Part shown: in pieces, positions 1-64,000 of the stretch
Position numbering within the stretch: the first letter of the stretch is position 1
Layout: the number at the start of each line of letters is the position of its first letter
Source: Aquipuribacter nitratireducens
GTDB taxonomy: Bacteria; Actinomycetota; Actinomycetes; Actinomycetales; JBBAYJ01
NCBI RefSeq assembly: GCF_037860835.1
Contig: NZ_JBBEOG010000002.1
Span: 310,001 to 374,000 of the forward strand
Reading direction: 5' to 3'
Length of the DNA stretch: 64,000 nucleotides
Position numbers and translations under genes: made by a program
Notes under the pieces: model-generated
Seen by the model: the letters and a program-made list of their open reading frames with translations, nothing else
What the model was told of the DNA's origin: nothing
Databases searched by the model: none

Positions 1-138
1 CGCCGGCGTGCCACGACGCGTCGCGGCGCGACGCCGCACTCCCAGCGGGCCCCCAGCGCGGGTCCAGCCCCGCTGCGCCCTGCGCGAACCCGGCCGCACG
101 CTGGGCATACCGGCTGATCCGGGCGCAGGCTCCTGGGT

Positions 139-144
139 TACGGT
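139..144 (+). promoter_or_regulatory. -10 element of a leaderless start
   Basis: TACGGT lies 7 nt before the GTG at 152 and there is no Shine-Dalgarno sequence. This supports a leaderless transcript and decides the start of the UPF0182 gene. I see no convincing -35. Nothing else could be assigned in positions 1-138. Confidence 0.5.
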
Positions 145-151
145 CGTCCGC

Positions 152-3100
152 GTGAGCGCCCCGTTCCCGCCCGGCCCGCCGCCCTCCGGACCCGACGGCC
201 CGCTCGGGCCGCGCGGCCCCGAGGGCCCGCGGGGTCCCCAGCCCGCCCGGCGGCGACCCGGCGCCCTCGTCCCGACGCTCGCGGTCCTCGGTGTCCTCGT
301 CTTCCTCCTCGTCCTGTTCGCCGAGCTGTGGACCGAGGTCCTGTGGTTCCGGCAGCTCGGCTTCATCGAGGTGCTCCGCACCCGGCTCCTCACCCAGACG
401 CTGCTGTTCGTCGTGGCTGCCGTCGTGATGGGCGTCAGCGTGTGGGCGAGCCTCACCCTCGCTTTCCGGGCCCGGCCCGTGTACGCGCCGACGACCCCGG
501 GACAGGAGGCGCTCGACCGCTACCGCGAGCAGCTGGAGCCCCTGCGGCGGCTCGTCGGCATCGCCGTGCCGTTCGTCCTCGCGCTCTTCGCCGGCTCGGC
601 GGCGGCCGCCCAGTGGCGCGACGTCCAGCTGTGGCTCAACCGGCAGGAGTTCGGCGAGACCGACCCGGTCTTCGGGCTCGACGTCGGGTTCTACGTCTTC
701 AGCCTCCCGGTGCTGCAGTTCCTCGTCGGCTTCCTCACCGCGGTCGTCCTGCTCGCCGGCCTCGCCGCGCTCCTCACGCACTACCTGTACGGCGGGCTGC
801 GGCTCAGCGGCCCCGGTGAGCGGACGACGCCGCAGGCGCGCGTCCACCTCGCGGTCCTCGGCGCGCTGTTCCTCCTGCTGCGGGCGGCCAGCTACTGGCT
901 CGAGCGGTACGCCCTCACCACCGCGGAGAACAACGACATCACGGGCCCGCTCTACACCGACGTCAACGCCGTCATCCCCGCTCGCACGCTCCTCGCGGTC
1001 GTGTCCGTCCTCGTCGCGCTGTCCTTCCTCTTCACCGCCGTCCGCGGCAACTGGCGCGTGCCGGCCCTCGGCGTCGGGCTCCTCGTCCTCGTCGCGGTCG
1101 CCGCGGGCGGCATCTGGCCGCAGGTCATCCAGCGCTTCCAGGTCCAGCCGAACGAGCTGAGCCTGCAGACGCCGTACATCAGCAACAACATCGACGCGAC
1201 GCGCGCGGCGTACGGCCTCGACGAGATCGAGGTCACCGACTACGACGCGGAGCTGTCGGCGGAGCGCGGCGCCCTCGCCCAGGACGCCCGCACGATCCCC
1301 GGCATCCGGCTCCTCGACCCCGGTCTGGTGTCGCCGACGTACCAGCAGCTGCAGCAGATCCGGCAGTTCTACGCCTTCCCCGACCCGCTCGACGTCGGCC
1401 AGTACGAGGTCGAGGGCGAGCTGCGCGACACCGTGCTCGCCGTGCGCGAGGTCAACCTCGACGGGCTGCCCCCCGCCCAGCGGAACTGGATCAACGACCA
1501 CACCGTCTACACCCACGGCTACGGCGTCGTCGCCGCGTACGGCAACCAGCGCACCGCGGGCGGCGAGCCGGTCTTCTTCCAGTCCGGCATCGTCGCGCCC
1601 AACGCCGAGGAGGAGGTCGTCACCGAGACCGACCTCGGCCAGTTCCAGCAGCGGATCTACTTCGGCGAGTTCAGCCCCGACTACAGCATCGTCGGCGGTC
1701 CGGAGGGCGTTCCGCCGCAGGAGCTCGACTACCCCGACTCCACCGTCGACTCCGGTCAGCAGAACGTCACGTACGACGGCGACGGCGGCGTGCCGATGGG
1801 CGACTTCCTCACCCAGCTCCTCTTCGCCATCAAGTTCCGCGCCGAGGAGATCATCCTGTCCGACGCGGTCAACCCGGAGTCGCAGGTGATGTTCGACCGC
1901 AACCCGCGCGAGCGCGTGGAGAAGGTCGCGCCGTGGCTCCAGCTCGACGGCGACCCCTACCCCGCCGTCGTGGGCGACCGGGTGCTGTGGATCATCGACG
2001 GCTACACGACGAGCAACCGCTACCCCTACTCCAACTCCACGGTCCTCGACGAGGCGACGACGACCTCGACGACGGCGACCGCCGACAACGTGACGGCGTT
2101 GCTGCCCGAGCGGGTGAACTACGTCCGCAACTCGGTGAAGGCGACGGTCGACGCCTACGACGGCGAGGTCACCCTCTACGCGTGGGACACCGAGGACCCC
2201 GTCCTCCAGGCGTGGTCGCAGGTGTTCCCCAACGCCGTGCAGCCGGTCGAGGACATCTCGGGCGAGCTCATGTCCCACGTGCGCTACCCGCAGGACATCT
2301 TCAAGGTCCAGCGTGAGGTCCTCGAGCGCTACCACGTCACCGACGCGGCGTCGTTCTTCAACGGCACCGACTTCTGGTCCGTCCCCGACGACCCGACGCT
2401 GCCCGACGTCCAGGCCCTGCAGCCGCCGTACTACCTCTCGCTGCAGATGCCGGGGCAGGAGGAGCCGTCGTTCAGCCTCAGCTCGACGTTCATCCCGACG
2501 AACCAGGGCGGGGGCGAGGTGCGGAACGTCCTGACGGGCTTCCTCGCGGTCGACGCCGACGCGGGCCGGGAGGACGGGCAGCCCCGCGAGGGCTACGGCC
2601 AGCTGCGGCTGCTGCAGATCCGCAACGACGAGACCGTGCCCGGACCGGGCCAGGTGCAGAACGACTTCAACGCCGACCCGCTCATCAACGAGCAGCTCAA
2701 CATCCTCACCCTCGGCCAGTCGGACCTTCGCAGCGGCAACCTCCTGACGCTGCCGATCGGCGGCGGCCTGCTGTACGTGCAACCCGTGTACATCCAGTCC
2801 TCCGGTTCGACGTCGTACCCGCTGCTGCAGCGCGTGCTCGTGGCCTTCGGTGACGAGCTCGGCTTCGGCGAGACCCTCGACGAGGCGCTCGACGACCTGT
2901 TCGGCGGAGACGCGGGGGCCGACGCCCCGGACGCCGACGCGGACGCCCTGCCGGACACGGGCGACCTCGAGGAGTCGGTCCCCGACACCGGCGCCGGCGG
3001 CGGGATCGAGGACCCGATCCCCGCGGAGTCCCCGACCCCGACGCCGGACGACACCGACGCGAGCCCGGCGCCGGAGCCCACCGGCACGGTCTCGCCGGTC

Positions 3101-3283
3101 GACCCCGCCGTCGCGCAGCAGCAGCTCGACCAGGCGCTGCGCGACGCCCGCCAGGCCATCACCGACTCGCAGGCGGCGCTCGCGGACGGCGACTTCGCCG
3201 CCTACGGCGAGGCGCAGGACCGCCTCGAGGCGGCCATCGAGCGCGCCATCGCCGCCGAGGCCGTCCTCGAGGGCGGCGGCTGA
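152..3283 (+). CDS. UPF0182 family large membrane protein
   Basis: A 1043-residue protein of the UPF0182 (COG1615) family, which is widespread in actinobacteria and has no established biochemical role. A Pro/Gly-rich N-terminus (residues 1-35) precedes the first membrane helix at about 38-60. Several more helices follow within the first 330 residues, then a long extracytoplasmic domain. The last 130 residues are an Asp/Pro/Thr-rich disordered tail ending in a short Ala-rich helix. The frame is open from position 8, but the first 48 codons have an Arg-rich composition not expected in this family; GTG at 152 has a well-placed -10. It stands alone, with tRNA-fMet downstream. Family assignment is firm; function is unknown. 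Confidence 0.9.
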   Translation: MSAPFPPGPPPSGPDGPLGPRGPEGPRGPQPARRRPGALVPTLAVLGVLVFLLVLFAELWTEVLWFRQLGFIEVLRTRLLTQTLLFVVAAVVMGVSVWASLTLAFRARPVYAPTTPGQEALDRYREQLEPLRRLVGIAVPFVLALFAGSAAAAQWRDVQLWLNRQEFGETDPVFGLDVGFYVFSLPVLQFLVGFLTAVVLLAGLAALLTHYLYGGLRLSGPGERTTPQARVHLAVLGALFLLLRAASYWLERYALTTAENNDITGPLYTDVNAVIPARTLLAVVSVLVALSFLFTAVRGNWRVPALGVGLLVLVAVAAGGIWPQVIQRFQVQPNELSLQTPYISNNIDATRAAYGLDEIEVTDYDAELSAERGALAQDARTIPGIRLLDPGLVSPTYQQLQQIRQFYAFPDPLDVGQYEVEGELRDTVLAVREVNLDGLPPAQRNWINDHTVYTHGYGVVAAYGNQRTAGGEPVFFQSGIVAPNAEEEVVTETDLGQFQQRIYFGEFSPDYSIVGGPEGVPPQELDYPDSTVDSGQQNVTYDGDGGVPMGDFLTQLLFAIKFRAEEIILSDAVNPESQVMFDRNPRERVEKVAPWLQLDGDPYPAVVGDRVLWIIDGYTTSNRYPYSNSTVLDEATTTSTTATADNVTALLPERVNYVRNSVKATVDAYDGEVTLYAWDTEDPVLQAWSQVFPNAVQPVEDISGELMSHVRYPQDIFKVQREVLERYHVTDAASFFNGTDFWSVPDDPTLPDVQALQPPYYLSLQMPGQEEPSFSLSSTFIPTNQGGGEVRNVLTGFLAVDADAGREDGQPREGYGQLRLLQIRNDETVPGPGQVQNDFNADPLINEQLNILTLGQSDLRSGNLLTLPIGGGLLYVQPVYIQSSGSTSYPLLQRVLVAFGDELGFGETLDEALDDLFGGDAGADAPDADADALPDTGDLEESVPDTGAGGGIEDPIPAESPTPTPDDTDASPAPEPTGTVSPVDPAVAQQQLDQALRDARQAITDSQAALADGDFAAYGEAQDRLEAAIERAIAAEAVLEGGG

Positions 3284-3313
3284 CGCGCCGGTGCGTGGGC
3301 AGGAGGAGCCGAT

Positions 3314-3342
3314 TTGGTCCTCGACCGAGAGGTCGGTAACCT
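3314..3342 (+). promoter_or_regulatory. Promoter of initiator tRNA
   Basis: TTGGTC (3314-3319), 17-nt spacer, TAACCT (3337-3342): a good housekeeping-sigma promoter whose predicted start point lies only a few bases before the tRNA 5' end at 3355. Confidence 0.8.
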
Positions 3343-3354
3343 CCTGTTCACCGA

Positions 3355-3428
3355 CGCGGGGTGGAGCAGCTCGGTAGCTCGCTGGGCTCATAACCCAGAG
3401 GTCGCAGGTTCAAATCCTGCCCCCGCTA
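3355..3428 (+). tRNA. tRNA-fMet (CAT), initiator
   Basis: A 74-nt cloverleaf with anticodon CAT. The unpaired first base of the acceptor stem (C1 opposite T72) and the GGG/CCC pairs flanking the anticodon loop mark it as the initiator rather than the elongator. The 3' CCA is not encoded (CAC follows A73). It has its own promoter and terminator. Confidence 0.95.
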
Positions 3429-3437
3429 CACAGTGAG

Positions 3438-3472
3438 ACGAAGGCCCGGACCACCACGGTCCGGGCCTTCGT
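3438..3472 (+). terminator. Intrinsic terminator after tRNA-fMet
   Basis: Perfect 15-bp inverted repeat (3438-3452 and 3458-3472) with a 5-nt loop, starting 10 nt after the tRNA. There is no T-tract, as is common in high-GC actinobacteria. Confidence 0.85.
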
Positions 3473-3495
3473 GCGTCCGGCGGCGCCCCGCGTGG

Positions 3496-3501
3496 CAGGG
3501 T
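3496..3501 (+). promoter_or_regulatory. Possible -10 of leaderless start
   Basis: CAGGGT is 6 nt before the ATG at 3508. It matches the A2/T6 core of TANNNT with C at position 1, the same spacing seen at many other starts here. Confidence 0.35.
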
Positions 3502-3507
3502 GACGGC

Positions 3508-4515
3508 ATGAGCGCGCTGCGGGTCCTGTTCGTCGGCGGCAGCGGGACCATCAGCACCGCCTGCAGCCACCTGGCCGTGGAACGGGGGATCGACCTCACC
3601 GTGCTGAACCGGGGGACCGGCCGGCGCGCGCTGCCGCAGGGCGTCGAGCACGTCGCGGCCGACGTCCGCGACCCCGACTCGGTGCGCGAGGCGCTGGGCG
3701 ACCGGGAGTTCGACGCCGTCGTCGACTGGGTCGCCTTCACACCCGACCACGTCCGCACCGACCTCGCCCTGTTCGAGGGCCGCACCGGCCAGTACGTCTT
3801 CATCAGCTCCGCCTCGGCCTACCAGACGCCCCCGGCCCGCCTGCCCATCCGCGAGTCGACGCCACTGCGCAACCCGCTGTGGCAGTACAGCCGCGACAAG
3901 ATCGCGTGCGAGGACCTGCTGACGCAGGCGTACCGCGACCGGGGGGTGCCCGTCACCGTCGTGCGGCCCTCGCACACCTACGACCGGACCCTCGTGCCGT
4001 TCGACGCGGGCTGGACGTTCGTCGAGCGGATGCGGCAGGGCAAGGAGGTCGTCGTCCACGGGGACGGCAGCTCGCTGTGGACGCTGACGCACAGCACGGA
4101 CTTCGCCCGCGGGTTCGTGCCCCTGCTGGGCCACCCGCGCACGCTGGGCGAGGCGTTCCACATCACGTCCGACGACGCACTCACCTGGGACCAGATCGCC
4201 CACGCCCTCGCCGTGGCCGCAGGGGTCGAGGCGCGCATCGTCCACGTCCCCTCCGACGCGATCGCGGCCGTCGACGCGGACTGGGGCGCCGGGCTGCTCG
4301 GCGACAAGACGCACTCCGCCGTGTTCGACACGACGAAGGTGAGGGCGCTCGTCCCGGACTTCGTCTGCCGTGTCCCCTTCGAGCAGGGGGCGCGAGAGAT
4401 CGTCGCCTGGCACGACGAGGACCCGGCCCGCCGGGTCGTGGACCCCCACCACGACCGGTTGCAGGACGGGCTCGTCGAGCGCTTCCGCGTGCCCGGTGCC
4501 CGGCAGCGCGCGTGA
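3508..4515 (+). CDS. NAD-dependent epimerase/reductase-like protein
   Basis: A 335-residue extended short-chain dehydrogenase/reductase. The N-terminal Rossmann fold has the glycine-rich NAD(P) motif GGSGTIS at residues 10-16. The usual active-site Tyr-x-x-x-Lys is present as YSRDK near residue 130, with the conserved PSHTYD segment near 155. Most related proteins are annotated as nucleotide-sugar or isoflavone-type NAD-dependent epimerases; the substrate cannot be read from the sequence. ATG at 3508 is the first plausible start after the tRNA terminator, so it is a single transcription unit. No neighbour suggests a pathway. Confidence 0.8.
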   Translation: MSALRVLFVGGSGTISTACSHLAVERGIDLTVLNRGTGRRALPQGVEHVAADVRDPDSVREALGDREFDAVVDWVAFTPDHVRTDLALFEGRTGQYVFISSASAYQTPPARLPIRESTPLRNPLWQYSRDKIACEDLLTQAYRDRGVPVTVVRPSHTYDRTLVPFDAGWTFVERMRQGKEVVVHGDGSSLWTLTHSTDFARGFVPLLGHPRTLGEAFHITSDDALTWDQIAHALAVAAGVEARIVHVPSDAIAAVDADWGAGLLGDKTHSAVFDTTKVRALVPDFVCRVPFEQGAREIVAWHDEDPARRVVDPHHDRLQDGLVERFRVPGARQRA

Positions 4516-4544
4516 GCGAGGAACCCGCCGCGCCGGCGGCTCAG

Positions 4545-4550
4545 TAGCGT
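4545..4550 (+). promoter_or_regulatory. -10 element of leaderless sua5
   Basis: TAGCGT lies exactly 6 nt before the GTG at 4557; no Shine-Dalgarno sequence is present. This decides the start. Confidence 0.6.
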
Positions 4551-4556
4551 CGAGGG

Positions 4557-5486
4557 GTGGACGTCGCCGCCGCCGCCGCCCTCCTGCGTGCCGGGGGGCT
4601 CGTCGCCTTTCCCACCGAGACCGTGTACGGCCTCGGGGCGCACGCGCTCGACGAGCGCGCGGTGCGCCGGGTGTTCGCCGTCAAGGGGCGCCCGGCCGAC
4701 AACCCCCTCATCGTCCACGTCGCCTCCCTCGACGAGGTCGGTGCCGTGGCGGCGTCCGTCCCGGACGGCGCGCGGCGGCTGGCGGAGCGCTACTGGCCGG
4801 GCCCGCTCACCCTCGTGCTCGCCGCGCGCCCGGAGGTGCCCGCGGTGACCCGTGGGGGACGCGACAGCATCGCGGTCCGGGTGCCCGCGCACCCGCTCGC
4901 CCTCGACCTGCTGCGGGCGGCGGCGGTCCCGGTCGCGGCGCCGAGCGCCAACCGGTCGGGCCGGCCCTCGCCGACGACGGCCGCCCACGTGAGGGCCGAC
5001 CTCGGCGACGACGTCGACGCCGTCCTCGACGGGGGTCCCTGCGAGGTCGGGGTGGAGTCGACGGTCGTCGACGCCCGTGGAGCGGTGCCCGTCGTGCTCC
5101 GCGAGGGCGCAGTGCCCGCCGACGAGCTCGGGGCCGTCGCCGGGTCCGCCGCCCAGCTGGGCGCCTCACCCGGCACCCGGCACCGGCACTACGCGCCGCG
5201 CTGCCGAGTGGTCGTCGCGTCGGCGGGGGAGGGGGGGCAGGTCTCCGCGGCGCTGGCCGGCGAGGGCCACCGCGTCGCCCTCGTGTCCCCGGGGGGTGCA
5301 CCCGACGGCGTGCTCCACCTCGCGGCCGTCGCGGAACCCGCGGACCTCGCACGCCGGCTGTACGCCCTGCTGCGGGCAGCCGAGGACGCCGCGGTCGACG
5401 TCGTCGTCGTCGAGGCGGTCCCCGAGGAGGGCGTCGGGCGGGCGGTCATGGACCGGCTGCGCCGGGCGGCGGACGCCGGCGGCTGA
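4557..5486 (+). CDS. L-threonylcarbamoyladenylate synthase, Sua5 type
   Basis: A 309-residue cytosolic enzyme that makes threonylcarbamoyl-AMP from threonine, bicarbonate and ATP, the first step of t6A37 modification of ANN-decoding tRNAs. The YrdC domain (residues about 1-185) has the opening FPTETVYGLG motif, the KGRP segment and the SANRSG motif. A linker (SPGTRHRHYAP, near residue 203) leads into a C-terminal Rossmann-like domain, so this is the long Sua5 form rather than short YrdC/TsaC. It is usually found near prfA/prmC in actinobacteria; here it stands alone. The GTG start is fixed by a -10 six bases upstream. Confidence 0.92.
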   Translation: MDVAAAAALLRAGGLVAFPTETVYGLGAHALDERAVRRVFAVKGRPADNPLIVHVASLDEVGAVAASVPDGARRLAERYWPGPLTLVLAARPEVPAVTRGGRDSIAVRVPAHPLALDLLRAAAVPVAAPSANRSGRPSPTTAAHVRADLGDDVDAVLDGGPCEVGVESTVVDARGAVPVVLREGAVPADELGAVAGSAAQLGASPGTRHRHYAPRCRVVVASAGEGGQVSAALAGEGHRVALVSPGGAPDGVLHLAAVAEPADLARRLYALLRAAEDAAVDVVVVEAVPEEGVGRAVMDRLRRAADAGG

Positions 5487-5512
5487 GCCGGAGCCGGTCC
5501 GCGCCCGCGCCG

Positions 5513-5665
5513 TCAGATGGCCGACATCGTCGCGAGCCCCTCGGCCAGGAGGGCGAAGAAGCCCCCGATGAGCAGCAGGCCGAGCCCGAGCCCGACAGGG
5601 GACGCCCAGCCGTGCCACCGCTGCTGCAGCACCTGGGACTCGGCGGTACGGTCGTTCTCGCTCAT
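5513..5665 (-). CDS. 50-residue predicted membrane peptide
   Basis: A short hydrophilic N-terminus (SENDRTAESQ) is followed by one long hydrophobic segment from about residue 21 to 48, long enough for one or two membrane passes. The ATG at 5665 has a GAGGAC Shine-Dalgarno sequence; an upstream in-frame ATG at 5725 would overlap the tetR stop and is rejected. I recognise no family. The gene has a near-consensus promoter whose -10 is buried in a perfect 17-bp palindrome identical in core to the two operators in front of tetR, so it is very probably repressed by that TetR protein. It may be a drug- or membrane-stress-responsive peptide; this is inference only. Confidence 0.7.
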   Translation of the reverse strand: MSENDRTAESQVLQQRWHGWASPVGLGLGLLLIGGFFALLAEGLATMSAI

Positions 5666-5689
5666 GGTGCTGTCCTCTCGACGCTCGAT

Positions 5690-5706
5690 TTCGTACAAAG
5701 TACGAA
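5690..5706. promoter_or_regulatory. TetR operator O1
   Basis: Perfect 17-bp palindrome TTCGTACAAAGTACGAA, covering the -10 of the 50-residue membrane-peptide gene. Its 15-bp core recurs at 6482-6496 and, with one base changed, at 6447-6461. Confidence 0.85.
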
Positions 5707-5725
5707 CGGGTGGCGCACCCGTCAA
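5697..5725 (-). promoter_or_regulatory. Promoter of the 50-residue peptide gene
   Basis: On the minus strand: TTGACG (5725-5720), 17-nt spacer, TACTTT (5702-5697). The -35 overlaps the tetR stop codon and the -10 sits inside operator O1. Confidence 0.8.
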
Positions 5726-6417
5726 GCGGCCGGACCGTCGAGGTCCGCCTCCTGCTCCGCGAGCGCGGTGAGCCCGTCGAGCAGCAGGTCCATGCCGACC
5801 TCGAAGGAGGCCCCGAACCCGTACCCGGGCTGCAGGACGTGGTCGCGCGTGAGCTCGTGGAGCGACGGGTACCGCCCGGCGTCCATGCCCGCGAGGATCT
5901 GCTCGGCGACGTCGGCGATGTCGGCGCTGCCGTGGGCGGGCAGCGTCGCCTCCTGCAGGGCGAAGCCGTAGACGTAGCTGTCGAGGACGGCGTAGGCGTG
6001 GGCGGTGAGGCGCAGCGAGAGCCCACCGCCGCGCAGGCAGGCGAGCACGGCCTCGTGGTGGTCGAGCGTCGCCTCACCCGGGTTCACCCGCGACTCCAGC
6101 AGCGGCACGGCCCAGGGGTGCCGCGCGAGCACCTCGCGGGCCGAGTGGCACCGCACGCGCAGGGCGGCCTGCCACGGCAGGTCGGTGGGCGGGTGGGTGA
6201 TCTCGGCGAAGACCTGGTCGACGAGGCCGTCGAGGATCGCGTCCTTGCCGGCGACGTAGTGGTAGATCGACATGGGCTTGGTCGACAGCTCCGTGGCCAG
6301 GGCCCGGATCGTCAGCCCGTCGACGCCGTCCCGGTCGGCGAGCGCGACCGCCGCCTCGAGGACCCGTGACCGGCTGAGCCCGGTCCGCCCGCGCCGCACC
6401 TCGTCCGTGCCTGCCAC
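5722..6417 (-). CDS. TetR/AcrR-family repressor
   Basis: A 231-residue DNA-binding repressor. The N-terminal helix-turn-helix spans about residues 20-65, with the recognition region STKPMSIYHYVAGKDAI. The C-terminal ligand-binding region resembles the TetR_C_1 type (HPWAVPLLESR near residue 105). The GTG at 6417 has a GGAGGAG Shine-Dalgarno sequence 5 nt upstream; an open frame to 6477 upstream lacks one and would run through the operators. It is divergent from an MDR oxidoreductase and controls three promoters through three palindromes (5690-5706, 6447-6461, 6482-6496), its own included. The inducer is unknown. Confidence 0.9.
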   Translation of the reverse strand: MAGTDEVRRGRTGLSRSRVLEAAVALADRDGVDGLTIRALATELSTKPMSIYHYVAGKDAILDGLVDQVFAEITHPPTDLPWQAALRVRCHSAREVLARHPWAVPLLESRVNPGEATLDHHEAVLACLRGGGLSLRLTAHAYAVLDSYVYGFALQEATLPAHGSADIADVAEQILAGMDAGRYPSLHELTRDHVLQPGYGFGASFEVGMDLLLDGLTALAEQEADLDGPAA

Positions 6418-6439
6418 GTGTGCTCCTCCCGTCGTGCCG

Positions 6440-6468
6440 TTGACTCTCGTACATAGTACGACTAACGT
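6440..6468 (+). promoter_or_regulatory. Promoter of the MDR oxidoreductase operon
   Basis: TTGACT (6440-6445), 17-nt spacer, TAACGT (6463-6468). Operator O2 fills the spacer almost exactly and O3 lies just downstream of the predicted start point near 6475. Confidence 0.75.
6447..6461. promoter_or_regulatory. TetR operator O2
   Basis: TCGTACATAGTACGA, 15 bp, two 6-bp arms around ATA. It covers the -10 of tetR (minus-strand TACTAT, 6458-6453) and the spacer of the divergent promoter. Confidence 0.85.
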
Positions 6469-6481
6469 TCCCGACATTCAG
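6453..6481 (-). promoter_or_regulatory. Promoter of tetR
   Basis: Minus strand CTGAAT (6481-6476), 17-nt spacer, TACTAT (6458-6453). The -10 is inside operator O2, so tetR is predicted to be autorepressed. Confidence 0.6.
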
Positions 6482-6496
6482 TCGTACAAAGTACGA
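6482..6496. promoter_or_regulatory. TetR operator O3
   Basis: TCGTACAAAGTACGA, identical to the core of O1. Its centre is 35 bp from the centre of O2. It lies downstream of the predicted oxidoreductase start point and beside the tetR -35. Confidence 0.85.
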
Positions 6497-6519
6497 AGAC
6501 GAGTTCCGAGGAGCCGAGC

Positions 6520-7566
6520 ATGACGACGCAGCAGTCCCAGCGGCCGACGAGGGCGCCGCGCACGACGGCGGTGCCCACCCGCATGCGTGCCGCCGTGCGG
6601 GAGCGGTACGGCCCGCCCGCCACGATCACCTCCCAGGCCCGCCCTGTGCCGTCGCCGGGAGCCGGGCAGGTGCTCGTCGAGGTCCACGCGGCCGGCGTCG
6701 ACCGGGGCGTCTGGCACCTCGCGACCGGCCTGCCGTACGTCATGCGGCTCGGCACGGGCCTGCGGCGCCCGCGCCAGGCGGTGCTCGGCCTCGACGTCGC
6801 CGGGGTCGTCGTCGGCGTCGGTGAGGGCGTCACCCGGCTGGCGGTGGGGGACCGCGTCTTCGGGATCGGGACGGGGACGTGGGCGGAGTACGCCCTCGCC
6901 CGCGAGGACAAGCTGAGCCTCGTCCCCGACGGCGTGGACCTCGTCGACGCGGCCGCGGTGCCCGTGTCCGGGGCGACCGCGCTCCAGGCGGTCCACGACG
7001 TCGCCCGCGTGCAGCCGGGGCAGCGGGTGCTGGTTCTCGGCGCCTCCGGCGGTGTCGGGAGCTACCTCGTGCAGGTCGCGCGAGCCGCGGGCGCCCACGT
7101 GACCGGCGTCGCGAGCGCGAGCAAGCTCGACCTGGTCCGTGACCTCGGCGCGGAGGAGGCGCTCGACCACCGCCGGCACGACCCGCTCGACGGGAGCCGA
7201 TGCTTCGACGTCGTCCTCGACGTCGGCGGAAGGCGGCCGCTGCGGCACCTGCGCCGCGCACTCACGCCCGACGGGACCCTCGTGATCGTCGGCGGGGAGG
7301 GCGGTGACCGCGTCCTCGGTGGGACGGATCGTCAGCTGCGTGCCCTGGTCCTGTCCCTCCTGGTGAAGCAGCGGCTCACCACGTTCGTCGCCGGGGAAGG
7401 ACGCGCGAGCACCGACCGGCTCGCGGTCATGCTCCGCGACGGCACGGTGCGACCTGCAGTCGGGAGTCGGTACCCGCTGGAGCGGGCCGCCGACGCCCTC
7501 ACCGACCTCGTCGAGGGCCGGATCCGGGGCAAGGCCGTCGTCGTCGTGCGGGGGGAGGAGCGGTGA
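6520..7566 (+). CDS. MDR-family NAD(P)-dependent oxidoreductase
   Basis: A 348-residue medium-chain dehydrogenase/reductase. The GroES-like catalytic domain comes first, with GLDVAGVVVGVGEGV at about residue 88. The Rossmann domain carries LGASGGVGSYLVQVARAAGA near 175. The structural and catalytic zinc-binding cysteines of classical alcohol dehydrogenases are absent, so it is closer to zinc-free quinone/enone reductases. The ATG at 6520 has a GAGGAG Shine-Dalgarno sequence. It overlaps the DUF4386 gene by 4 nt and is divergent from tetR, a trio repeatedly seen in actinobacteria. Predicted to be derepressed when TetR binds its ligand; the substrate is unknown. Confidence 0.85.
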   Translation: MTTQQSQRPTRAPRTTAVPTRMRAAVRERYGPPATITSQARPVPSPGAGQVLVEVHAAGVDRGVWHLATGLPYVMRLGTGLRRPRQAVLGLDVAGVVVGVGEGVTRLAVGDRVFGIGTGTWAEYALAREDKLSLVPDGVDLVDAAAVPVSGATALQAVHDVARVQPGQRVLVLGASGGVGSYLVQVARAAGAHVTGVASASKLDLVRDLGAEEALDHRRHDPLDGSRCFDVVLDVGGRRPLRHLRRALTPDGTLVIVGGEGGDRVLGGTDRQLRALVLSLLVKQRLTTFVAGEGRASTDRLAVMLRDGTVRPAVGSRYPLERAADALTDLVEGRIRGKAVVVVRGEER

Positions 7567-8342
7567 GCGCCCTCCGGCAGGCGACCGCCCCGACGGCCCA
7601 CGCCGCGGGCGAGCTCCGCGACGTCGGCCTCGTCACCTCTCCCCGCGCCGCCGCGCTGTGGGCCGGTGGCAGCTACGCGGCGTTGTTCCTCCTCGCGATC
7701 TTCGCGAACTTCGCCGTCGTCGAGCGGCTCGTCGACCCGGCGGACCCCGGCGCGACGCTCACGGCCCTCGCGGGGGAGGCGTCGCTCGTCCGGGCCGCCG
7801 TCCTCGCCTTCGGCGTCGTGTTCGTCCTCGACGTCGTCATCGCGTGGGCGCTGTTCGTCGTCCTGCGGCCCGCCGGCCGGGACCGGGCGCTGCTGGCGGC
7901 GTGGTCGCGCCTCACGTACACCGCGTTCCTCGGCGTCGCCCTCGTCCCGCTGCTGCTCGCTCTCCAGCTGTCGACCGAGGACGCGTACGCCGACCTCGAT
8001 CCCGCCACGCGGGAGGCGGCGGTCGGTCTCGCCGTGGACTCCTTCGACCTCCTGTGGCTGACCGGGCTCGCCGTCTTCGGGTTGCACCTCGTCGTGGTCG
8101 GGGCCCTCGTCGTGCGCTCGCGCACCGCGCCCCGGCTGCTCGGCGGGCTGCTCGTCGTCGCGGGCGTCGCGTACGTGCTCGACACCGCCGCGCACGTCGT
8201 GCTCAGCGACTACGAGCGCTGGGCCGGCCTGCTGCTCCTCGTCGTCGCGGTGCCCTCCGTCGTCGGTGAGCTGTGGCTCACGCTCTGGCTGCTGGTGCGG
8301 GCGGGCCGAGACCGCGGGTCCTCAACGGGTGCCCGGCCCTGA
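7563..8342 (+). CDS. DUF4386 family membrane protein
   Basis: A 259-residue integral membrane protein with about six hydrophobic helices separated by short loops, matching the DUF4386 family by layout (helix, extracytoplasmic loop with LVDPADPG, further helices). Function is unknown in the family. The GTG start overlaps the stop of the upstream oxidoreductase (GTGA), so the two are translationally coupled and share the TetR-controlled promoter. The last 44 codons overlap a convergent minus-strand gene. Confidence 0.75.
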   Translation: MSALRQATAPTAHAAGELRDVGLVTSPRAAALWAGGSYAALFLLAIFANFAVVERLVDPADPGATLTALAGEASLVRAAVLAFGVVFVLDVVIAWALFVVLRPAGRDRALLAAWSRLTYTAFLGVALVPLLLALQLSTEDAYADLDPATREAAVGLAVDSFDLLWLTGLAVFGLHLVVVGALVVRSRTAPRLLGGLLVVAGVAYVLDTAAHVVLSDYERWAGLLLLVVAVPSVVGELWLTLWLLVRAGRDRGSSTGARP

Positions 8343-8812
8343 GCGGCACGGACCTCGGCGCGCAGCAGCAGCCCGAAGGCGACGAGCAGCGGCAGCGCCC
8401 ACGCCCAGAACCCCACGCCGAAGCTCATGAGCGCGACGTGGAAGCCGATGGCGGCGAGGTACGCGAGCCGGGTGGCCCGCCCGCCGAGGAGCGCGAGCAC
8501 CCCGACGGTCGCCTCGAACACCACGAGCAGGCCGATGAACAGCGTGTGACGCGGGACGACGAGGGACTCCCACGTCTCGCGGACGAACGCCGACCACGAG
8601 CCGTCCGCGAACCCCGAGTAGTCGACCCCGCTCAGCAGGAAGGCGGTGTTGACCGCCGCCCCGGCCGCCACGTACAGCACGGCGGTCGTCACGCGACCGA
8701 CGAGCCGCCAGCGCGGCCGGCGGGTCGCGAGGACGCCGCTCACGAGGAGCACGAGGCCGCACACCACCCACGTCGCCGCCAGCAGCGCCATCACCACCGG
8801 GTCGTCGCTCAC
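8210..8812 (-). CDS. DoxX/HTTM-like membrane protein
   Basis: A 200-residue protein with four to five predicted helices between residues 5 and 150, followed by a polar Ser/Thr/Arg-rich tail. The tail is encoded opposite the end of the DUF4386 gene (133-bp convergent overlap) and shows no sign of conservation; it may simply be run-on. The GTG at 8812 overlaps the stop of the gene before it, making it the last gene of a five-gene minus-strand operon with PspC- and LiaF-like proteins. An envelope role is inferred from context only. Confidence 0.6.
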   Translation of the reverse strand: MSDDPVVMALLAATWVVCGLVLLVSGVLATRRPRWRLVGRVTTAVLYVAAGAAVNTAFLLSGVDYSGFADGSWSAFVRETWESLVVPRHTLFIGLLVVFEATVGVLALLGGRATRLAYLAAIGFHVALMSFGVGFWAWALPLLVAFGLLLRAEVRAAQGRAPVEDPRSRPARTSSQSVSHSSPTTEGTATTRSSRPAQRS

Positions 8813-9012
8813 CGTCCGGCACCCCCTCGGCCGATGCTGGGGACGAGCAGGACGAGACCCGCGAGCACGAGCAGGCCGGGCGCGAGGAACCGCAGCTGCA
8901 GTGTCGCGACCCCGGCGCTCTCGAGCAGCGCGAGCGCGGCGAGCACGACCATGAGGACACCGAGGACGAGCCGGCCGCGGTGCAGCGGGCGCTCGTCGGG
9001 GAACGCGCTCAC
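8809..9012 (-). CDS. 67-residue two-helix membrane protein
   Basis: A small protein with two hydrophobic segments (about residues 15-33 and 42-60) and an Arg/Gly tail. It overlaps the genes on both sides by 4 nt (ATGA/GTGA type). It resembles the small LiaI/DUF5668-like partners often encoded beside PspC and LiaF homologues, but I cannot assign a family firmly. Confidence 0.65.
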   Translation of the reverse strand: MSAFPDERPLHRGRLVLGVLMVVLAALALLESAGVATLQLRFLAPGLLVLAGLVLLVPSIGRGGAGR

Positions 9013-9662
9013 CGGGTCACCTCCACGGTCCCGAGCCCGACCCGGAGGTCGAGCACCAGCACGGCGTCGGCGTCCGCGTCGGCCGGCACGGCGAGCGACG
9101 GGGACAGACCGTCACGGCGCTCGCCGAGCACCGTGACCTCCCCGGTACCGGCCTCCGCCGTCACGTCGACGGCGAGGTCGGCGGGCACGAGGACGCGGAT
9201 CTCACCGACCCCGACCTCCACCTCCGTGCGGGTCGGTGCCGCCGCGTCCGCCGGGGCCGCCTCGGGCAGGTCACGGAGGTCGAGGACGAGGGTCCCGGCC
9301 CCCAGCTCGTATCGCTCCGCCAGCTCGGTGACCGAGGTCGGTCGGTAGCGCCGGTCGCCGGCGCCCCCGTCGGTGACGACGGGGGAGGGCAGGACGACGG
9401 TGAGCACGAGGAGCGCGGACAGCACGACGCCGAGGGGCACGAGGCCCCCCGCGTGCCGGGACCGCGAGGTGACGAGGAGCAGGACGCCCACGGCGAGCAC
9501 GGCGAGGGCGAGGCCGAGCGACCACGGGACGTCGACGGCTCCGAGCTCGTCGGCGACCCACAGCCCGCCGGCGACGACGAGCAGCGCCCCGACCGTCACG
9601 GTGGCGACCGGCGTGCCGGTCCGCTCGCAGGTCGGCGCGCCGGTCGTCACGGGCCCGCTCAC
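9009..9662 (-). CDS. LiaF/DUF2154-like membrane protein
   Basis: A 217-residue protein. A short polar start is followed by three hydrophobic helices (about 18-40, 45-60 and 68-85), then a soluble beta-rich domain (about 115-217) with repeated GxGEI/V/T strands such as VGVGEIRVLV and AGTGEVTVLG. This arrangement is typical of LiaF-type cell-wall-stress proteins. GTG at 9662 overlaps the preceding stop; the frame stays open another 133 codons upstream, but those codons encode an Arg-rich shadow of the pspC region. Sits in an operon of five overlapping genes led by a PspC-domain gene. A role in membrane-stress sensing is inferred. Confidence 0.7.
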   Translation of the reverse strand: MSGPVTTGAPTCERTGTPVATVTVGALLVVAGGLWVADELGAVDVPWSLGLALAVLAVGVLLLVTSRSRHAGGLVPLGVVLSALLVLTVVLPSPVVTDGGAGDRRYRPTSVTELAERYELGAGTLVLDLRDLPEAAPADAAAPTRTEVEVGVGEIRVLVPADLAVDVTAEAGTGEVTVLGERRDGLSPSLAVPADADADAVLVLDLRVGLGTVEVTR

Positions 9663-9820
9663 CGCCGGCTCGCGATCACGAGGACGGCCACCCCTGCCGA
9701 CAGCAGGAGCGCGGCCCCGAGCAGCGACGAGGCCTGCGGCAGGATTTGCCCCACGAGCGCGAGCGTCCCGGCGACGACGAGGACCGCCCCGACGGCGACG
9801 CCGGTGTCGTGGCGGCTCAT
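9659..9820 (-). CDS. 53-residue LiaI-like small membrane protein
   Basis: Two hydrophobic helices joined by a short turn (GQILPQASS near residue 24) and a terminal Arg-Arg. ATG at 9820 lies inside the pspC stop (ATGA) and its own TGA overlaps the next GTG start, so it is tightly coupled on both sides. It resembles the paired-helix LiaI/DUF5668 element usually found between PspC and LiaF domains. Confidence 0.7.
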   Translation of the reverse strand: MSRHDTGVAVGAVLVVAGTLALVGQILPQASSLLGAALLLSAGVAVLVIASRR

Positions 9821-10110
9821 CGACGTCGCGCGGCCGAGGACGTGCCAGGCTCCTCGACCGGGATGACGAGCGCTCCCACCACGTACAGCAGCAGTCCCGA
9901 CCCCCCGAACAGGGCGAGGAGCACGAACCCGACCCGGACGACCACCGGGTCGACCCCGAGGTAGCGGGCGAGCCCGGCCGCGACCCCGAGGACGGCGCGA
10001 CCGTCGCGGGGCCGCCGCAGGACCGGCTACGGTCCCGGGCCGGGCGGGGCGTGCCCGTCACGGTGGGGGGTCGGTGGGGGGATCGGCGGAGTCGGTACGC
10101 GCTCGCTCAT
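9817..10110 (-). pseudogene. PspC-domain gene interrupted by in-frame TAG
   Basis: The reading frame starts at ATG 10110 behind a near-perfect GGGAGGT Shine-Dalgarno sequence. It encodes a Pro-rich leader ([17 protein letters not shown]), then meets TAG at 10029-10027 (codon 28). Immediately beyond, still in frame, is a complete PspC domain: [16 protein letters not shown], then LGVDPVVVRVGF and a hydrophobic helix, ending at TGA 9817. No ATG, GTG or TTG follows the TAG before the domain, so reinitiation would need a CTG or similar. Without the TAG it would be a normal 97-residue PspC protein heading the operon. Sequencing error, a true nonsense mutation or readthrough are all possible. Confidence 0.75.
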
Positions 10111-10183
10111 GGGACACCTCCCGGGTGCACCCCGAGCCTGCTCGCGCACGCTGCCCGCCGCGAGGGACCTTGGTCCCCGGTGG

Positions 10184-10189
10184 CAGGAT
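10184..10189 (+). promoter_or_regulatory. Possible -10 of leaderless start
   Basis: CAGGAT is 6 nt before the ATG at 10196, the spacing seen at other leaderless starts here. Confidence 0.35.
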
Positions 10190-10195
10190 CGGGCG

Positions 10196-10777
10196 ATGGA
10201 CCTCGAGACCTTCCTCGCCCACGTCGACCGCGGCGGGCGGCTGGTGGGGGGCTCCGAGCACCACCGCTTCATGCACGCCGCCGCGCAGGAGGCGCTGGGC
10301 ACCGTCGCCGAGCTCAACTCCGGCTACCGCAGCGAGGACGAGGTCCGCGCTCTCCTGTCCCGGCTCACCGGGACGACGGTCGACGCCTCGGTCGTGGTCT
10401 TCCCGCCCTTCTACAGCGAGTTCGGCAAGAACCTGCGGTTCGGCCGCGACGTCTTCGTCAACATGGGGTGCCGGTTCCAGGACACCGGCGGGATCACGAT
10501 CGAGGACGGCGCCCTCATCGGGCACGGCTGCACCCTCACGACGCTCGACCACGACATGGACCCCGAGCGCCGCGCCGACATGCTGCCCCGCGCCGTCGTC
10601 GTCGGCCGGGGGGCCTGGCTCGGCGCCGGCGTGACGGTCGTCCCAGGCGTGAGGATCGGCCACGGGGCGGTCGTCGGGGCGGGAGCCGTCGTGACGAGGG
10701 ACGTGCCGCCCGACACCGTGGTGGCGGGGGTCCCGGCCCGCGTCATCCGGCCGACCGGCTTCACGACCCCGCCGTAG
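10196..10777 (+). CDS. Sugar O-acetyltransferase, NodL/LacA/Maa family
   Basis: A 193-residue hexapeptide-repeat acetyl-CoA transferase. An N-terminal Mac-type helix region (about 1-65) precedes the left-handed beta-helix. Catalytic His is expected in TTLDHDMDP (about residue 117), and the acetyl-CoA end has [14 protein letters not shown] and a final AGVPARVIR. These enzymes acetylate the 6-hydroxyl of sugars such as maltose or galactosides; the substrate cannot be predicted. A frame open back to 10109 would run into the divergent pspC promoter region. It is a single gene. Confidence 0.85.
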
Positions 10778-10956
10778 TCGCGCACCTCGGCGACCCGGAG
10801 GGGGCGCGGGAGCCGCAGCGCGTGCCCCGGCTGTGCGCACCGTCACACCTGCGTCGGACGTGGGCGTCGTCACGTCGCCTGTCGCGACGGATCGGGCCGG
10901 GCTAGCGTCCGGGACCTACCGCGGAACGGCCTGCGGCGGACCACGAGGGGGTGGCG

Positions 10957-11807
10957 ATGGCGACGGACGACGAGCCCGCCGTGCCCGTGTTCTTCCTCTC
11001 GGACTCCACCGGCATCAGCGCCGAGACCATGGGCAACGCCCTCCTCATCCAGTTCCCCGACGTCCGGTTCGAGCGCACCCTCATCCCCTTCATCCGCACC
11101 GTCGAGCAGGCGCGCGAGGTGGTCGCGACCCTCGACGCGGCGATGGACGGCCCCGTGCCGCCGCTGGTCTTCACGACCGCGGCCGAGGACGACGTCCGCC
11201 TCGCGCTGCACGGCACTCGCGCGCCGGTCATCGACTTCTTCGACCTCCACATGTCGCGGGTCGAGGAGATCCTCGGCAGGCGCGGGGTCCGGGAGCCGTC
11301 CCGGCTGCACGGGGTCGGCGACATCGTCCGCTACAACACGCGGATGGCGGCGGTCGAGTTCACGATCGAGCACGACGACGGCCAGAGCTCACGCGCCATG
11401 GAGCGAGCCGACGTCGTGCTCCTCGCCCCCAGCCGGTGCGGCAAGACCCCGACGAGCATGTACCTCGCCCTGCAGCACGGGCTGTTCGTCGCGAACTACC
11501 CGCTCGTCGACGAGGACCTCGAGTCCGACGACCTGCCGAGGCCGGTCCGCGACATCGGGGACCGCTGCGTCGGCATCACGACGACCGTGGACCGGCTCGC
11601 CCGGGTGCGCAGCGAGCGCCGTCCCGGCTCCCGCTACGCCTCACCCGAGCAGTGCCGGTGGGAGCTGCGGCGTGCTGAGGCGCTGTACCGCCGCCACCGC
11701 CTGCCCGTCATCGACTCCGCCGCGAAGAGCGTCGAGGAGATGTCCGCTCTCATCGTCCAGCTCCACAAGGCCCGCACCTCGCACAGCCGTCCTAAGGGAG
11801 GAACCGC

Positions 11808-11811
<4 letters not shown>
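10957..11811 (+). CDS. ppsR: PEP synthase regulatory protein (kinase/pyrophosphorylase)
   Basis: A 284-residue member of the DUF299/PSRP family, which reversibly inactivates PEP synthase by ADP-dependent phosphorylation of a Thr next to its catalytic His and reactivates it by Pi-dependent pyrophosphorolysis. The start [10 protein letters not shown] is diagnostic, the P-loop-like APSRCGKTP is at about residue 158, and the C-terminus has [16 protein letters not shown] at 10957 follows a GAGGGGG Shine-Dalgarno sequence; GTG at 10951 is an alternative. It overlaps its target gene ppsA by 4 nt, so the regulator and enzyme are made together. A possible -10 (TAGCGT) is at 10903-10908. Confidence 0.93.
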
Positions 11812-14248
<2,437 letters not shown>

Positions 14249-14252
<4 letters not shown>

Positions 14253-14311
14253 CACGCAGCCGCTTCCGCAGCCACCCGGGCCAGGTGCTCCGCATCCCGT
14301 CGAACTTCTGA
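14249..14311 (+). CDS. Possible 20-residue peptide overlapping ppsA stop
   Basis: ATG overlaps the ppsA TGA (ATGA) and opens a 20-codon frame rich in Arg and Ser ending PSNF-stop. The overlap geometry is the same as for real coupled genes in this window, but nothing else supports translation. It lies 83 nt before the M4 protease gene and might be an attenuating leader peptide or chance. Confidence 0.3.
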
Positions 14312-14394
14312 GCCGCCGTATCAGCGGCCGCGCGACCTCCCTCCTGCCTCGCGTGACGCCAGGACCGCCCCGGCGACCGGCGAGGAGGAACGAC

Positions 14395-15465
14395 ATGAGC
14401 GAGCACGCACAGACCTGCTGGTTCGTCCCCCCGTACGTGCAGAAGGAGGTCGTGGGCGAGGGCAGGACGACCGCCGACGACAGCGAGCAGCTCCGCCTGG
14501 CGGACGACGCGCGCACCCGGCGGGCGCAGGCCATCGCCGCCGTCGGCGGGACGACGGGGCCGGCGGCCGGGACGGAGGGTGAGCGAGCCGCCCCACCGAG
14601 CACGGGCACGTCGCGCCGCGAGGTGTACGACTGCGAGTCGACGACCGTCCAGCGCAAGCGGCTGGTGCGCGCCGAGGGCGACCGGGAGACCGACGACGCG
14701 GACTCCCTCAACGCCTACGACAACGCCGGCATCGTGCGGTCGTTCTTCGCCGACCGGCTGGGGCGGGAGTCCATCGACAACCGGGCGCTCGACCTCGTCC
14801 TCAACGTCCACTTCGACGTCGAGTTCAACAACGCCTTCTGGGACGGCGACGAGATGACCTTCGGCGACGGCGACGGCGTGATCTTCTCCGGGTTCGCCCG
14901 CTCCCTCGACGTCGTCGCGCACGAGCTCGCGCACGGCGTCACCCAGTTCACGTCGGGTCTCGTCTACCAGGGCGAGTCCGGGGCGCTCAACGAGCACTTC
15001 AGCGACGTCTTCGGTGCCGCCATCACCCAGTGGCACACCGGCGAGAGCCCGAGCGAGGCCGACTGGCTCATCGGCGACGAGATCATGGGACCGGACCTCT
15101 ACGGTGAGGCGCTGCGGTCCATGGCCCACCCCGGGACCGCGTACGACAACCCCGTGCTCGGCACGGACCCCCAGCCGGCGCACTACACCGACCGCTACAC
15201 CGGCAGCGGCGACAACGGCGGGGTCCACATCAACTCCGGGATCCCCAACCGGGCGTTCTACCTCGCGGCCACCGAGCTCGGCGACACCTTCGAGGCCACG
15301 CGCATCTGGTACCACGCCCTGCAGGCCCTCCCCCCGGACGCGACGTTCGCGCAGGCGGCCGAGCAGGTCGCGACGTCCGCCCGCATCCTCGTGAAGTCCG
15401 GGGCCGTGCCGAAGGGTGCGACGCAGATCGTGCGGAGCGCCTGGCGTGCCGTCGGGGTGGGCTGA
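14395..15465 (+). CDS. M4 family metallopeptidase, protealysin-like
   Basis: A 356-residue zinc endopeptidase of the thermolysin family. Zinc ligands and catalytic Glu are in HELAH (about 177-181), the third ligand in GALNEHFSD (about 199-205) and the transition-state His in GGVHINSG (about 277). The short N-terminal region with CWFVPPYVQKEV resembles the small PlyPrecur propeptide of protealysins. No signal peptide is visible, as in protealysins, which may act inside the cell or exit by other routes. Start is fixed by GAGGAGG before ATG 14395. It is followed 7 nt later by its predicted inhibitor gene. Confidence 0.9.
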   Translation: MSEHAQTCWFVPPYVQKEVVGEGRTTADDSEQLRLADDARTRRAQAIAAVGGTTGPAAGTEGERAAPPSTGTSRREVYDCESTTVQRKRLVRAEGDRETDDADSLNAYDNAGIVRSFFADRLGRESIDNRALDLVLNVHFDVEFNNAFWDGDEMTFGDGDGVIFSGFARSLDVVAHELAHGVTQFTSGLVYQGESGALNEHFSDVFGAAITQWHTGESPSEADWLIGDEIMGPDLYGEALRSMAHPGTAYDNPVLGTDPQPAHYTDRYTGSGDNGGVHINSGIPNRAFYLAATELGDTFEATRIWYHALQALPPDATFAQAAEQVATSARILVKSGAVPKGATQIVRSAWRAVGVG

Positions 15466-15472
15466 GGCGGGC

Positions 15473-15817
15473 GTGGCCGACGACACGGTCCGGTTCGAGG
15501 TCGAGGGCGGGTACACCGGCCAGGCTCGGGCTCTCACGGTGCACCCGGACGGCACGGCCGAGGTCGAGGTGAGCGGGCACCGCTCCACCGGGCGGCTCCC
15601 CGCCTCGACCGTGGCCGAGCTGACCGCGGCCCTCGACCGCGCCGGCGGGCTCGACGCCGTCGTCCCGGGCGCCGGCACGCCCCCCGGGGCGGACCGGCAG
15701 CGGTACACGCTCACGTACCGCGGGGCGACGGCCGTCGCACACGACGGTGCCGTGCCCGACAGGCTGCAGGAGGCCGTGCGGCTCCTCCGGCAGGCGATGA
15801 CGAGCCTGCGGCGCTGA
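15473..15817 (+). CDS. Emfourin-like protealysin inhibitor
   Basis: A 114-residue protein starting at GTG, 7 nt after the protease stop, behind a GAGGCGGG sequence. It has the emfourin-type plan: an initial strand FEVEGGYTG, a central helix near TVAELTAALDRAGGL, a strand with RYTLTYRG, and a final helix. Known emfourins are proteinaceous inhibitors encoded next to protealysin-like M4 proteases; the neighbouring gene fits. Assignment rests on gene pairing and general pattern, so is good but not certain. Confidence 0.75.
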   Translation: MADDTVRFEVEGGYTGQARALTVHPDGTAEVEVSGHRSTGRLPASTVAELTAALDRAGGLDAVVPGAGTPPGADRQRYTLTYRGATAVAHDGAVPDRLQEAVRLLRQAMTSLRR

Positions 15818-15905
15818 CGGGCGCCGCTGCGGTCCGTGTCCGGTCGGCGCTGGTCCGCGCGGGCGGACCGGCGCGCCGGGTCTCACCCCGCGTCGCCCGG
15901 TGGGT

Positions 15906-15911
15906 CACCAT
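15906..15911 (+). promoter_or_regulatory. Possible -10 of leaderless start
   Basis: CACCAT is 7 nt before ATG 15919. It favours this ATG over the one at 15910, which would be overlapped by the promoter. Confidence 0.35.
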
Positions 15912-15918
15912 GGGTGAC

Positions 15919-17691
15919 ATGGCGCAGGTGCTCGCCGGGCTGCTGGTCGCGGCAGGGATCGCCCTCGCCGCGCTCGCGCTGTCGGTCGCCCGGCGCGAGC
16001 GGCAGCCGGCGGGGCGGCCGCTCGCCGTCCTGCTGCTCGCTGCGGCGTGGTGGGGGGTGGCGGGCGCGGTCGAGCTGAGCGTCGCGGACCCCGCCGCCCG
16101 GGTGCTGTGGGGCGACCTCAAGTACGTCGGCATCGTCCTCGTGCCGCCGTCCTTCCTCCTGTTCGTCCTCTACTTCACCGGCCGCGGCACGTGGGTGACC
16201 CGCCGCACGGTCGCGCTCCTCGCCGTCGAGCCCGTCCTCCTCCTCACCGCGCTCGCCGTCCCGCGGACCCACGACCTCGTCCGCTACCTGCCGGCCGACG
16301 AGGTGGGCGAGGCCCTGCCGGTCGTGGCGACGGGACCGCTGTTCGTCGTCCACGCCGTCTACGGCTACGTCGTCGTCCTCGTCGCCCTCGTGACGTTCCT
16401 GCGGGGCCTGGTCCGCACGAGCCGGGCCTACCGGCGGCTGTCGTGGGAGCTCGGGGTCGCCGCGGTCGTGCCGTGGCTGGCGAACGTCCTCTTCATCGCC
16501 GAGGTCGGAATCTTCGCCCTCGTCGACCTCACGCCGTTCCTCTTCGTCCTCACCGGTGGAGTGCTCGTCCAGGGTCTGCTGCACGGGCGGCGGCTGTCGC
16601 TGGCCCGGGTCGCGCGCGACGTCGTCGTCGACGGCATGGCGGACGGGGTCGTCGTCGTCGACGCCTTCCACCGCGTCGTCGAGGTCAACCGCGCCGCGCG
16701 CACCCTCCTGCGTGCGGAGCGGCTCCTCGGTGCCCCGGTCGACGCCCTCCTGCCGGGCGACGACGACCACGTGACGCTGGCGGACGACGACGGCTCCCGT
16801 CGGGACGTCGAGGTGCGTCGCTCTCCCCTGCTCGACCGGTCAGGTGCGGAGGTCGGGGAGGTCCTCGTCCTCCGTGACGTCACGGAGCGGCTGGCGGCGC
16901 GGCGCCGCGTCGACGCGCTGCTCGAGGAACGCACGCGGGTGGCCGCCGCGCTGCAGACCGCGCTGCTCCCGCCCCAGCTGCCCGAGGTGCCGGGGCTCGC
17001 GGTCGCCGCGCTCTACCAGCCCTCCGGCGAGGGGCGGGAGATCGGCGGGGACTTCTACGAGCTCTTCCCCCTCGCGGACGGGGCCTGGTGCGCCGTCCTC
17101 GGCGACGTCGCGGGGAAGGGCGCGGCCGCGGCGGCGGTCACCGCGCGGGTGCGCTTCACCCTTCGTGCCCTGGCCGCGCGCGGCGCGCCGGCGGAGGACG
17201 TCCTTCGCGGCGTCAACGCCGCCGTCGTCGAGGCGGGCGACCCGGAGCGCTTCTGCACCCTCGCCCACCTCGTCCTGCGCCCGCACGAGGCGGGGGTGAG
17301 CGTGCAGCTCGTCCTCGCCGGGCACCTGCCCCCGCTCGTGCGACGCCGTGACGGGCGGGTGTCGGGCGCGGGGTCGCCGGGGACGGCGCTCGGGCTCGTC
17401 GCGGACCCGGACCTGTCCGTGGTGGCCCTCGAGCTCGCGCCCGGCGAGGCCGTCTGCCTGTTCACGGACGGCCTCGTGGAGGCGAGGGACGCCGACGGCC
17501 GCCAGCTCGGGGCCGAGGGCGTGGCGGCGGCCCTCGCGGCCGCCGACCCGAGCGCCCCGGACGACGTCGTCGCCGGGCTCGCGGCAGTCGCCCGGCAGTG
17601 GCACGGCGGCCACCTCGACGACGACCTCGCGGTCCTCCTCATGGTCGCCGCGGACGGGGCGGGGCGAGGGGACGCTCAGCGGGGCCGGTAG
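15919..17691 (+). CDS. 7TM-PAS-PP2C (SpoIIE-type) serine phosphatase
   Basis: A 590-residue membrane-anchored signalling phosphatase. About seven hydrophobic helices fill residues 3-220 (histidine-kinase N-terminal 7TM type). A PAS domain spans about 234-330 (VVDGMADGVVVVDAFH), and a short coiled linker leads to a SpoIIE/RsbU PP2C domain at about 345-585 with GREIGGDFYELF, LGDVAGKGAAAA, FTDGLVEARD and DDDLAVLLM. Such enzymes dephosphorylate anti-anti-sigma proteins and so feed partner-switching sigma control. No STAS or anti-sigma gene is adjacent. An in-frame ATG at 15910 is also possible. The 3' end overlaps a convergent gene by 16 bp. Confidence 0.88.
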   Translation: MAQVLAGLLVAAGIALAALALSVARRERQPAGRPLAVLLLAAAWWGVAGAVELSVADPAARVLWGDLKYVGIVLVPPSFLLFVLYFTGRGTWVTRRTVALLAVEPVLLLTALAVPRTHDLVRYLPADEVGEALPVVATGPLFVVHAVYGYVVVLVALVTFLRGLVRTSRAYRRLSWELGVAAVVPWLANVLFIAEVGIFALVDLTPFLFVLTGGVLVQGLLHGRRLSLARVARDVVVDGMADGVVVVDAFHRVVEVNRAARTLLRAERLLGAPVDALLPGDDDHVTLADDDGSRRDVEVRRSPLLDRSGAEVGEVLVLRDVTERLAARRRVDALLEERTRVAAALQTALLPPQLPEVPGLAVAALYQPSGEGREIGGDFYELFPLADGAWCAVLGDVAGKGAAAAAVTARVRFTLRALAARGAPAEDVLRGVNAAVVEAGDPERFCTLAHLVLRPHEAGVSVQLVLAGHLPPLVRRRDGRVSGAGSPGTALGLVADPDLSVVALELAPGEAVCLFTDGLVEARDADGRQLGAEGVAAALAAADPSAPDDVVAGLAAVARQWHGGHLDDDLAVLLMVAADGAGRGDAQRGR

Positions 17692-18278
17692 GCGGCGTCC
17701 TGGTCCCTCTCGCGGGCGACCCGCACGCCGAAGGTGTACGCGAGCCTCCCGCCGAGCCAGCCCCCGAGGCCGAGCACGAGGACCCCGGCGACCGAGAGCC
17801 CGAACGCCAGGTCGGACACCTCGTCGAGGCCGCCCTGGAGGAAGCGGATCCCCGCGCTGAATCCGAGGAGCGCCGTCGCGACCGTGTTGACCGCGGCGTG
17901 CGTCACCGCCGTCCGGCTGGCGGACGTGCCGTCCGGGATCGTCGCGAGGTCCATCCCGCCGAGGATCCCGGCCACGACGGCGCCGACGACGCCGATCACG
18001 AGCAACCAGGCCGCCGCGAAGGCAGCGCCGACGGCGTCGACCAGCTCCAGTCGCGCGCCGAGGTCGAAGAGGAGGCTGGTGACGAAGGCGCCGATCGGTA
18101 GCGTGACGACGACCGGGTGGAAGGGGTGGCCGTAGGGCCCGGCGAGCCGGTTCCACGGTCGCTTGCTCGGCACGTGCTCGGTCCCGGCGGCGGCGTCGGC
18201 GCTGGTGGCGGGTGTGCCGCCCCGGTGGGCGCGTTCGTCGTCAGGGGTGGAGGTGGGGGTCGAGCGGTGGGCGGTCAC
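17676..18278 (-). CDS. DUF2231 family membrane protein
   Basis: A 200-residue protein. A disordered polar N-terminus (residues 1-45) is followed by GHPFHPVVVTLPIGAF, the conserved opening of DUF2231, and four membrane helices (about 58-80, 90-115, 130-150 and 165-185). The family is unassigned but common in stress-induced actinobacterial operons. GTG at 18278 has a GGGAG Shine-Dalgarno sequence; the frame is open upstream to 18434 with no ribosome binding site. A possible general-stress promoter lies upstream (18321-18345). Confidence 0.75.
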   Translation of the reverse strand: MTAHRSTPTSTPDDERAHRGGTPATSADAAAGTEHVPSKRPWNRLAGPYGHPFHPVVVTLPIGAFVTSLLFDLGARLELVDAVGAAFAAAWLLVIGVVGAVVAGILGGMDLATIPDGTSASRTAVTHAAVNTVATALLGFSAGIRFLQGGLDEVSDLAFGLSVAGVLVLGLGGWLGGRLAYTFGVRVARERDQDAAYRPR

Positions 18279-18320
18279 GGCGGCTCCCGGGTCCGGTCGG
18301 CGGTCGCTGTACGAGCGCGG

Positions 18321-18345
18321 GTACCCACCCGGTGACGGGGCATTC
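18321..18345 (-). promoter_or_regulatory. Candidate SigB/SigF-type promoter
   Basis: Minus strand GAAT (18345-18342), 15-nt spacer, GGGTAC (18326-18321), matching the actinobacterial general-stress form GNNT-N14/16-GGGTAY. It lies about 40 nt upstream of the DUF2231 start. Confidence 0.45.
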
Positions 18346-18454
18346 GGGCGCCGCGTCCGGGCACCGGGCCGATGCCGCGGCCGCGGTTCGCGTGTCGGGT
18401 GGACCAGGAGGGGTAGGACTGGGAGGACCGGCACGCGAGCGACGGGAGGTCGAC

Positions 18455-19726
18455 ATGCCCCGGCCAGCCGAACGGCCCGACCACCGGCGCCTGCTCGAGC
18501 TCGCCCGTGCCGACGACGACGGAGCCGTCCGCCTGCTCGTCGAGGACCTGGACCGCGAGGTCGCCCTCGAGGAGCTCCGCACGGCGCTGGAGGAGATCTC
18601 GGAGCAGCACGACCACGTGCTCGCCCTCTCGCAGGACCTCGCCGAGCGGCGCCGCTGGGTCGAGCGCATGACGGCGGGGCTGCCGCTGCCGGTCGTCGTC
18701 ACCGACGCCGGGGGCCTCGTCGTGGAAGCCAACGCGCGGATGTCGACGCTCCTCGTCGTGCCGCTGCACCGCCTGCTCGGCAAGCCGCTCGTCAGCTTCG
18801 TCGCACCCGACGACCGCGCCCGCCTCGCCGGGTCCTGGCACCGGCTCGTGGCCGACGGGGACCGGCACAGCATCGCCTTGCGTCTCCTCGGCCGCGACGA
18901 GCGGGAGACGCCCGTCGTGCTGGTCGGGCTCCCCGACACCCACGAGCGGACCCGCTGGTTCGCGTTCGCCGACCAGGACGCCCCGAGCGCGACCGGCCGC
19001 ACCCTCGACCTCGCGCACGTCGTGTCGGAGATCATGCAGCTGCCGCAGGCGTACGGCACCGACCACACGCGCGCCCTGCTGCATTCGGCCGTCTCGTTCG
19101 TCACCCCGCTCCTGCCCGCCGCGGCCGGCGCCAGCCTCGCCCTCGGCCCCCCGGAGCGACCGCTCCTGCAGGCCAGCGACAGCGCGTTCGCGCAACGGGT
19201 CGACGGGCTCGAGGTCATGCTCGAGGAGGGCCCGTGCGTCGACGCGTTCCGTGGCGAGGACCTCGTGGTGAGCGAGGACGTGCCGCGCGACGCCCGCTGG
19301 CCCCGCCTCGCCGACCGCGCCCGCGAGGTGGGTCTCGCCTCCGTCGTCGCGGCCCCCGTCCAGGTCGCGGACCGGACCGTCGGCGTGCTCAACGTCTACG
19401 GCGCACGGGACACCGAGGGCGAGGACGGCCTCGCGGACGAGCGGGACATCGCTGTCGTCCGGCTCATGGCGGCGAGCCTGGGCGGGCTCGTCGCGGTCGT
19501 CCACGAGCGGACGGAGCTCGTCGAGACACGGACACAGCTCGAGGCGGCCCTGCGGTCCCGCCCCGTCATCGACCAGGCGAAGGGCATCCTCATGCTGACG
19601 TACGGCTGCACCCCGGACGAGGCCTTCGACCGTCTCGTCGCCGCCAGCCGGCACCGCAACGTCAAGCTGCGGCACCTCGCGGAACGGGTCGTCGCCGACC
19701 CCGCCTCCGCCGCGGACGAGCTGTGA
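18455..19726 (+). CDS. PAS-GAF-ANTAR transcription antiterminator
   Basis: A 423-residue soluble regulator. A helical N-terminus (about 20-70) precedes a PAS domain (about 70-165, VVVTDAGGLVVEANARM), a GAF sensor (about 190-350, EEGPCVDAFRGEDLVVS), and a C-terminal three-helix ANTAR RNA-binding domain (about 368-415, RPVIDQAKGILMLTYGC ... AFDRLVAASRHRN). ANTAR proteins bind paired RNA hairpins to prevent termination. Start fixed by GGGAGGT before ATG 18455. It overlaps cheB by 4 nt, placing it in one unit with CheB and probably CheR. No paired-hairpin target was spotted in the leader. Confidence 0.9.
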   Translation: MPRPAERPDHRRLLELARADDDGAVRLLVEDLDREVALEELRTALEEISEQHDHVLALSQDLAERRRWVERMTAGLPLPVVVTDAGGLVVEANARMSTLLVVPLHRLLGKPLVSFVAPDDRARLAGSWHRLVADGDRHSIALRLLGRDERETPVVLVGLPDTHERTRWFAFADQDAPSATGRTLDLAHVVSEIMQLPQAYGTDHTRALLHSAVSFVTPLLPAAAGASLALGPPERPLLQASDSAFAQRVDGLEVMLEEGPCVDAFRGEDLVVSEDVPRDARWPRLADRAREVGLASVVAAPVQVADRTVGVLNVYGARDTEGEDGLADERDIAVVRLMAASLGGLVAVVHERTELVETRTQLEAALRSRPVIDQAKGILMLTYGCTPDEAFDRLVAASRHRNVKLRHLAERVVADPASAADEL

Positions 19727-20859
19727 CCTCGGACGCGGACACGCGCTCGGCAGCCGGGCGGCGCGACACCGTCGTCGTCGGCGCGAGCGCCGGTGGCGTC
19801 GAGGCCCTGCGGACGCTCGTCGCCGGCCTGCCGGAGGACTTCCCCGCGGCGCTCCTCGTGGTCCTCCACGTCCCCCAGGACAGCCCCAACGCGCTCGCCG
19901 CCATCCTCGACCGCTCCGGTCCGCTCCCGGTCGGCACCGCCCGCGACGGCGACCGGCTGCGCCGCGGCCGCGTCCTCGTCGCCCCCGGCGGGTACCACCT
20001 GCTGGTGCGGGACGGGGAGGTCCGGCTGTCACGGGGGCCGACGGAGAACGGCCACCGCCCGTCCGTCGACGCGCTCTTCCGGTCCGCGGCGCTGGCCCGC
20101 GGGCCCCTTGCCGTCGCGGTCGTCCTGTCCGGCACGCTCGACGACGGGACCTCCGGGCTGGCGGCGGTCCGCTCGGCCGGGGGCGTCGCCGTGGTGCAGG
20201 ACCCCGACGACGCCGTCTACCCCGGCATGCCCCGCAGCGCCCTCGCCGCCGTCGGCGCGGACCACGTCGTGCCCGTCGCCGGCATGCCCGCCCTGCTCGA
20301 CCGGCTCGTGCGCGAGCCGCGTCCCGACACCGAGGACCCGCGGGACCGCCCCGACCGGATCGATGACCCCGACCACCCCGACCACCACCCCCACCTCGTC
20401 GCCCTGGAGGACGCGATGGCCGATCTCGACCCCGACGCGCTCTCCGGCCCGCTCCGCCCGGGCACCCCGGCCCCGTACTCGTGCCCCGACTGCAACGGGA
20501 CGTTGTTCCGGCTCGAGCCGGAGGGCGCCGACCTCCTGCGGTTCCGGTGCCGGGTGGGGCACGCGTGGACCGCCGGCAGCCTCGCCGCCGAGCAGGCGGG
20601 CAGCCACGAGACGGCCCTGTGGACGGCGCTGCGCAGCCTGGAGGAGCGCTCGGCGCTCCACCACGAGCTCGCGACGCGAGCCGCCGCCCGGGGGCACGCG
20701 GTGTCCGCCGCCCAGTTCCGCGGGACCGCCGAGGAGGCGGGCCGTGCGGCGACCGCGATCCGCACGCTCGTCGCCCGCGGGACGGACCCCACCGGCGACC
20801 CCACCGGCGACCACGAGGGTGACGGCGCGGGGGGTCCGGCCCACGCCGCCGCTGGCTAA
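19723..20859 (+). CDS. CheB-type methylesterase with C-terminal zinc ribbon
   Basis: A 378-residue protein. The methylesterase/glutaminase domain (about 15-195) has the Ser in VVGASAGGVEAL, His in LHVPQDSPN and Asp in SGTLDDGTSGLAAV. There is no N-terminal receiver domain, so activity is not switched by phosphotransfer. A His/Asp-rich linker joins it to a C-terminal domain with CPDCNGTLF and CRVGHAWT (about 253-280), likely a zinc ribbon. Such stand-alone CheB proteins pair with CheR-PAS proteins outside flagellar systems. GTG overlaps the preceding stop. Its substrate is unknown, since no chemoreceptor gene is nearby. Confidence 0.88.
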   Translation: MTSDADTRSAAGRRDTVVVGASAGGVEALRTLVAGLPEDFPAALLVVLHVPQDSPNALAAILDRSGPLPVGTARDGDRLRRGRVLVAPGGYHLLVRDGEVRLSRGPTENGHRPSVDALFRSAALARGPLAVAVVLSGTLDDGTSGLAAVRSAGGVAVVQDPDDAVYPGMPRSALAAVGADHVVPVAGMPALLDRLVREPRPDTEDPRDRPDRIDDPDHPDHHPHLVALEDAMADLDPDALSGPLRPGTPAPYSCPDCNGTLFRLEPEGADLLRFRCRVGHAWTAGSLAAEQAGSHETALWTALRSLEERSALHHELATRAAARGHAVSAAQFRGTAEEAGRAATAIRTLVARGTDPTGDPTGDHEGDGAGGPAHAAAG

Positions 20860-20862
20860 CCT
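20857..20862 (+). promoter_or_regulatory. -10 element of leaderless cheR-like gene
   Basis: TAACCT overlaps the cheB stop and lies exactly 6 nt before ATG 20869. This allows the cheR-like gene to be transcribed separately from cheB. Confidence 0.6.
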
Positions 20863-20868
20863 CAGGGG

Positions 20869-22809
20869 ATGGGCGACGGGGACGCGGGACAGGAGACCGA
20901 GGGGACACGACCCGACGGCTCCGACGAGCCCGCGGTCGCCCCCGAGGACGGGGCCGCGCTCGACGCGCTCCTCGTCCACATCCGGGAGGCGCGGGGGTTC
21001 GACTTCACCGGCTACAAGCGCGCGAGCCTCGAGCGCCGGCTGCAGCGCCGGATGAGCGTCGTGGGCTCGACGTCGTACGAGGACTACCTCGACCGCCTCC
21101 TCCTCGACCGCGACGAGTTCACCGCGCTCTTCGACACCCTCCTCATCAACGTCACGAGCTTCTTCCGTGACACCGAGGCGTGGCAGTACCTCACCGAGTC
21201 CGTCGTGCCGGACCTGCTCGCCCGCAAGCCGACCGGGCCCCTGCGCTTCTGGAGCGCCGGCTGCGCGACCGGGCAGGAGCCGTACAGCCTCGCGATGGTC
21301 CTCGCCGACCACCTCGGCGTCGAGGAGCTGCGGGACCGGGTCAAGATCTACGCGACCGACGTCGACGAGGACGCCCTCGCCCAGGCACGGGCCGCCTCGT
21401 ACCACGAGCGGGAGCTCGCCGGGCTCCCGGCGTCCGCCGCCCGCTACCTCGAGCCGGGGACACGCCGGGGCCTGCGCTCGCTGCTGCCCGACGTCCGCCG
21501 CTCCGTGATCTTCGGTCGCAACGACCTCGTGCAGGACGCCCCCATCTCCCACGTCGACCTCCTGCTGTGCCGCAACACCCTCATGTACCTCACGGCCCAG
21601 ACGCAGGACGTCGTGCTGCGCCGGCTCCACTTCGCCCTGGAGCCGCACGGGGTGCTGTTCCTCGGCAAGGCGGAGATGCTGCTGAGCCACGGCTCCCTGT
21701 TCGCGCCGCTGGAGATCAAGCGGCGCTTCTTCCGCAAGGTCGACGACGGGCAGCGGGTGCGGACGGCACCCCCCGGTCCCGCGGCGGCGGACGCCGCGTC
21801 CTACGCCCCGCTGCAGCGCGACCTCGTGACGGAGGCGATGCTCGCCTCACCGACCGCGCAGGTCGTCCTCGACCGCGAGGGCCGCCTCGTCGTGACGAAC
21901 TTCCGCGCCGACGTCCTGTTCTCCCTCGCCTCCCGCGACATCGGGCAGCCGTTCGCCGACCTGCCCCTGTCGTACCGGCCGGTGGAGCTCGGTCCGGTCG
22001 TCGCCCAGGCGACGCGCGAGCGCCGTGCCGTGCGGGTGCCCGACGTCGACCACGTCCGCGCAGGCGGTGAACGGCTCCGGCTCGACGTCCAGGCCGTCCC
22101 GCTGCTCGACGGCGACGGGCAGCTGCTCGGGGTCAGCGTCGTCTTCGAGGACGTCACGACCCAGCGGCAGCTGCAGACCGAGCTGGAGCACGCCAACCGG
22201 CAGCTCGGCCTCGCCTACGAGGAGCTGCAGTCGAGCAACGAGGAGCTCGAGACGACGAACGAGGAGCTCCAGTCGACCGTCGAGGAGCTGGAGACGACGA
22301 ACGAGGAGCTCCAGTCCACGAACGAGGAGCTGGAGACGATGAACGAGGAGCTGCAGTCGATGAACGACGAGCTCCACGTCACCAACCAGTCGCTGCAGGA
22401 ACGGACCGAGGAGATCGAGGAGCTCAACGGCTTCATGGGTGCCGTCCTGTCGAGCCTGCCCGCCGGCGTCGCCGTCGTCGACGGCGACCTGCGCGTGACG
22501 GCGTGGAACGAGCGGGCGGAGGACCTGTGGGGAGTCCGCCGGCACGAGGCCGTCGGCCAGCACCTGCTCGCGCTCGACATCGGCCTCCCGCTCGACGCCC
22601 TGCGCTCGATGGTGCGTGACCGCCTCGACCCCGACGGCGGCGAGGCGCACCCCCCCGGTCCGCCGGCTCGGGACGCGGGCGCGGTCACGACCCTCGACGC
22701 CGTCAACCGCCGCGGCCGTCCGGTCCGCGTGCAGGTGACCGTCACGCCGCTGCGCAACGCCCCCGATCAGCCGGCCGGCGCGGTCGTCGTCATGGACGTC
22801 GTCGGCTAG
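20869..22809 (+). CDS. CheR methyltransferase with PAS domains and coiled coil
   Basis: A 646-residue protein. The CheR N-terminal helical domain (about 30-95) and SAM-dependent methyltransferase domain (about 98-290) have the SAM motif SAGCATGQEPYSLAM and the catalytic-region DLLLCRNTLMYL. PAS1 lies at about 310-425, a heptad-repeat coiled coil (NEELETTNEELQST units) at about 427-515, and PAS2 at about 520-646. It likely methylates Glu side chains on a receptor-like partner that is not encoded nearby. Directly follows the cheB-like gene. PAS and coil suggest a self-contained sensor. Starts with no Shine-Dalgarno sequence but a perfect -10. Confidence 0.9.
   Translation: MGDGDAGQETEGTRPDGSDEPAVAPEDGAALDALLVHIREARGFDFTGYKRASLERRLQRRMSVVGSTSYEDYLDRLLLDRDEFTALFDTLLINVTSFFRDTEAWQYLTESVVPDLLARKPTGPLRFWSAGCATGQEPYSLAMVLADHLGVEELRDRVKIYATDVDEDALAQARAASYHERELAGLPASAARYLEPGTRRGLRSLLPDVRRSVIFGRNDLVQDAPISHVDLLLCRNTLMYLTAQTQDVVLRRLHFALEPHGVLFLGKAEMLLSHGSLFAPLEIKRRFFRKVDDGQRVRTAPPGPAAADAASYAPLQRDLVTEAMLASPTAQVVLDREGRLVVTNFRADVLFSLASRDIGQPFADLPLSYRPVELGPVVAQATRERRAVRVPDVDHVRAGGERLRLDVQAVPLLDGDGQLLGVSVVFEDVTTQRQLQTELEHANRQLGLAYEELQSSNEELETTNEELQSTVEELETTNEELQSTNEELETMNEELQSMNDELHVTNQSLQERTEEIEELNGFMGAVLSSLPAGVAVVDGDLRVTAWNERAEDLWGVRRHEAVGQHLLALDIGLPLDALRSMVRDRLDPDGGEAHPPGPPARDAGAVTTLDAVNRRGRPVRVQVTVTPLRNAPDQPAGAVVVMDVVG
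22216..22376 (+). repeat. In-frame 21-bp repeats in cheR-like gene
   Basis: Tandem, slightly diverged 21-bp units encode seven-residue NEEL-containing heptads of the coiled coil. This region could vary in unit number by slippage without shifting the frame. Confidence 0.8.
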
Positions 22810-22823
22810 GAGCCGCCGGCCCG

Positions 22824-22829
22824 TACACT
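22824..22829 (+). promoter_or_regulatory. Possible -10 of the SNF2 helicase gene
   Basis: TACACT in the 196-nt gap after the cheR-like gene. It would give a leader of about 170 nt before GTG 23006. No clear -35. Confidence 0.35.
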
Positions 22830-23005
22830 CGGGGAGTCGCCCCGGGCAGCCGACGATGCGGGGTGACGGTCGACGGCGCCCCGCGGGGCGCACGGGCCCG
22901 CCCACGCGGGTCTCGACCACACCGGGACGGCACCGCCTCGACGTGCGACGCCGTGTGACCGGACGCACGACCGCGGGGCGCCACGGGCGCCGGAGGAGGA
23001 CCGAC

Positions 23006-25168
23006 GTGGCTCGACGAGGCCAGCAGCGCGACGGTCGCGGGGGCACCGCGACCCGCGAGCGGCGACCCCGTGACGAGGAGGGGATCATCCCGCAGCTCGC
23101 GCGCGCGGTGCGCGAGGTCGAGGCCGCCGCGCGCCGCGGCCGCCTCCGCCCCTCCGCGCGCACGACGTTCCAGGTCGTCGCCCTCCTCGTGCGCGAGGAG
23201 CGCGCACGGGTCAAGGCCGACACGACCGAGGGGGAGGCCTGGCGCACCGAGCAGCTCAAGCGCCTCGACGGGGTCGCCACGATCCTCGCGAAGACCGCCG
23301 CCCTCGACACGTCCGTCATCCCGCTGCTCGGCGACGACGCGGAGGTCACCGAGGACGCCCGCATCCTCCGCCGCGAGATGTACGAGGCGGCGGGGCTCGA
23401 GCCGCTCCCGCTGCCCGGCGACCGGCGCCGCGGCGGACGCCCCGGGCCGGCGCGGGACGCCGACGACGGCGCCGCGGACGAGGAGGAGGACCGGCGGCCC
23501 GTCCCGCCGTCCGTGGTCGCCCGGCAGCTGGCCAACCCGTTCCTCGAGCCGGACCACGAGGCCGCGGAGCGACGTCGGCCCGTCGTCGGCCGGCTCAGCA
23601 GCTGGGAGCTCCTCGGGCCGCTGTTCCGCGCCTTCGAGGAGGGCGGTGCGTCCTCGTGCATGGACCTGCCCGACCCGGCGGCCGTCGCCACCCCCGACGG
23701 CCTCGAGCTCATGCCCCACCAGGCGCGGGTCGTCGCCGCCGCACGCGCAGGGCACCGCGAGTTCCTCCTCGCCGACGAGCCCGGTCTCGGCAAGACGGCG
23801 CAGGCGCTGCTCGCCGCGCAGGTCGCCGACGCCTACCCCCTGCTCGCGGTCGTGCCGAACGTCGTGAAGACGAGCTGGGCCCGGGAGGCGCGGCTGTGGA
23901 CGCCGCAGCACGCCGTCACCGTCGTGCACGGCGACGGGGAGGACGTCGACGGCTTCGCCGACATCGTCGTCGTCAACTACGACATCCTCGACCGGCACGT
24001 CGACTGGCTCGCCGACATCGGGCTGCGCGGCATGGTCGTCGACGAGGCGCACTTCATCAAGAACAAGACCTCGCAGCGCTCGCAGCACGTCCTCCACCTC
24101 GCCGAACGCATCCGCGCGCGCATCATGCGCCCCCTCGTCATGGCCCTCACGGGCACGCCGCTCATCAACGACGTCGAGGACTTCCACGCCATCTGGGAGC
24201 TGCTCGGCTGGATCGACGACAAGAAGCCCCTCGGCCCGCTCATGCGGGCGCTGGAGGACACGGGCCTCACCCCCGCCGACCGGGCGTTCTACCCCGCCGC
24301 CCGCACCGCCGTCATCGACCTCGGCATCGTGCGCCGGCGCAAGGTCGACGTGGCCGCGGACATCCCCGCCCGCCGCGTCGCCGACCTGCCGGTCGAGCTC
24401 GACGACGACGCCACCCGCGACATCCGGGACGCCGAGCGCCGTCTCGCCCGCCGCCTCGTGCGCCGCTACGACGCCGCGCTCGCCGCCCGGCTCGGGGAGG
24501 GCGTCGACGTCGCGGGCCTGCCCGTCGACCGCGGCCTGGTCCGCCAGGTCGCCGGCTGGGAGCGCGAGGGGGCCGACGAGACCGCCGGGGAGAACGTCTT
24601 CGCCCTCATGCGGCGCATCGGCCGCGCGAAGGCGGGTCTCGCCGCGGACTACGCCGCGCAGCTGTCGCACAACGTCGGCAAGGTCGTGTTCTTCGCCAAG
24701 CACGTCGACGTCATGGACGCCGCCGAGCAGACGTTCGCGCGCCGGGGGATCCGGTACTCCTCGGTCCGGGGTGACCAGACCCGCACGGCCCGTCAGGAGG
24801 CCGTCGACGCGTTCGTCCAGGACCCGGACGTCGCGGTCGCGGTCTGCTCGCTGACGGCCGCCGGGGTCGGGCTCAACCTGCAGGTGGCCTCCGACGTCGT
24901 CCTCGCCGAGCTGTCGTGGACCGCGGCGGAGCAGACCCAGGCGATCGACCGGGTCCACCGCATCGGTCAGGACCGGCCGGTCACGGCGTGGCGCGTCATC
25001 GCGTCGCAGACCGTCGACACCCGCGTCGCCGAGCTCATCGACAGCAAGGCCGGGCTCGCGGCGCGGGCGCTCGACGGGTCCGACGCGGAGGTCGCGGCGG
25101 CCGTCGACGTCCAGCTCGAGGCGCTCGTCAGCCTGCTCACCCGGGAGCTGGAGGAGCGCGCCGCCTGA
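23006..25168 (+). CDS. SNF2-family DEAD/DEAH-box helicase-like ATPase
   Basis: A 720-residue superfamily-2 translocase. A charged N-terminal region (about 1-225) precedes the two-lobed motor: Walker A in DEPGLGKTAQA (about 255), DEAHFIKN (about 345), LTGTPLIN motif III, and in lobe 2 SLTAAGVGLNLQ and QAIDRVHRIGQ (about 644). Its compact layout resembles SMARCAL1-like annealing helicases; some bacterial relatives act in DNA repair or defence. GTG 23006 follows GGAGGAGGACC, which overrides upstream in-frame starts back to 22856 with Arg-rich composition. It is a single gene with no nuclease or methylase neighbour. Confidence 0.88.
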   Translation: MARRGQQRDGRGGTATRERRPRDEEGIIPQLARAVREVEAAARRGRLRPSARTTFQVVALLVREERARVKADTTEGEAWRTEQLKRLDGVATILAKTAALDTSVIPLLGDDAEVTEDARILRREMYEAAGLEPLPLPGDRRRGGRPGPARDADDGAADEEEDRRPVPPSVVARQLANPFLEPDHEAAERRRPVVGRLSSWELLGPLFRAFEEGGASSCMDLPDPAAVATPDGLELMPHQARVVAAARAGHREFLLADEPGLGKTAQALLAAQVADAYPLLAVVPNVVKTSWAREARLWTPQHAVTVVHGDGEDVDGFADIVVVNYDILDRHVDWLADIGLRGMVVDEAHFIKNKTSQRSQHVLHLAERIRARIMRPLVMALTGTPLINDVEDFHAIWELLGWIDDKKPLGPLMRALEDTGLTPADRAFYPAARTAVIDLGIVRRRKVDVAADIPARRVADLPVELDDDATRDIRDAERRLARRLVRRYDAALAARLGEGVDVAGLPVDRGLVRQVAGWEREGADETAGENVFALMRRIGRAKAGLAADYAAQLSHNVGKVVFFAKHVDVMDAAEQTFARRGIRYSSVRGDQTRTARQEAVDAFVQDPDVAVAVCSLTAAGVGLNLQVASDVVLAELSWTAAEQTQAIDRVHRIGQDRPVTAWRVIASQTVDTRVAELIDSKAGLAARALDGSDAEVAAAVDVQLEALVSLLTRELEERAA

Positions 25169-25169
25169 G

Positions 25170-25622
25170 CTACCCCGCCGCCTCGAGGACGGCGCGCAGG
25201 CGACGCAGGTCCTGCGCCGTCGAGCGCGCCACCGCGCGGGCGAGCAGCGGCGTGGCGACCCGCGAGAGACCCTCCGGTCGCCCCCGGTTGCGCAGCGTCA
25301 TGCGGGTCGCGCCCGGGGCGGCGTCCGCCCACGTGTACGTCGTCTCCATCGGGAAGGGTCCGTCGGCGGTCCGCATGACGAACCGCTCGTGCGGCACCCA
25401 CTCCACGACCTCGTACGTGTACTCGAGCGTGCGGCCGAGGAAGTGCGCGACGAAGGCGAGCCGAGAGCCGACCTCGAGCGGCGCGGGTGTGAGATGCCGC
25501 ACGTCCCGTATCCGGGCGTACCAGCGCGTGACGGAGGCGGGGTCGACGGCGAAGTCCGCCACGACGGGGCGGGGACGGGCGACGACGACCTCGCTCGCGA
25601 CGTCGATGCGGTCCGTGACCAC
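25170..25622 (-). CDS. SRPBCC (START-like) family protein
   Basis: A 150-residue protein with a helix-grip fold pattern: an opening strand (DVASEVVVARP), two short helices with FAVDPASVTRWYARI, a curved sheet and a long C-terminal helix. Related proteins bind hydrophobic ligands or polyketides; the ligand is unknown. GTG 25622 is set by a -10 six bases upstream. The 3' end is 1 nt from the stop of the convergent helicase gene. Confidence 0.75.
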   Translation of the reverse strand: MVTDRIDVASEVVVARPRPVVADFAVDPASVTRWYARIRDVRHLTPAPLEVGSRLAFVAHFLGRTLEYTYEVVEWVPHERFVMRTADGPFPMETTYTWADAAPGATRMTLRNRGRPEGLSRVATPLLARAVARSTAQDLRRLRAVLEAAG

Positions 25623-25628
25623 GGGAGC

Positions 25629-25634
25629 AGCGTA
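25629..25634 (-). promoter_or_regulatory. -10 element of leaderless SRPBCC gene
   Basis: Minus-strand TACGCT, exactly 6 nt before GTG 25622, with no Shine-Dalgarno sequence. Confidence 0.55.
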
Positions 25635-25655
25635 GGCCCGTCGTCCACAGCCGGG

Positions 25656-25678
25656 GAGGTGGTTGTCGCGACCACCTC
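25656..25678. repeat. Inverted repeat in divergent intergenic region
   Basis: Arms GAGGTGGT (25656-25663) and ACCACCTC (25671-25678) with a 7-bp centre, between the SRPBCC gene and the M23 peptidase gene. It could be an operator; no regulator is identified. The rest of the gap (to 25797) holds an untranslated leader for the M23 gene with no recognised riboswitch. Confidence 0.4.
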
Positions 25679-25797
25679 TTGAGGTCAAGTATCGTCGTTA
25701 CCGATCCGAGACACAGTGGGTCCCCTTCCCGCACCCCTGGACTGCGTCCCGCACTCCACCGAACTGCCAGTACCCCCTGCCGTTAGGACCGAAACAC

Positions 25798-26862
25798 GTG
25801 CTGTCCCGCCCCTCCCGCCCCGTCCTCGCTGCCCTGACGGCCCTCGCGGTCCTCGGCGCGCCCGCGACCGCGGTCCTCGCGGCTCCCGCGCACGCCACCG
25901 TCACCGAGTCGCGCGAGGAGGTCGAGGCGGCGAAGGAGGAGGTCGCACAGCTCGGCCGGGAGGTCGAGGCGGCGTCCGCCGAGTACACCGAGGTCGAGAA
26001 GCGCCTCGAGGAGCAGCGGGCGCGGGTCGAGTCCGCACAGGCGAACGTCGAGGAGCAGTCCGCCCGCATCGCGGACATGGAGGACCAGCTCGTCGTCCTC
26101 GCCGTCGAGACGTACAAGCGGGGCGGTATCGACCCCAAGCTCGAGCTCCTCGCGACCGGTGACCTCAGCATCAACGAGTCCACCGACACCCTCGGGGTGG
26201 TCGCGGGTCGCAAGAGCGCGTCCCTCGGGTCCCTCCGCGACGCCCAGCTGGAGCTGCGGCGCCTGCGCCACACCGCGCAGCAGGAGCTCTCCGAGGTCGA
26301 GGCTCTCGAGGCGGACCTCGCCGAGCGGCGGGCCGCGATCGAGGCCAAGCTCGAGGGGGCGAAGGACGCACTCGCGGTCGCCGAGCGCGAGCACCAGGAG
26401 CGGGTCGCCGCCGCCGAGGCGCGCGCGGCCGACCAGGCCTCGCGCAGCGGCCGCGCCGCGATCACCACCGACCTCACGAGCGGGGGGCGCTTCGCGGTCC
26501 CCACCCCCGGACCGATGACGTCCCCGTTCGGCTACCGGGTCCACCCGGTGTACGGCGACCGCCGCCTCCACAAGGGCATGGACATCGGTGCGTCGTGCGG
26601 CACCCCGGTCGTCGCCGCGGAGAGCGGTGTCGTGCAGTCGGCCAGCTGGAACGGCAGCTACGGCAACATCGTCGTGGTCGACCACGGCGGCGGTCTCAGC
26701 ACCGCCTACGCGCACCTGCAGGGTGCGGCGAAGTCCGGCGGGAGCGTCGCCAAGGGCGAGGTGATCGGCTGGGTCGGGTCGACCGGCCTGTCGACCGGCT
26801 GCCACCTGCACTTCGAGGTCCGCGAGGGCGGCACCCAGGTCGACCCGATGGGCTACCTCTGA
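25798..26862 (+). CDS. Secreted M23 (LytM) peptidase with coiled coil
   Basis: A 354-residue exported murein hydrolase. A signal peptide (about 1-33, cleavage after AHA) is followed by a long charged coiled coil (about 36-215) similar to PcsB/EnvC-type regulators, then a LytM domain (about 240-350) with the zinc ligands in HKGMDIG and HLHFEVREGG. The catalytic domain appears intact. GTG 25798 follows AGGACC. Its coiled-coil region is clearly paralogous to that of the NlpC/P60 protein at 28759-29931 (AVETYKRGGIDPKLELL versus AVEAFKRGGVDPRLALL), so the pair probably act in the same division or wall-remodelling process. Confidence 0.9.
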   Translation: MLSRPSRPVLAALTALAVLGAPATAVLAAPAHATVTESREEVEAAKEEVAQLGREVEAASAEYTEVEKRLEEQRARVESAQANVEEQSARIADMEDQLVVLAVETYKRGGIDPKLELLATGDLSINESTDTLGVVAGRKSASLGSLRDAQLELRRLRHTAQQELSEVEALEADLAERRAAIEAKLEGAKDALAVAEREHQERVAAAEARAADQASRSGRAAITTDLTSGGRFAVPTPGPMTSPFGYRVHPVYGDRRLHKGMDIGASCGTPVVAAESGVVQSASWNGSYGNIVVVDHGGGLSTAYAHLQGAAKSGGSVAKGEVIGWVGSTGLSTGCHLHFEVREGGTQVDPMGYL

Positions 26863-26904
26863 CACGCCGCGGTCGACGGCGGACCGGGCGGCGAACCTGA
26901 TTCT

Positions 26905-27546
26905 TCACCGGGGTGCCGCGCCGCCCTCGCTGCGGCGACGGCGCAGCCGCACGACGACGAACCACACGACCAGGAGGGCGAGCGCGGCGACGACGACGGT
27001 CTGCAGCACCTCCGCGTACGGCGCCACGGCCTGCCAGTTCTCGCCGAGCAGGTACCCGGCGCACACGAACACGCTGTTCCAGAGCGCGCTGCCGGCGGTC
27101 GTGAGCAGCGTGAAGCGCCACAGCGGCATCGCCTCCGCACCCGCCGGGACGCTGATGGCGCTGCGGACGACCGGGAGCATCCGACCGAAGAACACGGCGG
27201 CCTCGCCGTGACGGCGGAACCACCGCTCGGCCGTGTCGACGTCGCGCGCGTCGACGAGCGGGATGCGTGCGGCGACGGCACGGACGCGGCGCGCCCCTAC
27301 CCAGCGGCCGAGGCCGTAGAGGACGAGCGCGCCGACGAGCGAGCCGAGCGTCGTCCACGCCACCGCGCCGGCGACGGTGAAGGTGCCCTGGCTCGCCGTG
27401 AAGCCGGCGAGCGGGAGCACGACCTCGCTGGGGATCGGCGGGAAGAGGTTCTCCAGGGCGACGACGACCCCGGCGCCGGGGCCGCCGAGGGCCTCCATCA
27501 CCCCGACGGCCCAGGCGGCCACCCCCGTGAGCTCGGGCTGCTGCAC
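26905..27546 (-). CDS. DedA family membrane protein
   Basis: A 213-residue VTT/SNARE-associated-type membrane protein of the DedA family, proposed undecaprenyl-phosphate or phospholipid flippases. The re-entrant segment ENLFPPIPSEVVLPLAG (about 31-47) and the second signature FFGRMLPVVRSAISVPAG (about 119-136) are present, with four or five hydrophobic helices and an Arg-rich cytoplasmic C-terminus. GTG 27546 is fixed by a -10 exactly 6 nt upstream. It is convergent with the M23 peptidase gene. Confidence 0.88.
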   Translation of the reverse strand: MQQPELTGVAAWAVGVMEALGGPGAGVVVALENLFPPIPSEVVLPLAGFTASQGTFTVAGAVAWTTLGSLVGALVLYGLGRWVGARRVRAVAARIPLVDARDVDTAERWFRRHGEAAVFFGRMLPVVRSAISVPAGAEAMPLWRFTLLTTAGSALWNSVFVCAGYLLGENWQAVAPYAEVLQTVVVAALALLVVWFVVVRLRRRRSEGGAAPR

Positions 27547-27552
27547 GCCCGG

Positions 27553-27558
27553 ACCGTA
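27553..27558 (-). promoter_or_regulatory. -10 element of leaderless dedA-like gene
   Basis: Minus-strand TACGGT with 6 nt to GTG 27546. The remaining divergent gap up to 27726 shows no other clear feature. Confidence 0.55.
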
Positions 27559-27726
27559 GCGGCGGCCCGTCCTCGAGGCCCGTGGTGGCGTGCCCCGAGG
27601 GCGCCGGGCCGACCGGGTGCTGAGATCGTTCGCGCGACCGAGGTGTACGCGAGGCCGGTCTCGGGCATGGTGTCCTCGGACCCATGCCTCCCCGCGCACC
27701 CCGCAGCCCCCGCAGGAGCCCTGACT

Positions 27727-28194
27727 GTGACCCTCCCCGGTGACGAGGGAACCGGAGACAGCGCCCGGCCGACGACGGTCGTGGAGCAGCTGTCACTGCC
27801 GCCGCGCGCGTCGTCGGCCCGGGAGGCGCGCCGCTGGGTCGTGAGGCAGCTCGAGGTGTGGTCGCTGGAACCGCTGTGCGAGCAGGTCGAGCTCCTCACC
27901 ACGGAGGTCGTGACGAACTCGCTCCTGCACGCCGGCACCCCGATGCTCGTCGAGGTCGTCCGTGAGGGGGCGGGTGTCCGCGTCAGCGTCACCGACGGGT
28001 CGAGCGTCGTCCCCACGCGGCGCCGCTACAGCCCGAACGCGTCGACCGGACGCGGCATGACCCTGCTCTCCGGCCTCGCCGACGACTACGGCTGGCACAC
28101 GACGCCCGGGGGGAAGGTGACGTGGTTCCGGGTGGAGCGGGTGCGGGACGCGTGGGGCGACGTCCGCTTCGACGACGTCATGGGCGGCCCGTGA
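27727..28194 (+). CDS. ATP-binding anti-sigma-type regulator (HATPase_c_2)
   Basis: A 155-residue GHKL-fold protein of the RsbW/SpoIIAB type. The N box is in LLTTEVVTNSLLHAG (about 58-72), the G1 box in VSVTDGS and the G2 region in STGRGMTLLSGLADDYG. Such proteins are serine kinases for anti-anti-sigma partners or simple ATP-binding regulators. GTG 27727 has AGGAG 8 nt upstream; an upstream in-frame ATG at 27667 lacks one. It overlaps the following gene by 4 nt. A link to the SpoIIE-type phosphatase at 15.9 kb is conceivable but untested. Confidence 0.8.
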   Translation: MTLPGDEGTGDSARPTTVVEQLSLPPRASSAREARRWVVRQLEVWSLEPLCEQVELLTTEVVTNSLLHAGTPMLVEVVREGAGVRVSVTDGSSVVPTRRRYSPNASTGRGMTLLSGLADDYGWHTTPGGKVTWFRVERVRDAWGDVRFDDVMGGP

Positions 28195-28733
28195 CCGGGG
28201 AGGAGCGGGCGCCCCAGGAGGAGCGCGGGTCCCCGCTCGGGCGGTACGAGCCCCACGACGACGCCACGACCGACGGCGCGACGGTCCACGTGGTCCTGCG
28301 CGGCCTGCCGGTGCAGGTGTGGCTCGCGAGCCGGGAGCACCACGACGACCTCATGCGCGAGTACCGGCTGCTGGCTCTCGCCGGCGACCTCGAGGCGCAC
28401 CACGCGCCGGCCCGGCTCGTCGAGCTCGTCGAGATCCTCGGTCAGCGGTACGCGGCCGCCGCCTCCCGGCGGGACGAGGAGCTCGAGGCCGCGCTCGCCG
28501 CCGGTCTCGCGGTCATCGACCAGGAGTCGGACGTCACGCCGGCCGCCGTCGGGGCGGTGCGGGAGCTCCGGCGGCTCATGGCGGAGTCGGACCGGTTCTG
28601 CGAGGAGGCGCAGCTGCTCACGCTGCCCCGCCCGCCCGTCGTGAGGGACTTCGGGGAGTGGTTCCTCGACGAGTTCGAGCGGCAGCTCGAGGGGCACGCC
28701 CCCACGCCGTGGGACGGTCCCCTCACGCCGTAG
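28191..28733 (+). CDS. Unrecognised helical protein coupled to anti-sigma ATPase
   Basis: A 180-residue soluble protein, mostly helical, with an acidic N-terminus. A strand VHVVLRGLPVQVWLASREHH precedes a helical bundle (RLVELVEILGQRYAAAASRRDEEL) and ends DFGEWFLDEFERQLEG. No family was recognised. GTG overlaps the stop of the GHKL ATPase, so the two are translationally coupled; it is a plausible partner or target of that protein. Not a STAS or sigma factor by sequence. Confidence 0.6.
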   Translation: MTGEERAPQEERGSPLGRYEPHDDATTDGATVHVVLRGLPVQVWLASREHHDDLMREYRLLALAGDLEAHHAPARLVELVEILGQRYAAAASRRDEELEAALAAGLAVIDQESDVTPAAVGAVRELRRLMAESDRFCEEAQLLTLPRPPVVRDFGEWFLDEFERQLEGHAPTPWDGPLTP

Positions 28734-28734
28734 C

Positions 28735-28760
28735 GACCCGCCGTGGCGACCCGGCGGGTC
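28735..28760. terminator. Bidirectional terminator between convergent genes
   Basis: Perfect 9-bp stem (GACCCGCCG / CGGCGGGTC) with an 8-nt loop, sitting exactly between the stops of the convergent genes ending at 28733 and 28759. Confidence 0.6.
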
Positions 28761-29931
28761 AGTGGCGGGTGCCGCCCGCGTACGGCATGTACCTCATCGA
28801 CTGGATCTTCACGACGTCCCCGGACGACGGCGCGGCGACGAGCTCGCCCCCGCCGATGTAGATGCCGACGTGGCTGATGGGGGAGTAGAAGTACACGAGG
28901 TCGCCGGGGCGCAGCTGGTCCCGCGACACCTTCGCGCCCGAGGAGTACTGCATGCGCGAGGAGTGGGGGAGCGAGACCCCGACCTGCGCCCACGCGCGCG
29001 ACGTGAGCCCGGAGCAGTCGTAGGAGCTCGGCCCGCCGGCACCCCACTGGTACGGCTTGCCCATCTGCGAGCACGCGAAGGCGATGACCGTCGCGGTCCG
29101 GTTGTCGGGCGCCGTGACGCTCCGGCCGCCGCAGCTGACGGTGGTCCCGCCGCTCACGACCACCTCGGTGCCGCCGGAACCCCCGGAGTCCCCGGAGTCC
29201 CCGGAGCCACCGGACCCGCCCGAGCCGCCCGATTCGCCGGAGCCGCCGGAGTCGCTCGACGCAGCCGCCTCCCGCGAGCGGCTCGCGGCCTCGGCCGCGG
29301 CGCGTCGCTGCTCGGCCGCGCGGATCGCGGCCTGCCGTGCGGCCTCGCGGGCGGCGGCAGCGGCCTCGGCGCGCTCGAGGTCGTCCTCGGCGGCGGCGAG
29401 CTGGGTCTCGATGTCCTGCTTCGTGGCGGCGAGGTCGGCCTCCATCGCCTCGACGTCCGCGAGCGCACGCTGCTCCTCGCGCTGGAGCTCGAGCAGCTCG
29501 GTCTGGGCCTGACGGAGGCGCGAGAGGCTCGCGGAGCTGCGCTCGCCGAGGAGCGCGATCGTGCCGGAACCGTGGGAGAAGTCGCTGCCGCCGCGGAGGA
29601 GCAGCGCGAGGCGGGGGTCCACGCCGCCCCGCTTGAAGGCCTCGACCGCGAAGGCGACGAGCTCGTCGTTCATGTCGCCGATGCGGACCTGCTGGTCGCT
29701 CACCTGCGCCGCGGCCGCCTCGGCGCGCGTGCGCTGCGCCGCGGCCTCCTCGCGCATCTCGTTGTAGTCCTCGGTGAGGACCGCGACCTGGCGGCCGAGC
29801 TCCTCCACTCGCTGCTCCGCCTCGGCGACGTCGCTCGCGCCGGCAGGAGCGGCGAGGAGCCCGAAGGAGAGGGTGACCGCGGCCGTGGCGGCGAGCACGC
29901 GCACGGCGGAGGGCAGGTGGGGAAGGCGCAC
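28759..29931 (-). CDS. Secreted NlpC/P60 peptidase with coiled coil
   Basis: A 390-residue exported endopeptidase. A signal peptide (about 1-32, ending AAPAGA) is followed by a coiled coil (about 33-220), an unusually regular Ser/Gly linker (about 224-254), and an NlpC/P60 domain (about 275-390) with the catalytic Cys in YDCSGLTSRAW and His in SHVGIYIGGG. Its coil is paralogous to that of the M23 protein at 25798-26862, while the catalytic domain differs. RipA-type enzymes of this plan cleave peptidoglycan stem peptides during division. GTG 29931 is chosen from the signal peptide; an ATG at about 29970 would add 13 polar residues. Confidence 0.9.
   Translation of the reverse strand: MRLPHLPSAVRVLAATAAVTLSFGLLAAPAGASDVAEAEQRVEELGRQVAVLTEDYNEMREEAAAQRTRAEAAAAQVSDQQVRIGDMNDELVAFAVEAFKRGGVDPRLALLLRGGSDFSHGSGTIALLGERSSASLSRLRQAQTELLELQREEQRALADVEAMEADLAATKQDIETQLAAAEDDLERAEAAAAAREAARQAAIRAAEQRRAAAEAASRSREAAASSDSGGSGESGGSGGSGGSGDSGDSGGSGGTEVVVSGGTTVSCGGRSVTAPDNRTATVIAFACSQMGKPYQWGAGGPSSYDCSGLTSRAWAQVGVSLPHSSRMQYSSGAKVSRDQLRPGDLVYFYSPISHVGIYIGGGELVAAPSSGDVVKIQSMRYMPYAGGTRH
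29158..29262 (-). repeat. Ser/Gly linker repeats in NlpC/P60 gene
   Basis: Imperfect 9-bp units encoding GGS, ESG and DSG triplets link the coiled coil to the catalytic domain. Likely to vary in length between strains. Confidence 0.7.
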
Positions 29932-29986
29932 GGGAGCGGGTCCTGTCGTTCCGGGGTCGCGGTACGGCATACCGAGGGGACGTCGC

Positions 29987-29992
29987 AAGGTA
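29987..29992 (-). promoter_or_regulatory. Possible -10 of NlpC/P60 gene
   Basis: Minus-strand TACCTT, giving a leader of about 50 nt to GTG 29931. No clear -35. Confidence 0.35.
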
Positions 29993-30038
29993 ACAGAACG
30001 GTCTCGGTGATCGCGACGACGCCCGGGGGTGGCGCGCC

Positions 30039-31313
30039 TCACGCCCGGTGCAGCGGGGTGCCCGCGTCCACGAGCCGGTCGAGGTCGCGGACCGCGCCGA
30101 CGGCGCGCCGGGCGGCGGCCGCCTCGCGGGGGCGGTCGACGGCCAGCACCGCCTCCAGGCGGCCGTCCTCGCCCAGCCAGAGCGCGGTGGGCGCCCCGCT
30201 GTCGTGCTCGCGCCAGACCACGCGGTCCGCCGCACCGGGGAGCCCGACGAGCTGCAGGCGCACCCCGAGCTGGTCGCTCCACACGTACGGCACCGGGTCG
30301 TGGACCGGGAGCGGGGCCTCGCCCCCGGCGAGGAGGACCTCGGCCGCGGCGCCCGCACCGTGGACCGCCTCCTCCCAGTGCTCGGCGCGCACCCGCCGGC
30401 CCCACCGCGGCGACCAGCGGTGGGCGGCGTCGCCGACCGCGAGGACGCCGGCGGGACCGGCACGCAGGTGCTCGTCGACGAGCACGCCACCGGCGTCGAC
30501 CGCGAGGCCCGAGCCGTCGAGCCACGCGACGGCGGGCCGGACCCCGACGCCGGTGACGACCACGTCCGCGGGCACCACGGCACCGCCGGCCAGGCGGACG
30601 CCGTCGGGTCCGACGGACTCGACGGGCGTCCCGAGCCGCAGGTCGACGTCGCGCCACAGGGGGAGCAGGACGCGGTCGGCGACCTCCTCGCCGACCACGG
30701 CGGCCGCCGGGGCGCCGGCGGCCTCGAGGCACGTGACGTCGGCGCCGTGCCGCAGCGCGGCCGTCGCGACCTCGGCGCCCACCCACCCGGCGCCGACCAC
30801 GACGACCCGGGCGCCGGGACGCAGGCGCGCCCGCAGCGCCACGGCGTCCTCCCAGCGGCGCAGCGTGAGCTGGGGGCCGTCGCCGGGCAGCCGTACGGGC
30901 TCGGAGCCGGTCGCGACGACGACGGCGTCGTAGGCGACCTCGTGGTCGCGGTCCTCGGAGCGGGTGCGGACGACCCGGGCGGCGGGGTCGAGACCCGTCG
31001 CGGTGACGCCCGGCCGCAGGTCGACGTCGCCGCCGCCCACCCCCAGGTCGGCGACACCACCGTGCGGGGACGGCGGCACCGGGGCGTCACCGAGCAGCAC
31101 CTGCTTCGACAGCGGCGGTCGGTCGTAGGGCGCGTGCGGCTCTTGCCCGACGACGACCACCTCGCCGGTGAACCCGCCGCGACGGACCGCCTGGCACAGG
31201 GTGGCCGCGGCCACCCCACCGCCGACCACGACGAGGCGACCCTCCGGCGGCAGCAGGGGCCGCGGGTCCGTCGTCGGCTGCGTCGTCGGCTGAGTCGTCG
31301 GCGCGCTCCCCAC
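30039..31313 (-). CDS. FAD-dependent NAD(P)H ferredoxin reductase-like protein
   Basis: A 424-residue two-dinucleotide-fold flavoprotein of the rubredoxin/ferredoxin reductase family. The FAD motif VVVGGGVAAATLCQ is near residue 28, PYDRPPLSK at about 65, the NAD(P) motif VVVVGAGWVGAEVA near 170, and the second FAD contact VLAVGDAAH near 290. A C-terminal reductase domain includes VPYVWSDQLG. It transfers electrons from NAD(P)H to a ferredoxin or oxygenase; none is adjacent. The third codon GTG (31313) fits a -10 seven bases upstream and is preferred over GTG 31319. Confidence 0.85.
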   Translation of the reverse strand: MGSAPTTQPTTQPTTDPRPLLPPEGRLVVVGGGVAAATLCQAVRRGGFTGEVVVVGQEPHAPYDRPPLSKQVLLGDAPVPPSPHGGVADLGVGGGDVDLRPGVTATGLDPAARVVRTRSEDRDHEVAYDAVVVATGSEPVRLPGDGPQLTLRRWEDAVALRARLRPGARVVVVGAGWVGAEVATAALRHGADVTCLEAAGAPAAAVVGEEVADRVLLPLWRDVDLRLGTPVESVGPDGVRLAGGAVVPADVVVTGVGVRPAVAWLDGSGLAVDAGGVLVDEHLRAGPAGVLAVGDAAHRWSPRWGRRVRAEHWEEAVHGAGAAAEVLLAGGEAPLPVHDPVPYVWSDQLGVRLQLVGLPGAADRVVWREHDSGAPTALWLGEDGRLEAVLAVDRPREAAAARRAVGAVRDLDRLVDAGTPLHRA

Positions 31314-31320
31314 CGGCACG

Positions 31321-31326
31321 AACCTA
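31321..31326 (-). promoter_or_regulatory. -10 of leaderless reductase gene, overlapping a stop codon
   Basis: Minus-strand TAGGTT, 7 nt before GTG 31313. Its first three bases are the TAG stop of the upstream gene. Confidence 0.5.
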
Positions 31327-32076
31327 CCGACCGGGGCCCACCGCCCGGTCCCACCCGTCGGCCGCGGTGAGGTAGGCGTCGGCCTCGGCGCGCGTGAGGG
31401 AGCCGTGCGGGGCCGGCCCGAAGGTCTCGAGCAGGCCGTCGGCGACGACGCTGCGGTACCGCGGCGAGGGGGACCGGGACGGCGGCAGGCCGCCGTGGGG
31501 CGCCGTGAAGGTGAGCGCGGGCTCGTCGTCGAGGCGCCCGCAGCGGACGAGGCGGCCGTACCAGGCCCCGTTCACGCTGCCCTCGCCGTCCCGGAGCACG
31601 GCGTCGGACCACGGCGCCTGCCGGCGGAGCTCGCCGCCGTTCTCCAGGTGCACGACCTCGCGGAACTGCGCGAGCGTGACCCGCCACGCCCGTGCGAGCA
31701 CGCCGGGCCCGCCCGGGGTGGGGTCCCAGAAGCACACGCCGCCCCCGCCCCACGCCGGCGCCTCCCCGGCGAGCCGGAGGGAGCCGGGCAGCACGGCGGG
31801 ACGGTCCGCCGCCGCGGGGGCCGTGGCCGGCCCTCCCGGGTACTCGACGTCGAGCCCCGGGAGCCGTCCGCCGAGCAGGTACCGCTCGAAGCGTTCCCGC
31901 AACAGGTTGGAGCCGTAGCTCACGTACCAGACGTGGCCGGGCTCGTCGCGGAGCTCCGGGCTGCCGGGTCCGGCCGGACCGGGGCGCAGCGTGACGACGG
32001 CCGCGCGGGCGCGGACCCGGAGCACGGTGGTGGCGACGTCGGGGAGCGGGACGGTGCGGTCGACGTGCGCGGTCAC
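31324..32076 (-). CDS. Gamma-glutamylcyclotransferase-like fold protein
   Basis: A 250-residue protein. After a strand-rich start, WYVSYGSNLLRERFERYL (about 54-71) matches the YGSNL signature of the GGCT/AIG2-like fold. The catalytic Glu position is uncertain and the length exceeds the minimal domain, so enzymatic activity is not assured. The GTG start overlaps the stop of the preceding gene (GTGA), placing it in an operon with the cstA-linked small protein. Confidence 0.6.
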   Translation of the reverse strand: MTAHVDRTVPLPDVATTVLRVRARAAVVTLRPGPAGPGSPELRDEPGHVWYVSYGSNLLRERFERYLLGGRLPGLDVEYPGGPATAPAAADRPAVLPGSLRLAGEAPAWGGGGVCFWDPTPGGPGVLARAWRVTLAQFREVVHLENGGELRRQAPWSDAVLRDGEGSVNGAWYGRLVRCGRLDDEPALTFTAPHGGLPPSRSPSPRYRSVVADGLLETFGPAPHGSLTRAEADAYLTAADGWDRAVGPGR

Positions 32077-32510
32077 CCCTGCAGTGTGCCGGTGCGCGCC
32101 CGGACCGCCGCCACCACCTCCTCCGCCGGGGCGTGGGGGTCGAGGGCGAGGAGCTCGCCGTCGACGAGGACGCCACCGGGCGTCGTGGCCCGGGCGGCGG
32201 CCCGCGCCGCGACGGCCGCGGGAGCCCCGGCCGCGCGCCGCGCCCGGTACGCCCACGGCGCGAGGTAGAGCCAGTTGCGGGAGTCGGTCACCTCGACCCG
32301 GACGTGGGGGAGCGCGGTCCGCAGCGCCCGGTAGCGCCGGCCCGTCGCGTCCTCGGCCGGTGGCGCGGCCGCGGTGGCCCGGTCGGGCGGTCCCAGCGTG
32401 CCGACGGCGTCGGTGGTGCCGCAGCAGCCGCCGGCGCCGTGGTGGTCGTGCCACGTGCGGACGAGCACGACCTGGTGCCGGGCCGCCGCGCGTCCGCCGG
32501 TCGTCGTCAC
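32073..32510 (-). CDS. Small Cys-Cys protein downstream of cstA
   Basis: A 145-residue protein beginning VVLVRTWHDHHGAGGCCG, with the paired Cys at about residues 29-30, later strands (VRVEVTDSRNWLYLAP) and GVLVDGELLAL near the C-terminus. The pattern suggests a thioredoxin-like or ferredoxin-like fold with a metal or thiol site, but I recognise no family. It begins 1 nt after the cstA stop and overlaps the next gene by 4 nt. It is not the DUF466 (YbdD) partner often found beside cstA. Confidence 0.55.
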   Translation of the reverse strand: MTTTGGRAAARHQVVLVRTWHDHHGAGGCCGTTDAVGTLGPPDRATAAAPPAEDATGRRYRALRTALPHVRVEVTDSRNWLYLAPWAYRARRAAGAPAAVAARAAARATTPGGVLVDGELLALDPHAPAEEVVAAVRARTGTLQG

Positions 32511-32511
32511 G

Positions 32512-34293
32512 TCAGCGCGCCGGGCCGGGCCCGCCCGCGTCCTGGCGGGCCACGGCGTCGCCGTCGTCGGTGCCGCCGAGCGCCTCGTGCCGCGGGTCGT
32601 CGACGCCGCGGGCGCGCTCCTCGCGGGCGTGGCGGACCGCCGCGACGGCCTCGACGACGAGCCACATCGCGAGGACGAGGATCACGGCGTCGAGCGCGGC
32701 GAGCACCCACTCGCCGGCCGTGACGAAGTTGCGGAGGTTCACCAGCAGCGCCCACGTCGTCATGGCGAGGACGACGACGAGGGGCACGAGCACCGCCAGC
32801 GGGTTGCGGCCGCGCCGCAGCACCCACATCGCGACGACCGTGAGGGCGAGCGCGGCGGTCAGCTGGTTCGTCGTGCCGAACAGCTGCCAGAGGACACCGA
32901 AGGTGTAGCCGGCCTCGCCGCCGCCCGGGAGCAGCGCGAGGACGAGGGGCACCCCGACCGCGACGAGACCGGCGAGGGTGAGGTTGCGGGCCAGCGGCCG
33001 GATGCCGGCGATCTCGGCGATCTCCTGCACGATGTACCGCTGCAGGCGGACGCCGGTGTCCATCGTCGTGGCGGCGAAGCTGATGACGACGACGGCGGCG
33101 AAGATCGTGGCCGTCGCGAGCGGCACGCCGAGGTTGTTGGCGAACTCGGCGACCCCGCCGACGAAGTTGCCCGTCGCGCCCCCGGACGCCGTCGCGAAGT
33201 CGCTGTAGAGCTCCCGCCACTCCACCTGCGTGGCGGCGACGCCCGCGGTGACGGCGAGGACGGAGCCCATCGCGAGGCTGCCCTCGCCGAGCGCACCGAC
33301 GTAGCCGACGTAGCGGGCGTCGGACTCCTTGTCGAGCTGCTTCGACGTCGTCCCCGACGACACGAGGCTGTGGAAGCCGGAGATGGCGCCGCACGCGATC
33401 GTGATGAAGAGGAACGGCACGATGCTCGGGGAGCCCTCGGGGACCTCGTTGACGACGGGCGCGACGATGCGCTCCCACCCGACGACGATCCCGAGCATGA
33501 TCACGCCGAGTGCGATGAAGAGCTGGTGGCTGTTGATGTAGTCGCGCGGCTGGAGGAGCAGCCACACCGGCAGGCGGGAGGCGAGGAACGCGTAGGCGAA
33601 CAGGATGATCACCCACAGGTTGCGCGGGTTCTCGAAACCGAGCGCCGTCGCCAGCGGCGTGATGTCGAGGGGGAACGCCTGCCCGACGAGGATGAGCAGG
33701 TAGAGCGCGATCACGCCGACGATCGACGGGACGAGCGCGGCCGACCGGGTCCGGTAGATGTACTGCCCGATGAGCATCGCGACCGGGATCTCGACGAAGA
33801 TCGGGATGACCGCGCCCGGGTTCGCCACGAGCAGGTTCCCGATGACGACGGCGAAGACGGCGTTCACGAGCGTCAGCAGGAAGAAGATGATGACGAGGAA
33901 GAGCGTGCGTCCCCGTCGGCTGATGACGCGGCCCGCGAGCGTGCCGATGTTCTGCGCGCGGTGGCGGACCGACACCGCGAGGGCCCCGAAGTCGTGGACG
34001 CCCGCGGCGAAGATCGTCCCGAGGACGATCCACACGAGCGCCGGCCCCCACCCCCAGAACACGGCGATCGCGGGCCCGACGATGGGAGCCGCCCCCGCGA
34101 CGGAGGTGAAGTGGTGGCCGAACAGGACGTGCTTGTTGGTCGGGACGAAGTCGACCCCGTCCGTCATGGTGTGCGCGGGCGTCGGTCTGCTGTCGTCGAG
34201 GGCGTAGACGCGCGAGGCGAGGTAGCGCGCGTACGTGAGGTAGGCGACCGCGAACAGCGCGAGGACGACGACGGCGACGACGATGGCGGGCAC
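32512..34293 (-). CDS. cstA: Carbon starvation protein CstA family transporter
   Basis: A 593-residue integral membrane protein with about 16 hydrophobic segments. CstA signatures include DGVDFVPTNKHVLFGHHFTSVAGAAPIVGPAIA (about 45-75), GVHDFGAL, ISGFHSLVSSGTTSKQL and TTMDTGVRLQRY. Members import peptides or pyruvate. GTG 34293 is preceded by AGGAGGTG. It heads a minus-strand set with a Cys-Cys protein and a GGCT-like protein. The cytoplasmic tail is acidic and short. Confidence 0.93.
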   Translation of the reverse strand: MPAIVVAVVVLALFAVAYLTYARYLASRVYALDDSRPTPAHTMTDGVDFVPTNKHVLFGHHFTSVAGAAPIVGPAIAVFWGWGPALVWIVLGTIFAAGVHDFGALAVSVRHRAQNIGTLAGRVISRRGRTLFLVIIFFLLTLVNAVFAVVIGNLLVANPGAVIPIFVEIPVAMLIGQYIYRTRSAALVPSIVGVIALYLLILVGQAFPLDITPLATALGFENPRNLWVIILFAYAFLASRLPVWLLLQPRDYINSHQLFIALGVIMLGIVVGWERIVAPVVNEVPEGSPSIVPFLFITIACGAISGFHSLVSSGTTSKQLDKESDARYVGYVGALGEGSLAMGSVLAVTAGVAATQVEWRELYSDFATASGGATGNFVGGVAEFANNLGVPLATATIFAAVVVISFAATTMDTGVRLQRYIVQEIAEIAGIRPLARNLTLAGLVAVGVPLVLALLPGGGEAGYTFGVLWQLFGTTNQLTAALALTVVAMWVLRRGRNPLAVLVPLVVVLAMTTWALLVNLRNFVTAGEWVLAALDAVILVLAMWLVVEAVAAVRHAREERARGVDDPRHEALGGTDDGDAVARQDAGGPGPAR

Positions 34294-34342
34294 CCGGCAC
34301 CTCCTGGGGACGCCGGACCCCTGCGTCCGGACAGGCGGACGC

Positions 34343-34348
34343 TAGCCT
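34343..34348 (+). promoter_or_regulatory. -10 element upstream of PNPOx-like gene
   Basis: TAGCCT, 10 nt before GTG 34359, giving a leaderless or almost leaderless transcript. Confidence 0.45.
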
Positions 34349-34358
34349 CCGCACCCGT

Positions 34359-35204
34359 GTGTCACAACTCGTCGCACGACCCTGCACCTGGACCCTCGAC
34401 ACCGCCCGCCGCCACCGCGCGGCCGGTGCCGTGAGCGACGTCGCCGCCGACGGGCTGCGCGCCGCAGTCGCGGGGCACGGGCTCGCGGAGCTGTGCTGGT
34501 CGGAGGGCGGCAGGCCGCGCGCGGAGGTGGTCGTGCCCCTGTGGCACGACGGGACGCCGTGGATCGCGCTCACCTACGCCGCGCTCGGCACCGCCCTCGC
34601 CGCCGCGGCCGCGTCGGGGGTGGTCCTCTCCCTCAGCCACGCGCGCACCGCCGCGCAGGACCCGCCCGCGCTCGCGGTGCCGTGCACGGTCGACCTCGTC
34701 GCCGACCCCGCCGGTGAGCGCTTCCTCGACGCGCTGCTCGGGCAGGAGCTGCGCAAGCACCCACCGAGTCGTGCGCTCGCCGACTCCGCCCTCCTGCGGC
34801 GGGAGCACTGGTGGTTCGTGCCCCGACTGCTCCTGCGGCTCCACCCGACGGGCACGCCCGGCGCACGGCCGCTGACCCCGGTGCCGGCGGACGGTCCCGG
34901 CGCGCTCCTCGTGGCCGTCGACGCCTCGGGGCGCGTCGTCGTCCGCGTGCCGGACGGCGTCGGTCCCGTCGGGGTCCCGGACGGCCCCGCGCTGCTCGTC
35001 CGGCACGCCGCGTCCGCCGACCTCGAGCGCCGCGCCGAGACCCGGCTGCCCGCGGAGGTCCGCGACGGCGTCGTCGAGCCCGCCGCCGGCACCGTCGCGT
35101 CGCCCCCGCTGCCGCCCGTCCCGTCCCTGCTCGGACGGTGGCGGCGACAGCGGGCGCTGGAGCGCGCGTGCGTCGACGGGCTCCGCCGGGCCGGTCTGCA
35201 CTGA
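34359..35204 (+). CDS. Putative flavin-binding split-barrel (PNPOx-like) protein
   Basis: A 281-residue protein. The central part (about 40-125) has strands LCWSEGGRPRAEVVVPLW and PWIALTYA followed by VVLSLSHAR and PCTVDLVADPAG, the order seen in pyridoxamine-phosphate-oxidase-like split barrels. No catalytic residues can be assigned, and the C-terminal third is Pro/Val-rich with no recognised domain. Divergent from cstA and convergent with hisN. Function is unknown. Confidence 0.55.
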   Translation: MSQLVARPCTWTLDTARRHRAAGAVSDVAADGLRAAVAGHGLAELCWSEGGRPRAEVVVPLWHDGTPWIALTYAALGTALAAAAASGVVLSLSHARTAAQDPPALAVPCTVDLVADPAGERFLDALLGQELRKHPPSRALADSALLRREHWWFVPRLLLRLHPTGTPGARPLTPVPADGPGALLVAVDASGRVVVRVPDGVGPVGVPDGPALLVRHAASADLERRAETRLPAEVRDGVVEPAAGTVASPPLPPVPSLLGRWRRQRALERACVDGLRRAGLH

Positions 35205-35231
35205 GGGGCGGCAGGGCGACGCGACCGCTCC

Positions 35232-36053
35232 TCAGCCGAGGGCGGTGCCCGACAGGGTCGCGAGGACCGGGTCGTGGAGGTGGCCGTTCGTCGCGAGCGC
35301 GTCACCGCCCCACGGTCCGGGCTCACCGGCCAGCGACGTGAACCGCCCGCCGGCCTCCGTGACGACGGGCACGAGCGCCGCCATGTCGTGCAGCGCGAGC
35401 TCCGGCTCACACGCGACGTCGACCGCGCCCTCCGCCAGCAGCATGTACGACCAGAAGTCCCCGTACGCCCGCGTGCGCCAGCACGAGCGGGTGAGGTCGA
35501 GGAACCCCGGCAGCAGGCCGCGCTCCTCCCAGCCGGACAGCGAGGAGTACGACAGCGATGCGTCGCCCAGGTGGTCGACCCCGGACACCGAGATCTGGCG
35601 GGCCGAGGACAGGCTGCGGCCGGTGTACGCGCCCGTGCCCTTCGCCGCCCACCAGCGCCGCCCGAGCGCCGGCGCGCTCACGACGCCGACGACGGGCGTG
35701 CGGTCGTCGACGAGGGCGATGAGCGTCGCCCACACCGGGACGCCGCGGACGAAGTTCTTCGTGCCGTCGATGGGGTCGAGCACCCACTGCCGGCGCCCGT
35801 GCCCGGTCGGCTCGAGCTCCTCGCCGACGACCATGTCGCGGGGCCGGGCGCGCTGCAGCAGCGATCGCATCGCCCGCTCCGCGTCCGTGTCGGCCTCGGT
35901 GACGGGGGAGAGGTCCGGCTTCGTGCGGACCTCCAGGTCCGCCGCGCCGAAGCGGTCCATCGTGAGCGCGTCGACCTGGTCGGCGAGGGACAGCGCGAGG
36001 CGCAGGTCGTCGTCCCAGCCGCGCTGGCGGTCGCTGCTCGCGGCGCTCGTCAT
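35232..36053 (-). CDS. hisN: Histidinol-phosphatase, inositol monophosphatase type
   Basis: A 273-residue metal-dependent phosphatase of the IMPase superfamily. Metal-binding motifs are ready to read: the Glu in VGEELEPTG (about 77), [12 protein letters not shown] (about 91-102), and the third metal ligand region ALHDMAAL near 219. In actinobacteria this subgroup is usually annotated HisN, the last missing phosphatase of histidine synthesis; IMPase activity is the alternative. ATG 36053 has a -10 seven bases upstream. Divergent from the DUF2087 gene, each gene with its own leaderless promoter. Confidence 0.85.
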
Positions 36054-36060
36054 GCCTGGG

Positions 36061-36066
36061 AGCCTA
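36061..36066 (-). promoter_or_regulatory. -10 element of leaderless hisN
   Basis: Minus-strand TAGGCT, 7 nt before ATG 36053; back to back with the -10 at 36079-36084, 12 bp away. Confidence 0.55.
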
Positions 36067-36078
36067 GGGGTGCCGCCG

Positions 36079-36084
36079 TAGGGT
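36079..36084 (+). promoter_or_regulatory. -10 element of leaderless DUF2087 gene
   Basis: TAGGGT exactly 6 nt before GTG 36091. Confidence 0.6.
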
Positions 36085-36090
36085 GGGCGG

Positions 36091-36456
36091 GTGCCCGAGG
36101 AGCGGAAGGTCGTGCGTCGCGCCGACGCGACGGACCCGGACGCCCAGCCCGCCCGCTGGGCGGCGCGGCAGGACGACAGGACCCGCGGGCCGGTGCTCCG
36201 GTCGTTCTTCGACGCCGACGGCCGCCTCGTGCAGATCCCGGCGAAGCACACCAAGCGCCTCCTCGTCCTCGACGTCCTCGCGCAGGAGTTCGAGCCGGGC
36301 CGGCGCTACACGGAGACCGACGTCAACAACCGGCTGCGCGCCTACCACGACGACGTCGCCGCGCTGCGCCGCTACCTCGTGGAGAACCTGTTCCTCGCCC
36401 GCGACGCCGGCTGGTACTGGCGCACGGGCGGGTCGGTCGAGGGCCCGCCCGCGTAG
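36091..36456 (+). CDS. DUF2087 domain protein
   Basis: A 121-residue protein. Residues about 30-110 match the DUF2087 plan: [29 protein letters not shown], then [18 protein letters not shown] and a final strand pair with [10 protein letters not shown]. The domain is often fused to or found with ArsR-type DNA-binding proteins, so a regulatory role is possible. No HTH is evident here. Convergent with rsgA. Confidence 0.8.
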
Positions 36457-36472
36457 CCGGCGGCGCCCGCCG

Positions 36473-37519
36473 TCACCACGTGTCGGCCGCGGCGCGCAGC
36501 GCCCCCAGCAGCCGGCGGAAGCTCTCCAGGCGCGCCGGGGTGCTGTTGCCCTCGCCGACCCAGTCGTCGAGGCCGCACTCGGCCTCGTCGTGGCTGCAGC
36601 CGCGCGGGCACTCGTCGGTGCCGGGCGCCAGGTCGGGGAAGGCGCGCAGCAGCCGGTCGGGCTCGACGTGCGCGAGCCCGAACGAGCGGATCCCGGGCGT
36701 GTCGACCGCCCAGCCGCCCGTCCGCAGCGGCAGCAGGACGGCCGACGTCGACGTGTGCCGGCCCTTGCCCGTGGTGCCGCTGACGTCGCTGACCGCCCGG
36801 TAGGCCCCCGGGGACAGCTCGTTGACGAGCGTCGACTTGCCGACGCCCGAGGGCCCGACGAGCGCCGTGGTGCGGCCGGCGAGCGCCGAGCGGACCCCGT
36901 CGAGTCCCCGCCAGTCGACCTTGCTGACGCCGAGCACCGACACGCCGAGCGCGGCGTAGGCGTCGACGACCGGCGCGGGGTCGGCGAGGTCCGTCTTCGT
37001 CACGACGAGGAGCGGGTCGACGCCGGCGTCCCAGGCCGCGACGAGGGCGCGGTCGACCAGGCGGGGGTTGGGCTCCGGGTCCGCCGCGGCCACGACGAGG
37101 CACAGCTGGTCGGCGTTGGCGACGACGACCCGCTCGACGGGGTCGGCGTCGTCGGCGCTGCGGCGCAGCGTCGAGGTCCGCTCCTCGACGCGGACGAGGC
37201 GGGCGAGGCTGTCGGTCGCGCCGCTGGTGTCCCCGACCAGCCCGACCCGGTCGCCGACCGCGACGTCGCCCGGCCGCAGCGCCCGTGCGCGCATCGCCAC
37301 GACCTCCACCGAGCCCGGCTGCCGGTCCCCCGTGCTGCCGGCGGTGTGGGGCGGCGCCGGCACCAGGCACGTGTAGCGGCCCCGGTCGATCGTGAGGACC
37401 CACCCCGTCACCGCGTCGTCGTGGGCGGGGCGGTCCTTGGTGCGGGGCCGGGTGCCGCGCCGGGGCGGCCGGCTGCGGGCGTCGGACTCGTCCCACGAGG
37501 CCGTGCTGCGACGCCTCAC
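36473..37519 (-). CDS. rsgA: Ribosome small subunit-dependent GTPase A
   Basis: A 348-residue GTPase that helps mature the 30S subunit. The N-terminal basic region and OB fold (about 20-120) are followed by a circularly permuted GTPase: TKTDL (G4) precedes GPSGVGKSTLVNEL (G1, about 222-235), then GTTGKGRHTS (switch I) and DTPGIRSFG (G3, about 275). The zinc-knuckle end is CPRGCSHDEAECGL. All motifs are intact. Start uncertain between two adjacent GTG codons (37522 or 37519); no Shine-Dalgarno sequence. Begins 34 nt after aroA on the same strand, a conserved actinobacterial pairing. Confidence 0.92.
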   Translation of the reverse strand: MRRRSTASWDESDARSRPPRRGTRPRTKDRPAHDDAVTGWVLTIDRGRYTCLVPAPPHTAGSTGDRQPGSVEVVAMRARALRPGDVAVGDRVGLVGDTSGATDSLARLVRVEERTSTLRRSADDADPVERVVVANADQLCLVVAAADPEPNPRLVDRALVAAWDAGVDPLLVVTKTDLADPAPVVDAYAALGVSVLGVSKVDWRGLDGVRSALAGRTTALVGPSGVGKSTLVNELSPGAYRAVSDVSGTTGKGRHTSTSAVLLPLRTGGWAVDTPGIRSFGLAHVEPDRLLRAFPDLAPGTDECPRGCSHDEAECGLDDWVGEGNSTPARLESFRRLLGALRAAADTW

Positions 37520-37553
37520 CACGGGCGGGTCGCAGGGGTCGTCGCGGGAGCCG

Positions 37554-38858
37554 TCATCGGCCGTCGAGCATCCGCGTCCACAGCCCGACGAAGTCGGGGA
37601 TCGTCTTCGACGTCGTCGCGACGTCGTCGACGACGACTCCCGGCACCCGCAGGCCGACGACCGCGCCGGTCGTCGCCATCCGGTGGTCGGCGTAGCTGTG
37701 CCAGCGCCCACCGTGCAGCGGTCTCGGCTCGATGCGCAAGCCGTCCTCGAGGACCTCGACGTGGCCGCCGAGCCGCCCGACCTCGTCGGCGAGGGCCTGC
37801 AGGCGGTCGGTCTCGTGGCCCCGCAGGTGGGCGATGCCCCGCAGCCGCGAGGGGGAGACCGCGAGCGCGGCGAGGCCCGCCAAGGTCGGCGCGACCTCGC
37901 CGGCGGCGTGGAGGTCGACGTCGATGCCGTACACCTCGCCGTCGCCGCTGACGGTGAGGCCGTCGGGGTCGAGCCGGACGTCGGCGCCCATGGCGTCGAG
38001 GACGTCGCGCAGCACGTCGCCCGCCTGCGTCGTCTGCTGCGGCCAGCCGGGCACGTGGACCGTGCCCCCGGTCACCAGGGCCGCGGCGAGGAACGGGCCC
38101 GCGTTCGACAGGTCGGGCTCGACGTCGACGTCGAGCCCCCCGACGGGTCCGGGGGCGACCCGCCACACGAGGTCCTCGGTGTCGTCGACCGTGACCCCGA
38201 CGTCGCGGAGGTTCTCCACGGTCATGGCGACGTGCGGCCGGGACGGTACGGCGCTGCCCACGTGCCGGACGACGAGGCCGTCGCGCATGCGGGCGCCGGC
38301 GAGCAGCAGGCCCGACACGAACTGGCTCGACGCGCTCGCGTCGAGGGCGACCTCGCCACCCGCCGGCACCGGCCCCGCGTGGATCGTGCACGGGAAGCCG
38401 CCGTCGGTGTCGTCGACCCGGACGCCGAGGTCCCGCAGCGCCTGCAGCAAGGGGGCGACGGGCCGCTCGTGCAGGCGGGGGTCGCCGAACAGGTGCGCGG
38501 CCCGGCCGCTCACCGCGACGAGCGGCGGCAGGAAGCGCATGACGGTGCCCGCCAGCCCGCAGTCGACGGGCACGGGGTGCTCGTCGGCCTCCGGACCGGG
38601 TGCGCCCGAGGGCCGCGGCACCGGGGTGACGACCCAGTCCTCCCCGTCGTCGGCGACGACCGCGCCGAGCTCGCGCAGCGCCTGCGCCATGAGGAGCGTG
38701 TCGCGGGAGCGCAGCGGGTGACGCAGCCGTGACGGCTCGTCGGCGAGACCGGCGAGGACGAGGTAGCGGTTGGTGAGCGACTTCGACCCCGGCAGCCGGA
38801 CGGTCGCCTCGACCGGGTGCACGGGGGTGGGGGCGGGCCAGCCGGCGGTGTCGCTCAC
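37554..38858 (-). CDS. aroA: 3-phosphoshikimate 1-carboxyvinyltransferase (EPSP synthase)
   Basis: A 434-residue shikimate-pathway enzyme joining PEP to shikimate-3-phosphate. Signatures: PGSKSLTNRYLVLAGLA (about 24), the PEP loop GLAGTVMRFLPPLVA, the catalytic-region DLSNAGPFLAAAL, RGHETDRLQAL and the terminal SYADHRMATTGAV. Normal length. A Gly at the glyphosate-contact loop (CGLAGT) is the usual sensitive-type residue by family knowledge. GTG 38858 has CACTCT 7 nt upstream. Upstream of rsgA on the same strand. Confidence 0.95.
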   Translation of the reverse strand: MSDTAGWPAPTPVHPVEATVRLPGSKSLTNRYLVLAGLADEPSRLRHPLRSRDTLLMAQALRELGAVVADDGEDWVVTPVPRPSGAPGPEADEHPVPVDCGLAGTVMRFLPPLVAVSGRAAHLFGDPRLHERPVAPLLQALRDLGVRVDDTDGGFPCTIHAGPVPAGGEVALDASASSQFVSGLLLAGARMRDGLVVRHVGSAVPSRPHVAMTVENLRDVGVTVDDTEDLVWRVAPGPVGGLDVDVEPDLSNAGPFLAAALVTGGTVHVPGWPQQTTQAGDVLRDVLDAMGADVRLDPDGLTVSGDGEVYGIDVDLHAAGEVAPTLAGLAALAVSPSRLRGIAHLRGHETDRLQALADEVGRLGGHVEVLEDGLRIEPRPLHGGRWHSYADHRMATTGAVVGLRVPGVVVDDVATTSKTIPDFVGLWTRMLDGR

Positions 38859-38865
38859 CGGCCCA

Positions 38866-38871
38866 AGAGTG
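38866..38871 (-). promoter_or_regulatory. Possible -10 of leaderless aroA
   Basis: Minus-strand CACTCT, 7 nt before GTG 38858. Confidence 0.3.
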
Positions 38872-38904
38872 GCAGGGCCGGGGGACGCTGGCGCACGGTG
38901 CCCG

Positions 38905-39489
38905 TCAGTCGTCCTTGTGCTTCCTCAGCCGCGCGTCGGCCTTCTCGGCCTTCGCGCGCTGCTTCGCCGCACGGGCCTCGATCTTCGCGGCGTGCTTCGC
39001 CTGCTTCGCGGCCGCCTTCTCCACCGCCTTGCTCTGCTTCTCCCGCTGCGCGGCAGCCGCCTCGGCCTTGCGGGCGCGCTTGGCCTTGCGGACGGCGCGC
39101 TCCTGGGCGTACGGGGCGTCGGCGACGAGGAGGAGGCCCGACAGCAGCCCGAGGTTCTTGAGGAACTGGATGCGGTGCTGCTTCTGCTCCTCCTTCGGGT
39201 ACTCCCAGAAGGCGTGCCCGGCGTACGTCGTCGGCACGAGGCTCGCCGCCAGCGCGAGCGCGGAGGTCCGCGGCAGCACCCCGGTGGCCATGCCGAGACC
39301 GCCCGCGACCATCACGCCGCCGTTGACGCGCGCGGCGAGGACGGGGTCGTCGGGGATCCCGAAGCGCTCGGCGGCCGCCTTGACGAGCGGGGCCGCGCGC
39401 TCGGCGGGCCTCGACGGGTCACGCAGGGCGTCGACCCCCGAGTGGACGAAGACGGCGGCGAGGAGCGGGCGGGCGATCCGACGGAACAT
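38905..39489 (-). CDS. DoxX family membrane protein with Lys/Ala-rich tail
   Basis: A 194-residue protein. The DoxX-like membrane part (about 1-125) starts RRIARPLLAAVFVHSG and includes FWEYPKEEQKQHRIQFLKNL, typical for the family. A long charged tail (about 125-194) of Lys, Ala, Glu and Arg follows, likely a cytoplasmic helix. Some DoxX proteins partner with SodA and thiol enzymes in actinobacteria. ATG 39489 has CAGGAT 6 nt upstream. Divergent from the SRAP gene. Confidence 0.82.
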   Translation of the reverse strand: MFRRIARPLLAAVFVHSGVDALRDPSRPAERAAPLVKAAAERFGIPDDPVLAARVNGGVMVAGGLGMATGVLPRTSALALAASLVPTTYAGHAFWEYPKEEQKQHRIQFLKNLGLLSGLLLVADAPYAQERAVRKAKRARKAEAAAAQREKQSKAVEKAAAKQAKHAAKIEARAAKQRAKAEKADARLRKHKDD

Positions 39490-39495
39490 GCCGCC

Positions 39496-39501
39496 ATCCT
39501 G
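39496..39501 (-). promoter_or_regulatory. Possible -10 of leaderless doxX-like gene
   Basis: Minus-strand CAGGAT, 6 nt before ATG 39489. Confidence 0.35.
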
Positions 39502-39557
39502 CCCGGGGCCGCCCGGGCTGTCGCGTCGGTGCTCGCCCGGGTGTCCGCGGCAGGTGG

Positions 39558-39563
39558 CAGGCT
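39558..39563 (+). promoter_or_regulatory. Possible -10 of leaderless SRAP gene
   Basis: CAGGCT, 7 nt before ATG 39571; needed because Cys2 must directly follow the initiator Met. Confidence 0.35.
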
Positions 39564-39570
39564 GCCCGGC

Positions 39571-40389
<819 letters not shown>

Positions 40390-40426
40390 GCGCGGGGAGA
40401 GCGCGGGGAGGGCGCGGGCGGCCCGC

Positions 40427-40453
40427 GGGAACAGCGTCGCGGGGGCCGCTGTT
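40427..40453 (+). promoter_or_regulatory. SigR-type autoregulatory promoter
   Basis: GGGAAC (40427-40432), 18-nt spacer, GTT (40451-40453): the pattern recognised by SigR/SigH thiol-stress sigma factors. Its start point would fall close to an in-frame ATG at 40463. Confidence 0.75.
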
Positions 40454-40462
40454 GCCGCCGAC

Positions 40463-40567
40463 ATGAGCGTGGGGACGACCGGGACACCACAGGTGCTGCC
40501 GCACCCGGGCCCGCCCCTCCTCACCCGGATCGGCGGCGTGCCGCTGCGCCGGATAGCCTCGCCTGCC
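40463..40567 (+). other. In-frame 35-codon N-terminal extension of sigR
   Basis: ATG 40463 is in frame with ATG 40568 and lies 9 nt after the SigR-type -10 (GTT, 40451-40453). A transcript from that promoter would be nearly leaderless and yield a SigR form of 252 residues. The added 35 residues are Pro/Gly-rich with no domain. This matches the arrangement of the unstable long SigR isoform of Streptomyces, but translation is not shown. Confidence 0.55.
40554..40559 (+). promoter_or_regulatory. -10 element for the short SigR form
   Basis: TAGCCT, 8 nt before ATG 40568, in the geometry of a leaderless start. Would give basal short SigR. Confidence 0.45.
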
Positions 40568-41221
40568 ATGGGTGAGGACACGAGCCGGGCTCCGCTCGAG
40601 GAGTCCCCGCAGGAGCGCCGGGAGCGCTTCGAGGCCGAGGCCCTCCAGTACGTCGACCAGCTGTACTCCGCCGCGCTGCGGATGACGCGCAACCCGGCCG
40701 ACGCCGAGGACCTCGTCCAGGAGGCGTTCGCCAAGGCGTTCGCCGCCTTCCACCAGTACCGCCCCGGCACCAACCTCAAGGCGTGGCTCTACCGCATCCT
40801 CACCAACGCCTACATCAACACCTACCGCAAGAAGCAGCGGCAGCCGCAGCAGCAGCAGACGGACGAGATCGCCGACTGGCAGCTCGCCCGGGCCGAGTCC
40901 CACACCTCCAGCGGGCTGCGCTCCGCCGAGGTGGAGGCCCTCGACGCCCTCCCGGACAGCGACGTCCGCGAGGCCCTGCAGAGCATCCCCGAGGACTTCC
41001 GCATGGCCGTGTACTACGCCGACGTGGAGGGCTTCGCCTACAAGGAGATCGCGGAGATCATGGGCACGCCCATCGGCACCGTGATGTCGCGCCTGCACCG
41101 CGGGCGCCGCCAGCTGCGCGAGCTCCTCACCGACTACGCGCTGGACCGCGGCTTCATCCGGCAGGCGCCGGACGGGGTCGAGCCCACGCGCCGGAGCGAG
41201 GACGTGGAGGTGACCGGATGA
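40568..41221 (+). CDS. sigR: ECF sigma factor SigR (thiol-oxidative stress)
   Basis: A 217-residue group-IV sigma factor. Region 2 (about 28-100) has [27 protein letters not shown] and region 4 (about 145-198) has [33 protein letters not shown]. Its identity follows from this sequence and from the overlapping rsrA gene. It directs thiol-redox genes when RsrA is oxidised. Two starts are likely: ATG 40568 here, and ATG 40463 with 35 extra residues from a SigR-dependent promoter. It overlaps rsrA by 4 nt. Confidence 0.95.
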
Positions 41222-41484
41222 GCTGCGGGAAGCCCCACGAGACCGACTGCGCGGACGCGCTCGACCGGCTGTACGAGTACATCGACGGCGAGCTGACCCC
41301 CGAGGTCAAGCACAAGATCCGGGTGCACCTCGACGAGTGCGCCCCCTGCCTGGACCAGGCCGACGTCGAGCGGGCTGTCAAGGCGCTCGTGTCGCGGTCC
41401 TGCCGGGAGGGCGCGCCCGAGGGGCTGCGGCAGCGGGTGCTGGCCCGGCTCGACTCCGCGCGCCAGCAGGCCGGCGAGGCCTGA
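41218..41484 (+). CDS. rsrA: Anti-sigma factor RsrA (zinc-binding, redox sensing)
   Basis: An 88-residue ZAS-type anti-sigma factor. Cys residues at about 3 and 11 ([10 protein letters not shown]) precede the zinc motif HxxxCxxC in [11 protein letters not shown] (about 38-47). A C-terminal Cys follows in SRSCREG. In Streptomyces, oxidation of these thiols releases SigR; the mycothiol redox pathway is a known target. ATG overlaps the sigR stop (ATGA), giving tight coupling of factor and antagonist. A strong terminator follows. Confidence 0.95.
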
Positions 41485-41506
41485 CGGCCCCACGCACCCG
41501 AGCCGC

Positions 41507-41550
41507 GCACGAGGGCCCGGTCACCGTCACCGGTGACCGGGCCCTCGTGC
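41507..41550. terminator. Strong bidirectional terminator
   Basis: Perfect 19-bp inverted repeat (41507-41525 / 41532-41550) with a 6-nt loop between the convergent rsrA and bL37 genes. Confidence 0.9.
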
Positions 41551-41566
41551 GTCCTGGGCCGCTCGC

Positions 41567-41641
41567 TCAGGCGTTCGGCTTCTTGCCGTGGTTCGCGCCG
41601 TTCTTCTTGCGGGCGCGGCGCTTGCGGGCGCGCTTGCTCAT
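41567..41641 (-). CDS. 50S ribosomal protein bL37
   Basis: A 24-residue, very basic peptide beginning SKRARKRRARKK and ending in NHGKKPNA, matching the short actinobacterial large-subunit protein bL37 in both length and sequence. GGAGGAGG lies 5 nt before ATG 41641. Its position next to sigR-rsrA is the common actinobacterial one. It is below the length most gene callers report. Confidence 0.88.
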   Translation of the reverse strand: MSKRARKRRARKKNGANHGKKPNA

Positions 41642-41708
41642 CCGAGCCTCCTCCGTCGTGTCGTCGCTCGCGGGCCCCCGGTCGTCCGGTGAGGGTCCGC
41701 TCGTCCGG

Positions 41709-41714
41709 CACGAT
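41709..41714 (+). promoter_or_regulatory. Possible -10 of leaderless biotinyl-domain gene
   Basis: CACGAT exactly 6 nt before ATG 41721. Confidence 0.4.
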
Positions 41715-41720
41715 GGTCCC

Positions 41721-41933
41721 ATGGAAGAGGTGCGCGCCGAGATGGTGGCCAACGTGCTGAGCGTCAACGTCGCCGTCGGCGACCGGGTGGAGCCCGCCAC
41801 GGAGCTCGTGCTCCTGGAGTCCATGAAGATGGAGATCCCGGTCCTGCCGGAGGTGGGCGGCCGGGTGAGCCGGGTCGCCGTGGAGGCGGGCGACGTCGTG
41901 CAGGAGGGTGACCTGCTCGTCGTCCTGGACTGA
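41721..41933 (+). CDS. Stand-alone biotin/lipoyl attachment domain protein
   Basis: A 70-residue single-domain protein with the biotinylation motif ESMKMEIPV (Lys about 35) and the symmetric GDVVQEGDLLVVLD end of the biotinyl fold. It likely serves as a biotin carrier subunit for an acyl-CoA carboxylase encoded elsewhere. It sits near sigR-rsrA in many actinobacteria. A GC-rich hairpin region follows before the next gene. Confidence 0.9.
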   Translation: MEEVRAEMVANVLSVNVAVGDRVEPATELVLLESMKMEIPVLPEVGGRVSRVAVEAGDVVQEGDLLVVLD

Positions 41934-41973
41934 GCGTGACGCTCCGGAGACGCTGCGTCCTCCGGACGGGCGT

Positions 41974-43113
41974 ATGCCGGGTGAACCGGTCAAGCGCCGG
42001 TCCGGACGGCCCGATCCTGCGGAGGTGACCGAGACCCCCCTCAGCGTCGTGCCCTTCCTCCGGGCCCTCGTCGAGCTCAAGGGCTCCGACCTGCACTGCA
42101 AGGTCGGCTCCCCGCCGCGCATCCGCATCGACGGCAGCCTCCGGAAGGTGCAGTCGCCCGCGCTGTCCCCCGAGGACACCGAGCACATGGTGACGGAGGT
42201 GCTGCGGGAGGACCTCCTCGCGGAGTTCCGGACGAGGAACGAGGCCGACTTCGCGTACTCGATCCCCGGCGTCGGCCGCTTCCGTGTCAACGCCTTCCGC
42301 CAGCGCGGCTCGGCCGGCCTGGTGTTCCGGCGCGTGTCCGTCGGGGCGATCCCGCTGTCCGACCTCGGGCTGCCGGACGTCATCGCGCGCCTCGCCCTCG
42401 AGCCCCGCGGCCTCGTGCTCGTGACCGGGCCGACCGGCTCGGGCAAGACGACGACGCTCGCCGGGATGATCGACCACATCAACACCCACCGCGAGGTCCA
42501 CGTCGTCACCATCGAGGACCCCATCGAGGTCATCCACTCCGACAACCTCTCGATGATCAACCAGCGGGAGGTGCGCCTCGACACGTCCGACTTCGGCACC
42601 GCGCTGCGGGCCGCGATGCGGCAGGACCCCGACGTCATCCTCGTCGGCGAGATGCGCGACCACGAGACGGTGAAGGCGGCGCTCGCGGCGTCGGAGACCG
42701 GTCACTTCGTCATGTCGACGCTCCACACCACCGACGCGCAGGAGACCGTCAACCGCGTCATCGACTTCTTCCCGCCGCACGAGCAGAAGCAGGTCCGCCT
42801 CGCCCTGGCCGGCGCGTTGCGCGGCATCATCTGCCAGCGCCTCGTGCCGCGTGCGGACGGACAGGGTCGCTGCGTCGTCATGGAGGTCGCCGTCAACACC
42901 GGCCGCATCGCCGACGCGATCGTCGACCCCGACAAGACGAGCACCATCCACGACCTCCTCAAGGAGGGGTCGTACTACGGGATGCAGACCTTCGACCAGC
43001 ACCTCGTCCAGCTGCTGCGGGACGGCATCATCACGCTGGAGGACGCGCGCCACGCCTCGAGCAACCCGCACGACCTCCAGGTGGAGCTGCGGCGCCTCGG
43101 CCTCGTCGCGTGA
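41974..43113 (+). CDS. PilT-like twitching/retraction ATPase
   Basis: A 379-residue type IV pilus-type hexameric ATPase. N-terminal domain about 20-115 (KGSDLHCKVGSPPRIRIDG), then Walker A GPTGSGKTTTLAG (about 151), Asp box (IEDPIEVIH), Walker B LVGEMRD (about 225) and the His box STLHTTDAQETV. All catalytic motifs are present. No pilin, PilB or PilC gene is adjacent, so the partner system is unknown. ATG 41974 is chosen; GTG 42025 directly behind GGAG is an alternative shorter start. Confidence 0.88.
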   Translation: MPGEPVKRRSGRPDPAEVTETPLSVVPFLRALVELKGSDLHCKVGSPPRIRIDGSLRKVQSPALSPEDTEHMVTEVLREDLLAEFRTRNEADFAYSIPGVGRFRVNAFRQRGSAGLVFRRVSVGAIPLSDLGLPDVIARLALEPRGLVLVTGPTGSGKTTTLAGMIDHINTHREVHVVTIEDPIEVIHSDNLSMINQREVRLDTSDFGTALRAAMRQDPDVILVGEMRDHETVKAALAASETGHFVMSTLHTTDAQETVNRVIDFFPPHEQKQVRLALAGALRGIICQRLVPRADGQGRCVVMEVAVNTGRIADAIVDPDKTSTIHDLLKEGSYYGMQTFDQHLVQLLRDGIITLEDARHASSNPHDLQVELRRLGLVA

Positions 43114-43114
43114 G

Positions 43115-43660
43115 CTACAGCGCGTAGGCGTACGTCACGAGGTCGATGCCCGGGCCGGGGGACCAGTCCCGGTCCGGGGTGCGGGTGAAGCCCATCCGCT
43201 CGTACATCCGGTGCGCGGTCGTCATGCGCGGCCCGCTCGACAGGACGAAGCGGTGGCAGCCCTCGCCGCGCGCACGGTCGAGGCACCACCGCGTGACGGC
43301 GGGGCCGACACCCCGGCCACGCGCGCTCGCGGCCACGGCGAGCATCCGCATCTCCGCCTCACCGGGTCGCGCGAGCTCGGCCCACCGGTTCCCCGCCGTG
43401 GCGTACGTCGCGGTGGCGAGCAGGCGGTCACCGTCGAGGGCGGCGAGCAGCACGGCCTCCCGGGCCCGCGGGGCGGCGTCGGCGACGACGTGGAGGTAGC
43501 CCTCCTCGTCGACGATGAGCCCCTCGCCGCCGTACACCTCGCCGGCGAGGGTGCCGCACGCACGGACGAGCGCGGTCTCGCCGGGGTGGACCTGCCGGAC
43601 GACGACGCCGCCCCCCTCGCGGGGGGCGGCGTGGTCGGTGTCGCGGGTGACGTCGGTCAC
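43115..43660 (-). CDS. GNAT family N-acetyltransferase
   Basis: A 181-residue protein with the GNAT core: the acetyl-CoA loop AVAASARGRGVGPAVTRWCL (about 115-134) and the C-terminal GPRMTTAHRMYERMGF. Substrate is unknown. GTG overlaps the sodN stop (GTGA), so it is translationally coupled to nickel superoxide dismutase. It could modify or protect a SodN partner, but this is speculation. Confidence 0.83.
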   Translation of the reverse strand: MTDVTRDTDHAAPREGGGVVVRQVHPGETALVRACGTLAGEVYGGEGLIVDEEGYLHVVADAAPRAREAVLLAALDGDRLLATATYATAGNRWAELARPGEAEMRMLAVAASARGRGVGPAVTRWCLDRARGEGCHRFVLSSGPRMTTAHRMYERMGFTRTPDRDWSPGPGIDLVTYAYAL

Positions 43661-44052
43661 GCGGCCTTCTTCGTCTCCCAGAAGATCTCGGCGATCTCGT
43701 CGATCTTCGCGAGGAGCTGCTCGGCGACCGCGACGTCCGTGCTGCCCTTGACGCCGCTCGCGCCGGCGAGCTTCGTCGTCTCGTTGAACAGCTCGTGCAG
43801 CTGCGGGTACTTCTCGAAGTGCGGCGGCTTGAAGTAGTCCGTCCACAGCACCCACAGGTGGTGCTTGACGAGGTCCGCGCGCTCCTCCTTGATCTGGACC
43901 GCGCGCTGCTTGAACTCGGCGTCGTCCGAGCCGTGGAACTTCTGCATGCAGCCCTTGACGGACTCGGCCTCGATGCGGGCCTGCGCCGGGTCGTAGACCC
44001 CGCACGGCAGGTCGCAGTGCGCACTGGCCTCGACGAACCGGAAACCGATCAT
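43657..44052 (-). CDS. sodN: Nickel superoxide dismutase
   Basis: A 131-residue precursor. An 11-residue propeptide (MIGFRFVEASA) precedes the nickel hook HCDLPCGVYDPAQARIEAES, where mature His1, Cys2 and Cys6 bind nickel. The rest is a four-helix bundle with VKHHLWVLWTDYFKPPHFEKYP. It removes superoxide in the cytosol. The ATG follows a weak GAGAGGA. The sodX processing peptidase is encoded divergently 75 bp away, and a coupled GNAT gene follows. Confidence 0.95.
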   Translation of the reverse strand: MIGFRFVEASAHCDLPCGVYDPAQARIEAESVKGCMQKFHGSDDAEFKQRAVQIKEERADLVKHHLWVLWTDYFKPPHFEKYPQLHELFNETTKLAGASGVKGSTDVAVAEQLLAKIDEIAEIFWETKKAA

Positions 44053-44115
44053 GGGTGAGTCATCCTCTCGACGGGTGCTCGGTCCGGGGGCAGGACGCCC
44101 TCACCGGACCCTTGG

Positions 44116-44121
44116 GACACT
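44116..44121 (+). promoter_or_regulatory. -10 of leaderless sodX, overlapping sodN -10
   Basis: GACACT, exactly 6 nt before GTG 44128. The opposite strand carries TAGTGT (44122-44117), a good -10 for sodN, so the two -10 elements nearly coincide. Confidence 0.5.
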
Positions 44122-44127
44122 ACCTGT

Positions 44128-44463
44128 GTGCCCACCCGCCCGCCCGGCCACGCGTGGCTGCTCGTACGGGTCCGCGGCCGTTCGATGAGCCCCGCGCTCC
44201 GCGACGGCGACCTGCTGCTCGCCCGGGCCGCCGCGACCGTGCACCCGGGCGACGTCGTCGTCGCCGACCTGCCCGGCGGGCGCGGTCGTGGCGTCAAGCG
44301 CGTCCTGCGCCGGGACGGCGACGGCTGGTGGCTCGAGCGCGACAACCCGACCGCCGGCAGCGACTCGTGGCTCTTCGGGGCCGTGCCGGGCGACGCCGTC
44401 CTCGGTGTGGTCCGCGCCCGGCTGTGGCCGCGGCCGGGGAGGGTCCCGGCGCGCGTGCGCTGA
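44128..44463 (+). CDS. sodX: Nickel-type superoxide dismutase maturation protease (S26 family)
   Basis: A 111-residue S24/S26-type peptidase predicted to remove the SodN propeptide. It has the catalytic Ser in RGRSMSPALRDGD (about 19) and Lys in GVKRVLRRD (about 55). Unlike a normal signal peptidase it has no membrane anchor, consistent with acting on cytoplasmic SodN. Divergent from sodN, the conserved arrangement. Confidence 0.9.
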   Translation: MPTRPPGHAWLLVRVRGRSMSPALRDGDLLLARAAATVHPGDVVVADLPGGRGRGVKRVLRRDGDGWWLERDNPTAGSDSWLFGAVPGDAVLGVVRARLWPRPGRVPARVR

Positions 44464-44481
44464 CTCGCGGGGCGGGGCGGC

Positions 44482-45159
44482 GTGCCGGAGCCTCGACACG
44501 TGCCGGCCTCCGCCCCCGACGACGCCCCCGACCGCCCCGGTGCCCGGCAGTGGGTGCCGCCCGCCGGGGGTGTCGAGGCCCTGCGGTCCGCGGCGCCCGC
44601 CTGCCGCGGCTGCGAGCTGCACGGGCCCGCGACGCAGGTGGTGTTCTCCGCGGGCAACCCGGCTGCCCGCGCCGTGCTCGTCGGCGAGCAGCCCGGCGAC
44701 GTCGAGGACCGCCAGGGCATCCCCTTCGTCGGGCCCGCCGGACGGCTCCTGCAGCGCGCGCTCGACGAGGCCGGCGTCGACCGCGCCGACGTCTACGTGA
44801 CGAACGCCGTCAAGCACTTCCGCTTCGAGCAGCGGGGGAACCGGCGCATCCACCAGACCCCGGAGCTCGCGCACATGACGGCGTGCCGGCCGTGGCTCGA
44901 GGCCGAGCTCGCGGCCGTCGACCCCGAGGTCGTCGTCGTCCTCGGGGCGACCGCGGCGAAGACCCTCCTCGGCCCCTCGTTCCGGGTGACCCGGGAGCGC
45001 GGCGTGCTCGCCGAGCGCGACACCGTGGCGGGGCGTCGGCCCGTGCTCCCGACGGTCCACCCGTCGTCGGTCCTGCGCGGACCCGAGGAGCAGCGGGAGG
45101 AGGCGTTCGCCGCGCTCGCCGCCGACCTCGCCGTCCTCGCCCACCACCTCAGGGCGTGA
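44482..45159 (+). CDS. Uracil-DNA glycosylase, UdgX type
   Basis: A 225-residue family-4-like uracil-DNA glycosylase. Four Fe-S Cys ligands are expected, with CRGCELHG near 45; GEQPGDVED (about 70) replaces the usual GEAPG, and the R-loop GNRRIHQTPEL (about 118) holds the His that in UdgX forms a stable covalent bond to the uracil site. C-terminal motif TVHPSSVLR. Both UdgX-specific features are present. GTG 44482 is chosen; the end overlaps the convergent gene by 11 bp. Confidence 0.9.
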   Translation: MPEPRHVPASAPDDAPDRPGARQWVPPAGGVEALRSAAPACRGCELHGPATQVVFSAGNPAARAVLVGEQPGDVEDRQGIPFVGPAGRLLQRALDEAGVDRADVYVTNAVKHFRFEQRGNRRIHQTPELAHMTACRPWLEAELAAVDPEVVVVLGATAAKTLLGPSFRVTRERGVLAERDTVAGRRPVLPTVHPSSVLRGPEEQREEAFAALAADLAVLAHHLRA

Positions 45160-46123
45160 GGACGAGCTTCCCCTCGACCTCGCCGCGGACCATCCGCTCG
45201 ACCGCGTCGCGGGCGTCGGCCATCGGTAGGACGCTGTCGACGAGGGGCCGCACCCCCGTCGTCACGCACATCCGGAGCAGGCGCTGCAGCTCCTCTCGCG
45301 TCCCCATCGTCGACCCGACGACCCTCAGCTGCAGGAAGAACACCCGCTGGAGGTCCGCGGGCGGCGAAGCACCCGAGGTCGCACCGGACACCACGAGCGT
45401 CCCCCCGGGGCGCAGGGCACGGAGGGAGTGCGCCCACGTCGCCTCGCCGACGGTCTCCATGACGGCGTCGACGCGGTCCGGCAGCCGGGCGCCGGTCTCG
45501 AACACGGCGTCGGCGCCGAGGGCGAGCGCCCGCTCGCGCTTGCCCTCGTCGCGGCTCGTCACCCACACCCGCAGCCCGGCCGCGCTGCCGAGTGCGGTGA
45601 GGGCCGTCGCCACCCCGCCGCCCGCCCCCTGGACGAGCACCGTCTGGCCGGGCACGCACCCGCCGCGCACGAACAGCATCCGGTAGGCCGTGAGCCACGC
45701 GACCGGCAGGCACGCGGCGTCCTCGAACGACATCTCCGGCGGCTTCGGCACGAGGTTGCGGGCCGGTACGAGCACGGTGTCGGCGAAGGTCCCGGGGTAG
45801 CGCTCGCTCAGGAGGCTGCGACGGGGGTCCTCCGTCTCGTCGCCCGTCCAGCCCGGCTGGGAGATCACCCCGTGGACGACGACCTCCTCCCCGTCCGGCC
45901 CGACGCCGGCGGCGTCGCTGCCGAGGACCATCGGCATGCGGTCGGCGGGCAGGCCCACCCCGCGCAGGCTCCACACGTCGTGGTGGTTGAGGGAGGCGGC
46001 CCGCACCGTCACGGGGACCCAGTCCTCCGGCGGCGAGACGACGGGCTCCGGTGCGCGGTCGCGCACCTCGAGCGCGGCGAGCGGGTCGTCGGGGGACGGG
46101 TGGGTGACGACGACGGCGACCAT
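45149..46123 (-). CDS. Zinc-binding/quinone oxidoreductase-type MDR enzyme
   Basis: A 324-residue medium-chain dehydrogenase/reductase. GroES-like half with SLNHHDVWSLRGVG and GSDAAGVGPDGEEV; Rossmann half with VQGAGGGVATALTALG (about 158). The zinc-ligand Cys of classical ADHs is not evident. ATG 46123 lies about 80 bp from the divergent NTF2-like gene. Substrate unknown. Confidence 0.85.
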   Translation of the reverse strand: MVAVVVTHPSPDDPLAALEVRDRAPEPVVSPPEDWVPVTVRAASLNHHDVWSLRGVGLPADRMPMVLGSDAAGVGPDGEEVVVHGVISQPGWTGDETEDPRRSLLSERYPGTFADTVLVPARNLVPKPPEMSFEDAACLPVAWLTAYRMLFVRGGCVPGQTVLVQGAGGGVATALTALGSAAGLRVWVTSRDEGKRERALALGADAVFETGARLPDRVDAVMETVGEATWAHSLRALRPGGTLVVSGATSGASPPADLQRVFFLQLRVVGSTMGTREELQRLLRMCVTTGVRPLVDSVLPMADARDAVERMVRGEVEGKLVLTP

Positions 46124-46206
46124 GGGGAACGTCTACCAGCGGGTGTGGTCCTCGGCACGACGGGTACCTCTCCCCGGACGGTCACCAGCCCGACGAGAGG
46201 ACCCCT

Positions 46207-46605
46207 GTGGACCACGAGGTGCGCAACGACACGACCCGCCGCTTCATCGCGGCCCTGCGGAAGGTGGAGCAGGACGGCGACCTCGACGGTCTCGCCACGC
46301 TCTTCACCGACGACGCCGAGGTGCGCAGCATCGACGGTCACGGCCCCCGCCGCGGCCAGGACGGCATCCGCGAGCTGTTCGGGGAGTACGTCGGCCAGTT
46401 CGAGTCCCTCCGGACGACGTTCACCCAGGTCACCGAGGGCGAGCAGCACGCGGCGCTGGAGTGGACGACCGAGGCGGTGCGCCCGGGAGGGCACGAGGTC
46501 GAGTACACCGGCGTCACCGTCATCGACCTCGACGGGGACCGGTGCAGCGGGTTCCGGACCGTCTACGACTCGGCGCGGCTCATGCAGAAGGTGGCGCCGG
46601 GCTGA
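46207..46605 (+). CDS. SnoaL-like NTF2-fold protein
   Basis: A 132-residue protein with the compact cone-shaped fold pattern: LATLFTDDAEVRSIDGHGPRRGQDGIRELFGEY, then strands HAALEWTTEAV and VIDLDGDRCSGFRTVYD. Many relatives are isomerases, hydrolases or pure ligand-binding proteins. GTG 46207 has GAGAGGA upstream. The last 26 bp overlap the convergent SGNH gene. Confidence 0.78.
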   Translation: MDHEVRNDTTRRFIAALRKVEQDGDLDGLATLFTDDAEVRSIDGHGPRRGQDGIRELFGEYVGQFESLRTTFTQVTEGEQHAALEWTTEAVRPGGHEVEYTGVTVIDLDGDRCSGFRTVYDSARLMQKVAPG

Positions 46606-47206
46606 CGACCCCCAGCCACGGGAACCAGCCCCCGTGGAGCACGAGGTAGGCGAGCAGCCCGTACCCGGCCTGCCCGGGCACGCGTCCGTCCGAGGCGGCG
46701 AGGTCCCGTTCCCAGTCGGCGTGCCCGTCGAGGGCGGCGTACGTGTCGACGTAGGGCACCCGCCGGCGGTCGCACACGTCGGCGAGGGCGTGCGACAGGG
46801 GCGCCACCTGCTCGGCGAGGGCTCCGTCGGGGCCGTCGCGCAGCACCGGCGGCGGCCCGACGACGAGCACGGGCAGCCCCCGTGACTGCGCGGCGTCGAC
46901 GACGTTCGCGACGTTGAGGCGGCTCCGCGCCGTCGTCACGCCGTCCCGGAGGTCGCCGATGCCGGGCGCGACGACGAGACGACCGCCGAGGCCGAGCCGC
47001 CGCGCGGTCTCCGACTCCCAGCGCGCCGCGAGGTCGACGGTCGTCTCGCCGGGCACGCCGAGCGGGAACGCCGTGAGGCGGATGTCGTCCTGCGGGGTGC
47101 GGGCGACGACACGGCCCACCCAGCCGAGCGCGCGGGCGTCGCCGCGCCCGGCCACGAGCTCGTCGCCGACGACGCAGACGGCGACGTCGGCCCGGTCGCC
47201 GTTCAG
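46580..47206 (-). CDS. SGNH-hydrolase-fold protein lacking catalytic residues
   Basis: A 208-residue protein with the SGNH/GDSL fold order but degenerate catalytic blocks. Block I reads [14 protein letters not shown] (GDS Ser replaced by Glu), the block III region reads [10 protein letters not shown] (the GxND Asn replaced by Gly), and block V reads [12 protein letters not shown] (DxxH His replaced by Val). It is probably a non-catalytic binding protein. No ATG, GTG or TTG opens the frame between the kgd end and block I; a CTG overlapping the kgd stop (CTGA, 47206) has the geometry of the coupled starts common here and is my best guess. Predicted to be co-transcribed with kgd. Confidence 0.65.
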
Positions 47207-50200
47207 CGGCCCAGCGCCTGCTCGACGAGGCGCGCCTGCTCGTCCGCGTGGCGGCGGGCCGAGCCGGTCGCGGGCGACGCCGACGCCGGGCGAGTCGCGT
47301 GGTGCAGCGGCCGACCACCGAACGCCTCGTACGTCTGCATGGCGACGTACGACCAGGCGCCCTGGTTCTCCGGCTCCTCCTGCACCCACACGAGCGTGGC
47401 GTCCTCCGGGTAGCGCTCGAGGGTCCCCATGAGCTCCTGGAGCGGGAGCGGGGCCACCTGCTCGAGCCGCAGGATCGCGGTCCGCTCGTCGCCCGCCTTC
47501 TCCCGGGCCGCGACGAGGTCGTAGTAGACCTTGCCGCTGCACAGCAGCACCCGGTCGACCTGCTGCGGGTCGCGCACCGCAGGGTCGTCGACGACGGGGC
47601 GGAAGCCGCCGGTCGTGAAGTCCTGCACCTGCGACGTCGCCGCCTTGAGGCGCAGCATCGACTTCGGCGTGAAGACGACGAGCGGGCGCCGCGGCTTGGC
47701 GTACGCCTGCCGGCGCAGGAGGTGGAAGTACGACGCCGGCGTGCTCGGCACGGCGACCGTCATGTTCTCCTCCGCGCACATCTGGAGGTAGCGCTCGATC
47801 CGCCCCGAGGAGTGGTCCGGGCCCTGGCCCTCGTAGCCGTGCGGCAGCAGGAGCGTGACGCTGCTGCGCTGCCCCCACTTCTGCTCCCCGGCGGAGATGA
47901 ACTCGTCGACGATCGTCTGCGCCCCGTTGCCGAAGTCGCCGAACTGCGCCTCCCACAGGACGAGGGCGTCCGGCCGCTCGACGGAGTACCCGTACTCGAA
48001 GCCCATCGCGGCGAACTCGCTGAGCAGCGAGTCGTACACCCAGAAGCGGGCGTGCTCACCGAGGGAGGACAGCGGCGCCCACTCCGCGCCCGACTGCCGG
48101 TCGATGAGGACGGCGTGCCGCTGCACGAACGTGCCGCGCCGCGAGTCCTGCCCGGCGAGGCGCACGGGCGTGCCCTCGTGGACGAGCGAGCCGAACGCGA
48201 GCAGCTCGCCGAACGCCCAGTCGATGCCGCCCTCACGGGACATCTGACGTCGCTTCTGCAGCAGGGGGGTGAGCTTCGGGTGGGGGGTGAAGCCCTCCGG
48301 TGGGGTCGCGAAGGCGTCGCCGATCGCGTGGACGAGGGACTCCTCGACCGCCGTCGCCCGCGTGTCGGCGGGCTGGGCGTCGTCCTGGGCCTGGGCGCTC
48401 GGCAGCTCGAGGCCGCCGGTGGGACGGTCGCCGTGCTGCTCCTTCGTCGCCTCGCGGACCTCCTTGAAGACCCGCTCGAGCTGGTCGGAGTAGTCGCGCA
48501 GCGCCGCCTCGGCCTCCTCGACCGTGATGTCGCCGCGGCCGATGAGGGACTCGGTGTAGAGCTTCCGCACACTCCGCTTGCCCTCGATGAGGGTGTACAT
48601 GAGCGGGTTCGTCATCGACGGGTCGTCGCCCTCGTTGTGACCGCGGCGTCGGTAGCAGATCATGTCGACGACGACGTCCTTGGCGAACTTCTGCCGGTAC
48701 TCGAACGCGAGCTGCGCGACGCGGACGCACGCCTCGGGGTCGTCGCCGTTCACGTGGAAGATCGGCGCCTGGATCATGCGCGCGACGTCGGTGGCGTAGT
48801 ACGAGGACCGGCTCGCCGTCGGGGCCGTCGTGAAGCCGACCTGGTTGTTGACGATGACGTGGACGGTCCCGCCGGTGCGGTACCCGCGAAGCTGGGAGAG
48901 GTTGAGGGTCTCCGCGACCACGCCCTGGCCGGCGAACGCCGCGTCACCGTGGATGAGGACCGGCAGCACGGGGAACGAGGCGCCGCCGAGGTTGATCCGG
49001 TCCTGCTTGGCCCGGGCGATGCCCTCGAGCACGGGGTTCACCGCCTCGAGGTGGGAGGGGTTGGCCGCGAGGTACACCTTCGTCTGCGAGCCGGAGGGGG
49101 CGGTGAAGGTGCCCTCGGTGCCGAGGTGGTACTTGACGTCACCGGAGCCCTGGACCGTCTTCGGGTCCTGCTGACCCTCGAACTCCGCGAAGATCTGCCC
49201 GTACGTCTTGCCCGCGAGGTTCGCGAGGACGTTGAGGCGACCGCGGTGCGCCATGCCGATGCACACCTCGTCGAGGCCCGCGTCCGCGGCGTCGCTGAGG
49301 AGCTGGTCGAGGATCGGGATCGTCGACTCCGAGCCCTCGAGGCTGAACCGCTTCTGGCCGACGAACTTCGTCTGCAGGAACGTCTCGAACGCCTCGGCGG
49401 CGTTGAGCCGGCCGAGGATGCGCAGCTGCTCCTCGCGGGACGGCTTGTCGTGGCCGTGCTCGACGTGGTCCTGGATCCAGCGCCGCTCCTCCGGGTTCTG
49501 GATGTGCATGTACTCGATGCCGACCGTGCGGCAGTACGAGTTGCGCAGCACCCCGAGGATGTCGCGGAGCTTCATGGTCGGGCGGCCGCCGAAGCCGCCG
49601 GTCGGGAACGTGCGGTCGAGGTCCCACAGGCTGAGGCCGTGCGTCTGGACGTCGAGGTCCGGGTGCCTGCGCTGGCGGTACTCCAGCGGGTCCGTGTCCG
49701 CCATGAGGTGCCCGCGCACGCGGTAGGCGTGGATGAGCTCGACGACCCGCGCGGTCTTGTTGATCTCGTCGTCGTCGGACACGGAGACGTCGCGCACCCA
49801 GCGGATCGGCTCGTACGGCACCCGCAGGCTCGCGAAGACCCGCTCGTAGAAGCCGTCCTGGCCGAGCAGCTTGTGGTGCAGGAGGCGGAGGAAGTCGCCG
49901 GACTGCGCGCCCTGGATGATGCGGTGGTCGTACGTGCTCGTCAGCGTGATCGTCTTGCTGACGGCGAGGCGGGCGAGCGTCTCCTCGCTCGCGCCCGCGT
50001 ACTCGGCGGGGTACTCCAGCGCCCCGACGCCGACGATCGCGCCCTGCCCCTGCATGAGCCGCGGCACGGAGTGGACGGTCCCGATCGTGCCGGGGTTCGT
50101 GAGGCTGACGGTCGTGCCCTGGAAGTCCTCGAGCGTGAGCGAGCCGGAGCGGGCCCGGCGCACGACGTCCTCGTAGCCCGCCCAGAACTGCGCGAACTCC

Positions 50201-50949
50201 ATGCGCTGCGCGCGCTTGATGCTCGGCACGAGGAGCTGGCGGGTGCCGTCGTCCTTCGCGAGGTCGATGGCGATGCCGACGTTGACGTCCTCGTTGCGCA
50301 GGACGCCGGGCTTGCCGTCGACCTCCGCGTACGCGTAGTTCATCTCCGGCATCTCGCGCAGCGCCTCGACGAGCGCGAACCCGATGAGGTGGGTGAACGA
50401 GACCTTTCCGCCGCGGGCTCGGGCGAGGTGGTTGTTGAGGACGATGCGGTTGTCGATGAGGAGCTTGGCCGGGACCGCGCGCACGCTCGTCGCGGTCGGG
50501 ACGGTGAGGCTCGACTCCATGTTCGTCACGACCCGCGCCGCGGGGCCCTTGAGGCGCACCGGCTCGACGCGTCCGCCGTCACCCGAGCCGGCGGGGGCGC
50601 TCGAGGCGGCGGGGGAGGAGGTGGTCGACGGCCGGCTGGTCTGAGGTGCGCTCACCCGCTGCTGCTCCTTCGCGTCCTGTGTCGGCGTCGCCTTCGGCTC
50701 GGGCTTCTGCTCGGGCTCGGGCTCGGGCTCGGGCTTCGGCTCGGGCTCCTGCTCGGGCTCCTGCGCGGGCTCGGGCTCCTGCTCGGGCTCGTCGGCGGGG
50801 CTGTCGAGCGGACCGTCGGAGAAGAACTCCCGCCACTCCGGGGACACCGACGACGGGTCGCGCCGGTAGGCCTCCTGCAGCTCCTGCACGAGCCACTCGT
50901 TCGGCCCGAAGCCCGTCATGGGGTCGTCTGCCGGGGTCTGCTTCGACAC
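47203..50949 (-). CDS. kgd: Multifunctional 2-oxoglutarate metabolism enzyme (E2o-E1o, Kgd/OdhA type)
   Basis: A 1248-residue fusion of a dihydrolipoyl succinyltransferase catalytic domain and a thiamine-diphosphate 2-oxoglutarate dehydrogenase. N-terminal [15 protein letters not shown] tag, an Asp/Pro/Glu-rich linker (about 52-88), E2-type domain (about 130-350, with [17 protein letters not shown]), then E1 with [14 protein letters not shown], ThDP-site [16 protein letters not shown] (about 665) and a C-terminal transketolase region. This actinobacterial architecture runs the oxidative TCA step and is regulated by FHA proteins. GTG 50949 follows GAAGGCGAAG; a TAGGCT -10 is at 51006-51001. 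Confidence 0.95.
50683..50793 (-). repeat. Glu-Pro linker repeats in kgd
   Basis: Imperfect tandem 6-12-bp units encoding EP, EQEP and KPEP between the N-terminal tag and the E2 domain. Low-complexity and a likely site of length variation. Confidence 0.75.
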
Positions 50950-51000
50950 GGCGTGCTTCGCCTTCTTCCCTCGCGCGATGGTGGTCGTCCCGCCGCGGTC

Positions 51001-51006
51001 AGCCTA
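51001..51006 (-). promoter_or_regulatory. -10 element of kgd
   Basis: Minus-strand TAGGCT, predicting a leader of about 45 nt to GTG 50949. Confidence 0.45.
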
Positions 51007-51061
51007 GACCTGCCCCGGCGCCGGTTCCGGTCCGAGGACGGGCCCCGGCGGTGCCGCGTGA

Positions 51062-52570
<1,509 letters not shown>

Positions 52571-52580
52571 GTCGGGGGAG

Positions 52581-52609
52581 TTGATTCGCCCGGCGGGCGT
52601 CGTTATGTT
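52581..52609 (+). promoter_or_regulatory. Promoter of the M15 peptidase gene
   Basis: TTGATT (52581-52586), 17-nt spacer, TATGTT (52604-52609). One of the best housekeeping-type promoters in the window. Confidence 0.85.
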
Positions 52610-52615
52610 GTCGTG

Positions 52616-52735
52616 ACCCGCTCGCTGGCGAGGGATACCCCGTCCCGAGGTGGGTCAAACCCCCCGGTCGTCCCCGACCGCCCCTGCCCTGCCCGCCCGC
52701 CGCCCGCCCGGGTGCACGACACGACTGGAGAAGAC
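52616..52735 (+). other. Structured 120-nt leader of the M15 peptidase gene
   Basis: Predicted 5' leader with several short hairpins: CTCGCTGGCGAG (about 52621), GGGA/TCCC, and GGTCG/CGACC with a TCCC loop (about 52668). The gene's own Shine-Dalgarno sequence (GGAG) is near the end. Cell-wall hydrolase leaders in actinobacteria sometimes carry c-di-AMP riboswitches, but this does not match the consensus I know. Undetermined. Confidence 0.35.
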
Positions 52736-53764
52736 GTGCCGTTGCCGCGCCCTGACGCGCAGCCCCTGCCGTCGCGACGCGCTCTCCGTGCGGCCGAGCG
52801 TGCGCGTGCCGCCTCGACCGCACCGGACGCTCGAGGCACGACGACCGCCCCCACCCGCCGGTCGCTGCGGTCGCGCAGCACGTCCGGCCGTGTCGGCGCA
52901 GGGGCCACGACGGTGCCACCGGCGGCACCGTCGCTCGGTGCGGTGCTCCCCGACCACGTCCTCGAGGGTGGCGACGACGCCTGGGTGGACGGCGTCGCCC
53001 CGCGACCCACGCCCGTGGCGGCCCTGGCCGCCCACGAGCCCACGGCCCCGCCGTCCCCGAGGAGCCACGCCGGTGGGTCGCTGTGGCGGCGCGTCCCCCA
53101 GGTCGCCGTCGTCGGCTCGCTCGTGGCCGCGATCGCCGGGTACGCCGTGACGTCGGACGTGTCCGCGAGCGCCGGCCCGGTCGCCTCCTTCGTCCGGGAG
53201 GAGGCCCCCGTCGAGGCGCGGGAGCCCGTGGTCGGCGACATCGACGCGGGTTCCGACGTCGTCGCCGGCGAGGACGGGCTGCTGCGCGTCGCGCCGGACG
53301 AGGCGTCCCGCGGCAGCGAGCGGTCGCCGCTGCCGGGGTGCGACGGCGTCCCGCCGGAGACCGACCAGCCCAACGGGCGCATGTCGGAGGCGTACCTCTG
53401 CACCCTGTGGGACGGGAGGACCGACATCCGCGCCGACGCCGCCGTGTCCCTCGCCGTCCTCAACGAGGCCTACCGCGCCGAGTTCGGTTCCGACATCTGC
53501 CTCACCGACGGCTACCGCTCCTTCGCCGCCCAGCAGTCGCTGCGGGCCCGCAAGCCGGGTCTCGCCGCGCGGCCCGGGACGTCCGAGCACGGCTGGGGTC
53601 TCGCGGTCGACCTCTGCGGGGGCGTCGAGAACGAGGGCGCCGGGTACCACTGGCTGCGCGAGCACGCGCCCGCCCACGGGTGGGACAACCCCGCCTGGGC
53701 GCGACGCGGCGGGGGCGGGCCCTACGAGCCGTGGCACTGGGAGTACGTCGACGGTCAGTGGTGA
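52736..53764 (+). CDS. M15 family D-Ala-D-Ala carboxypeptidase (VanY-like)
   Basis: A 342-residue membrane-anchored peptidase. A long basic, disordered cytoplasmic N-terminus (about 1-110) precedes one transmembrane helix (about 120-140, VAVVGSLVAAIAGYAV), a linker, and a VanY-type zinc domain (about 205-342) with the zinc ligands in TDGYRSF, GTSEHGWGLAVDL and HWEYV. It trims terminal D-Ala from peptidoglycan stems. GTG 52736 follows GGAG. Monocistronic, with a strong promoter and a structured leader. Confidence 0.9.
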   Translation: MPLPRPDAQPLPSRRALRAAERARAASTAPDARGTTTAPTRRSLRSRSTSGRVGAGATTVPPAAPSLGAVLPDHVLEGGDDAWVDGVAPRPTPVAALAAHEPTAPPSPRSHAGGSLWRRVPQVAVVGSLVAAIAGYAVTSDVSASAGPVASFVREEAPVEAREPVVGDIDAGSDVVAGEDGLLRVAPDEASRGSERSPLPGCDGVPPETDQPNGRMSEAYLCTLWDGRTDIRADAAVSLAVLNEAYRAEFGSDICLTDGYRSFAAQQSLRARKPGLAARPGTSEHGWGLAVDLCGGVENEGAGYHWLREHAPAHGWDNPAWARRGGGGPYEPWHWEYVDGQW

Positions 53765-53776
53765 CCGCGGCGCCCC

Positions 53777-53802
53777 CGGCCCCCTCGCTCAGCCCGGGGC
53801 CG
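53777..53802. terminator. Weak terminator-like hairpin between convergent genes
   Basis: Seven-bp stem CGGCCCC / GGGGCCG around a 12-nt loop, just after the M15 stop and overlapping the end of the CPBP-like gene. Confidence 0.3.
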
Positions 53803-54655
53803 TGACGAACACGTCGAACAGGCTCGGCGTGTGGGCGTGCACGAGGATCATGAAGATGATCAGGTCGAACGACAGGTGCACGACGAGGACGTAGAGGAAC
53901 GACTTCGTCCGGTAGAAGATGAAACCCTGGAGGACGGCGAAGGGGACCGTGAGGAGCGGGCCCCACGACTGGTAGCCGAGCTCCCAGAGGAACGACACGA
54001 AGACCGTCGCCTGCAGGACGTTCGCCTGCCAGAACGAGAAGTGCTGCCGCAGCAGGGCGAAGACCGTGCAGACGAAGAACAGCTCGTCCCACAGCCCGAC
54101 GGCGTTGACGCCGACGAAGAGCCGGACGATCTCGCCCGTCTCCACGACCGTCGGCCAGTTCTCGTACACGCCGGAGCCGATGAAGTAGACCGGCAGCACG
54201 AGGTAGCCGAGCGCGACGACGACGACGAGGTACGTCCACTCGAACCGGCCCCACGCCCGTCCCGTCCGCACCGGGAAGCGGATGACGTCCTCGCGCCACA
54301 CGAACCGCGACATGACGTACGGCAGCAGGACGGCGAAGCCGAGCGCGAGCGCGAACCGGAGGATGCCGGCGTTGCTGATGTCGGCCTTGAGCGGGACCAG
54401 GCTGATGCCGAACAGCGCGACGGCGACGACCGCGAGGTGCCGCAGCAGGGCGCGGTCCCGGTCGCCGCGGGTCACGACCAGCGCGAGCAGGACCCCCGCC
54501 GCGAGCAGGGGCCACCCCACGACGTGGCTGCGGAAGCCGAAGAGGGCGACCGCCGAGCCGCACACGAGGGCGGCCGAGAGGAACCGCGGCAGCGAGGCGG
54601 GCTCGGTGGCGGGCGTGTCCGCCGACATCGTCGGTCGCGCGTCCGTCGTGCTCAC
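53789..54655 (-). CDS. CPBP-family (CAAX protease-like) membrane protein with atypical motifs
   Basis: A 288-residue protein with about eight hydrophobic segments. The C-terminal half resembles the CPBP/ABI glutamic-type intramembrane protease family: GLWDELFFVCTVFALLRQHF stands where EExxxR is expected, and VVHLSFDLI gives the HxxxD/N motif. The first Glu is Asp and the Arg is displaced, so catalysis is doubtful. GTG 54655 has CATCCT 6 nt upstream. Confidence 0.7.
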   Translation of the reverse strand: MSTTDARPTMSADTPATEPASLPRFLSAALVCGSAVALFGFRSHVVGWPLLAAGVLLALVVTRGDRDRALLRHLAVVAVALFGISLVPLKADISNAGILRFALALGFAVLLPYVMSRFVWREDVIRFPVRTGRAWGRFEWTYLVVVVALGYLVLPVYFIGSGVYENWPTVVETGEIVRLFVGVNAVGLWDELFFVCTVFALLRQHFSFWQANVLQATVFVSFLWELGYQSWGPLLTVPFAVLQGFIFYRTKSFLYVLVVHLSFDLIIFMILVHAHTPSLFDVFVTAPG

Positions 54656-54661
54656 GGGGAC

Positions 54662-54667
54662 AGGATG
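54662..54667 (-). promoter_or_regulatory. Possible -10 of leaderless CPBP-like gene
   Basis: Minus-strand CATCCT, exactly 6 nt before GTG 54655. Confidence 0.4.
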
Positions 54668-54702
54668 GCCCGGGGCCCTCGACGACCGCGAGGCGTCCGC
54701 CG

Positions 54703-54708
54703 CACACT
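54703..54708 (+). promoter_or_regulatory. Possible -10 of leaderless DUF1801 gene
   Basis: CACACT, exactly 6 nt before GTG 54715. Confidence 0.4.
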
Positions 54709-54714
54709 CGTGGT

Positions 54715-55080
54715 GTGGACGGTGCTCGGGCGGAGCCGGCGGACGAGGGGGTGCCCGCCTACCTCGCCGCCCTCCCGGCGGCGTCCCGCGCGATGGTCGA
54801 GCGGCTGCTCGGCCTCGCGTGCGACGTCGTGCCGGACGCGGCCGTCGTCATGTCGTACGGGATCCCCACGGTGCGGTCCGGTCGTCGGCGGTTCCACGTC
54901 GGGGCGTGGAAGCACGGCGTCTCGGTGTACGGCTGGCACGACGGCCACGACGGCGGGTTCACGGCCGCCCACCCGGACCTCGTCCACGGGCGGAGCACGC
55001 TCCGGTTCAGTGAGGCGGAACTCGCCGCCGTGGGCGACGACGAGCTGCGCGCGCTGGCGGCCGCGACGCTCCGGACGTAG
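54715..55080 (+). CDS. DUF1801 (YdhG-like) domain protein
   Basis: A 121-residue protein. DUF1801 pattern: VPAYLAALPAASRAMVERLL, then ACDVVPDAAVVMSYGIPTVRSGRRRFHVGAWKHGVSVYG and a final helical stretch FSEAELAAVGDDEL. The family is small and soluble, with an unknown role and a frataxin-like fold known for some members. Divergent from the CPBP-like gene and convergent with the DUF6958-like gene. Confidence 0.8.
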   Translation: MDGARAEPADEGVPAYLAALPAASRAMVERLLGLACDVVPDAAVVMSYGIPTVRSGRRRFHVGAWKHGVSVYGWHDGHDGGFTAAHPDLVHGRSTLRFSEAELAAVGDDELRALAAATLRT

Positions 55081-55087
55081 CCGGGCG

Positions 55088-55486
55088 TCAGCCTCTCGCG
55101 GGACCGGCGAGCCGGAGCCGCTGCGGCGACGACCCGGGGGCGCGCTCGACGAGCCCGCGGGCCTCGAGGTCGACCTTCGTGTACGTGCAGTAGTTGCGCA
55201 GTCGCCCGCCCGGGAACGCCGGGTGGGCCCCGAACCGCTCCTGTGCGGTCTCGACGAGGTCCTTCAACGCGACGGTTCCGTCGTCCCGCGCCTCGTCCTC
55301 GAGCACGGACAGGATGTGCTCGCGCATGAGCTCGTACTGGGTCGCGTCCATCGTCCAGCCGTCGAGCCCGCCGGGACGCGTCGCGTTGAACATCTCGACC
55401 CGCCCGCGGAGCCGGGCCGCACGGTCGGCCTCCCACGCCGAGTCCGGGACCGGTCCGGAGTGGGGGTCGCGGCGCGTGGTCGTCAC
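55088..55486 (-). CDS. DUF6958-like winged-helix protein
   Basis: A 132-residue protein. A central region (WTMDATQYELMREHILSVL ... LVETAQERFG ... FPGGRLRNYCTYTKVDLEARGLVER) has winged-helix spacing and resembles small DUF6958-type proteins. GTG 55486 overlaps the SRPBCC stop (GTGA), so both come from the promoter shared with marR. It may be a second regulator or an accessory of the SRPBCC protein. Confidence 0.6.
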   Translation of the reverse strand: MTTTRRDPHSGPVPDSAWEADRAARLRGRVEMFNATRPGGLDGWTMDATQYELMREHILSVLEDEARDDGTVALKDLVETAQERFGAHPAFPGGRLRNYCTYTKVDLEARGLVERAPGSSPQRLRLAGPARG

Positions 55487-55953
55487 CGGGCGACCGGCCG
55501 CGACTCGACGTGGGCCTTGAGGTCCTGCAGGTCCTTCACGTGGAGCGCCCTCACGCGTCGGGCGAGCAGGGTCCCGACGACCTGCCGGACGAGCGGGGGG
55601 AGCGGCAGGTCGTTGCGGAAGTCGAGGTGGACGCGAGTGCGTGCCTCGCCGAGCGGCTCCAGGCGGAAGTCGACCTCCGGGTGGAGCACCCGCCCCCCGG
55701 GACCGCGGTTGGTCAGCCGGTACTCGACCCGGTCGTCGCTCACCCGCTCGAGTCGCTGGCGGCCCTGCTCGACGCCGTCCGTGTCGCGGAAGACGATGCA
55801 CGAGCCGATCGAGCGGCCGTCGCCCTCCACGCTGCACGTGTAGCCCGTGGCCGCCGGCCACGCCGACCACCGCATGAGGACGTTCTCGTCCGCCACGGCC
55901 GCGTGGACGACGTCGACGGGACGGTCGACGACGATGCTCTCGGTCCACTCCAT
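55483..55953 (-). CDS. SRPBCC family protein
   Basis: A 156-residue START-like protein: an opening strand WTESIVVDRPVDVVHAAVADENVLMRW, a curved sheet with YRLTNRGPGGRVLHPEVDFRL and a C-terminal helix. Ligand unknown. AAGGAG lies 6 nt before ATG 55953. Divergent from marR with overlapping -10 elements, suggesting control by that MarR protein. Coupled to the DUF6958-like gene. Confidence 0.78.
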   Translation of the reverse strand: MEWTESIVVDRPVDVVHAAVADENVLMRWSAWPAATGYTCSVEGDGRSIGSCIVFRDTDGVEQGRQRLERVSDDRVEYRLTNRGPGGRVLHPEVDFRLEPLGEARTRVHLDFRNDLPLPPLVRQVVGTLLARRVRALHVKDLQDLKAHVESRPVAR

Positions 55954-55980
55954 GGTGGCTCCTTGTAGTTCGATGCCCGA

Positions 55981-55990
55981 ATGGTACGGT
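55981..55990. promoter_or_regulatory. Overlapping divergent -10 elements of marR and SRPBCC gene
   Basis: Plus TACGGT (55985-55990), 9 nt before ATG 56000; minus TACCAT (55986-55981), pointing to ATG 55953. The flanks carry the inverted pair TTCGAT / ATCGAA (about 55969-55997), a plausible MarR operator. Confidence 0.5.
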
Positions 55991-55999
55991 GATCGAACC

Positions 56000-56554
56000 A
56001 TGGCGGACGAGCACGTGCACCCCGACGACCCGCTCCTGCTCGCGTGCCGCGCGCTCGCCCGTGCGATGGACGGCTTCGACGAGGCCGCGTGTCGCGCGCT
56101 GCGGATCGGGCGGAGCGACCTGCGCGCCCTCAACCTGCTGGAGCACGGCCCGCTGTCGCCCGCGGTGATGGCGGACGCGCTGGGTCTCTCGCGGCCCGCG
56201 GTGACGGCGTTGCTCGACCGGCTCGTACGCGGCGGGTACGTGGCACGGTCCGCTGCGCCGCACGACCGGCGCAGTGTGCGCGTCGCCCTGCGCCCGGAGA
56301 CGTACCGGGCCTTCGCCGCCGTCTACCGCCCCCTGGGGCAGCGGGTCCACGACAGCGTGCGCGACCTCGACGGAGCCGAGCGGGCCGTGGTCGTGGACGC
56401 GATGACGGCGATGACGGGGGCGTTCGCCTCGGCGAGCCGACGAGCGGGCTCCGGCGACGACGTGCCCCCGGCAGGATTCGAACCTGCGCACCCGCCTCCG
56501 GAGGGCGGTGCTCTATCCCCTGAGCTACGGGGGCCAGGGCGAGCACGAGGGTAG
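56000..56554 (+). CDS. MarR family regulator whose frame runs through antisense tRNA-Arg
   Basis: A 184-residue winged-helix protein. The MarR core spans about 10-150, with the recognition region [32 protein letters not shown] and wing. The last ~30 codons (from about 56463) are the reverse complement of the tRNA-Arg gene and read [14 protein letters not shown], the usual mistranslation of a tRNA. No stop occurs earlier. Either the protein really ends in tRNA-encoded residues or translation is limited in some other way. Divergent from an SRPBCC gene it probably controls. Confidence 0.8.
56463..56534 (-). tRNA. tRNA-Arg (CCG)
   Basis: A 72-nt cloverleaf: 7-bp acceptor stem GCCCCCG/CGGGGGC, anticodon loop CTCCGGA with CCG (reads CGG), T loop TTCGAAT. 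CCA is not encoded. Antisense to the end of marR. A minus-strand TACCCT (56553-56548) is a likely -10. Confidence 0.95.
56548..56553 (-). promoter_or_regulatory. -10 element of tRNA-Arg
   Basis: Minus-strand TACCCT, about 14 nt before the tRNA 5' end at 56534. It overlaps the marR stop codon. Confidence 0.5.
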
Positions 56555-56584
56555 CAGCCGGCCGGGGCGCTCCCGCGCCGCCCG

Positions 56585-56590
56585 TACGCT
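56585..56590 (+). promoter_or_regulatory. -10 element of leaderless argS
   Basis: TACGCT, 8 nt before GTG 56599. Confidence 0.5.
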
Positions 56591-56598
56591 TGTCCGTC

Positions 56599-58272
56599 GT
56601 GACACCGGAGACCCTCGCCGCCGCCGTCCGCTCGTGCCTGCTCGCTTCCGTGGCGTCCGGTGAGCTGGCGGTCGACGTGCCCCCGACGGTGACCGTCGAG
56701 CGGCCGCGGAACCGCGACCACGGCGACTGGGCGACGAACGTCGCGCTCCAGCTGGCGAAGCCTGCCGGGCGCCCCCCGCGGCAGGTCGCGGAGCTGCTCG
56801 CCGCCCGCCTGCGCGCGGTCGAGGGGGTCGCGAGCGTGGACGTCGCCGGTCCGGGGTTCCTCAACGTCCGGGTGGACGCGGCGAGCGCCGGGGAGCTCGC
56901 CCGCTCGGTCGTGGCCGCGGGCGCGGCGTACGGGCGCAACGACCGCTACGCGGGCACCGCGGTGAACCTCGAGTTCGTGTCGGCGAACCCGACCGGTCCC
57001 ATCCACCTCGGGGGGACGCGGTGGGCGGCGGTCGGCGACTCGCTGGCCCGGCTCCTCGAGGCGTGCGGCGCCGCTGTCACCCGCGAGTACTACTTCAACG
57101 ACCACGGCGCCCAGATCGACCGGTTCGCCCGGTCGCTGCTCGCCCGGGCGCACGGTCGGGACGTCCCGGAGGACGGGTACGCCGGGCAGTACGTCGACGA
57201 CATCGCCGCCGCGGTGATCGCCCGCCGCGGCGAGGAGGTGCTGCGACTGGACGACGCCGAGGCGCAGGAGGTCTTCCGCTCCGAGGGTGTCGACCTCATG
57301 TTCGACGCGATCAAGCGGAGCCTCCACGACTTCGGCGTCGACTTCGACGTCTACTTCCACGAGAACTCGCTCCACGACTCCGGCGCGGTGGCGCGCGCTG
57401 TCGAGGAGCTCAAGGCGTCGGGCCGTCTCTACGAGGCCGACGGTGCGTGGTGGCTGCGCTCCACGGAGTTCGGCGACGACAAGGACCGGGTCGTCATCAA
57501 GTCCGACGGCCGGCCCGCGTACATCGCCGGCGACCTCGCGTACTTCACCGACAAGCGCCGTCGCGGCGCCGACCTCGCCATCTACATGCTCGGCGCCGAC
57601 CACCACGGCTACGTCGCCCGGCTCAAGGCCGCCGCGGCCGCGTTCGGCGACGACCCCGACCGGGTCGAGGTCCTCATCGGCCAGATGGTCAACCTCGTGC
57701 GGGACGGGGAGCCGGTCCGGATGAGCAAGCGCGCCGGCACCGTCGTGACGATGGAGGACCTCGTCGACGCGGTCGGCGTCGACGCCGCGCGGTACGCCCT
57801 CGCCCGGTCGAGCACCGACTCCCCGCTCGACGTCGACCTCGACCTGCTCACCCGGCGCTCCAACGACAACCCGGTGTTCTACGTCCAGTACGCCCACGCC
57901 CGCACGGCCGCCGTGGGACGGAACGCCGCGACCGCGGGTGTGCGGCGCGACGACGGGTTCGACGCCTCGCTCCTCGACCACCCGAGCGAGGAGGTCGTCC
58001 TCGCGGCACTCGCGCAGTTCCCCGGGGTGGTCGCGCAGGCTGCGCAGCTGCGCGAGCCGCACCGCGTCGCCCGGTACCTCGAGGAGCTCGCCGGCGCCTA
58101 TCACAAGTGGTACGACCAGCAGCGGCGCGTCGTGCCGGGCGTCGGGCCCGACGGGCAGCCCGAGCCCGTCGACGCCGGGCACCGCACCCGCCTGTGGCTC
58201 AACGACGCCGTGCGGGTGGTCCTGGCGAACGGGCTCCGCCTGCTCGGCGTGAGCGCCCCGGAGCGCATGTGA
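56599..58272 (+). CDS. argS: Arginine-tRNA ligase
   Basis: A 557-residue class I aminoacyl-tRNA synthetase. N-terminal Add1 tRNA-binding domain (about 1-95), HIGH-type motif [10 protein letters not shown] (about 130-138), editing-free catalytic core, RMSKRAGT (the KMSK motif, about 373-380) and a C-terminal DALR-like anticodon domain ending [15 protein letters not shown] 56599 is preferred over an upstream TTG. It overlaps lysA by 4 nt, a conserved actinobacterial pairing, and lies just beyond the divergent tRNA-Arg gene. Confidence 0.95.
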
Positions 58273-59690
58273 GGGCGCACGAGGCGGGGGTCCTCCACGC
58301 CGAGGTCATGACGCCGGGCCCGGCGTGGCTTCGGGTCCCCGACGACGTCAACGCCCTGCTCCCGCAGCTGTGGGCCAGGACCGTCGACCGCGGTCCGGAC
58401 GGCGCGCTGCGGGTGGGAGGCGTCGACGTGCGCGACCTCGCCGCGGAGCACGGCACGCCCGCGTACGTCCTCGACGAGGTCGACCTGCGGGCGCGCGCGC
58501 GAGCGCACGCCGAGGCGTTCGACCGCGCCTTCGTCGACCTGTGCGGCGGGGCGGACGTGTACTACGCGGGCAAGGCGTTCCTGTCGGTGGCGGTCGCCCG
58601 GTGGGTGGCCGAGGAGGGGCTGCGGCTCGACACCTGCACCGGCGGCGAGCTCGCCGTCGGGCTGCGCGCCGGCCTCGACCCCGCGCTGCTCGGCCTGCAC
58701 GGGAACAACAAGTCCGACGCGGAGATCGCCCGCGCGCTCGAGGCCGGGGTCGGGCGGATCATCGTCGACAGCCCGGAGGAGCCGGCCCGCATCGCGGCGC
58801 TCGCCCGGGCCCGCGGCGTCGTGGCGCCCGTCCTCGTCCGCGTGAACGTCGGGGTCGAGGCGCACACGCACGAGTTCATCGCGACCGCGCACGAGGACCA
58901 GAAGTTCGGCGTGGCGCTGTCCGACGGGGTGGCCGCGGCCGTCGTCGCCGACGTGCTCGCCCGCCCCGAGCTGGAGCTGCGCGGGCTCCACAGCCACATC
59001 GGGTCGCAGATCTTCGACCCCGCCGGCTTCGAGGTCGCCGTGCGGCGGCTCGTGCGCCTGCACGCCGACACCCTCCGCACGCACGGGGTGGCGCTGCCGG
59101 AGATGGACCTCGGCGGCGGCTTCGGCATCGCGTACGCCTCGACGGACCGGCCCATGCCGGTCGAGCAGGTCGCCGGGCGGCTCGCCCGCACCGTGGCGGA
59201 GGAGTGCGCCGCCGCCGGGGTCGACGTGCCCCGGATCAGCGTCGAGCCCGGCAGGTCCGTGGTCGGCCCGACGACCTTCACCCTCTACGAGGTCGGCACC
59301 GTCAAGCCCGTCGTGCTCGACGGTGGGGGGGAGCGCACGTACGTGAGCGTCGACGGCGGGATGAGCGACAACGTGCGCACGGCCCTCTACGACGCGGACT
59401 ACTCGTGCACGCTGGCCTCGCGCGCCTCCGACGCTCCGCCCGTGCTCGCCCGCGTGGTGGGCAAGCACTGCGAGAGCGGGGACATCGTGGTGCGCGACGA
59501 GTTCCTGCCCGGGGACGTGCGCCGTGGGGACCTCCTCGCCGTGCCGGGCACGGGGGCGTACTGCCGCTCGCTCGCGAGCCAGTACAACCACGTGCCGCGG
59601 CCCCCCGTCGTCGCGGTGCGCGACGGGGTCAGCCGGGTGCTCCTGCGCCGCGAGACGGAGGAGGACCTGCTCGCGCTCGACGTCGGGTGA
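58269..59690 (+). CDS. lysA: Diaminopimelate decarboxylase
   Basis: A 473-residue PLP enzyme converting meso-diaminopimelate to lysine. PLP Lys in [15 protein letters not shown] (about 101), [11 protein letters not shown] (about 241), [17 protein letters not shown] (about 327) and KHCESGDIV (about 400, active-site Cys) are all intact. GTG overlaps the argS stop (GTGA). The hom-thrC-thrB genes that often follow in actinobacteria are absent; instead a repeat and a convergent HNH gene follow. Confidence 0.95.
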
Positions 59691-59710
59691 CGCCGGGCGC
59701 GACGCCCGAC

Positions 59711-59766
59711 GGCGCGTGGCGCGTGGCGCGTGGCGGGTGGCGCGTGGCGCGTGGCGCGTGGCGCGC
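59711..59766 (+). repeat. Heptanucleotide tandem repeat
   Basis: Eight perfect or near-perfect copies of GGCGCGT (copy 4 is GGCGGGT, copy 8 is GGCGCGC) in the 95-bp gap between convergent lysA and the HNH gene. Non-coding and likely length-variable. Confidence 0.9.
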
Positions 59767-59785
59767 ACGTCGACGCTCACGGGTG

Positions 59786-61369
59786 TCACGCGACGAGCAC
59801 GCCGATGCGGTCGTCGCCGTCTGCCTCGGGTGGCTCGCCGGGGTCGTACCAGTCGGCGTCGAACCACGCCGGGTCCCACCAGTCGCCCGGCGCGGGACCC
59901 GGGCCGGCGTCGTCGTCGCGTCCGACGTCCACGTCCTCCGGCGGCTGCCAGCTCGGGGGATCGGTGCCGTACGTGTGCCCGGTCGGCGCGGTGTGGTCGA
60001 GGTGGCCGTCCCCGGTCTGGGTGACGAGCCAACCGCCACGGTGCTTCGCGCGGTGGTGCAACCGGCAGTAGCCGGCGAGGTTGCAGCCGGCGGTGGGGCC
60101 GGTCGGCCACTCGACGGTGTGGTCGAGGTCGGCCTCGCGGGCGCGTCGACGGCAGCCGGGCCACCGGCACGTGACATCCCGCGTGCGGACGGCGCGCGCC
60201 AGTGTCGCCGACGGCTCGTACCTCGCCTCGTGCGTGCCGGGGCAGCCGGCGTCGACCGTGCCGTCGGGCCGGAGCGGCGCCACCGTGACGCGGCGGGCGG
60301 CGCGGGCGACGGCGCGGGCGACCGGGTCCGGCAGCGGCCCGAAGCCGGGCAGCTCGGCAGGGGCGTGGTCCGGGACCGCGTCGCTCGACGTGGCGTGTGG
60401 CGGGGGCAGCAGCGCGGCGAGCGGCACGAGGACATCGACCCCGACGCTCACGTGCGGGACGGGGCGCGCGAGCACGTCGGACGTGCCGAGGAGGAGCGTC
60501 ATGGCGGCGTCGGCGCGCGCCTGGTCGAGCGTCGGCACGTCGACCGCGTCGAGGTCTCCGGCGCGGTGCGCACGCCGGGCGGCGTCGACCTGCTCGCGGG
60601 CGACGGCGTCGACGCCCGCGACGGCCGCGGCGACGTCGACGGCGGGCGCGGTCACCTGCAGCACGGCGAGGCCGTCCGGCAGCCCCCACGACGTGACGCC
60701 CCGCCGGCACCTGGCCGCCTCGATCCTGCGCGTCGCGCTCGCCGGGTCCGCGGTCGCCAGCGCACGGCGTACGGCGGCGGACACCTGTGACGGCGTCCCG
60801 ATGGTCCAGGTCGTCCCGCCGCCCTCCTCGGGGGCCTGCCGCTCGCGCCTCTCGAGACGTCGCGCGATGACGTGCGTCTCCACCCGGCGGGCGAGATCGT
60901 CGCGCGTCCCCTCGAGGGCGTCGCGCACCGCACGCGCGTGCCCGAGGCCCACGAGCCCGGCCGACAGCGCCGCGAGGGTCGTCGGCTGCCGCCGGAGCAG
61001 GACGTCGGCGAGCTGCACGCGCTCCTGCGCCGAGCGCTGGGAGACGCGGAGCGCGGCCGCCACCTCGACGGCGGTGAAGCGGTCGACCTCCGCCTCCGAG
61101 GCCGGACCGCCGGCGCGCTCCACCGCCCGCCGGCCCCCGAGCTCCGCGACGAGCTGGTCGTGGTCGGCGCGGCGGCGCTCCCGCAGCCGACCGATCAGCC
61201 GGACGGACAGACCCTCGGCCCAGCCGGCGAGGGCCGTGGCGGCCGCGAGCCCGTCGACGACCGCGGCATCGGGCAGCGGGGACGCGCCCGGCCCGTCCCC
61301 GGCGGCGAGGAGCTCCTCGAGCCGGGCGAGCTCGGCCACGAGCCGCTGCGCCGGGAGTCCATCGAACAT
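59786..61369 (-). CDS. DUF222 / HNH endonuclease-signature protein (13E12-like)
   Basis: A 527-residue protein. The DUF222 region fills about 20-330 with helical repeats. The C-terminal HNH motif (about 395-440) has CRWPGCRRR, DLDHTVEWPTGP and CRLHHRAKHRGGW. Such proteins are multicopy in actinobacterial genomes and associated with mobile 13E12-type repeats, although DNA cleavage is not established for most. ATG 61369 has TAGCGT 7 nt upstream. Tail acidic and Trp/Pro-rich. Confidence 0.85.
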   Translation of the reverse strand: MFDGLPAQRLVAELARLEELLAAGDGPGASPLPDAAVVDGLAAATALAGWAEGLSVRLIGRLRERRRADHDQLVAELGGRRAVERAGGPASEAEVDRFTAVEVAAALRVSQRSAQERVQLADVLLRRQPTTLAALSAGLVGLGHARAVRDALEGTRDDLARRVETHVIARRLERRERQAPEEGGGTTWTIGTPSQVSAAVRRALATADPASATRRIEAARCRRGVTSWGLPDGLAVLQVTAPAVDVAAAVAGVDAVAREQVDAARRAHRAGDLDAVDVPTLDQARADAAMTLLLGTSDVLARPVPHVSVGVDVLVPLAALLPPPHATSSDAVPDHAPAELPGFGPLPDPVARAVARAARRVTVAPLRPDGTVDAGCPGTHEARYEPSATLARAVRTRDVTCRWPGCRRRAREADLDHTVEWPTGPTAGCNLAGYCRLHHRAKHRGGWLVTQTGDGHLDHTAPTGHTYGTDPPSWQPPEDVDVGRDDDAGPGPAPGDWWDPAWFDADWYDPGEPPEADGDDRIGVLVA

Positions 61370-61376
61370 GCGTACG

Positions 61377-61382
61377 ACGCTA
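61377..61382 (-). promoter_or_regulatory. -10 of leaderless HNH gene, overlapping a stop codon
   Basis: Minus-strand TAGCGT, 7 nt before ATG 61369. Its TAG is the stop codon of the upstream GNAT gene. Confidence 0.55.
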
Positions 61383-61937
61383 TCGGGAGGGTCCGACACT
61401 TCCTCCGAGCAGGTCGGTGCCGTAGCGGGTCTCGGCGACCTCGACCGTGTCGCCGCCGCCCAGGCCACCGACAGCGACCGTGCGGCTCACGCCGTCCGCC
61501 CGCCAGCCGTGCCGCTCGTAGAAGGCGCGCGCCCGCGGGTTCGCCGTCGCCACCCACAGGGCCGCGACGCGGTGACCACCGGTCCGCAGGTCCGCCTCGG
61601 CCGCCCGCAGGAGCGCCGTCCCGATGCCCTGCCGCCAGACGGACGGATCGAGGTTGATCGCGTACAGCTCGCCGTCGTCGCCCGTCGCGGCCTCCCGGGC
61701 CGACCCGGCGTGCGCGAAGCCGACGACGGCGCCGTCGACCACCGCGACCGTCGGACCGGCGCCGGGGGCGGACAACCGGTCCCGCCACCATGCTGTGCGC
61801 TGCCCGACGTCGAGCCCGTCGAGGTAGTCGTCCGACATGACGCCGCGGTAGGCGGCCTGCCAGGCCCGCACGTGGACACGGGCCAGCCCCGGGGCGTCCG
61901 CGACCACGGCGCGGCGCAGGGTCGGCGACGACGGCAC
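61380..61937 (-). CDS. GNAT family N-acetyltransferase
   Basis: A 185-residue GNAT protein: RVHVRAWQAAYRGVM, AINLDPSVWRQGIGTALLRAAEADL (acetyl-CoA loop, about 95-119) and NPRARAFYERHGWRADG. It resembles RimI-like or aminoglycoside-type acetyltransferases only in general form, so the substrate is unknown. GTG 61937 has CACGCT exactly 6 nt upstream. Its TAG stop forms part of the next gene's -10. Confidence 0.83.
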   Translation of the reverse strand: MPSSPTLRRAVVADAPGLARVHVRAWQAAYRGVMSDDYLDGLDVGQRTAWWRDRLSAPGAGPTVAVVDGAVVGFAHAGSAREAATGDDGELYAINLDPSVWRQGIGTALLRAAEADLRTGGHRVAALWVATANPRARAFYERHGWRADGVSRTVAVGGLGGGDTVEVAETRYGTDLLGGSVGPSR

Positions 61938-61943
61938 GGGTCG

Positions 61944-61949
61944 AGCGTG
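61944..61949 (-). promoter_or_regulatory. Possible -10 of leaderless GNAT gene
   Basis: Minus-strand CACGCT, 6 nt before GTG 61937. Confidence 0.4.
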
Positions 61950-62007
61950 TCAGAGACGGCGCCGCCCCGGCCACGACGCCGTCGTGACCGGGGCCGCGCT
62001 GGATCTG

Positions 62008-64000
62008 TCACCCCACGAGCGCCTCCTCCGGCGTCTCCGCACGGTGCCGCGGCTGCGGGACGACAGCGACGGCGGCGGGCTCCTCCCGCAGGCCGTAGCG
62101 CTCCCACCAGCGGGCGAGCGGACCCGGCGCCCACCAGTTCGCGGACCCGACGAGCCGCATCGTCGCCGGCACCAGCAGCGCCCGGACCACCGTCGCGTCG
62201 AGGAGCAGCGCGAAGGCGAGCCCCAGTCCGATCATCTGGATGAACGTGACGTCGCCGAGCATGAACCCGCCGACGACGAGGCCGAGGAGCAGGGCGGCCG
62301 CCGTCACGATGCCGCCGGTGCGCTGCAGCCCGTTGGCGACCGCGGTCGTGTTGTCACCGGTGGCGTCCCACTCCTCCCGCATGCGGGAGAGGAGGAAGAC
62401 CTCGTAGTCCATCGACAGCCCGAACGCGATCGCGACGATGACGACGAGCTGGCTCGTCTCGAGGAAGCCCGTCTCGGTGAAGCCGAGCACACCGGAGAGG
62501 TTGCCCTCGCCGAACGCCCACACGAGCACCCCGAACGTGGCGGCGATCGTCGCGGTGTTGAGCAGCGCCGCCTTGACGGGCAGCAGGACCGAGCCGAAGG
62601 CCCAGAACAGCAGCAGGAGCTCGGCGACGACGACGAACCCGACGGCGAGGGGGAGCCGGTCGGTGATGACGTCGAGCCGGTCGACGAAGTACGCGGTGTC
62701 GCCGGTCACGAGGACGTCGACGCCGTCGACGGACACGTCGCGGAGGTCCGTGACGAGCTCGCGGGAGGCGGCGGAGAAGGGGTCCGAGTCGGCCAGCGGC
62801 ACCGACAGGCGGACCGCCGTGCCGGACGTCGCCTCGACGCGCGCCGGCGTGCCGGCGGCGGCCTCGACGGCGTCGACGACGGCCGCCTGCTGCGTCGCGT
62901 CGAGTGCCGAGCCGTCGGCGCCGACGGCGACGACCTGGGCGGCGTCGGTGGACAGCCACGGCAGCTGCTCGTCGACCGTCTCGGCGGCCTGTCGCGACTC
63001 GGCCCGCTCGGGCAGGGCCCGGACGTCGACCCCGCCGAGGCGCAGGTCGGCGACCGGGGCGACGAGGACGGCGAGCAGCGCGACGACGCCGACGACCACC
63101 ACGACCGGGCGGCGCATCACCCCGCGGGCGATGCGGGCCCACGCCCCGTCGGTGCGGTCGGCCCCGGCGCGGGTGCCGCGACGGAACGGCAGACCGACCG
63201 CGTCGACGCGCCTGCCGAGCAGCCGCAGGATCGCGGGGAGGACCGTGAGGGCCGCGAGCATGGCGAGCACGACGGCGGCGATGGCCCCGGTCCCGAGCGA
63301 GCGGACGAACATGAAGGGGAAGAACAGCATCGCCGCCAGCGACACGGCGACCGTCAGCCCGGAGACGAGGACGGTGCGTCCCGCCGTCGTGAGCGTCGCC
63401 TCGAGGGCGTCGGGCACGGGCCGGCCGGGCGTCAGCTCCTCGCGGAAGCGGGCGACGAGCAGGAGGCCGTAGTCGACGGCGAGGCCGAGCCCCAGTGCGG
63501 TGATGACGTTGACGCTGAAGATGCTGACGTCGGTCACCTCGCCGATCAGCGACACCATCCCGAAGGCCCCGACGATCGCGAACGCGCCGATGGCGAGGGG
63601 CAGCGACCCTGCGACGAGCCCCCCGAGGAACACGACGAGCAGCAGCAGGACGATCGGCACCATGACGCCCTCGGCGAGGGCGAGGTCGGCGCCGACCTGG
63701 CGGCTGATGTCGGCGTTGACCGCGGCGAGACCCCCGCGCCGGGTCTCGAGCGGGGACGGCGCGACGAGGTCGTCGGCGACCTCCTCCGCGTAGACCGCGG
63801 ACCGCTCGGCGTCGTCCTCGCCGACGAGGCGGACGAGCGCGACGACGGTCGTGCCGTCCGCGGAGACCAGCCCCGTCGCCGCCGGATCGGGCGCCGCCAG
63901 GGGGTTGACGACCTCGTCGACGACGTCCGCGTGCTCGGCGACGACGTCGTCGAGCGTCTGCGTGACCGCGTCGGCGAACTCCGGGTCCGCGACGGTCCGT
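62008..64000 (-). CDS. MMPL/RND-family transporter, 5' end beyond the window
   Basis: At least 664 codons of an MMPL-type membrane protein, stopping at 62008 and open to the window edge. Two blocks of membrane helices flank an extracytoplasmic domain (VADLRLGGVDVRALPERAESRQAAETV). The repeated RND motif is seen as NVITALGLGLAVDYGLLLVARFREEL and VIVAIAFGLSMDYEVFLLSRMREEWD, each with the conserved Gly-Leu-x-Asp-Tyr. Members export lipids or hydrophobic compounds using proton motive force. An internal ATG at 63663 is not the start, since the frame continues upstream with matching protein features. Confidence 0.88.
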   Translation of the reverse strand, partial: RTVADPEFADAVTQTLDDVVAEHADVVDEVVNPLAAPDPAATGLVSADGTTVVALVRLVGEDDAERSAVYAEEVADDLVAPSPLETRRGGLAAVNADISRQVGADLALAEGVMVPIVLLLLVVFLGGLVAGSLPLAIGAFAIVGAFGMVSLIGEVTDVSIFSVNVITALGLGLAVDYGLLLVARFREELTPGRPVPDALEATLTTAGRTVLVSGLTVAVSLAAMLFFPFMFVRSLGTGAIAAVVLAMLAALTVLPAILRLLGRRVDAVGLPFRRGTRAGADRTDGAWARIARGVMRRPVVVVVGVVALLAVLVAPVADLRLGGVDVRALPERAESRQAAETVDEQLPWLSTDAAQVVAVGADGSALDATQQAAVVDAVEAAAGTPARVEATSGTAVRLSVPLADSDPFSAASRELVTDLRDVSVDGVDVLVTGDTAYFVDRLDVITDRLPLAVGFVVVAELLLLFWAFGSVLLPVKAALLNTATIAATFGVLVWAFGEGNLSGVLGFTETGFLETSQLVVIVAIAFGLSMDYEVFLLSRMREEWDATGDNTTAVANGLQRTGGIVTAAALLLGLVVGGFMLGDVTFIQMIGLGLAFALLLDATVVRALLVPATMRLVGSANWWAPGPLARWWERYGLREEPAAVAVVPQPRHRAETPEEALVG

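Follow-up and report, generated by a model that had tools for sequence, protein, structure and literature searches.

A putative TetR regulon joining a small membrane protein to an MDR/DUF4386 operon in Aquipuribacter nitratireducens, with an apparent change of regulator in Demequina

In a 64,000-nucleotide stretch of the Aquipuribacter nitratireducens genome (referred to here as the window), a tetR gene is divergent from genes for an MDR enzyme and a DUF4386 membrane protein, and a palindrome located between these genes recurs behind tetR, in front of a short open reading frame (ORF) for a small membrane protein (the peptide). This locus raises the question of whether a single repressor controls the enzyme/membrane-protein pair in front of it as well as the peptide gene behind it. 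Based on the sequence comparisons described below, shared TetR control of its own gene, the MDR-DUF4386 operon and the peptide gene is considered probable (approximately 85%). The kind of system is ordinary, while the peptide family and the exchange of its regulator are absent from the libraries and literature searched. Annotation readily overlooks small membrane proteins, and here it is the operator that reveals one outside the searched family libraries.

Operators and genes of the window locus

The features of the locus are listed in Table 1. The earlier note had reported three palindromes with the same core, and these were confirmed as exact copies of TCGTAC-N3-GTACGA that are unique to this locus: the 3.83-Mb genome contains three exact copies, all inside 806 bp, and no further copy was found in it with one mismatch tolerated. 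Under a second-order Markov model, 0.63 copies are expected by chance genome-wide and 0.00013 per 806 bp. The promoter readings in the same note also withstood inspection of the sequence, with O1 covering the -10 of the peptide promoter, O2 located at the tetR -10 and within the spacer of the divergent MDR promoter, and O3 just beyond, immediately downstream of TAACGT. The -35 of the peptide promoter overlaps the tetR stop codon. The tetR start is most likely GTG 6417, replacing the mechanically assigned ATG 6477, which is located between O2 and O3.

Table 1. Coordinates of the operators, promoters and genes of the window locus
Feature	Position	Strand	Description	Basis
O1 operator	5691-5705; as 17-bp palindrome TTCGTACAAAGTACGAA, 5690-5706		Over peptide-promoter -10	Exact match
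O2 operator	6447-6461		Fills -35/-10 spacer of MDR promoter, upstream of tetR	Exact match
O3 operator	6482-6496		Second of tandem pair, 35 bp after O2	Exact match
Peptide promoter	5697-5725	minus	TTGACG-N17-TACTTT; TTGACG 5725-5720, TACTTT 5702-5697 inside O1	Inferred from consensus
MDR promoter	6440-6468	plus	TTGACT-N17-TAACGT; TTGACT 6440-6445, TAACGT 6463-6468	Inferred from consensus
Peptide gene	5513-5665	minus	Single-pass membrane peptide, 50 aa (MSENDRTAESQVLQQRWHGWASPVGLGLGLLLIGGFFALLAEGLATMSAI)	ORF read directly; Demequina-only HMM
tetR	5722-6417	minus	Repressor gene; GTG start probable	PF00440 and PF02909 above cut-offs
MDR gene	6520-7566	plus	Zinc-binding dehydrogenase / quinone-oxidoreductase-like	PF08240, PF00107, PF13602
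DUF4386 gene	7563-8342	plus	Membrane protein; overlaps MDR stop	PF14329, E 4e-48

The window TetR was assigned to the TetR_C_1 subgroup by its domain matches (PF00440, 29.8 bits against a cut-off of 24; PF02909, 77.7 bits against a cut-off of 21) and is 51-59% identical to its orthologues in the aligned set. Among solved structures, ActR and SimR are some of the nearest to it in sequence. As in TetR/TetA, ActR and SimR, the window TetR is predicted to be autoregulated, and its palindromic operators form a tandem in the gap of a divergent gene arrangement; unlike in those systems, its predicted targets are an MDR enzyme, a DUF4386 protein and, at a third operator, a small membrane protein. The MDR resembles PIG3-type quinone oxidoreductases in that it matches TIGR02824 (E 7e-48) and has quinone oxidoreductases as its closest solved relatives, but its 163 bits fall below the cut-off of 296.8, so that it is related to the PIG3-type NAD(P)H quinone oxidoreductases without being assigned to them. 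No mention of DUF4386 was found in the literature searched, and the literature search returned no relevant paper on this operator together with TetR.

A total of 80 loci were collected from actinobacterial genomes by TetR profile. The conserved operator (at least one match, TAC...GTA core) adjoins tetR at 78 of these, normally in the tetR-MDR gap and in most cases as a tandem pair. Tandem operators at the related loci are mostly spaced 22-24 or 33-36 bp apart, with the O2/O3 pair of the window at 35 bp. The consensus over 166 sites is TCGTACTWAGTACGA; since these sites were chosen for their TAC...GTA core, the informative positions are the others alone. Single copies of the exact operator with other central triplets, encountered in certain genomes of the order, G048 and G376 for example, were set aside; the G048 stretch is without a TetR/MDR homologue. 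At one locus (L239 5131-5501, genome G302), the MDR match was obtained in several pieces, as if interrupted or frameshifted, with tetR and DUF4386 still present.

The peptide family and its TetR-type operator in Demequina

The first relative of the window peptide was a weak match (E 0.03, single-sequence search) in Demequina genome G029, about 115 bp beyond an operator. This genome carries the tetR-MDR-DUF4386 trio and, 4.4 kb off and beside leuA, two operators that precede the gene for a membrane peptide of 54 aa. Profile searches identified the family in 18 of 44 Demequina genomes, with E below 1e-15. In 14 of the 18, operators are located immediately upstream of the peptide gene, either on the leuA side (eight genomes) or between MDR and tetR (six genomes), with one or two operators 34-71 bp ahead of the start codon. 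The leuA-side peptides are 3-5 kb from the trio, yet carry the operator. In the other six, MDR and its operators point one way and a second operator pair, the peptide gene and tetR the other. In several TetR-type peptide genes the first operator directly follows TTGAC, a layout matching that of O2 in the MDR promoter. While the window has a single O1 at the peptide gene, a tandem pair is the arrangement for nearly all Demequina peptides. The peptide was looked for at other tetR-MDR-DUF4386 loci, and its conservation behind the same operator in these 14 genomes supports the proposal that one repressor serves both the peptide gene and the enzyme/membrane-protein pair.

Within Demequina, the peptide was found in 16 of 28 genomes with a TetR orthologue, the remaining 12 having the orthologue but no peptide, and in two of 16 genomes without one (Fisher p 0.005, relatedness ignored). 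LeuA is encoded close by at the loci of all 17 genomes on the LeuA tree. In genome G253 (L084 8932-10301), a second MDR (45%) and DUF4386 (31%) pair directly follows the peptide gene in convergent orientation, with no operator detected.

Members of the family are 43-60 aa long, with one hydrophobic segment and a WxxP...(S)G pattern, and the window peptide conforms to this definition, its hydrophobic segment covering residues 23-41 by hydropathy. A palindromic operator at the peptide's own promoter is present in the window (O1) and for 14 TetR-type and four YtrA-type (see below) Demequina copies. With a membership profile built from 17 Demequina sequences, from which the window ORF was left out, this ORF was the top match in the window (E 6e-6; next match, 1.6). 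None of 2000 block-preserving shuffles of the window peptide scored as well (best 11.3 bits versus 24.8 bits). Identity between the window and Demequina peptides is just 24-40%, and mostly within the hydrophobic segment.

Ka/Ks values of 0.04-0.15 were obtained in two closely related groups of Demequina peptides (38-39 codons), and on these codon comparisons the close Demequina homologues show purifying selection. Higher values, up to 0.89 (38-39 codons), were obtained for some leuA-side and YtrA-group pairs, so that relaxed or diversifying change may have occurred in the YtrA-type copies and some leuA-side pairs.

According to the earlier note the peptide appeared to be undescribed, which agrees with the library searches: no Pfam or PHROGs model matches the family, and no credible NCBIfam model was found. 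The NCBIfam matches to TrbI (best E 0.0013) and NapC (E 0.045; 13.6 bits versus a cut-off of 349) were attributed to the hydrophobic segment and rejected, as were weak peptide matches inside long ORFs of other genomes. Scanning viral_contigs for WHGWxSPVG gave three loci, all put down to chance, two of them because their frames are stop-interrupted or very short and the third more tentatively. The plasmid collections searched returned nothing.

A YtrA-like operator at the peptide gene and the possible role of the peptide

In four Demequina genomes (G292, G404, G401 and G406), the peptide gene is located beside leuA without a TCGTAC site, and the palindrome GTTAGTTACTNNACCAACTAAC stands in its place (L096, L232, L233 and L235). 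No TetR orthologue was found in G292 and G404, while G401 and G406 have one. A search for GTTAGTTACTNNACCAACTAAC in seven Demequina genomes located a second place in six of these (a single match or two that overlap), immediately ahead of a short GntR gene; genes for an ABC ATPase and, if the contig extends far enough, a permease come next. In G406, GTTAGTTACTNNACCAACTAAC was found at the peptide site alone, and the regulator gene was not located. The GntR regulator (118 aa; PF00392, 29.1 bits against a cut-off of 27) is encoded by the first gene of the ABC-transporter operon, and its length, with a short C-terminal domain of ~50 aa, and operon position fit the YtrA subfamily. At the TetR orthologues of G401 (L234 3045-3093) and G406 (L236 3242-3290), sites of the form GCGTACTAAGTACGC were observed, with the peptide there outside the TetR regulon.

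As judged from the YtrA-type operator in these four genomes, control of the peptide by TetR is not obligatory. When the YtrA label is placed on the LeuA tree, at least two changes are needed, with G406 sister to the TetR-type genome G116; the promoter may have changed repeatedly, or the peptide region may instead have been transferred horizontally. The peptide appears to swap regulators, yet stays beside leuA. YtrA of Bacillus subtilis responds to cell-wall antibiotics, and YtrASa is a YtrA-subfamily GntR repressor of membrane proteins with a two-target regulon (PMC6746942). Similarly to the YtrASa regulon, that of the short GntR regulator in the four Demequina genomes seems to include the peptide gene as an unlinked second target; unlike in YtrA-subfamily GntR systems, the window and 14 Demequina genomes place the peptide family under TetR. 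The YtrA-like operator at the peptide gene in four genomes points to membrane or envelope stress.

In the proposed regulon, TetR bound to O1, O2 and O3 would block RNA polymerase at three promoters, namely its own, that of the divergent MDR-DUF4386 operon (tandem O2/O3) and that of the peptide gene (O1). An inducer, probably hydrophobic or electrophilic and reduced by the MDR, would free TetR and lift all three blocks, whereupon the MDR, the DUF4386 protein and the peptide would appear together. The nature of the MDR suggests that a quinone-like or enone compound is reduced. The peptide can tentatively be regarded as an accessory component in responding to compounds that are membrane-active or membrane-borne; that it acts in the membrane during membrane or cell-wall stress is a guess, suggested by the YtrA connection.

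A more specific and rather doubtful reading is that the peptide is a free-standing membrane-stress effector, passed between TetR and YtrA/GntR at least twice in one genus, with a regulated promoter always kept. If true, the peptide would represent a class of small actinobacterial proteins that is new, inducible and either membrane-protecting or membrane-sensing. Irrespective of this reading, the two forms of control provide a natural test of its role, since a condition under which the TetR and YtrA regulons are both induced should be the one in which the peptide is needed. Alternatively, and no less doubtful, the peptide may be a partner of DUF4386 or the MDR, such as a membrane anchor or regulatory subunit, and not an independent effector. 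Larger membrane proteins are often modulated by small ones, and the common operator and the location inside the cluster in six genomes are in line with such a partnership; the peptide-bearing genomes G292 and G404, in which no TetR orthologue was found, the four peptide operators that match an ABC-transporter operon instead and the absence of the peptide from most trios argue against it.

It is improbable that the peptide is tightly repressed on account of being self-limiting or membrane-toxic: this would suit a short hydrophobic protein that is apparently repressed by two unrelated regulators, but sharing control with an enzyme operon is what one would more typically see in a stress response, and no antitoxin was noticed in an unsystematic look. 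Least probable is that O1, which is single and ~750 bp away from O2/O3, merely strengthens tetR/MDR repression by looping, with the downstream ORF (short and, in its window form, lacking close relatives) spurious or incidental, given that the Demequina homologues are under purifying selection and keep the operator even 3-5 kb from the trio, and that the window ORF tops a profile that excludes it.

Distribution of the peptide outside Demequina

The peptide does not generally accompany tetR-MDR loci: among the 80 examined, a stretch of 10 kb around ~61 non-Demequina loci, some of them truncated by contig ends, yielded no detected copy, and these loci include the one with the closest TetR (L104; 75% identical). 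Neither operator nor peptide was found in two other searched species of the window's genus. Refined-profile searches, performed on samples of the respective groups, identified the peptide among 396 genomes of the order in Demequina and the window genome, besides one weak match inside an ORF, and gave one further candidate, G690, among 394 genomes of the class.

The G690 candidate (L263; L273 449-685) is a 55-aa ORF, RWHGWGSPVGLG, which is 48% identical to the window peptide, shares its RWHGWxSPVGLG stretch and may be a distant relative. Upstream of it lies an unrelated perfect 16-bp palindrome, CGACTCCTAGGAGTCG, with a divergent PAS-like ORF alongside. Elsewhere in the phylum, a short ORF of genome G876 (L280), MEAILGWGSPIGISILIVSIGLSIFLASRIGK, weakly resembles the peptide.

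Follow-up and report, generated by a model that had tools for sequence, protein, structure and literature searches.

A RipC-type coiled coil shared by an M23 and an NlpC/P60 wall hydrolase of Aquipuribacter nitratireducens: tip residues kept and plug residues lost in the M23 copy

Introduction

Two genes for secreted cell-wall hydrolases, one with an M23 and the other with an NlpC/P60 catalytic domain, lie on opposite strands about 2 kb apart in a 64,000-nucleotide stretch (the window; contig NZ_JBBEOG010000002.1, positions 310,001 to 374,000) of the genome of Aquipuribacter nitratireducens. A preliminary description of this DNA regarded them as paralogues with swapped catalytic domains, in which one duplicated coiled-coil control module drives two bond specificities. 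How did one coil come to carry two unrelated enzymes, and how much of its control function was kept in each copy?

Results

The gene pair and its shared coil

As shown in Table 1, the ends given for the locus in the preliminary description were exactly the GTG starts of the M23 and NlpC/P60 genes, and its four quoted sequence strings were all found in the two proteins. A DedA gene lies between them as described, but together with two further genes; it is incidental to the pair, because G002, a genus genome that keeps the pair, has no DedA gene in this interval.

Table 1. Features of the M23–NlpC/P60 locus (positions in the window).
Feature	Position	Strand	Basis or remark
44-bp block 5′ of M23 gene, with GTTACC	25673..25716	+	near-identical in G002
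M23 peptidase with N-terminal RipC-type coil, 354 aa	25798..26862	+	GTG start at 25798; Pfam M23 E 3e-31
M23 protein, coil helix 1 (residues 35-107)	25900..26118	+	AlphaFold model
M23 protein, lost plug positions Ala61 and Thr64	25978..25989	+	Glu and Asn in NlpC copy
M23 protein, kept tip residues Tyr106 and Gly109	26113..26124	+	Tyr106 equivalent to RipC Tyr111 by motif
M23 protein, lip between helices	26119..26199	+	AlphaFold model
M23 protein, coil helix 2 (residues 135-227)	26200..26478	+	AlphaFold model
M23 catalytic domain (residues 257-350)	26566..26847	+	Pfam; HKGMD and HLH intact by reading
DedA/VTT-domain protein	26905..27699	-	VTT E 2.3e-21
HATPase_c_2 protein	about 27.75-28.19 kb	+	Pfam
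203-aa protein	28122-28733	+	no Pfam match
NlpC/P60 peptidase with N-terminal RipC-type coil, 390 aa	28759..29931	-	GTG start at 29931; Pfam NLPC_P60 E 1.6e-24
NlpC/P60 catalytic domain (residues 291-380)	28792..29061	-	Pfam
NlpC protein, Ala366 at third catalytic residue	28834..28836	-	His in most relatives
NlpC protein, coil helix 2 (residues 118-227)	29251..29580	-	predicted structure
NlpC protein, lip (residues 101-117)	29581..29631	-	predicted structure
NlpC protein, coil helix 1 (residues 33-100)	29632..29835	-	predicted structure
NlpC protein, plug residues Glu54 and Asn57	29761..29772	-
25-bp block 5′ of NlpC gene, with GTTACC	29981..30005	-	conserved in G002

Both proteins contain a signal peptide (by eye), an N-terminal two-helix coil with a lip and a C-terminal hydrolase domain. 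By BLASTP, 77 of 184 residues were identical (42%, E 5e-37), the match being limited to the signal-peptide end and the coil; the catalytic domains, assigned to different Pfam families, were unalignable except for a 4-residue chance piece. A coil search of the whole genome yielded just these two copies, the third match (E 0.07) lying in a spurious frame, which places their likeness, at the sequence level, beyond generic coiled-coil similarity. Both coils were predicted to have one fold, in which a lip with a short helix separates two long helices, rather than unrelated folds. The coil is of the RipC/RipA two-helix type with a tip (“lip”), in line with the suggestion that it resembles those of FtsX partners. 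The PF24568 (CC_PcsB) profile had no match in this genome, and a PDB profile search with an alignment of seven coils returned chance coils only.

Comparison with known hydrolases

In a PDB sequence search, the NlpC protein matched Mycobacterium tuberculosis RipC (Rv2190c, from FtsEX-RipC structures) over residues 16-378 (E 1.1e-22), the sole entry matched through the coil; the M23 protein did not match RipC at E 0.01. RipC, an FtsEX partner, shares with the NlpC protein a signal peptide, a helix-lip-helix coil, a low-complexity linker and an NlpC/P60 domain. The plug residue Glu59 of RipC aligns with Glu54, and the Tyr111 position is aromatic in both, but in the NlpC protein the plug-to-tip part of helix 1 is 7 residues shorter, Lys replaces Met112 and Ala replaces the third catalytic His. 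The NCBIfam RipC model covered residues 11-383 but scored 103 of 425 bits, so the protein, being below the cut-off, was not filed as RipC itself. Assignment to the RipA clade by sequence was rejected, as the RipA cut-off was also missed (79.6 of 625 bits), the best stretch being only 279-380 in the catalytic domain.

By structure, the NlpC model was closer to Cg1735, a SteAB-activated RipA homologue (Z 20.7, 280 residues, 3.9 Å), than to RipC (Z 13.3, 274 residues, 7.3 Å). It resembles RipA/Cg1735 in its coil-plugged architecture, and Glu69 and Asn72 of Cg1735, which lie against the catalytic Cys, would be the equivalents of Glu54 and Asn57, to judge from the offset in the alignment of the structures, with no counterpart in the M23 protein; however, the coils do not match in sequence, and the Cg1735 linker is much longer. 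The M23 model retrieved EnvC, EnvC and PcsB at Foldseek ranks 1-3 and RipC at rank 5, with all E-values above 0.001, and its VIA Z scores to RipA coils (11.1-11.2) were tied with those of unrelated helical proteins and hence uninformative. EnvC and PcsB have FtsX-partner coils, and EnvC too joins its coil to a LytM/M23 domain; in EnvC this domain is an activator without catalytic activity, and the domain carried by PcsB is CHAP.

Catalytic domains

The zinc ligands HxGxD and HxH of the M23 family are intact in the M23 protein (HKGMD, HLH), and a degenerate site of the EnvC type was not seen in it. Because of these motifs it is predicted to be an enzyme, unlike EnvC. The M23 domain had a pLDDT below 50 in the AlphaFold model, a consequence of the lack of M23 rows in the alignment. 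In the NlpC/P60 domain the active-site Cys and His are present (DCSGL, SHVGIY), but the third, polar residue is Ala in all three genus proteins (window, G002 and G001) and in only 1 of 101 outside the genus.

Tip residues kept, plug residues lost

In known relatives the coil has two functions, docking to a membrane activator through its tip and plugging of the NlpC active site with its first helix. These two parts fared differently in the M23 copies. At the position of RipC Tyr111, all 109 coils tallied have an aromatic residue, and the conserved Gly that follows is present in 4/4 M23, 3/3 genus NlpC and 97/102 other coils. In contrast, plug Glu54 was kept in 98 and Asn57 in 80 of 105 NlpC coils, but neither in any of the four M23 coils, a loss that counts as one event on one branch since the four are related. 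The strict motif E-x-[YF]-N occurred in 68/103 NlpC coils, in both coil-NlpC proteins of this genome, and in 0/4 genus M23 and 0/23 FtsEX-operon-type M23 coils; a looser form (E-x-[YFHWA]-[NQDH]) was non-discriminating, being found in 17/23 of the latter and 2/3 tested genus M23 proteins. Between M23 and genus NlpC coils, identity was highest in the tip and lip (0.56 vs 0.37-0.51 elsewhere), most of helix 1 being poorly conserved (0.37-0.39). Thus the control module was duplicated but only half kept in the M23 copies: the tip is retained and the autoinhibitory Glu and Asn are lost (4/4). According to PMC10694151, Tyr111 and Met112 of M. tuberculosis RipC bind FtsX, and Met112 is also required; at the tip of the pair the aromatic residue is kept and Met is replaced by Lys.

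Direction of the swap

Among 66 proteins from outside the genus, classified from coil-driven searches, the coil carried NlpC/P60 in 64 and M23 in none, while in the three genus genomes its copies comprised four M23 and three NlpC proteins. A set of 80 loci, picked by NlpC-domain patterns and so uninformative on M23 partners, were used only for residue tallies, alignments and the tree. In the coil tree, the seven genus coils formed one clade (100/99) and the four M23 coils another within the genus set (99/94). This distribution and the single M23-coil clade show the M23 protein to be a derived, genus-specific domain swap, with NlpC/P60 as the ancestral cargo. The coils are true paralogues, but “swapped” as first worded lacked this direction. 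One relative has the pair in synteny, and in another the two genes are neighbours; in G001, M23 begins about 50 bp past the NlpC stop, head to tail, the arrangement that tandem duplication would leave.

Naming the donor of the M23 domain from an M23-domain tree failed: the pair-type domains grouped with L013, a further M23 of this genome, and with L180 (98/99), and monophyly of the four genus domains was neither shown nor rejected (p-AU 0.43). A literature search, judged by its search results, found no paper on an M23 protein carrying a RipC-type coil.

Upstream blocks

Conserved blocks upstream of both genes contain GTTACC. The genome encodes MtrA (381.9 bits, cut-off 300). Compared with the Streptomyces MtrA consensus published in PMC5650626, the NlpC site has one mismatch and the M23 site two. 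Sites as good as the NlpC site numbered 10 in the window and 1-7 in each of five random sequences, so that an MtrA box is at most a possible explanation of the shared GTTACC.

Candidate partners

The genome encodes FtsX and SteB/MctB (E 1.3e-41). Of the four FtsX Phe positions, only F61 and F110 hold Phe in the protein encoded here; those of F113 and F122 are occupied by Ile and Leu in the alignment. An operon ftsE-ftsX-M23-smpB is also present, and among the 30 M23 loci of the order that matched best, 22 have FtsX beside the M23 gene. Like the window M23 protein, the operon M23 of Actinomycetes is a secreted coil-M23 protein with a similar tip by eye, but its coil is of a different, longer family and it is encoded with ftsX; by BLASTP the two align in their M23 domains alone (55% over 137 aa). 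Since FtsX has a coil partner from its own operon and SteB is present, the partner of the paired coils is ambiguous, with FtsX the most likely candidate.

Discussion

The pair is real and mostly explained by known FtsEX/SteAB hydrolases; the M23 variant is new. The account we consider probable is duplication of the coil, domain exchange, docking through a shared tip and loss of the plug from the M23 copy. A gene for a RipC-like secreted NlpC/P60 D,L-endopeptidase was duplicated in the genus ancestor, and in one copy an M23 D,D-endopeptidase domain took the place of the NlpC/P60 domain, as the distribution and coil tree show (bond specificities are assigned from the families). The same type of tip would bring both enzymes to one septal activator, most probably FtsX, otherwise SteB; Lys in place of Met112 and the non-Phe residues at F113 and F122 speak against FtsX. 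Docking would free the NlpC copy from its plug and would position the M23 copy without NlpC-type plugging, so that together they might cut different stem-peptide bonds at the same site during daughter-cell separation.

Other readings were weighed against this one. Convergence of low-complexity coiled coils could be imagined, both coils being Ala/Glu-rich and generic coil matches turning up in Pfam, but it was ruled out with near certainty by a BLASTP match that includes the non-helical tip (E 5e-37), by uniqueness in the genome and by the coil tree (100/99). It is also improbable that the coils are leftover scaffolds that tether or space two independent hydrolases: coiled coils diverge easily, as most of helix 1 has done, yet the tip and lip are best conserved, Tyr and Gly are retained, and it is mainly the two plug residues that are lost.

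Docking to SteB, with FtsX left to the M23 protein encoded in the ftsX operon, is a more serious alternative, though we think it rather unlikely. Over its whole length the NlpC model is structurally closest to Cg1735, which is SteB-activated; SteB is encoded, and the FtsX operon carries its own coil-M23. Against this, the coil matches RipC and not RipA by sequence, both in NCBIfam and in the PDB search, and the second coil-NlpC protein of this genome could just as well be the one that SteB activates.

More tentatively, the two functions of the coil may have been separated: its tip reused for a D,D-specific enzyme at the same divisome receptor and its plug discarded. With the third catalytic residue lost from the NlpC partner, cutting may possibly have shifted from a plugged D,L- to an unplugged D,D-endopeptidase, one promoter element perhaps serving both genes. 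A mechanistic question about FtsEX- and SteAB-controlled hydrolases is whether their coil can act as a portable targeting module apart from inhibition. This genus offers a natural experiment on it, in which the tip was kept, the plug dropped and the enzyme changed, and Glu54 and Asn57 on one side and Phe99/Tyr106 and Gly102/Gly109 on the other are the residues for separating docking from inhibition.

Two peptidases with one coil

The M23 and NlpC/P60 peptidase genes of the window are listed in the table below; the coordinates named in the preliminary description were their start codons. The two proteins were identical at 77 of 184 residues (42%, BLASTP, E 5e-37) over the signal peptide end and an N-terminal coil, and outside this part BLASTP aligned them only in a 4-residue chance piece. 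Their catalytic domains belonged to different Pfam families (Peptidase_M23, E 3e-31; NLPC_P60, E 1.6e-24), bearing out the proposal of a shared coil on otherwise unrelated domains. A whole-genome search (3.83 Mb) with the coil matched these two proteins alone; a third match (E 0.07) was discarded as a spurious frame.

Coordinates of the features (window positions unless a stretch is named)
Feature	Position	Strand	Remark
GTTACC upstream of M23	25697-25702	+	101 bp before start codon, gene orientation
M23 peptidase	25798-26862	+	354 aa
HATPase_c_2 protein, then 203-aa protein	27754-28733	+	203-aa protein without Pfam match
NlpC/P60 peptidase	28759-29931	-	390 aa
Ala366, third catalytic position of NlpC/P60 protein	28834-28836	-
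GTTACC upstream of NlpC	29989-29994	-	58 bp before start codon, gene orientation
ftsE-ftsX-M23(coil)-smpB operon	L005 (same genome) 820-3800		common in order
Second coil-M23 copy of G001	L017 12089-13066
Related coil with other C-terminus (G098)	L029 5005-6351

RipC of Mycobacterium tuberculosis (Mtb) matched the entire NlpC protein (residues 16-378, E 1.1e-22), and the NCBIfam RipC model spanned residues 11-383, but at 103 bits against a cut-off of 425 bits. AlphaFold gave a helix-lip-helix for both coils: helices 33-100 and 118-227 with a short lip helix (106-112) in the NlpC protein (mean pLDDT 81), and helices 35-107, 113-119 and 135-227 in the M23 protein. In the latter, pLDDT was mostly >80 in the coil, 53-63 in the lip and mostly <50 in the M23 domain, because the alignment contained no M23 rows. 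On second-look structural alignment the NlpC model matched Cg1735, a SteB-activated RipA homologue (Z 20.7, 280 residues, 3.9 A), and RipC (Z 13.3, 274 residues, 7.3 A). Foldseek ranked EnvC, EnvC and PcsB top for the M23 model and RipC fifth, all with E >0.001, and on structural alignment these matches scored no higher than unrelated helical proteins. Thus the predicted folds support the same coil in both proteins, and the naming of its family is based mainly on sequence and the NlpC copy.

Ala occupied the third catalytic position in all three NlpC proteins of the genus and in 1 of 101 outside it; most relatives had His. Fourteen of the 102 distinct NlpC sequences (one genus copy, L016, included) were off-pattern, 12 being His on reading, one Glu and one truncated.

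Gene neighbourhood

The pair was syntenic in one of the other two genomes of the genus and adjacent in the other. G002 had the window's order (M23, HATPase, 200-aa protein, NlpC, FAD reductase), and in G001 the M23 start lay ~50 bp past the NlpC stop, head to tail. DedA had been described as lying between the two genes; in G002 its place was taken by genes judged by eye to be LysR- and EamA-like, with the pair still in the same order, and DedA is therefore incidental. The HATPase_c_2 and 203-aa genes lay beside NlpC in G002 too.

Counting both strands, the 64-kb window had three copies of GTTACC (6.7 per strand expected from base composition), two of these being upstream of the pair. The sole two occurrences in 14 kb of G002 were again upstream of the M23 and NlpC genes. 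A shared regulator of both, perhaps MtrA-like, is possible.

Distribution and direction of the swap

A search with the two-coil alignment found two or three copies in each of the three family genomes, which belong to one genus. Across the order, 12 of 149 genomes had a coil match at E 1e-6, and across the class 163 of 394. The nearest named loci, in a named collection lacking the genus, were of Kineosporia. For part of the matches from outside the genus, on 56 stretches (L020-L075, including one picked in error), C-termini were classified with our own domain models. NlpC/P60 was found on 64 of these 66 coil proteins and M23 on none; the other two were one with another C-terminus (L029, without Pfam match, lytic transglycosylase-like by eye) and one cut by a contig end (L030). 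Tandem same-strand coil-NlpC/P60 pairs were seen on L035, L036, L037, L038, L069 and L074, from several genomes (6-10 Mb) that belong to a single genus, f37/g83, within the class.

The genus had four coil-M23 copies (window, L016, L017, L018) and three coil-NlpC copies (window, L016, G001), the G001 NlpC gene being apparently split between L019 and L018. The second G001 M23 copy, on another contig, shows that the M23 version was duplicated again. In the coil tree the seven genus coils formed one clade (100/99), within which the four M23 coils were nested as a clade (99/94) and the G001 NlpC coil was basal; grouping the three NlpC coils as a clade was not rejected (p-AU 0.10). The simplest account is that the coil was duplicated in the genus ancestor and one copy exchanged NlpC/P60 for M23 in a single swap; a tree of M23 domains did not pinpoint the donor of that domain.

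Loss of the plug and retention of the tip

Helix-1 residues plug the NlpC active site in Cg1735 (Glu69, Asn72; excerpt of PMC9897464) and in RipC (Asn48, Arg52, Glu55, Glu59), whose tip residues Tyr111 and Met112 contact the activator FtsX (excerpt of PMC10694151). RipC Glu59 aligned under Glu54 of the window NlpC protein, and we infer that Glu54 and Asn57 correspond to Cg1735 Glu69 and Asn72 (offset 15, 31 to 46, assuming a gap-free stretch).

Residues were tallied in 109 coils (105 NlpC, 4 M23; 7 duplicates dropped), leaving out two with other or unknown C-terminus. The plug Glu was present in 95 of 102 NlpC coils outside the genus and 3/3 within it, and was Ala in all four M23 copies; the plug Asn was present in 77 of 102, 3/3 and 0/4 (Thr, Glu, Ala and Arg in the M23 copies), the M23 losses counting as one evolutionary event and not as independent trials. 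The tip aromatic (102/102 outside, 3/3, 4/4) and tip Gly (97/102, 3/3, 4/4) were kept, and the M23 coils were most like the genus NlpC coils at tip and lip (identity 0.56 vs 0.37-0.51 elsewhere).

All M23 copies differed at 5 of 13 columns that were >=75% uniform in NlpC coils. Among the four tabulated, only Glu54 and Asn57 were intact in all three genus NlpC copies (column 49 was Val in 3/3, column 59 Ala in 1/3); tabulation of the fifth, column 188, was incomplete for these copies. Strict E-x-[YF]-N was found in 68 of 103 NlpC coils and in both coil-NlpC proteins of the window's genome, but in none of the four genus M23 coils and none of 23 coils from the FtsEX-operon-type M23 proteins, an independent family. 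Relaxing the pattern abolished the discrimination, with 17 of these 23 then matching. Plug loss in the M23 copies is selective and the tip is the half of the module that they retain. The proposed duplicated control module would therefore be shared only in part.

Candidate activators

The genome has one FtsX (6.5e-48 against Mtb FtsX), in which the Phe cluster keeps F61 and F110, while Ile and Leu align with F113 and F122, as read from the alignment to Mtb FtsX. Given the RipC-like sequence of the coil, FtsX is the favoured predicted partner of both proteins. The main rival is SteB, acting on the pair instead of FtsX: SteB/MctB is encoded in the genome, and the M23 protein of the ftsE-ftsX-M23-smpB operon, whose coil is longer and different from that of the window M23 protein, is likely an FtsX client competing with the pair. 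Of the 30 best-matching M23 loci examined in the order, 22 had FtsX next to M23. A further coil-NlpC protein of the genome is encoded on C16, so at least four coil hydrolases have two known activator systems between them.

Coil-controlled hydrolases with differing catalytic domains are known across bacteria (PcsB, CwlO and RipC, with EnvC as an adaptor; excerpt of PMC10694151). What is new here is one genome with two enzymes on the same coil, a swap that ran from NlpC/P60 to M23, and selective loss of the plug.
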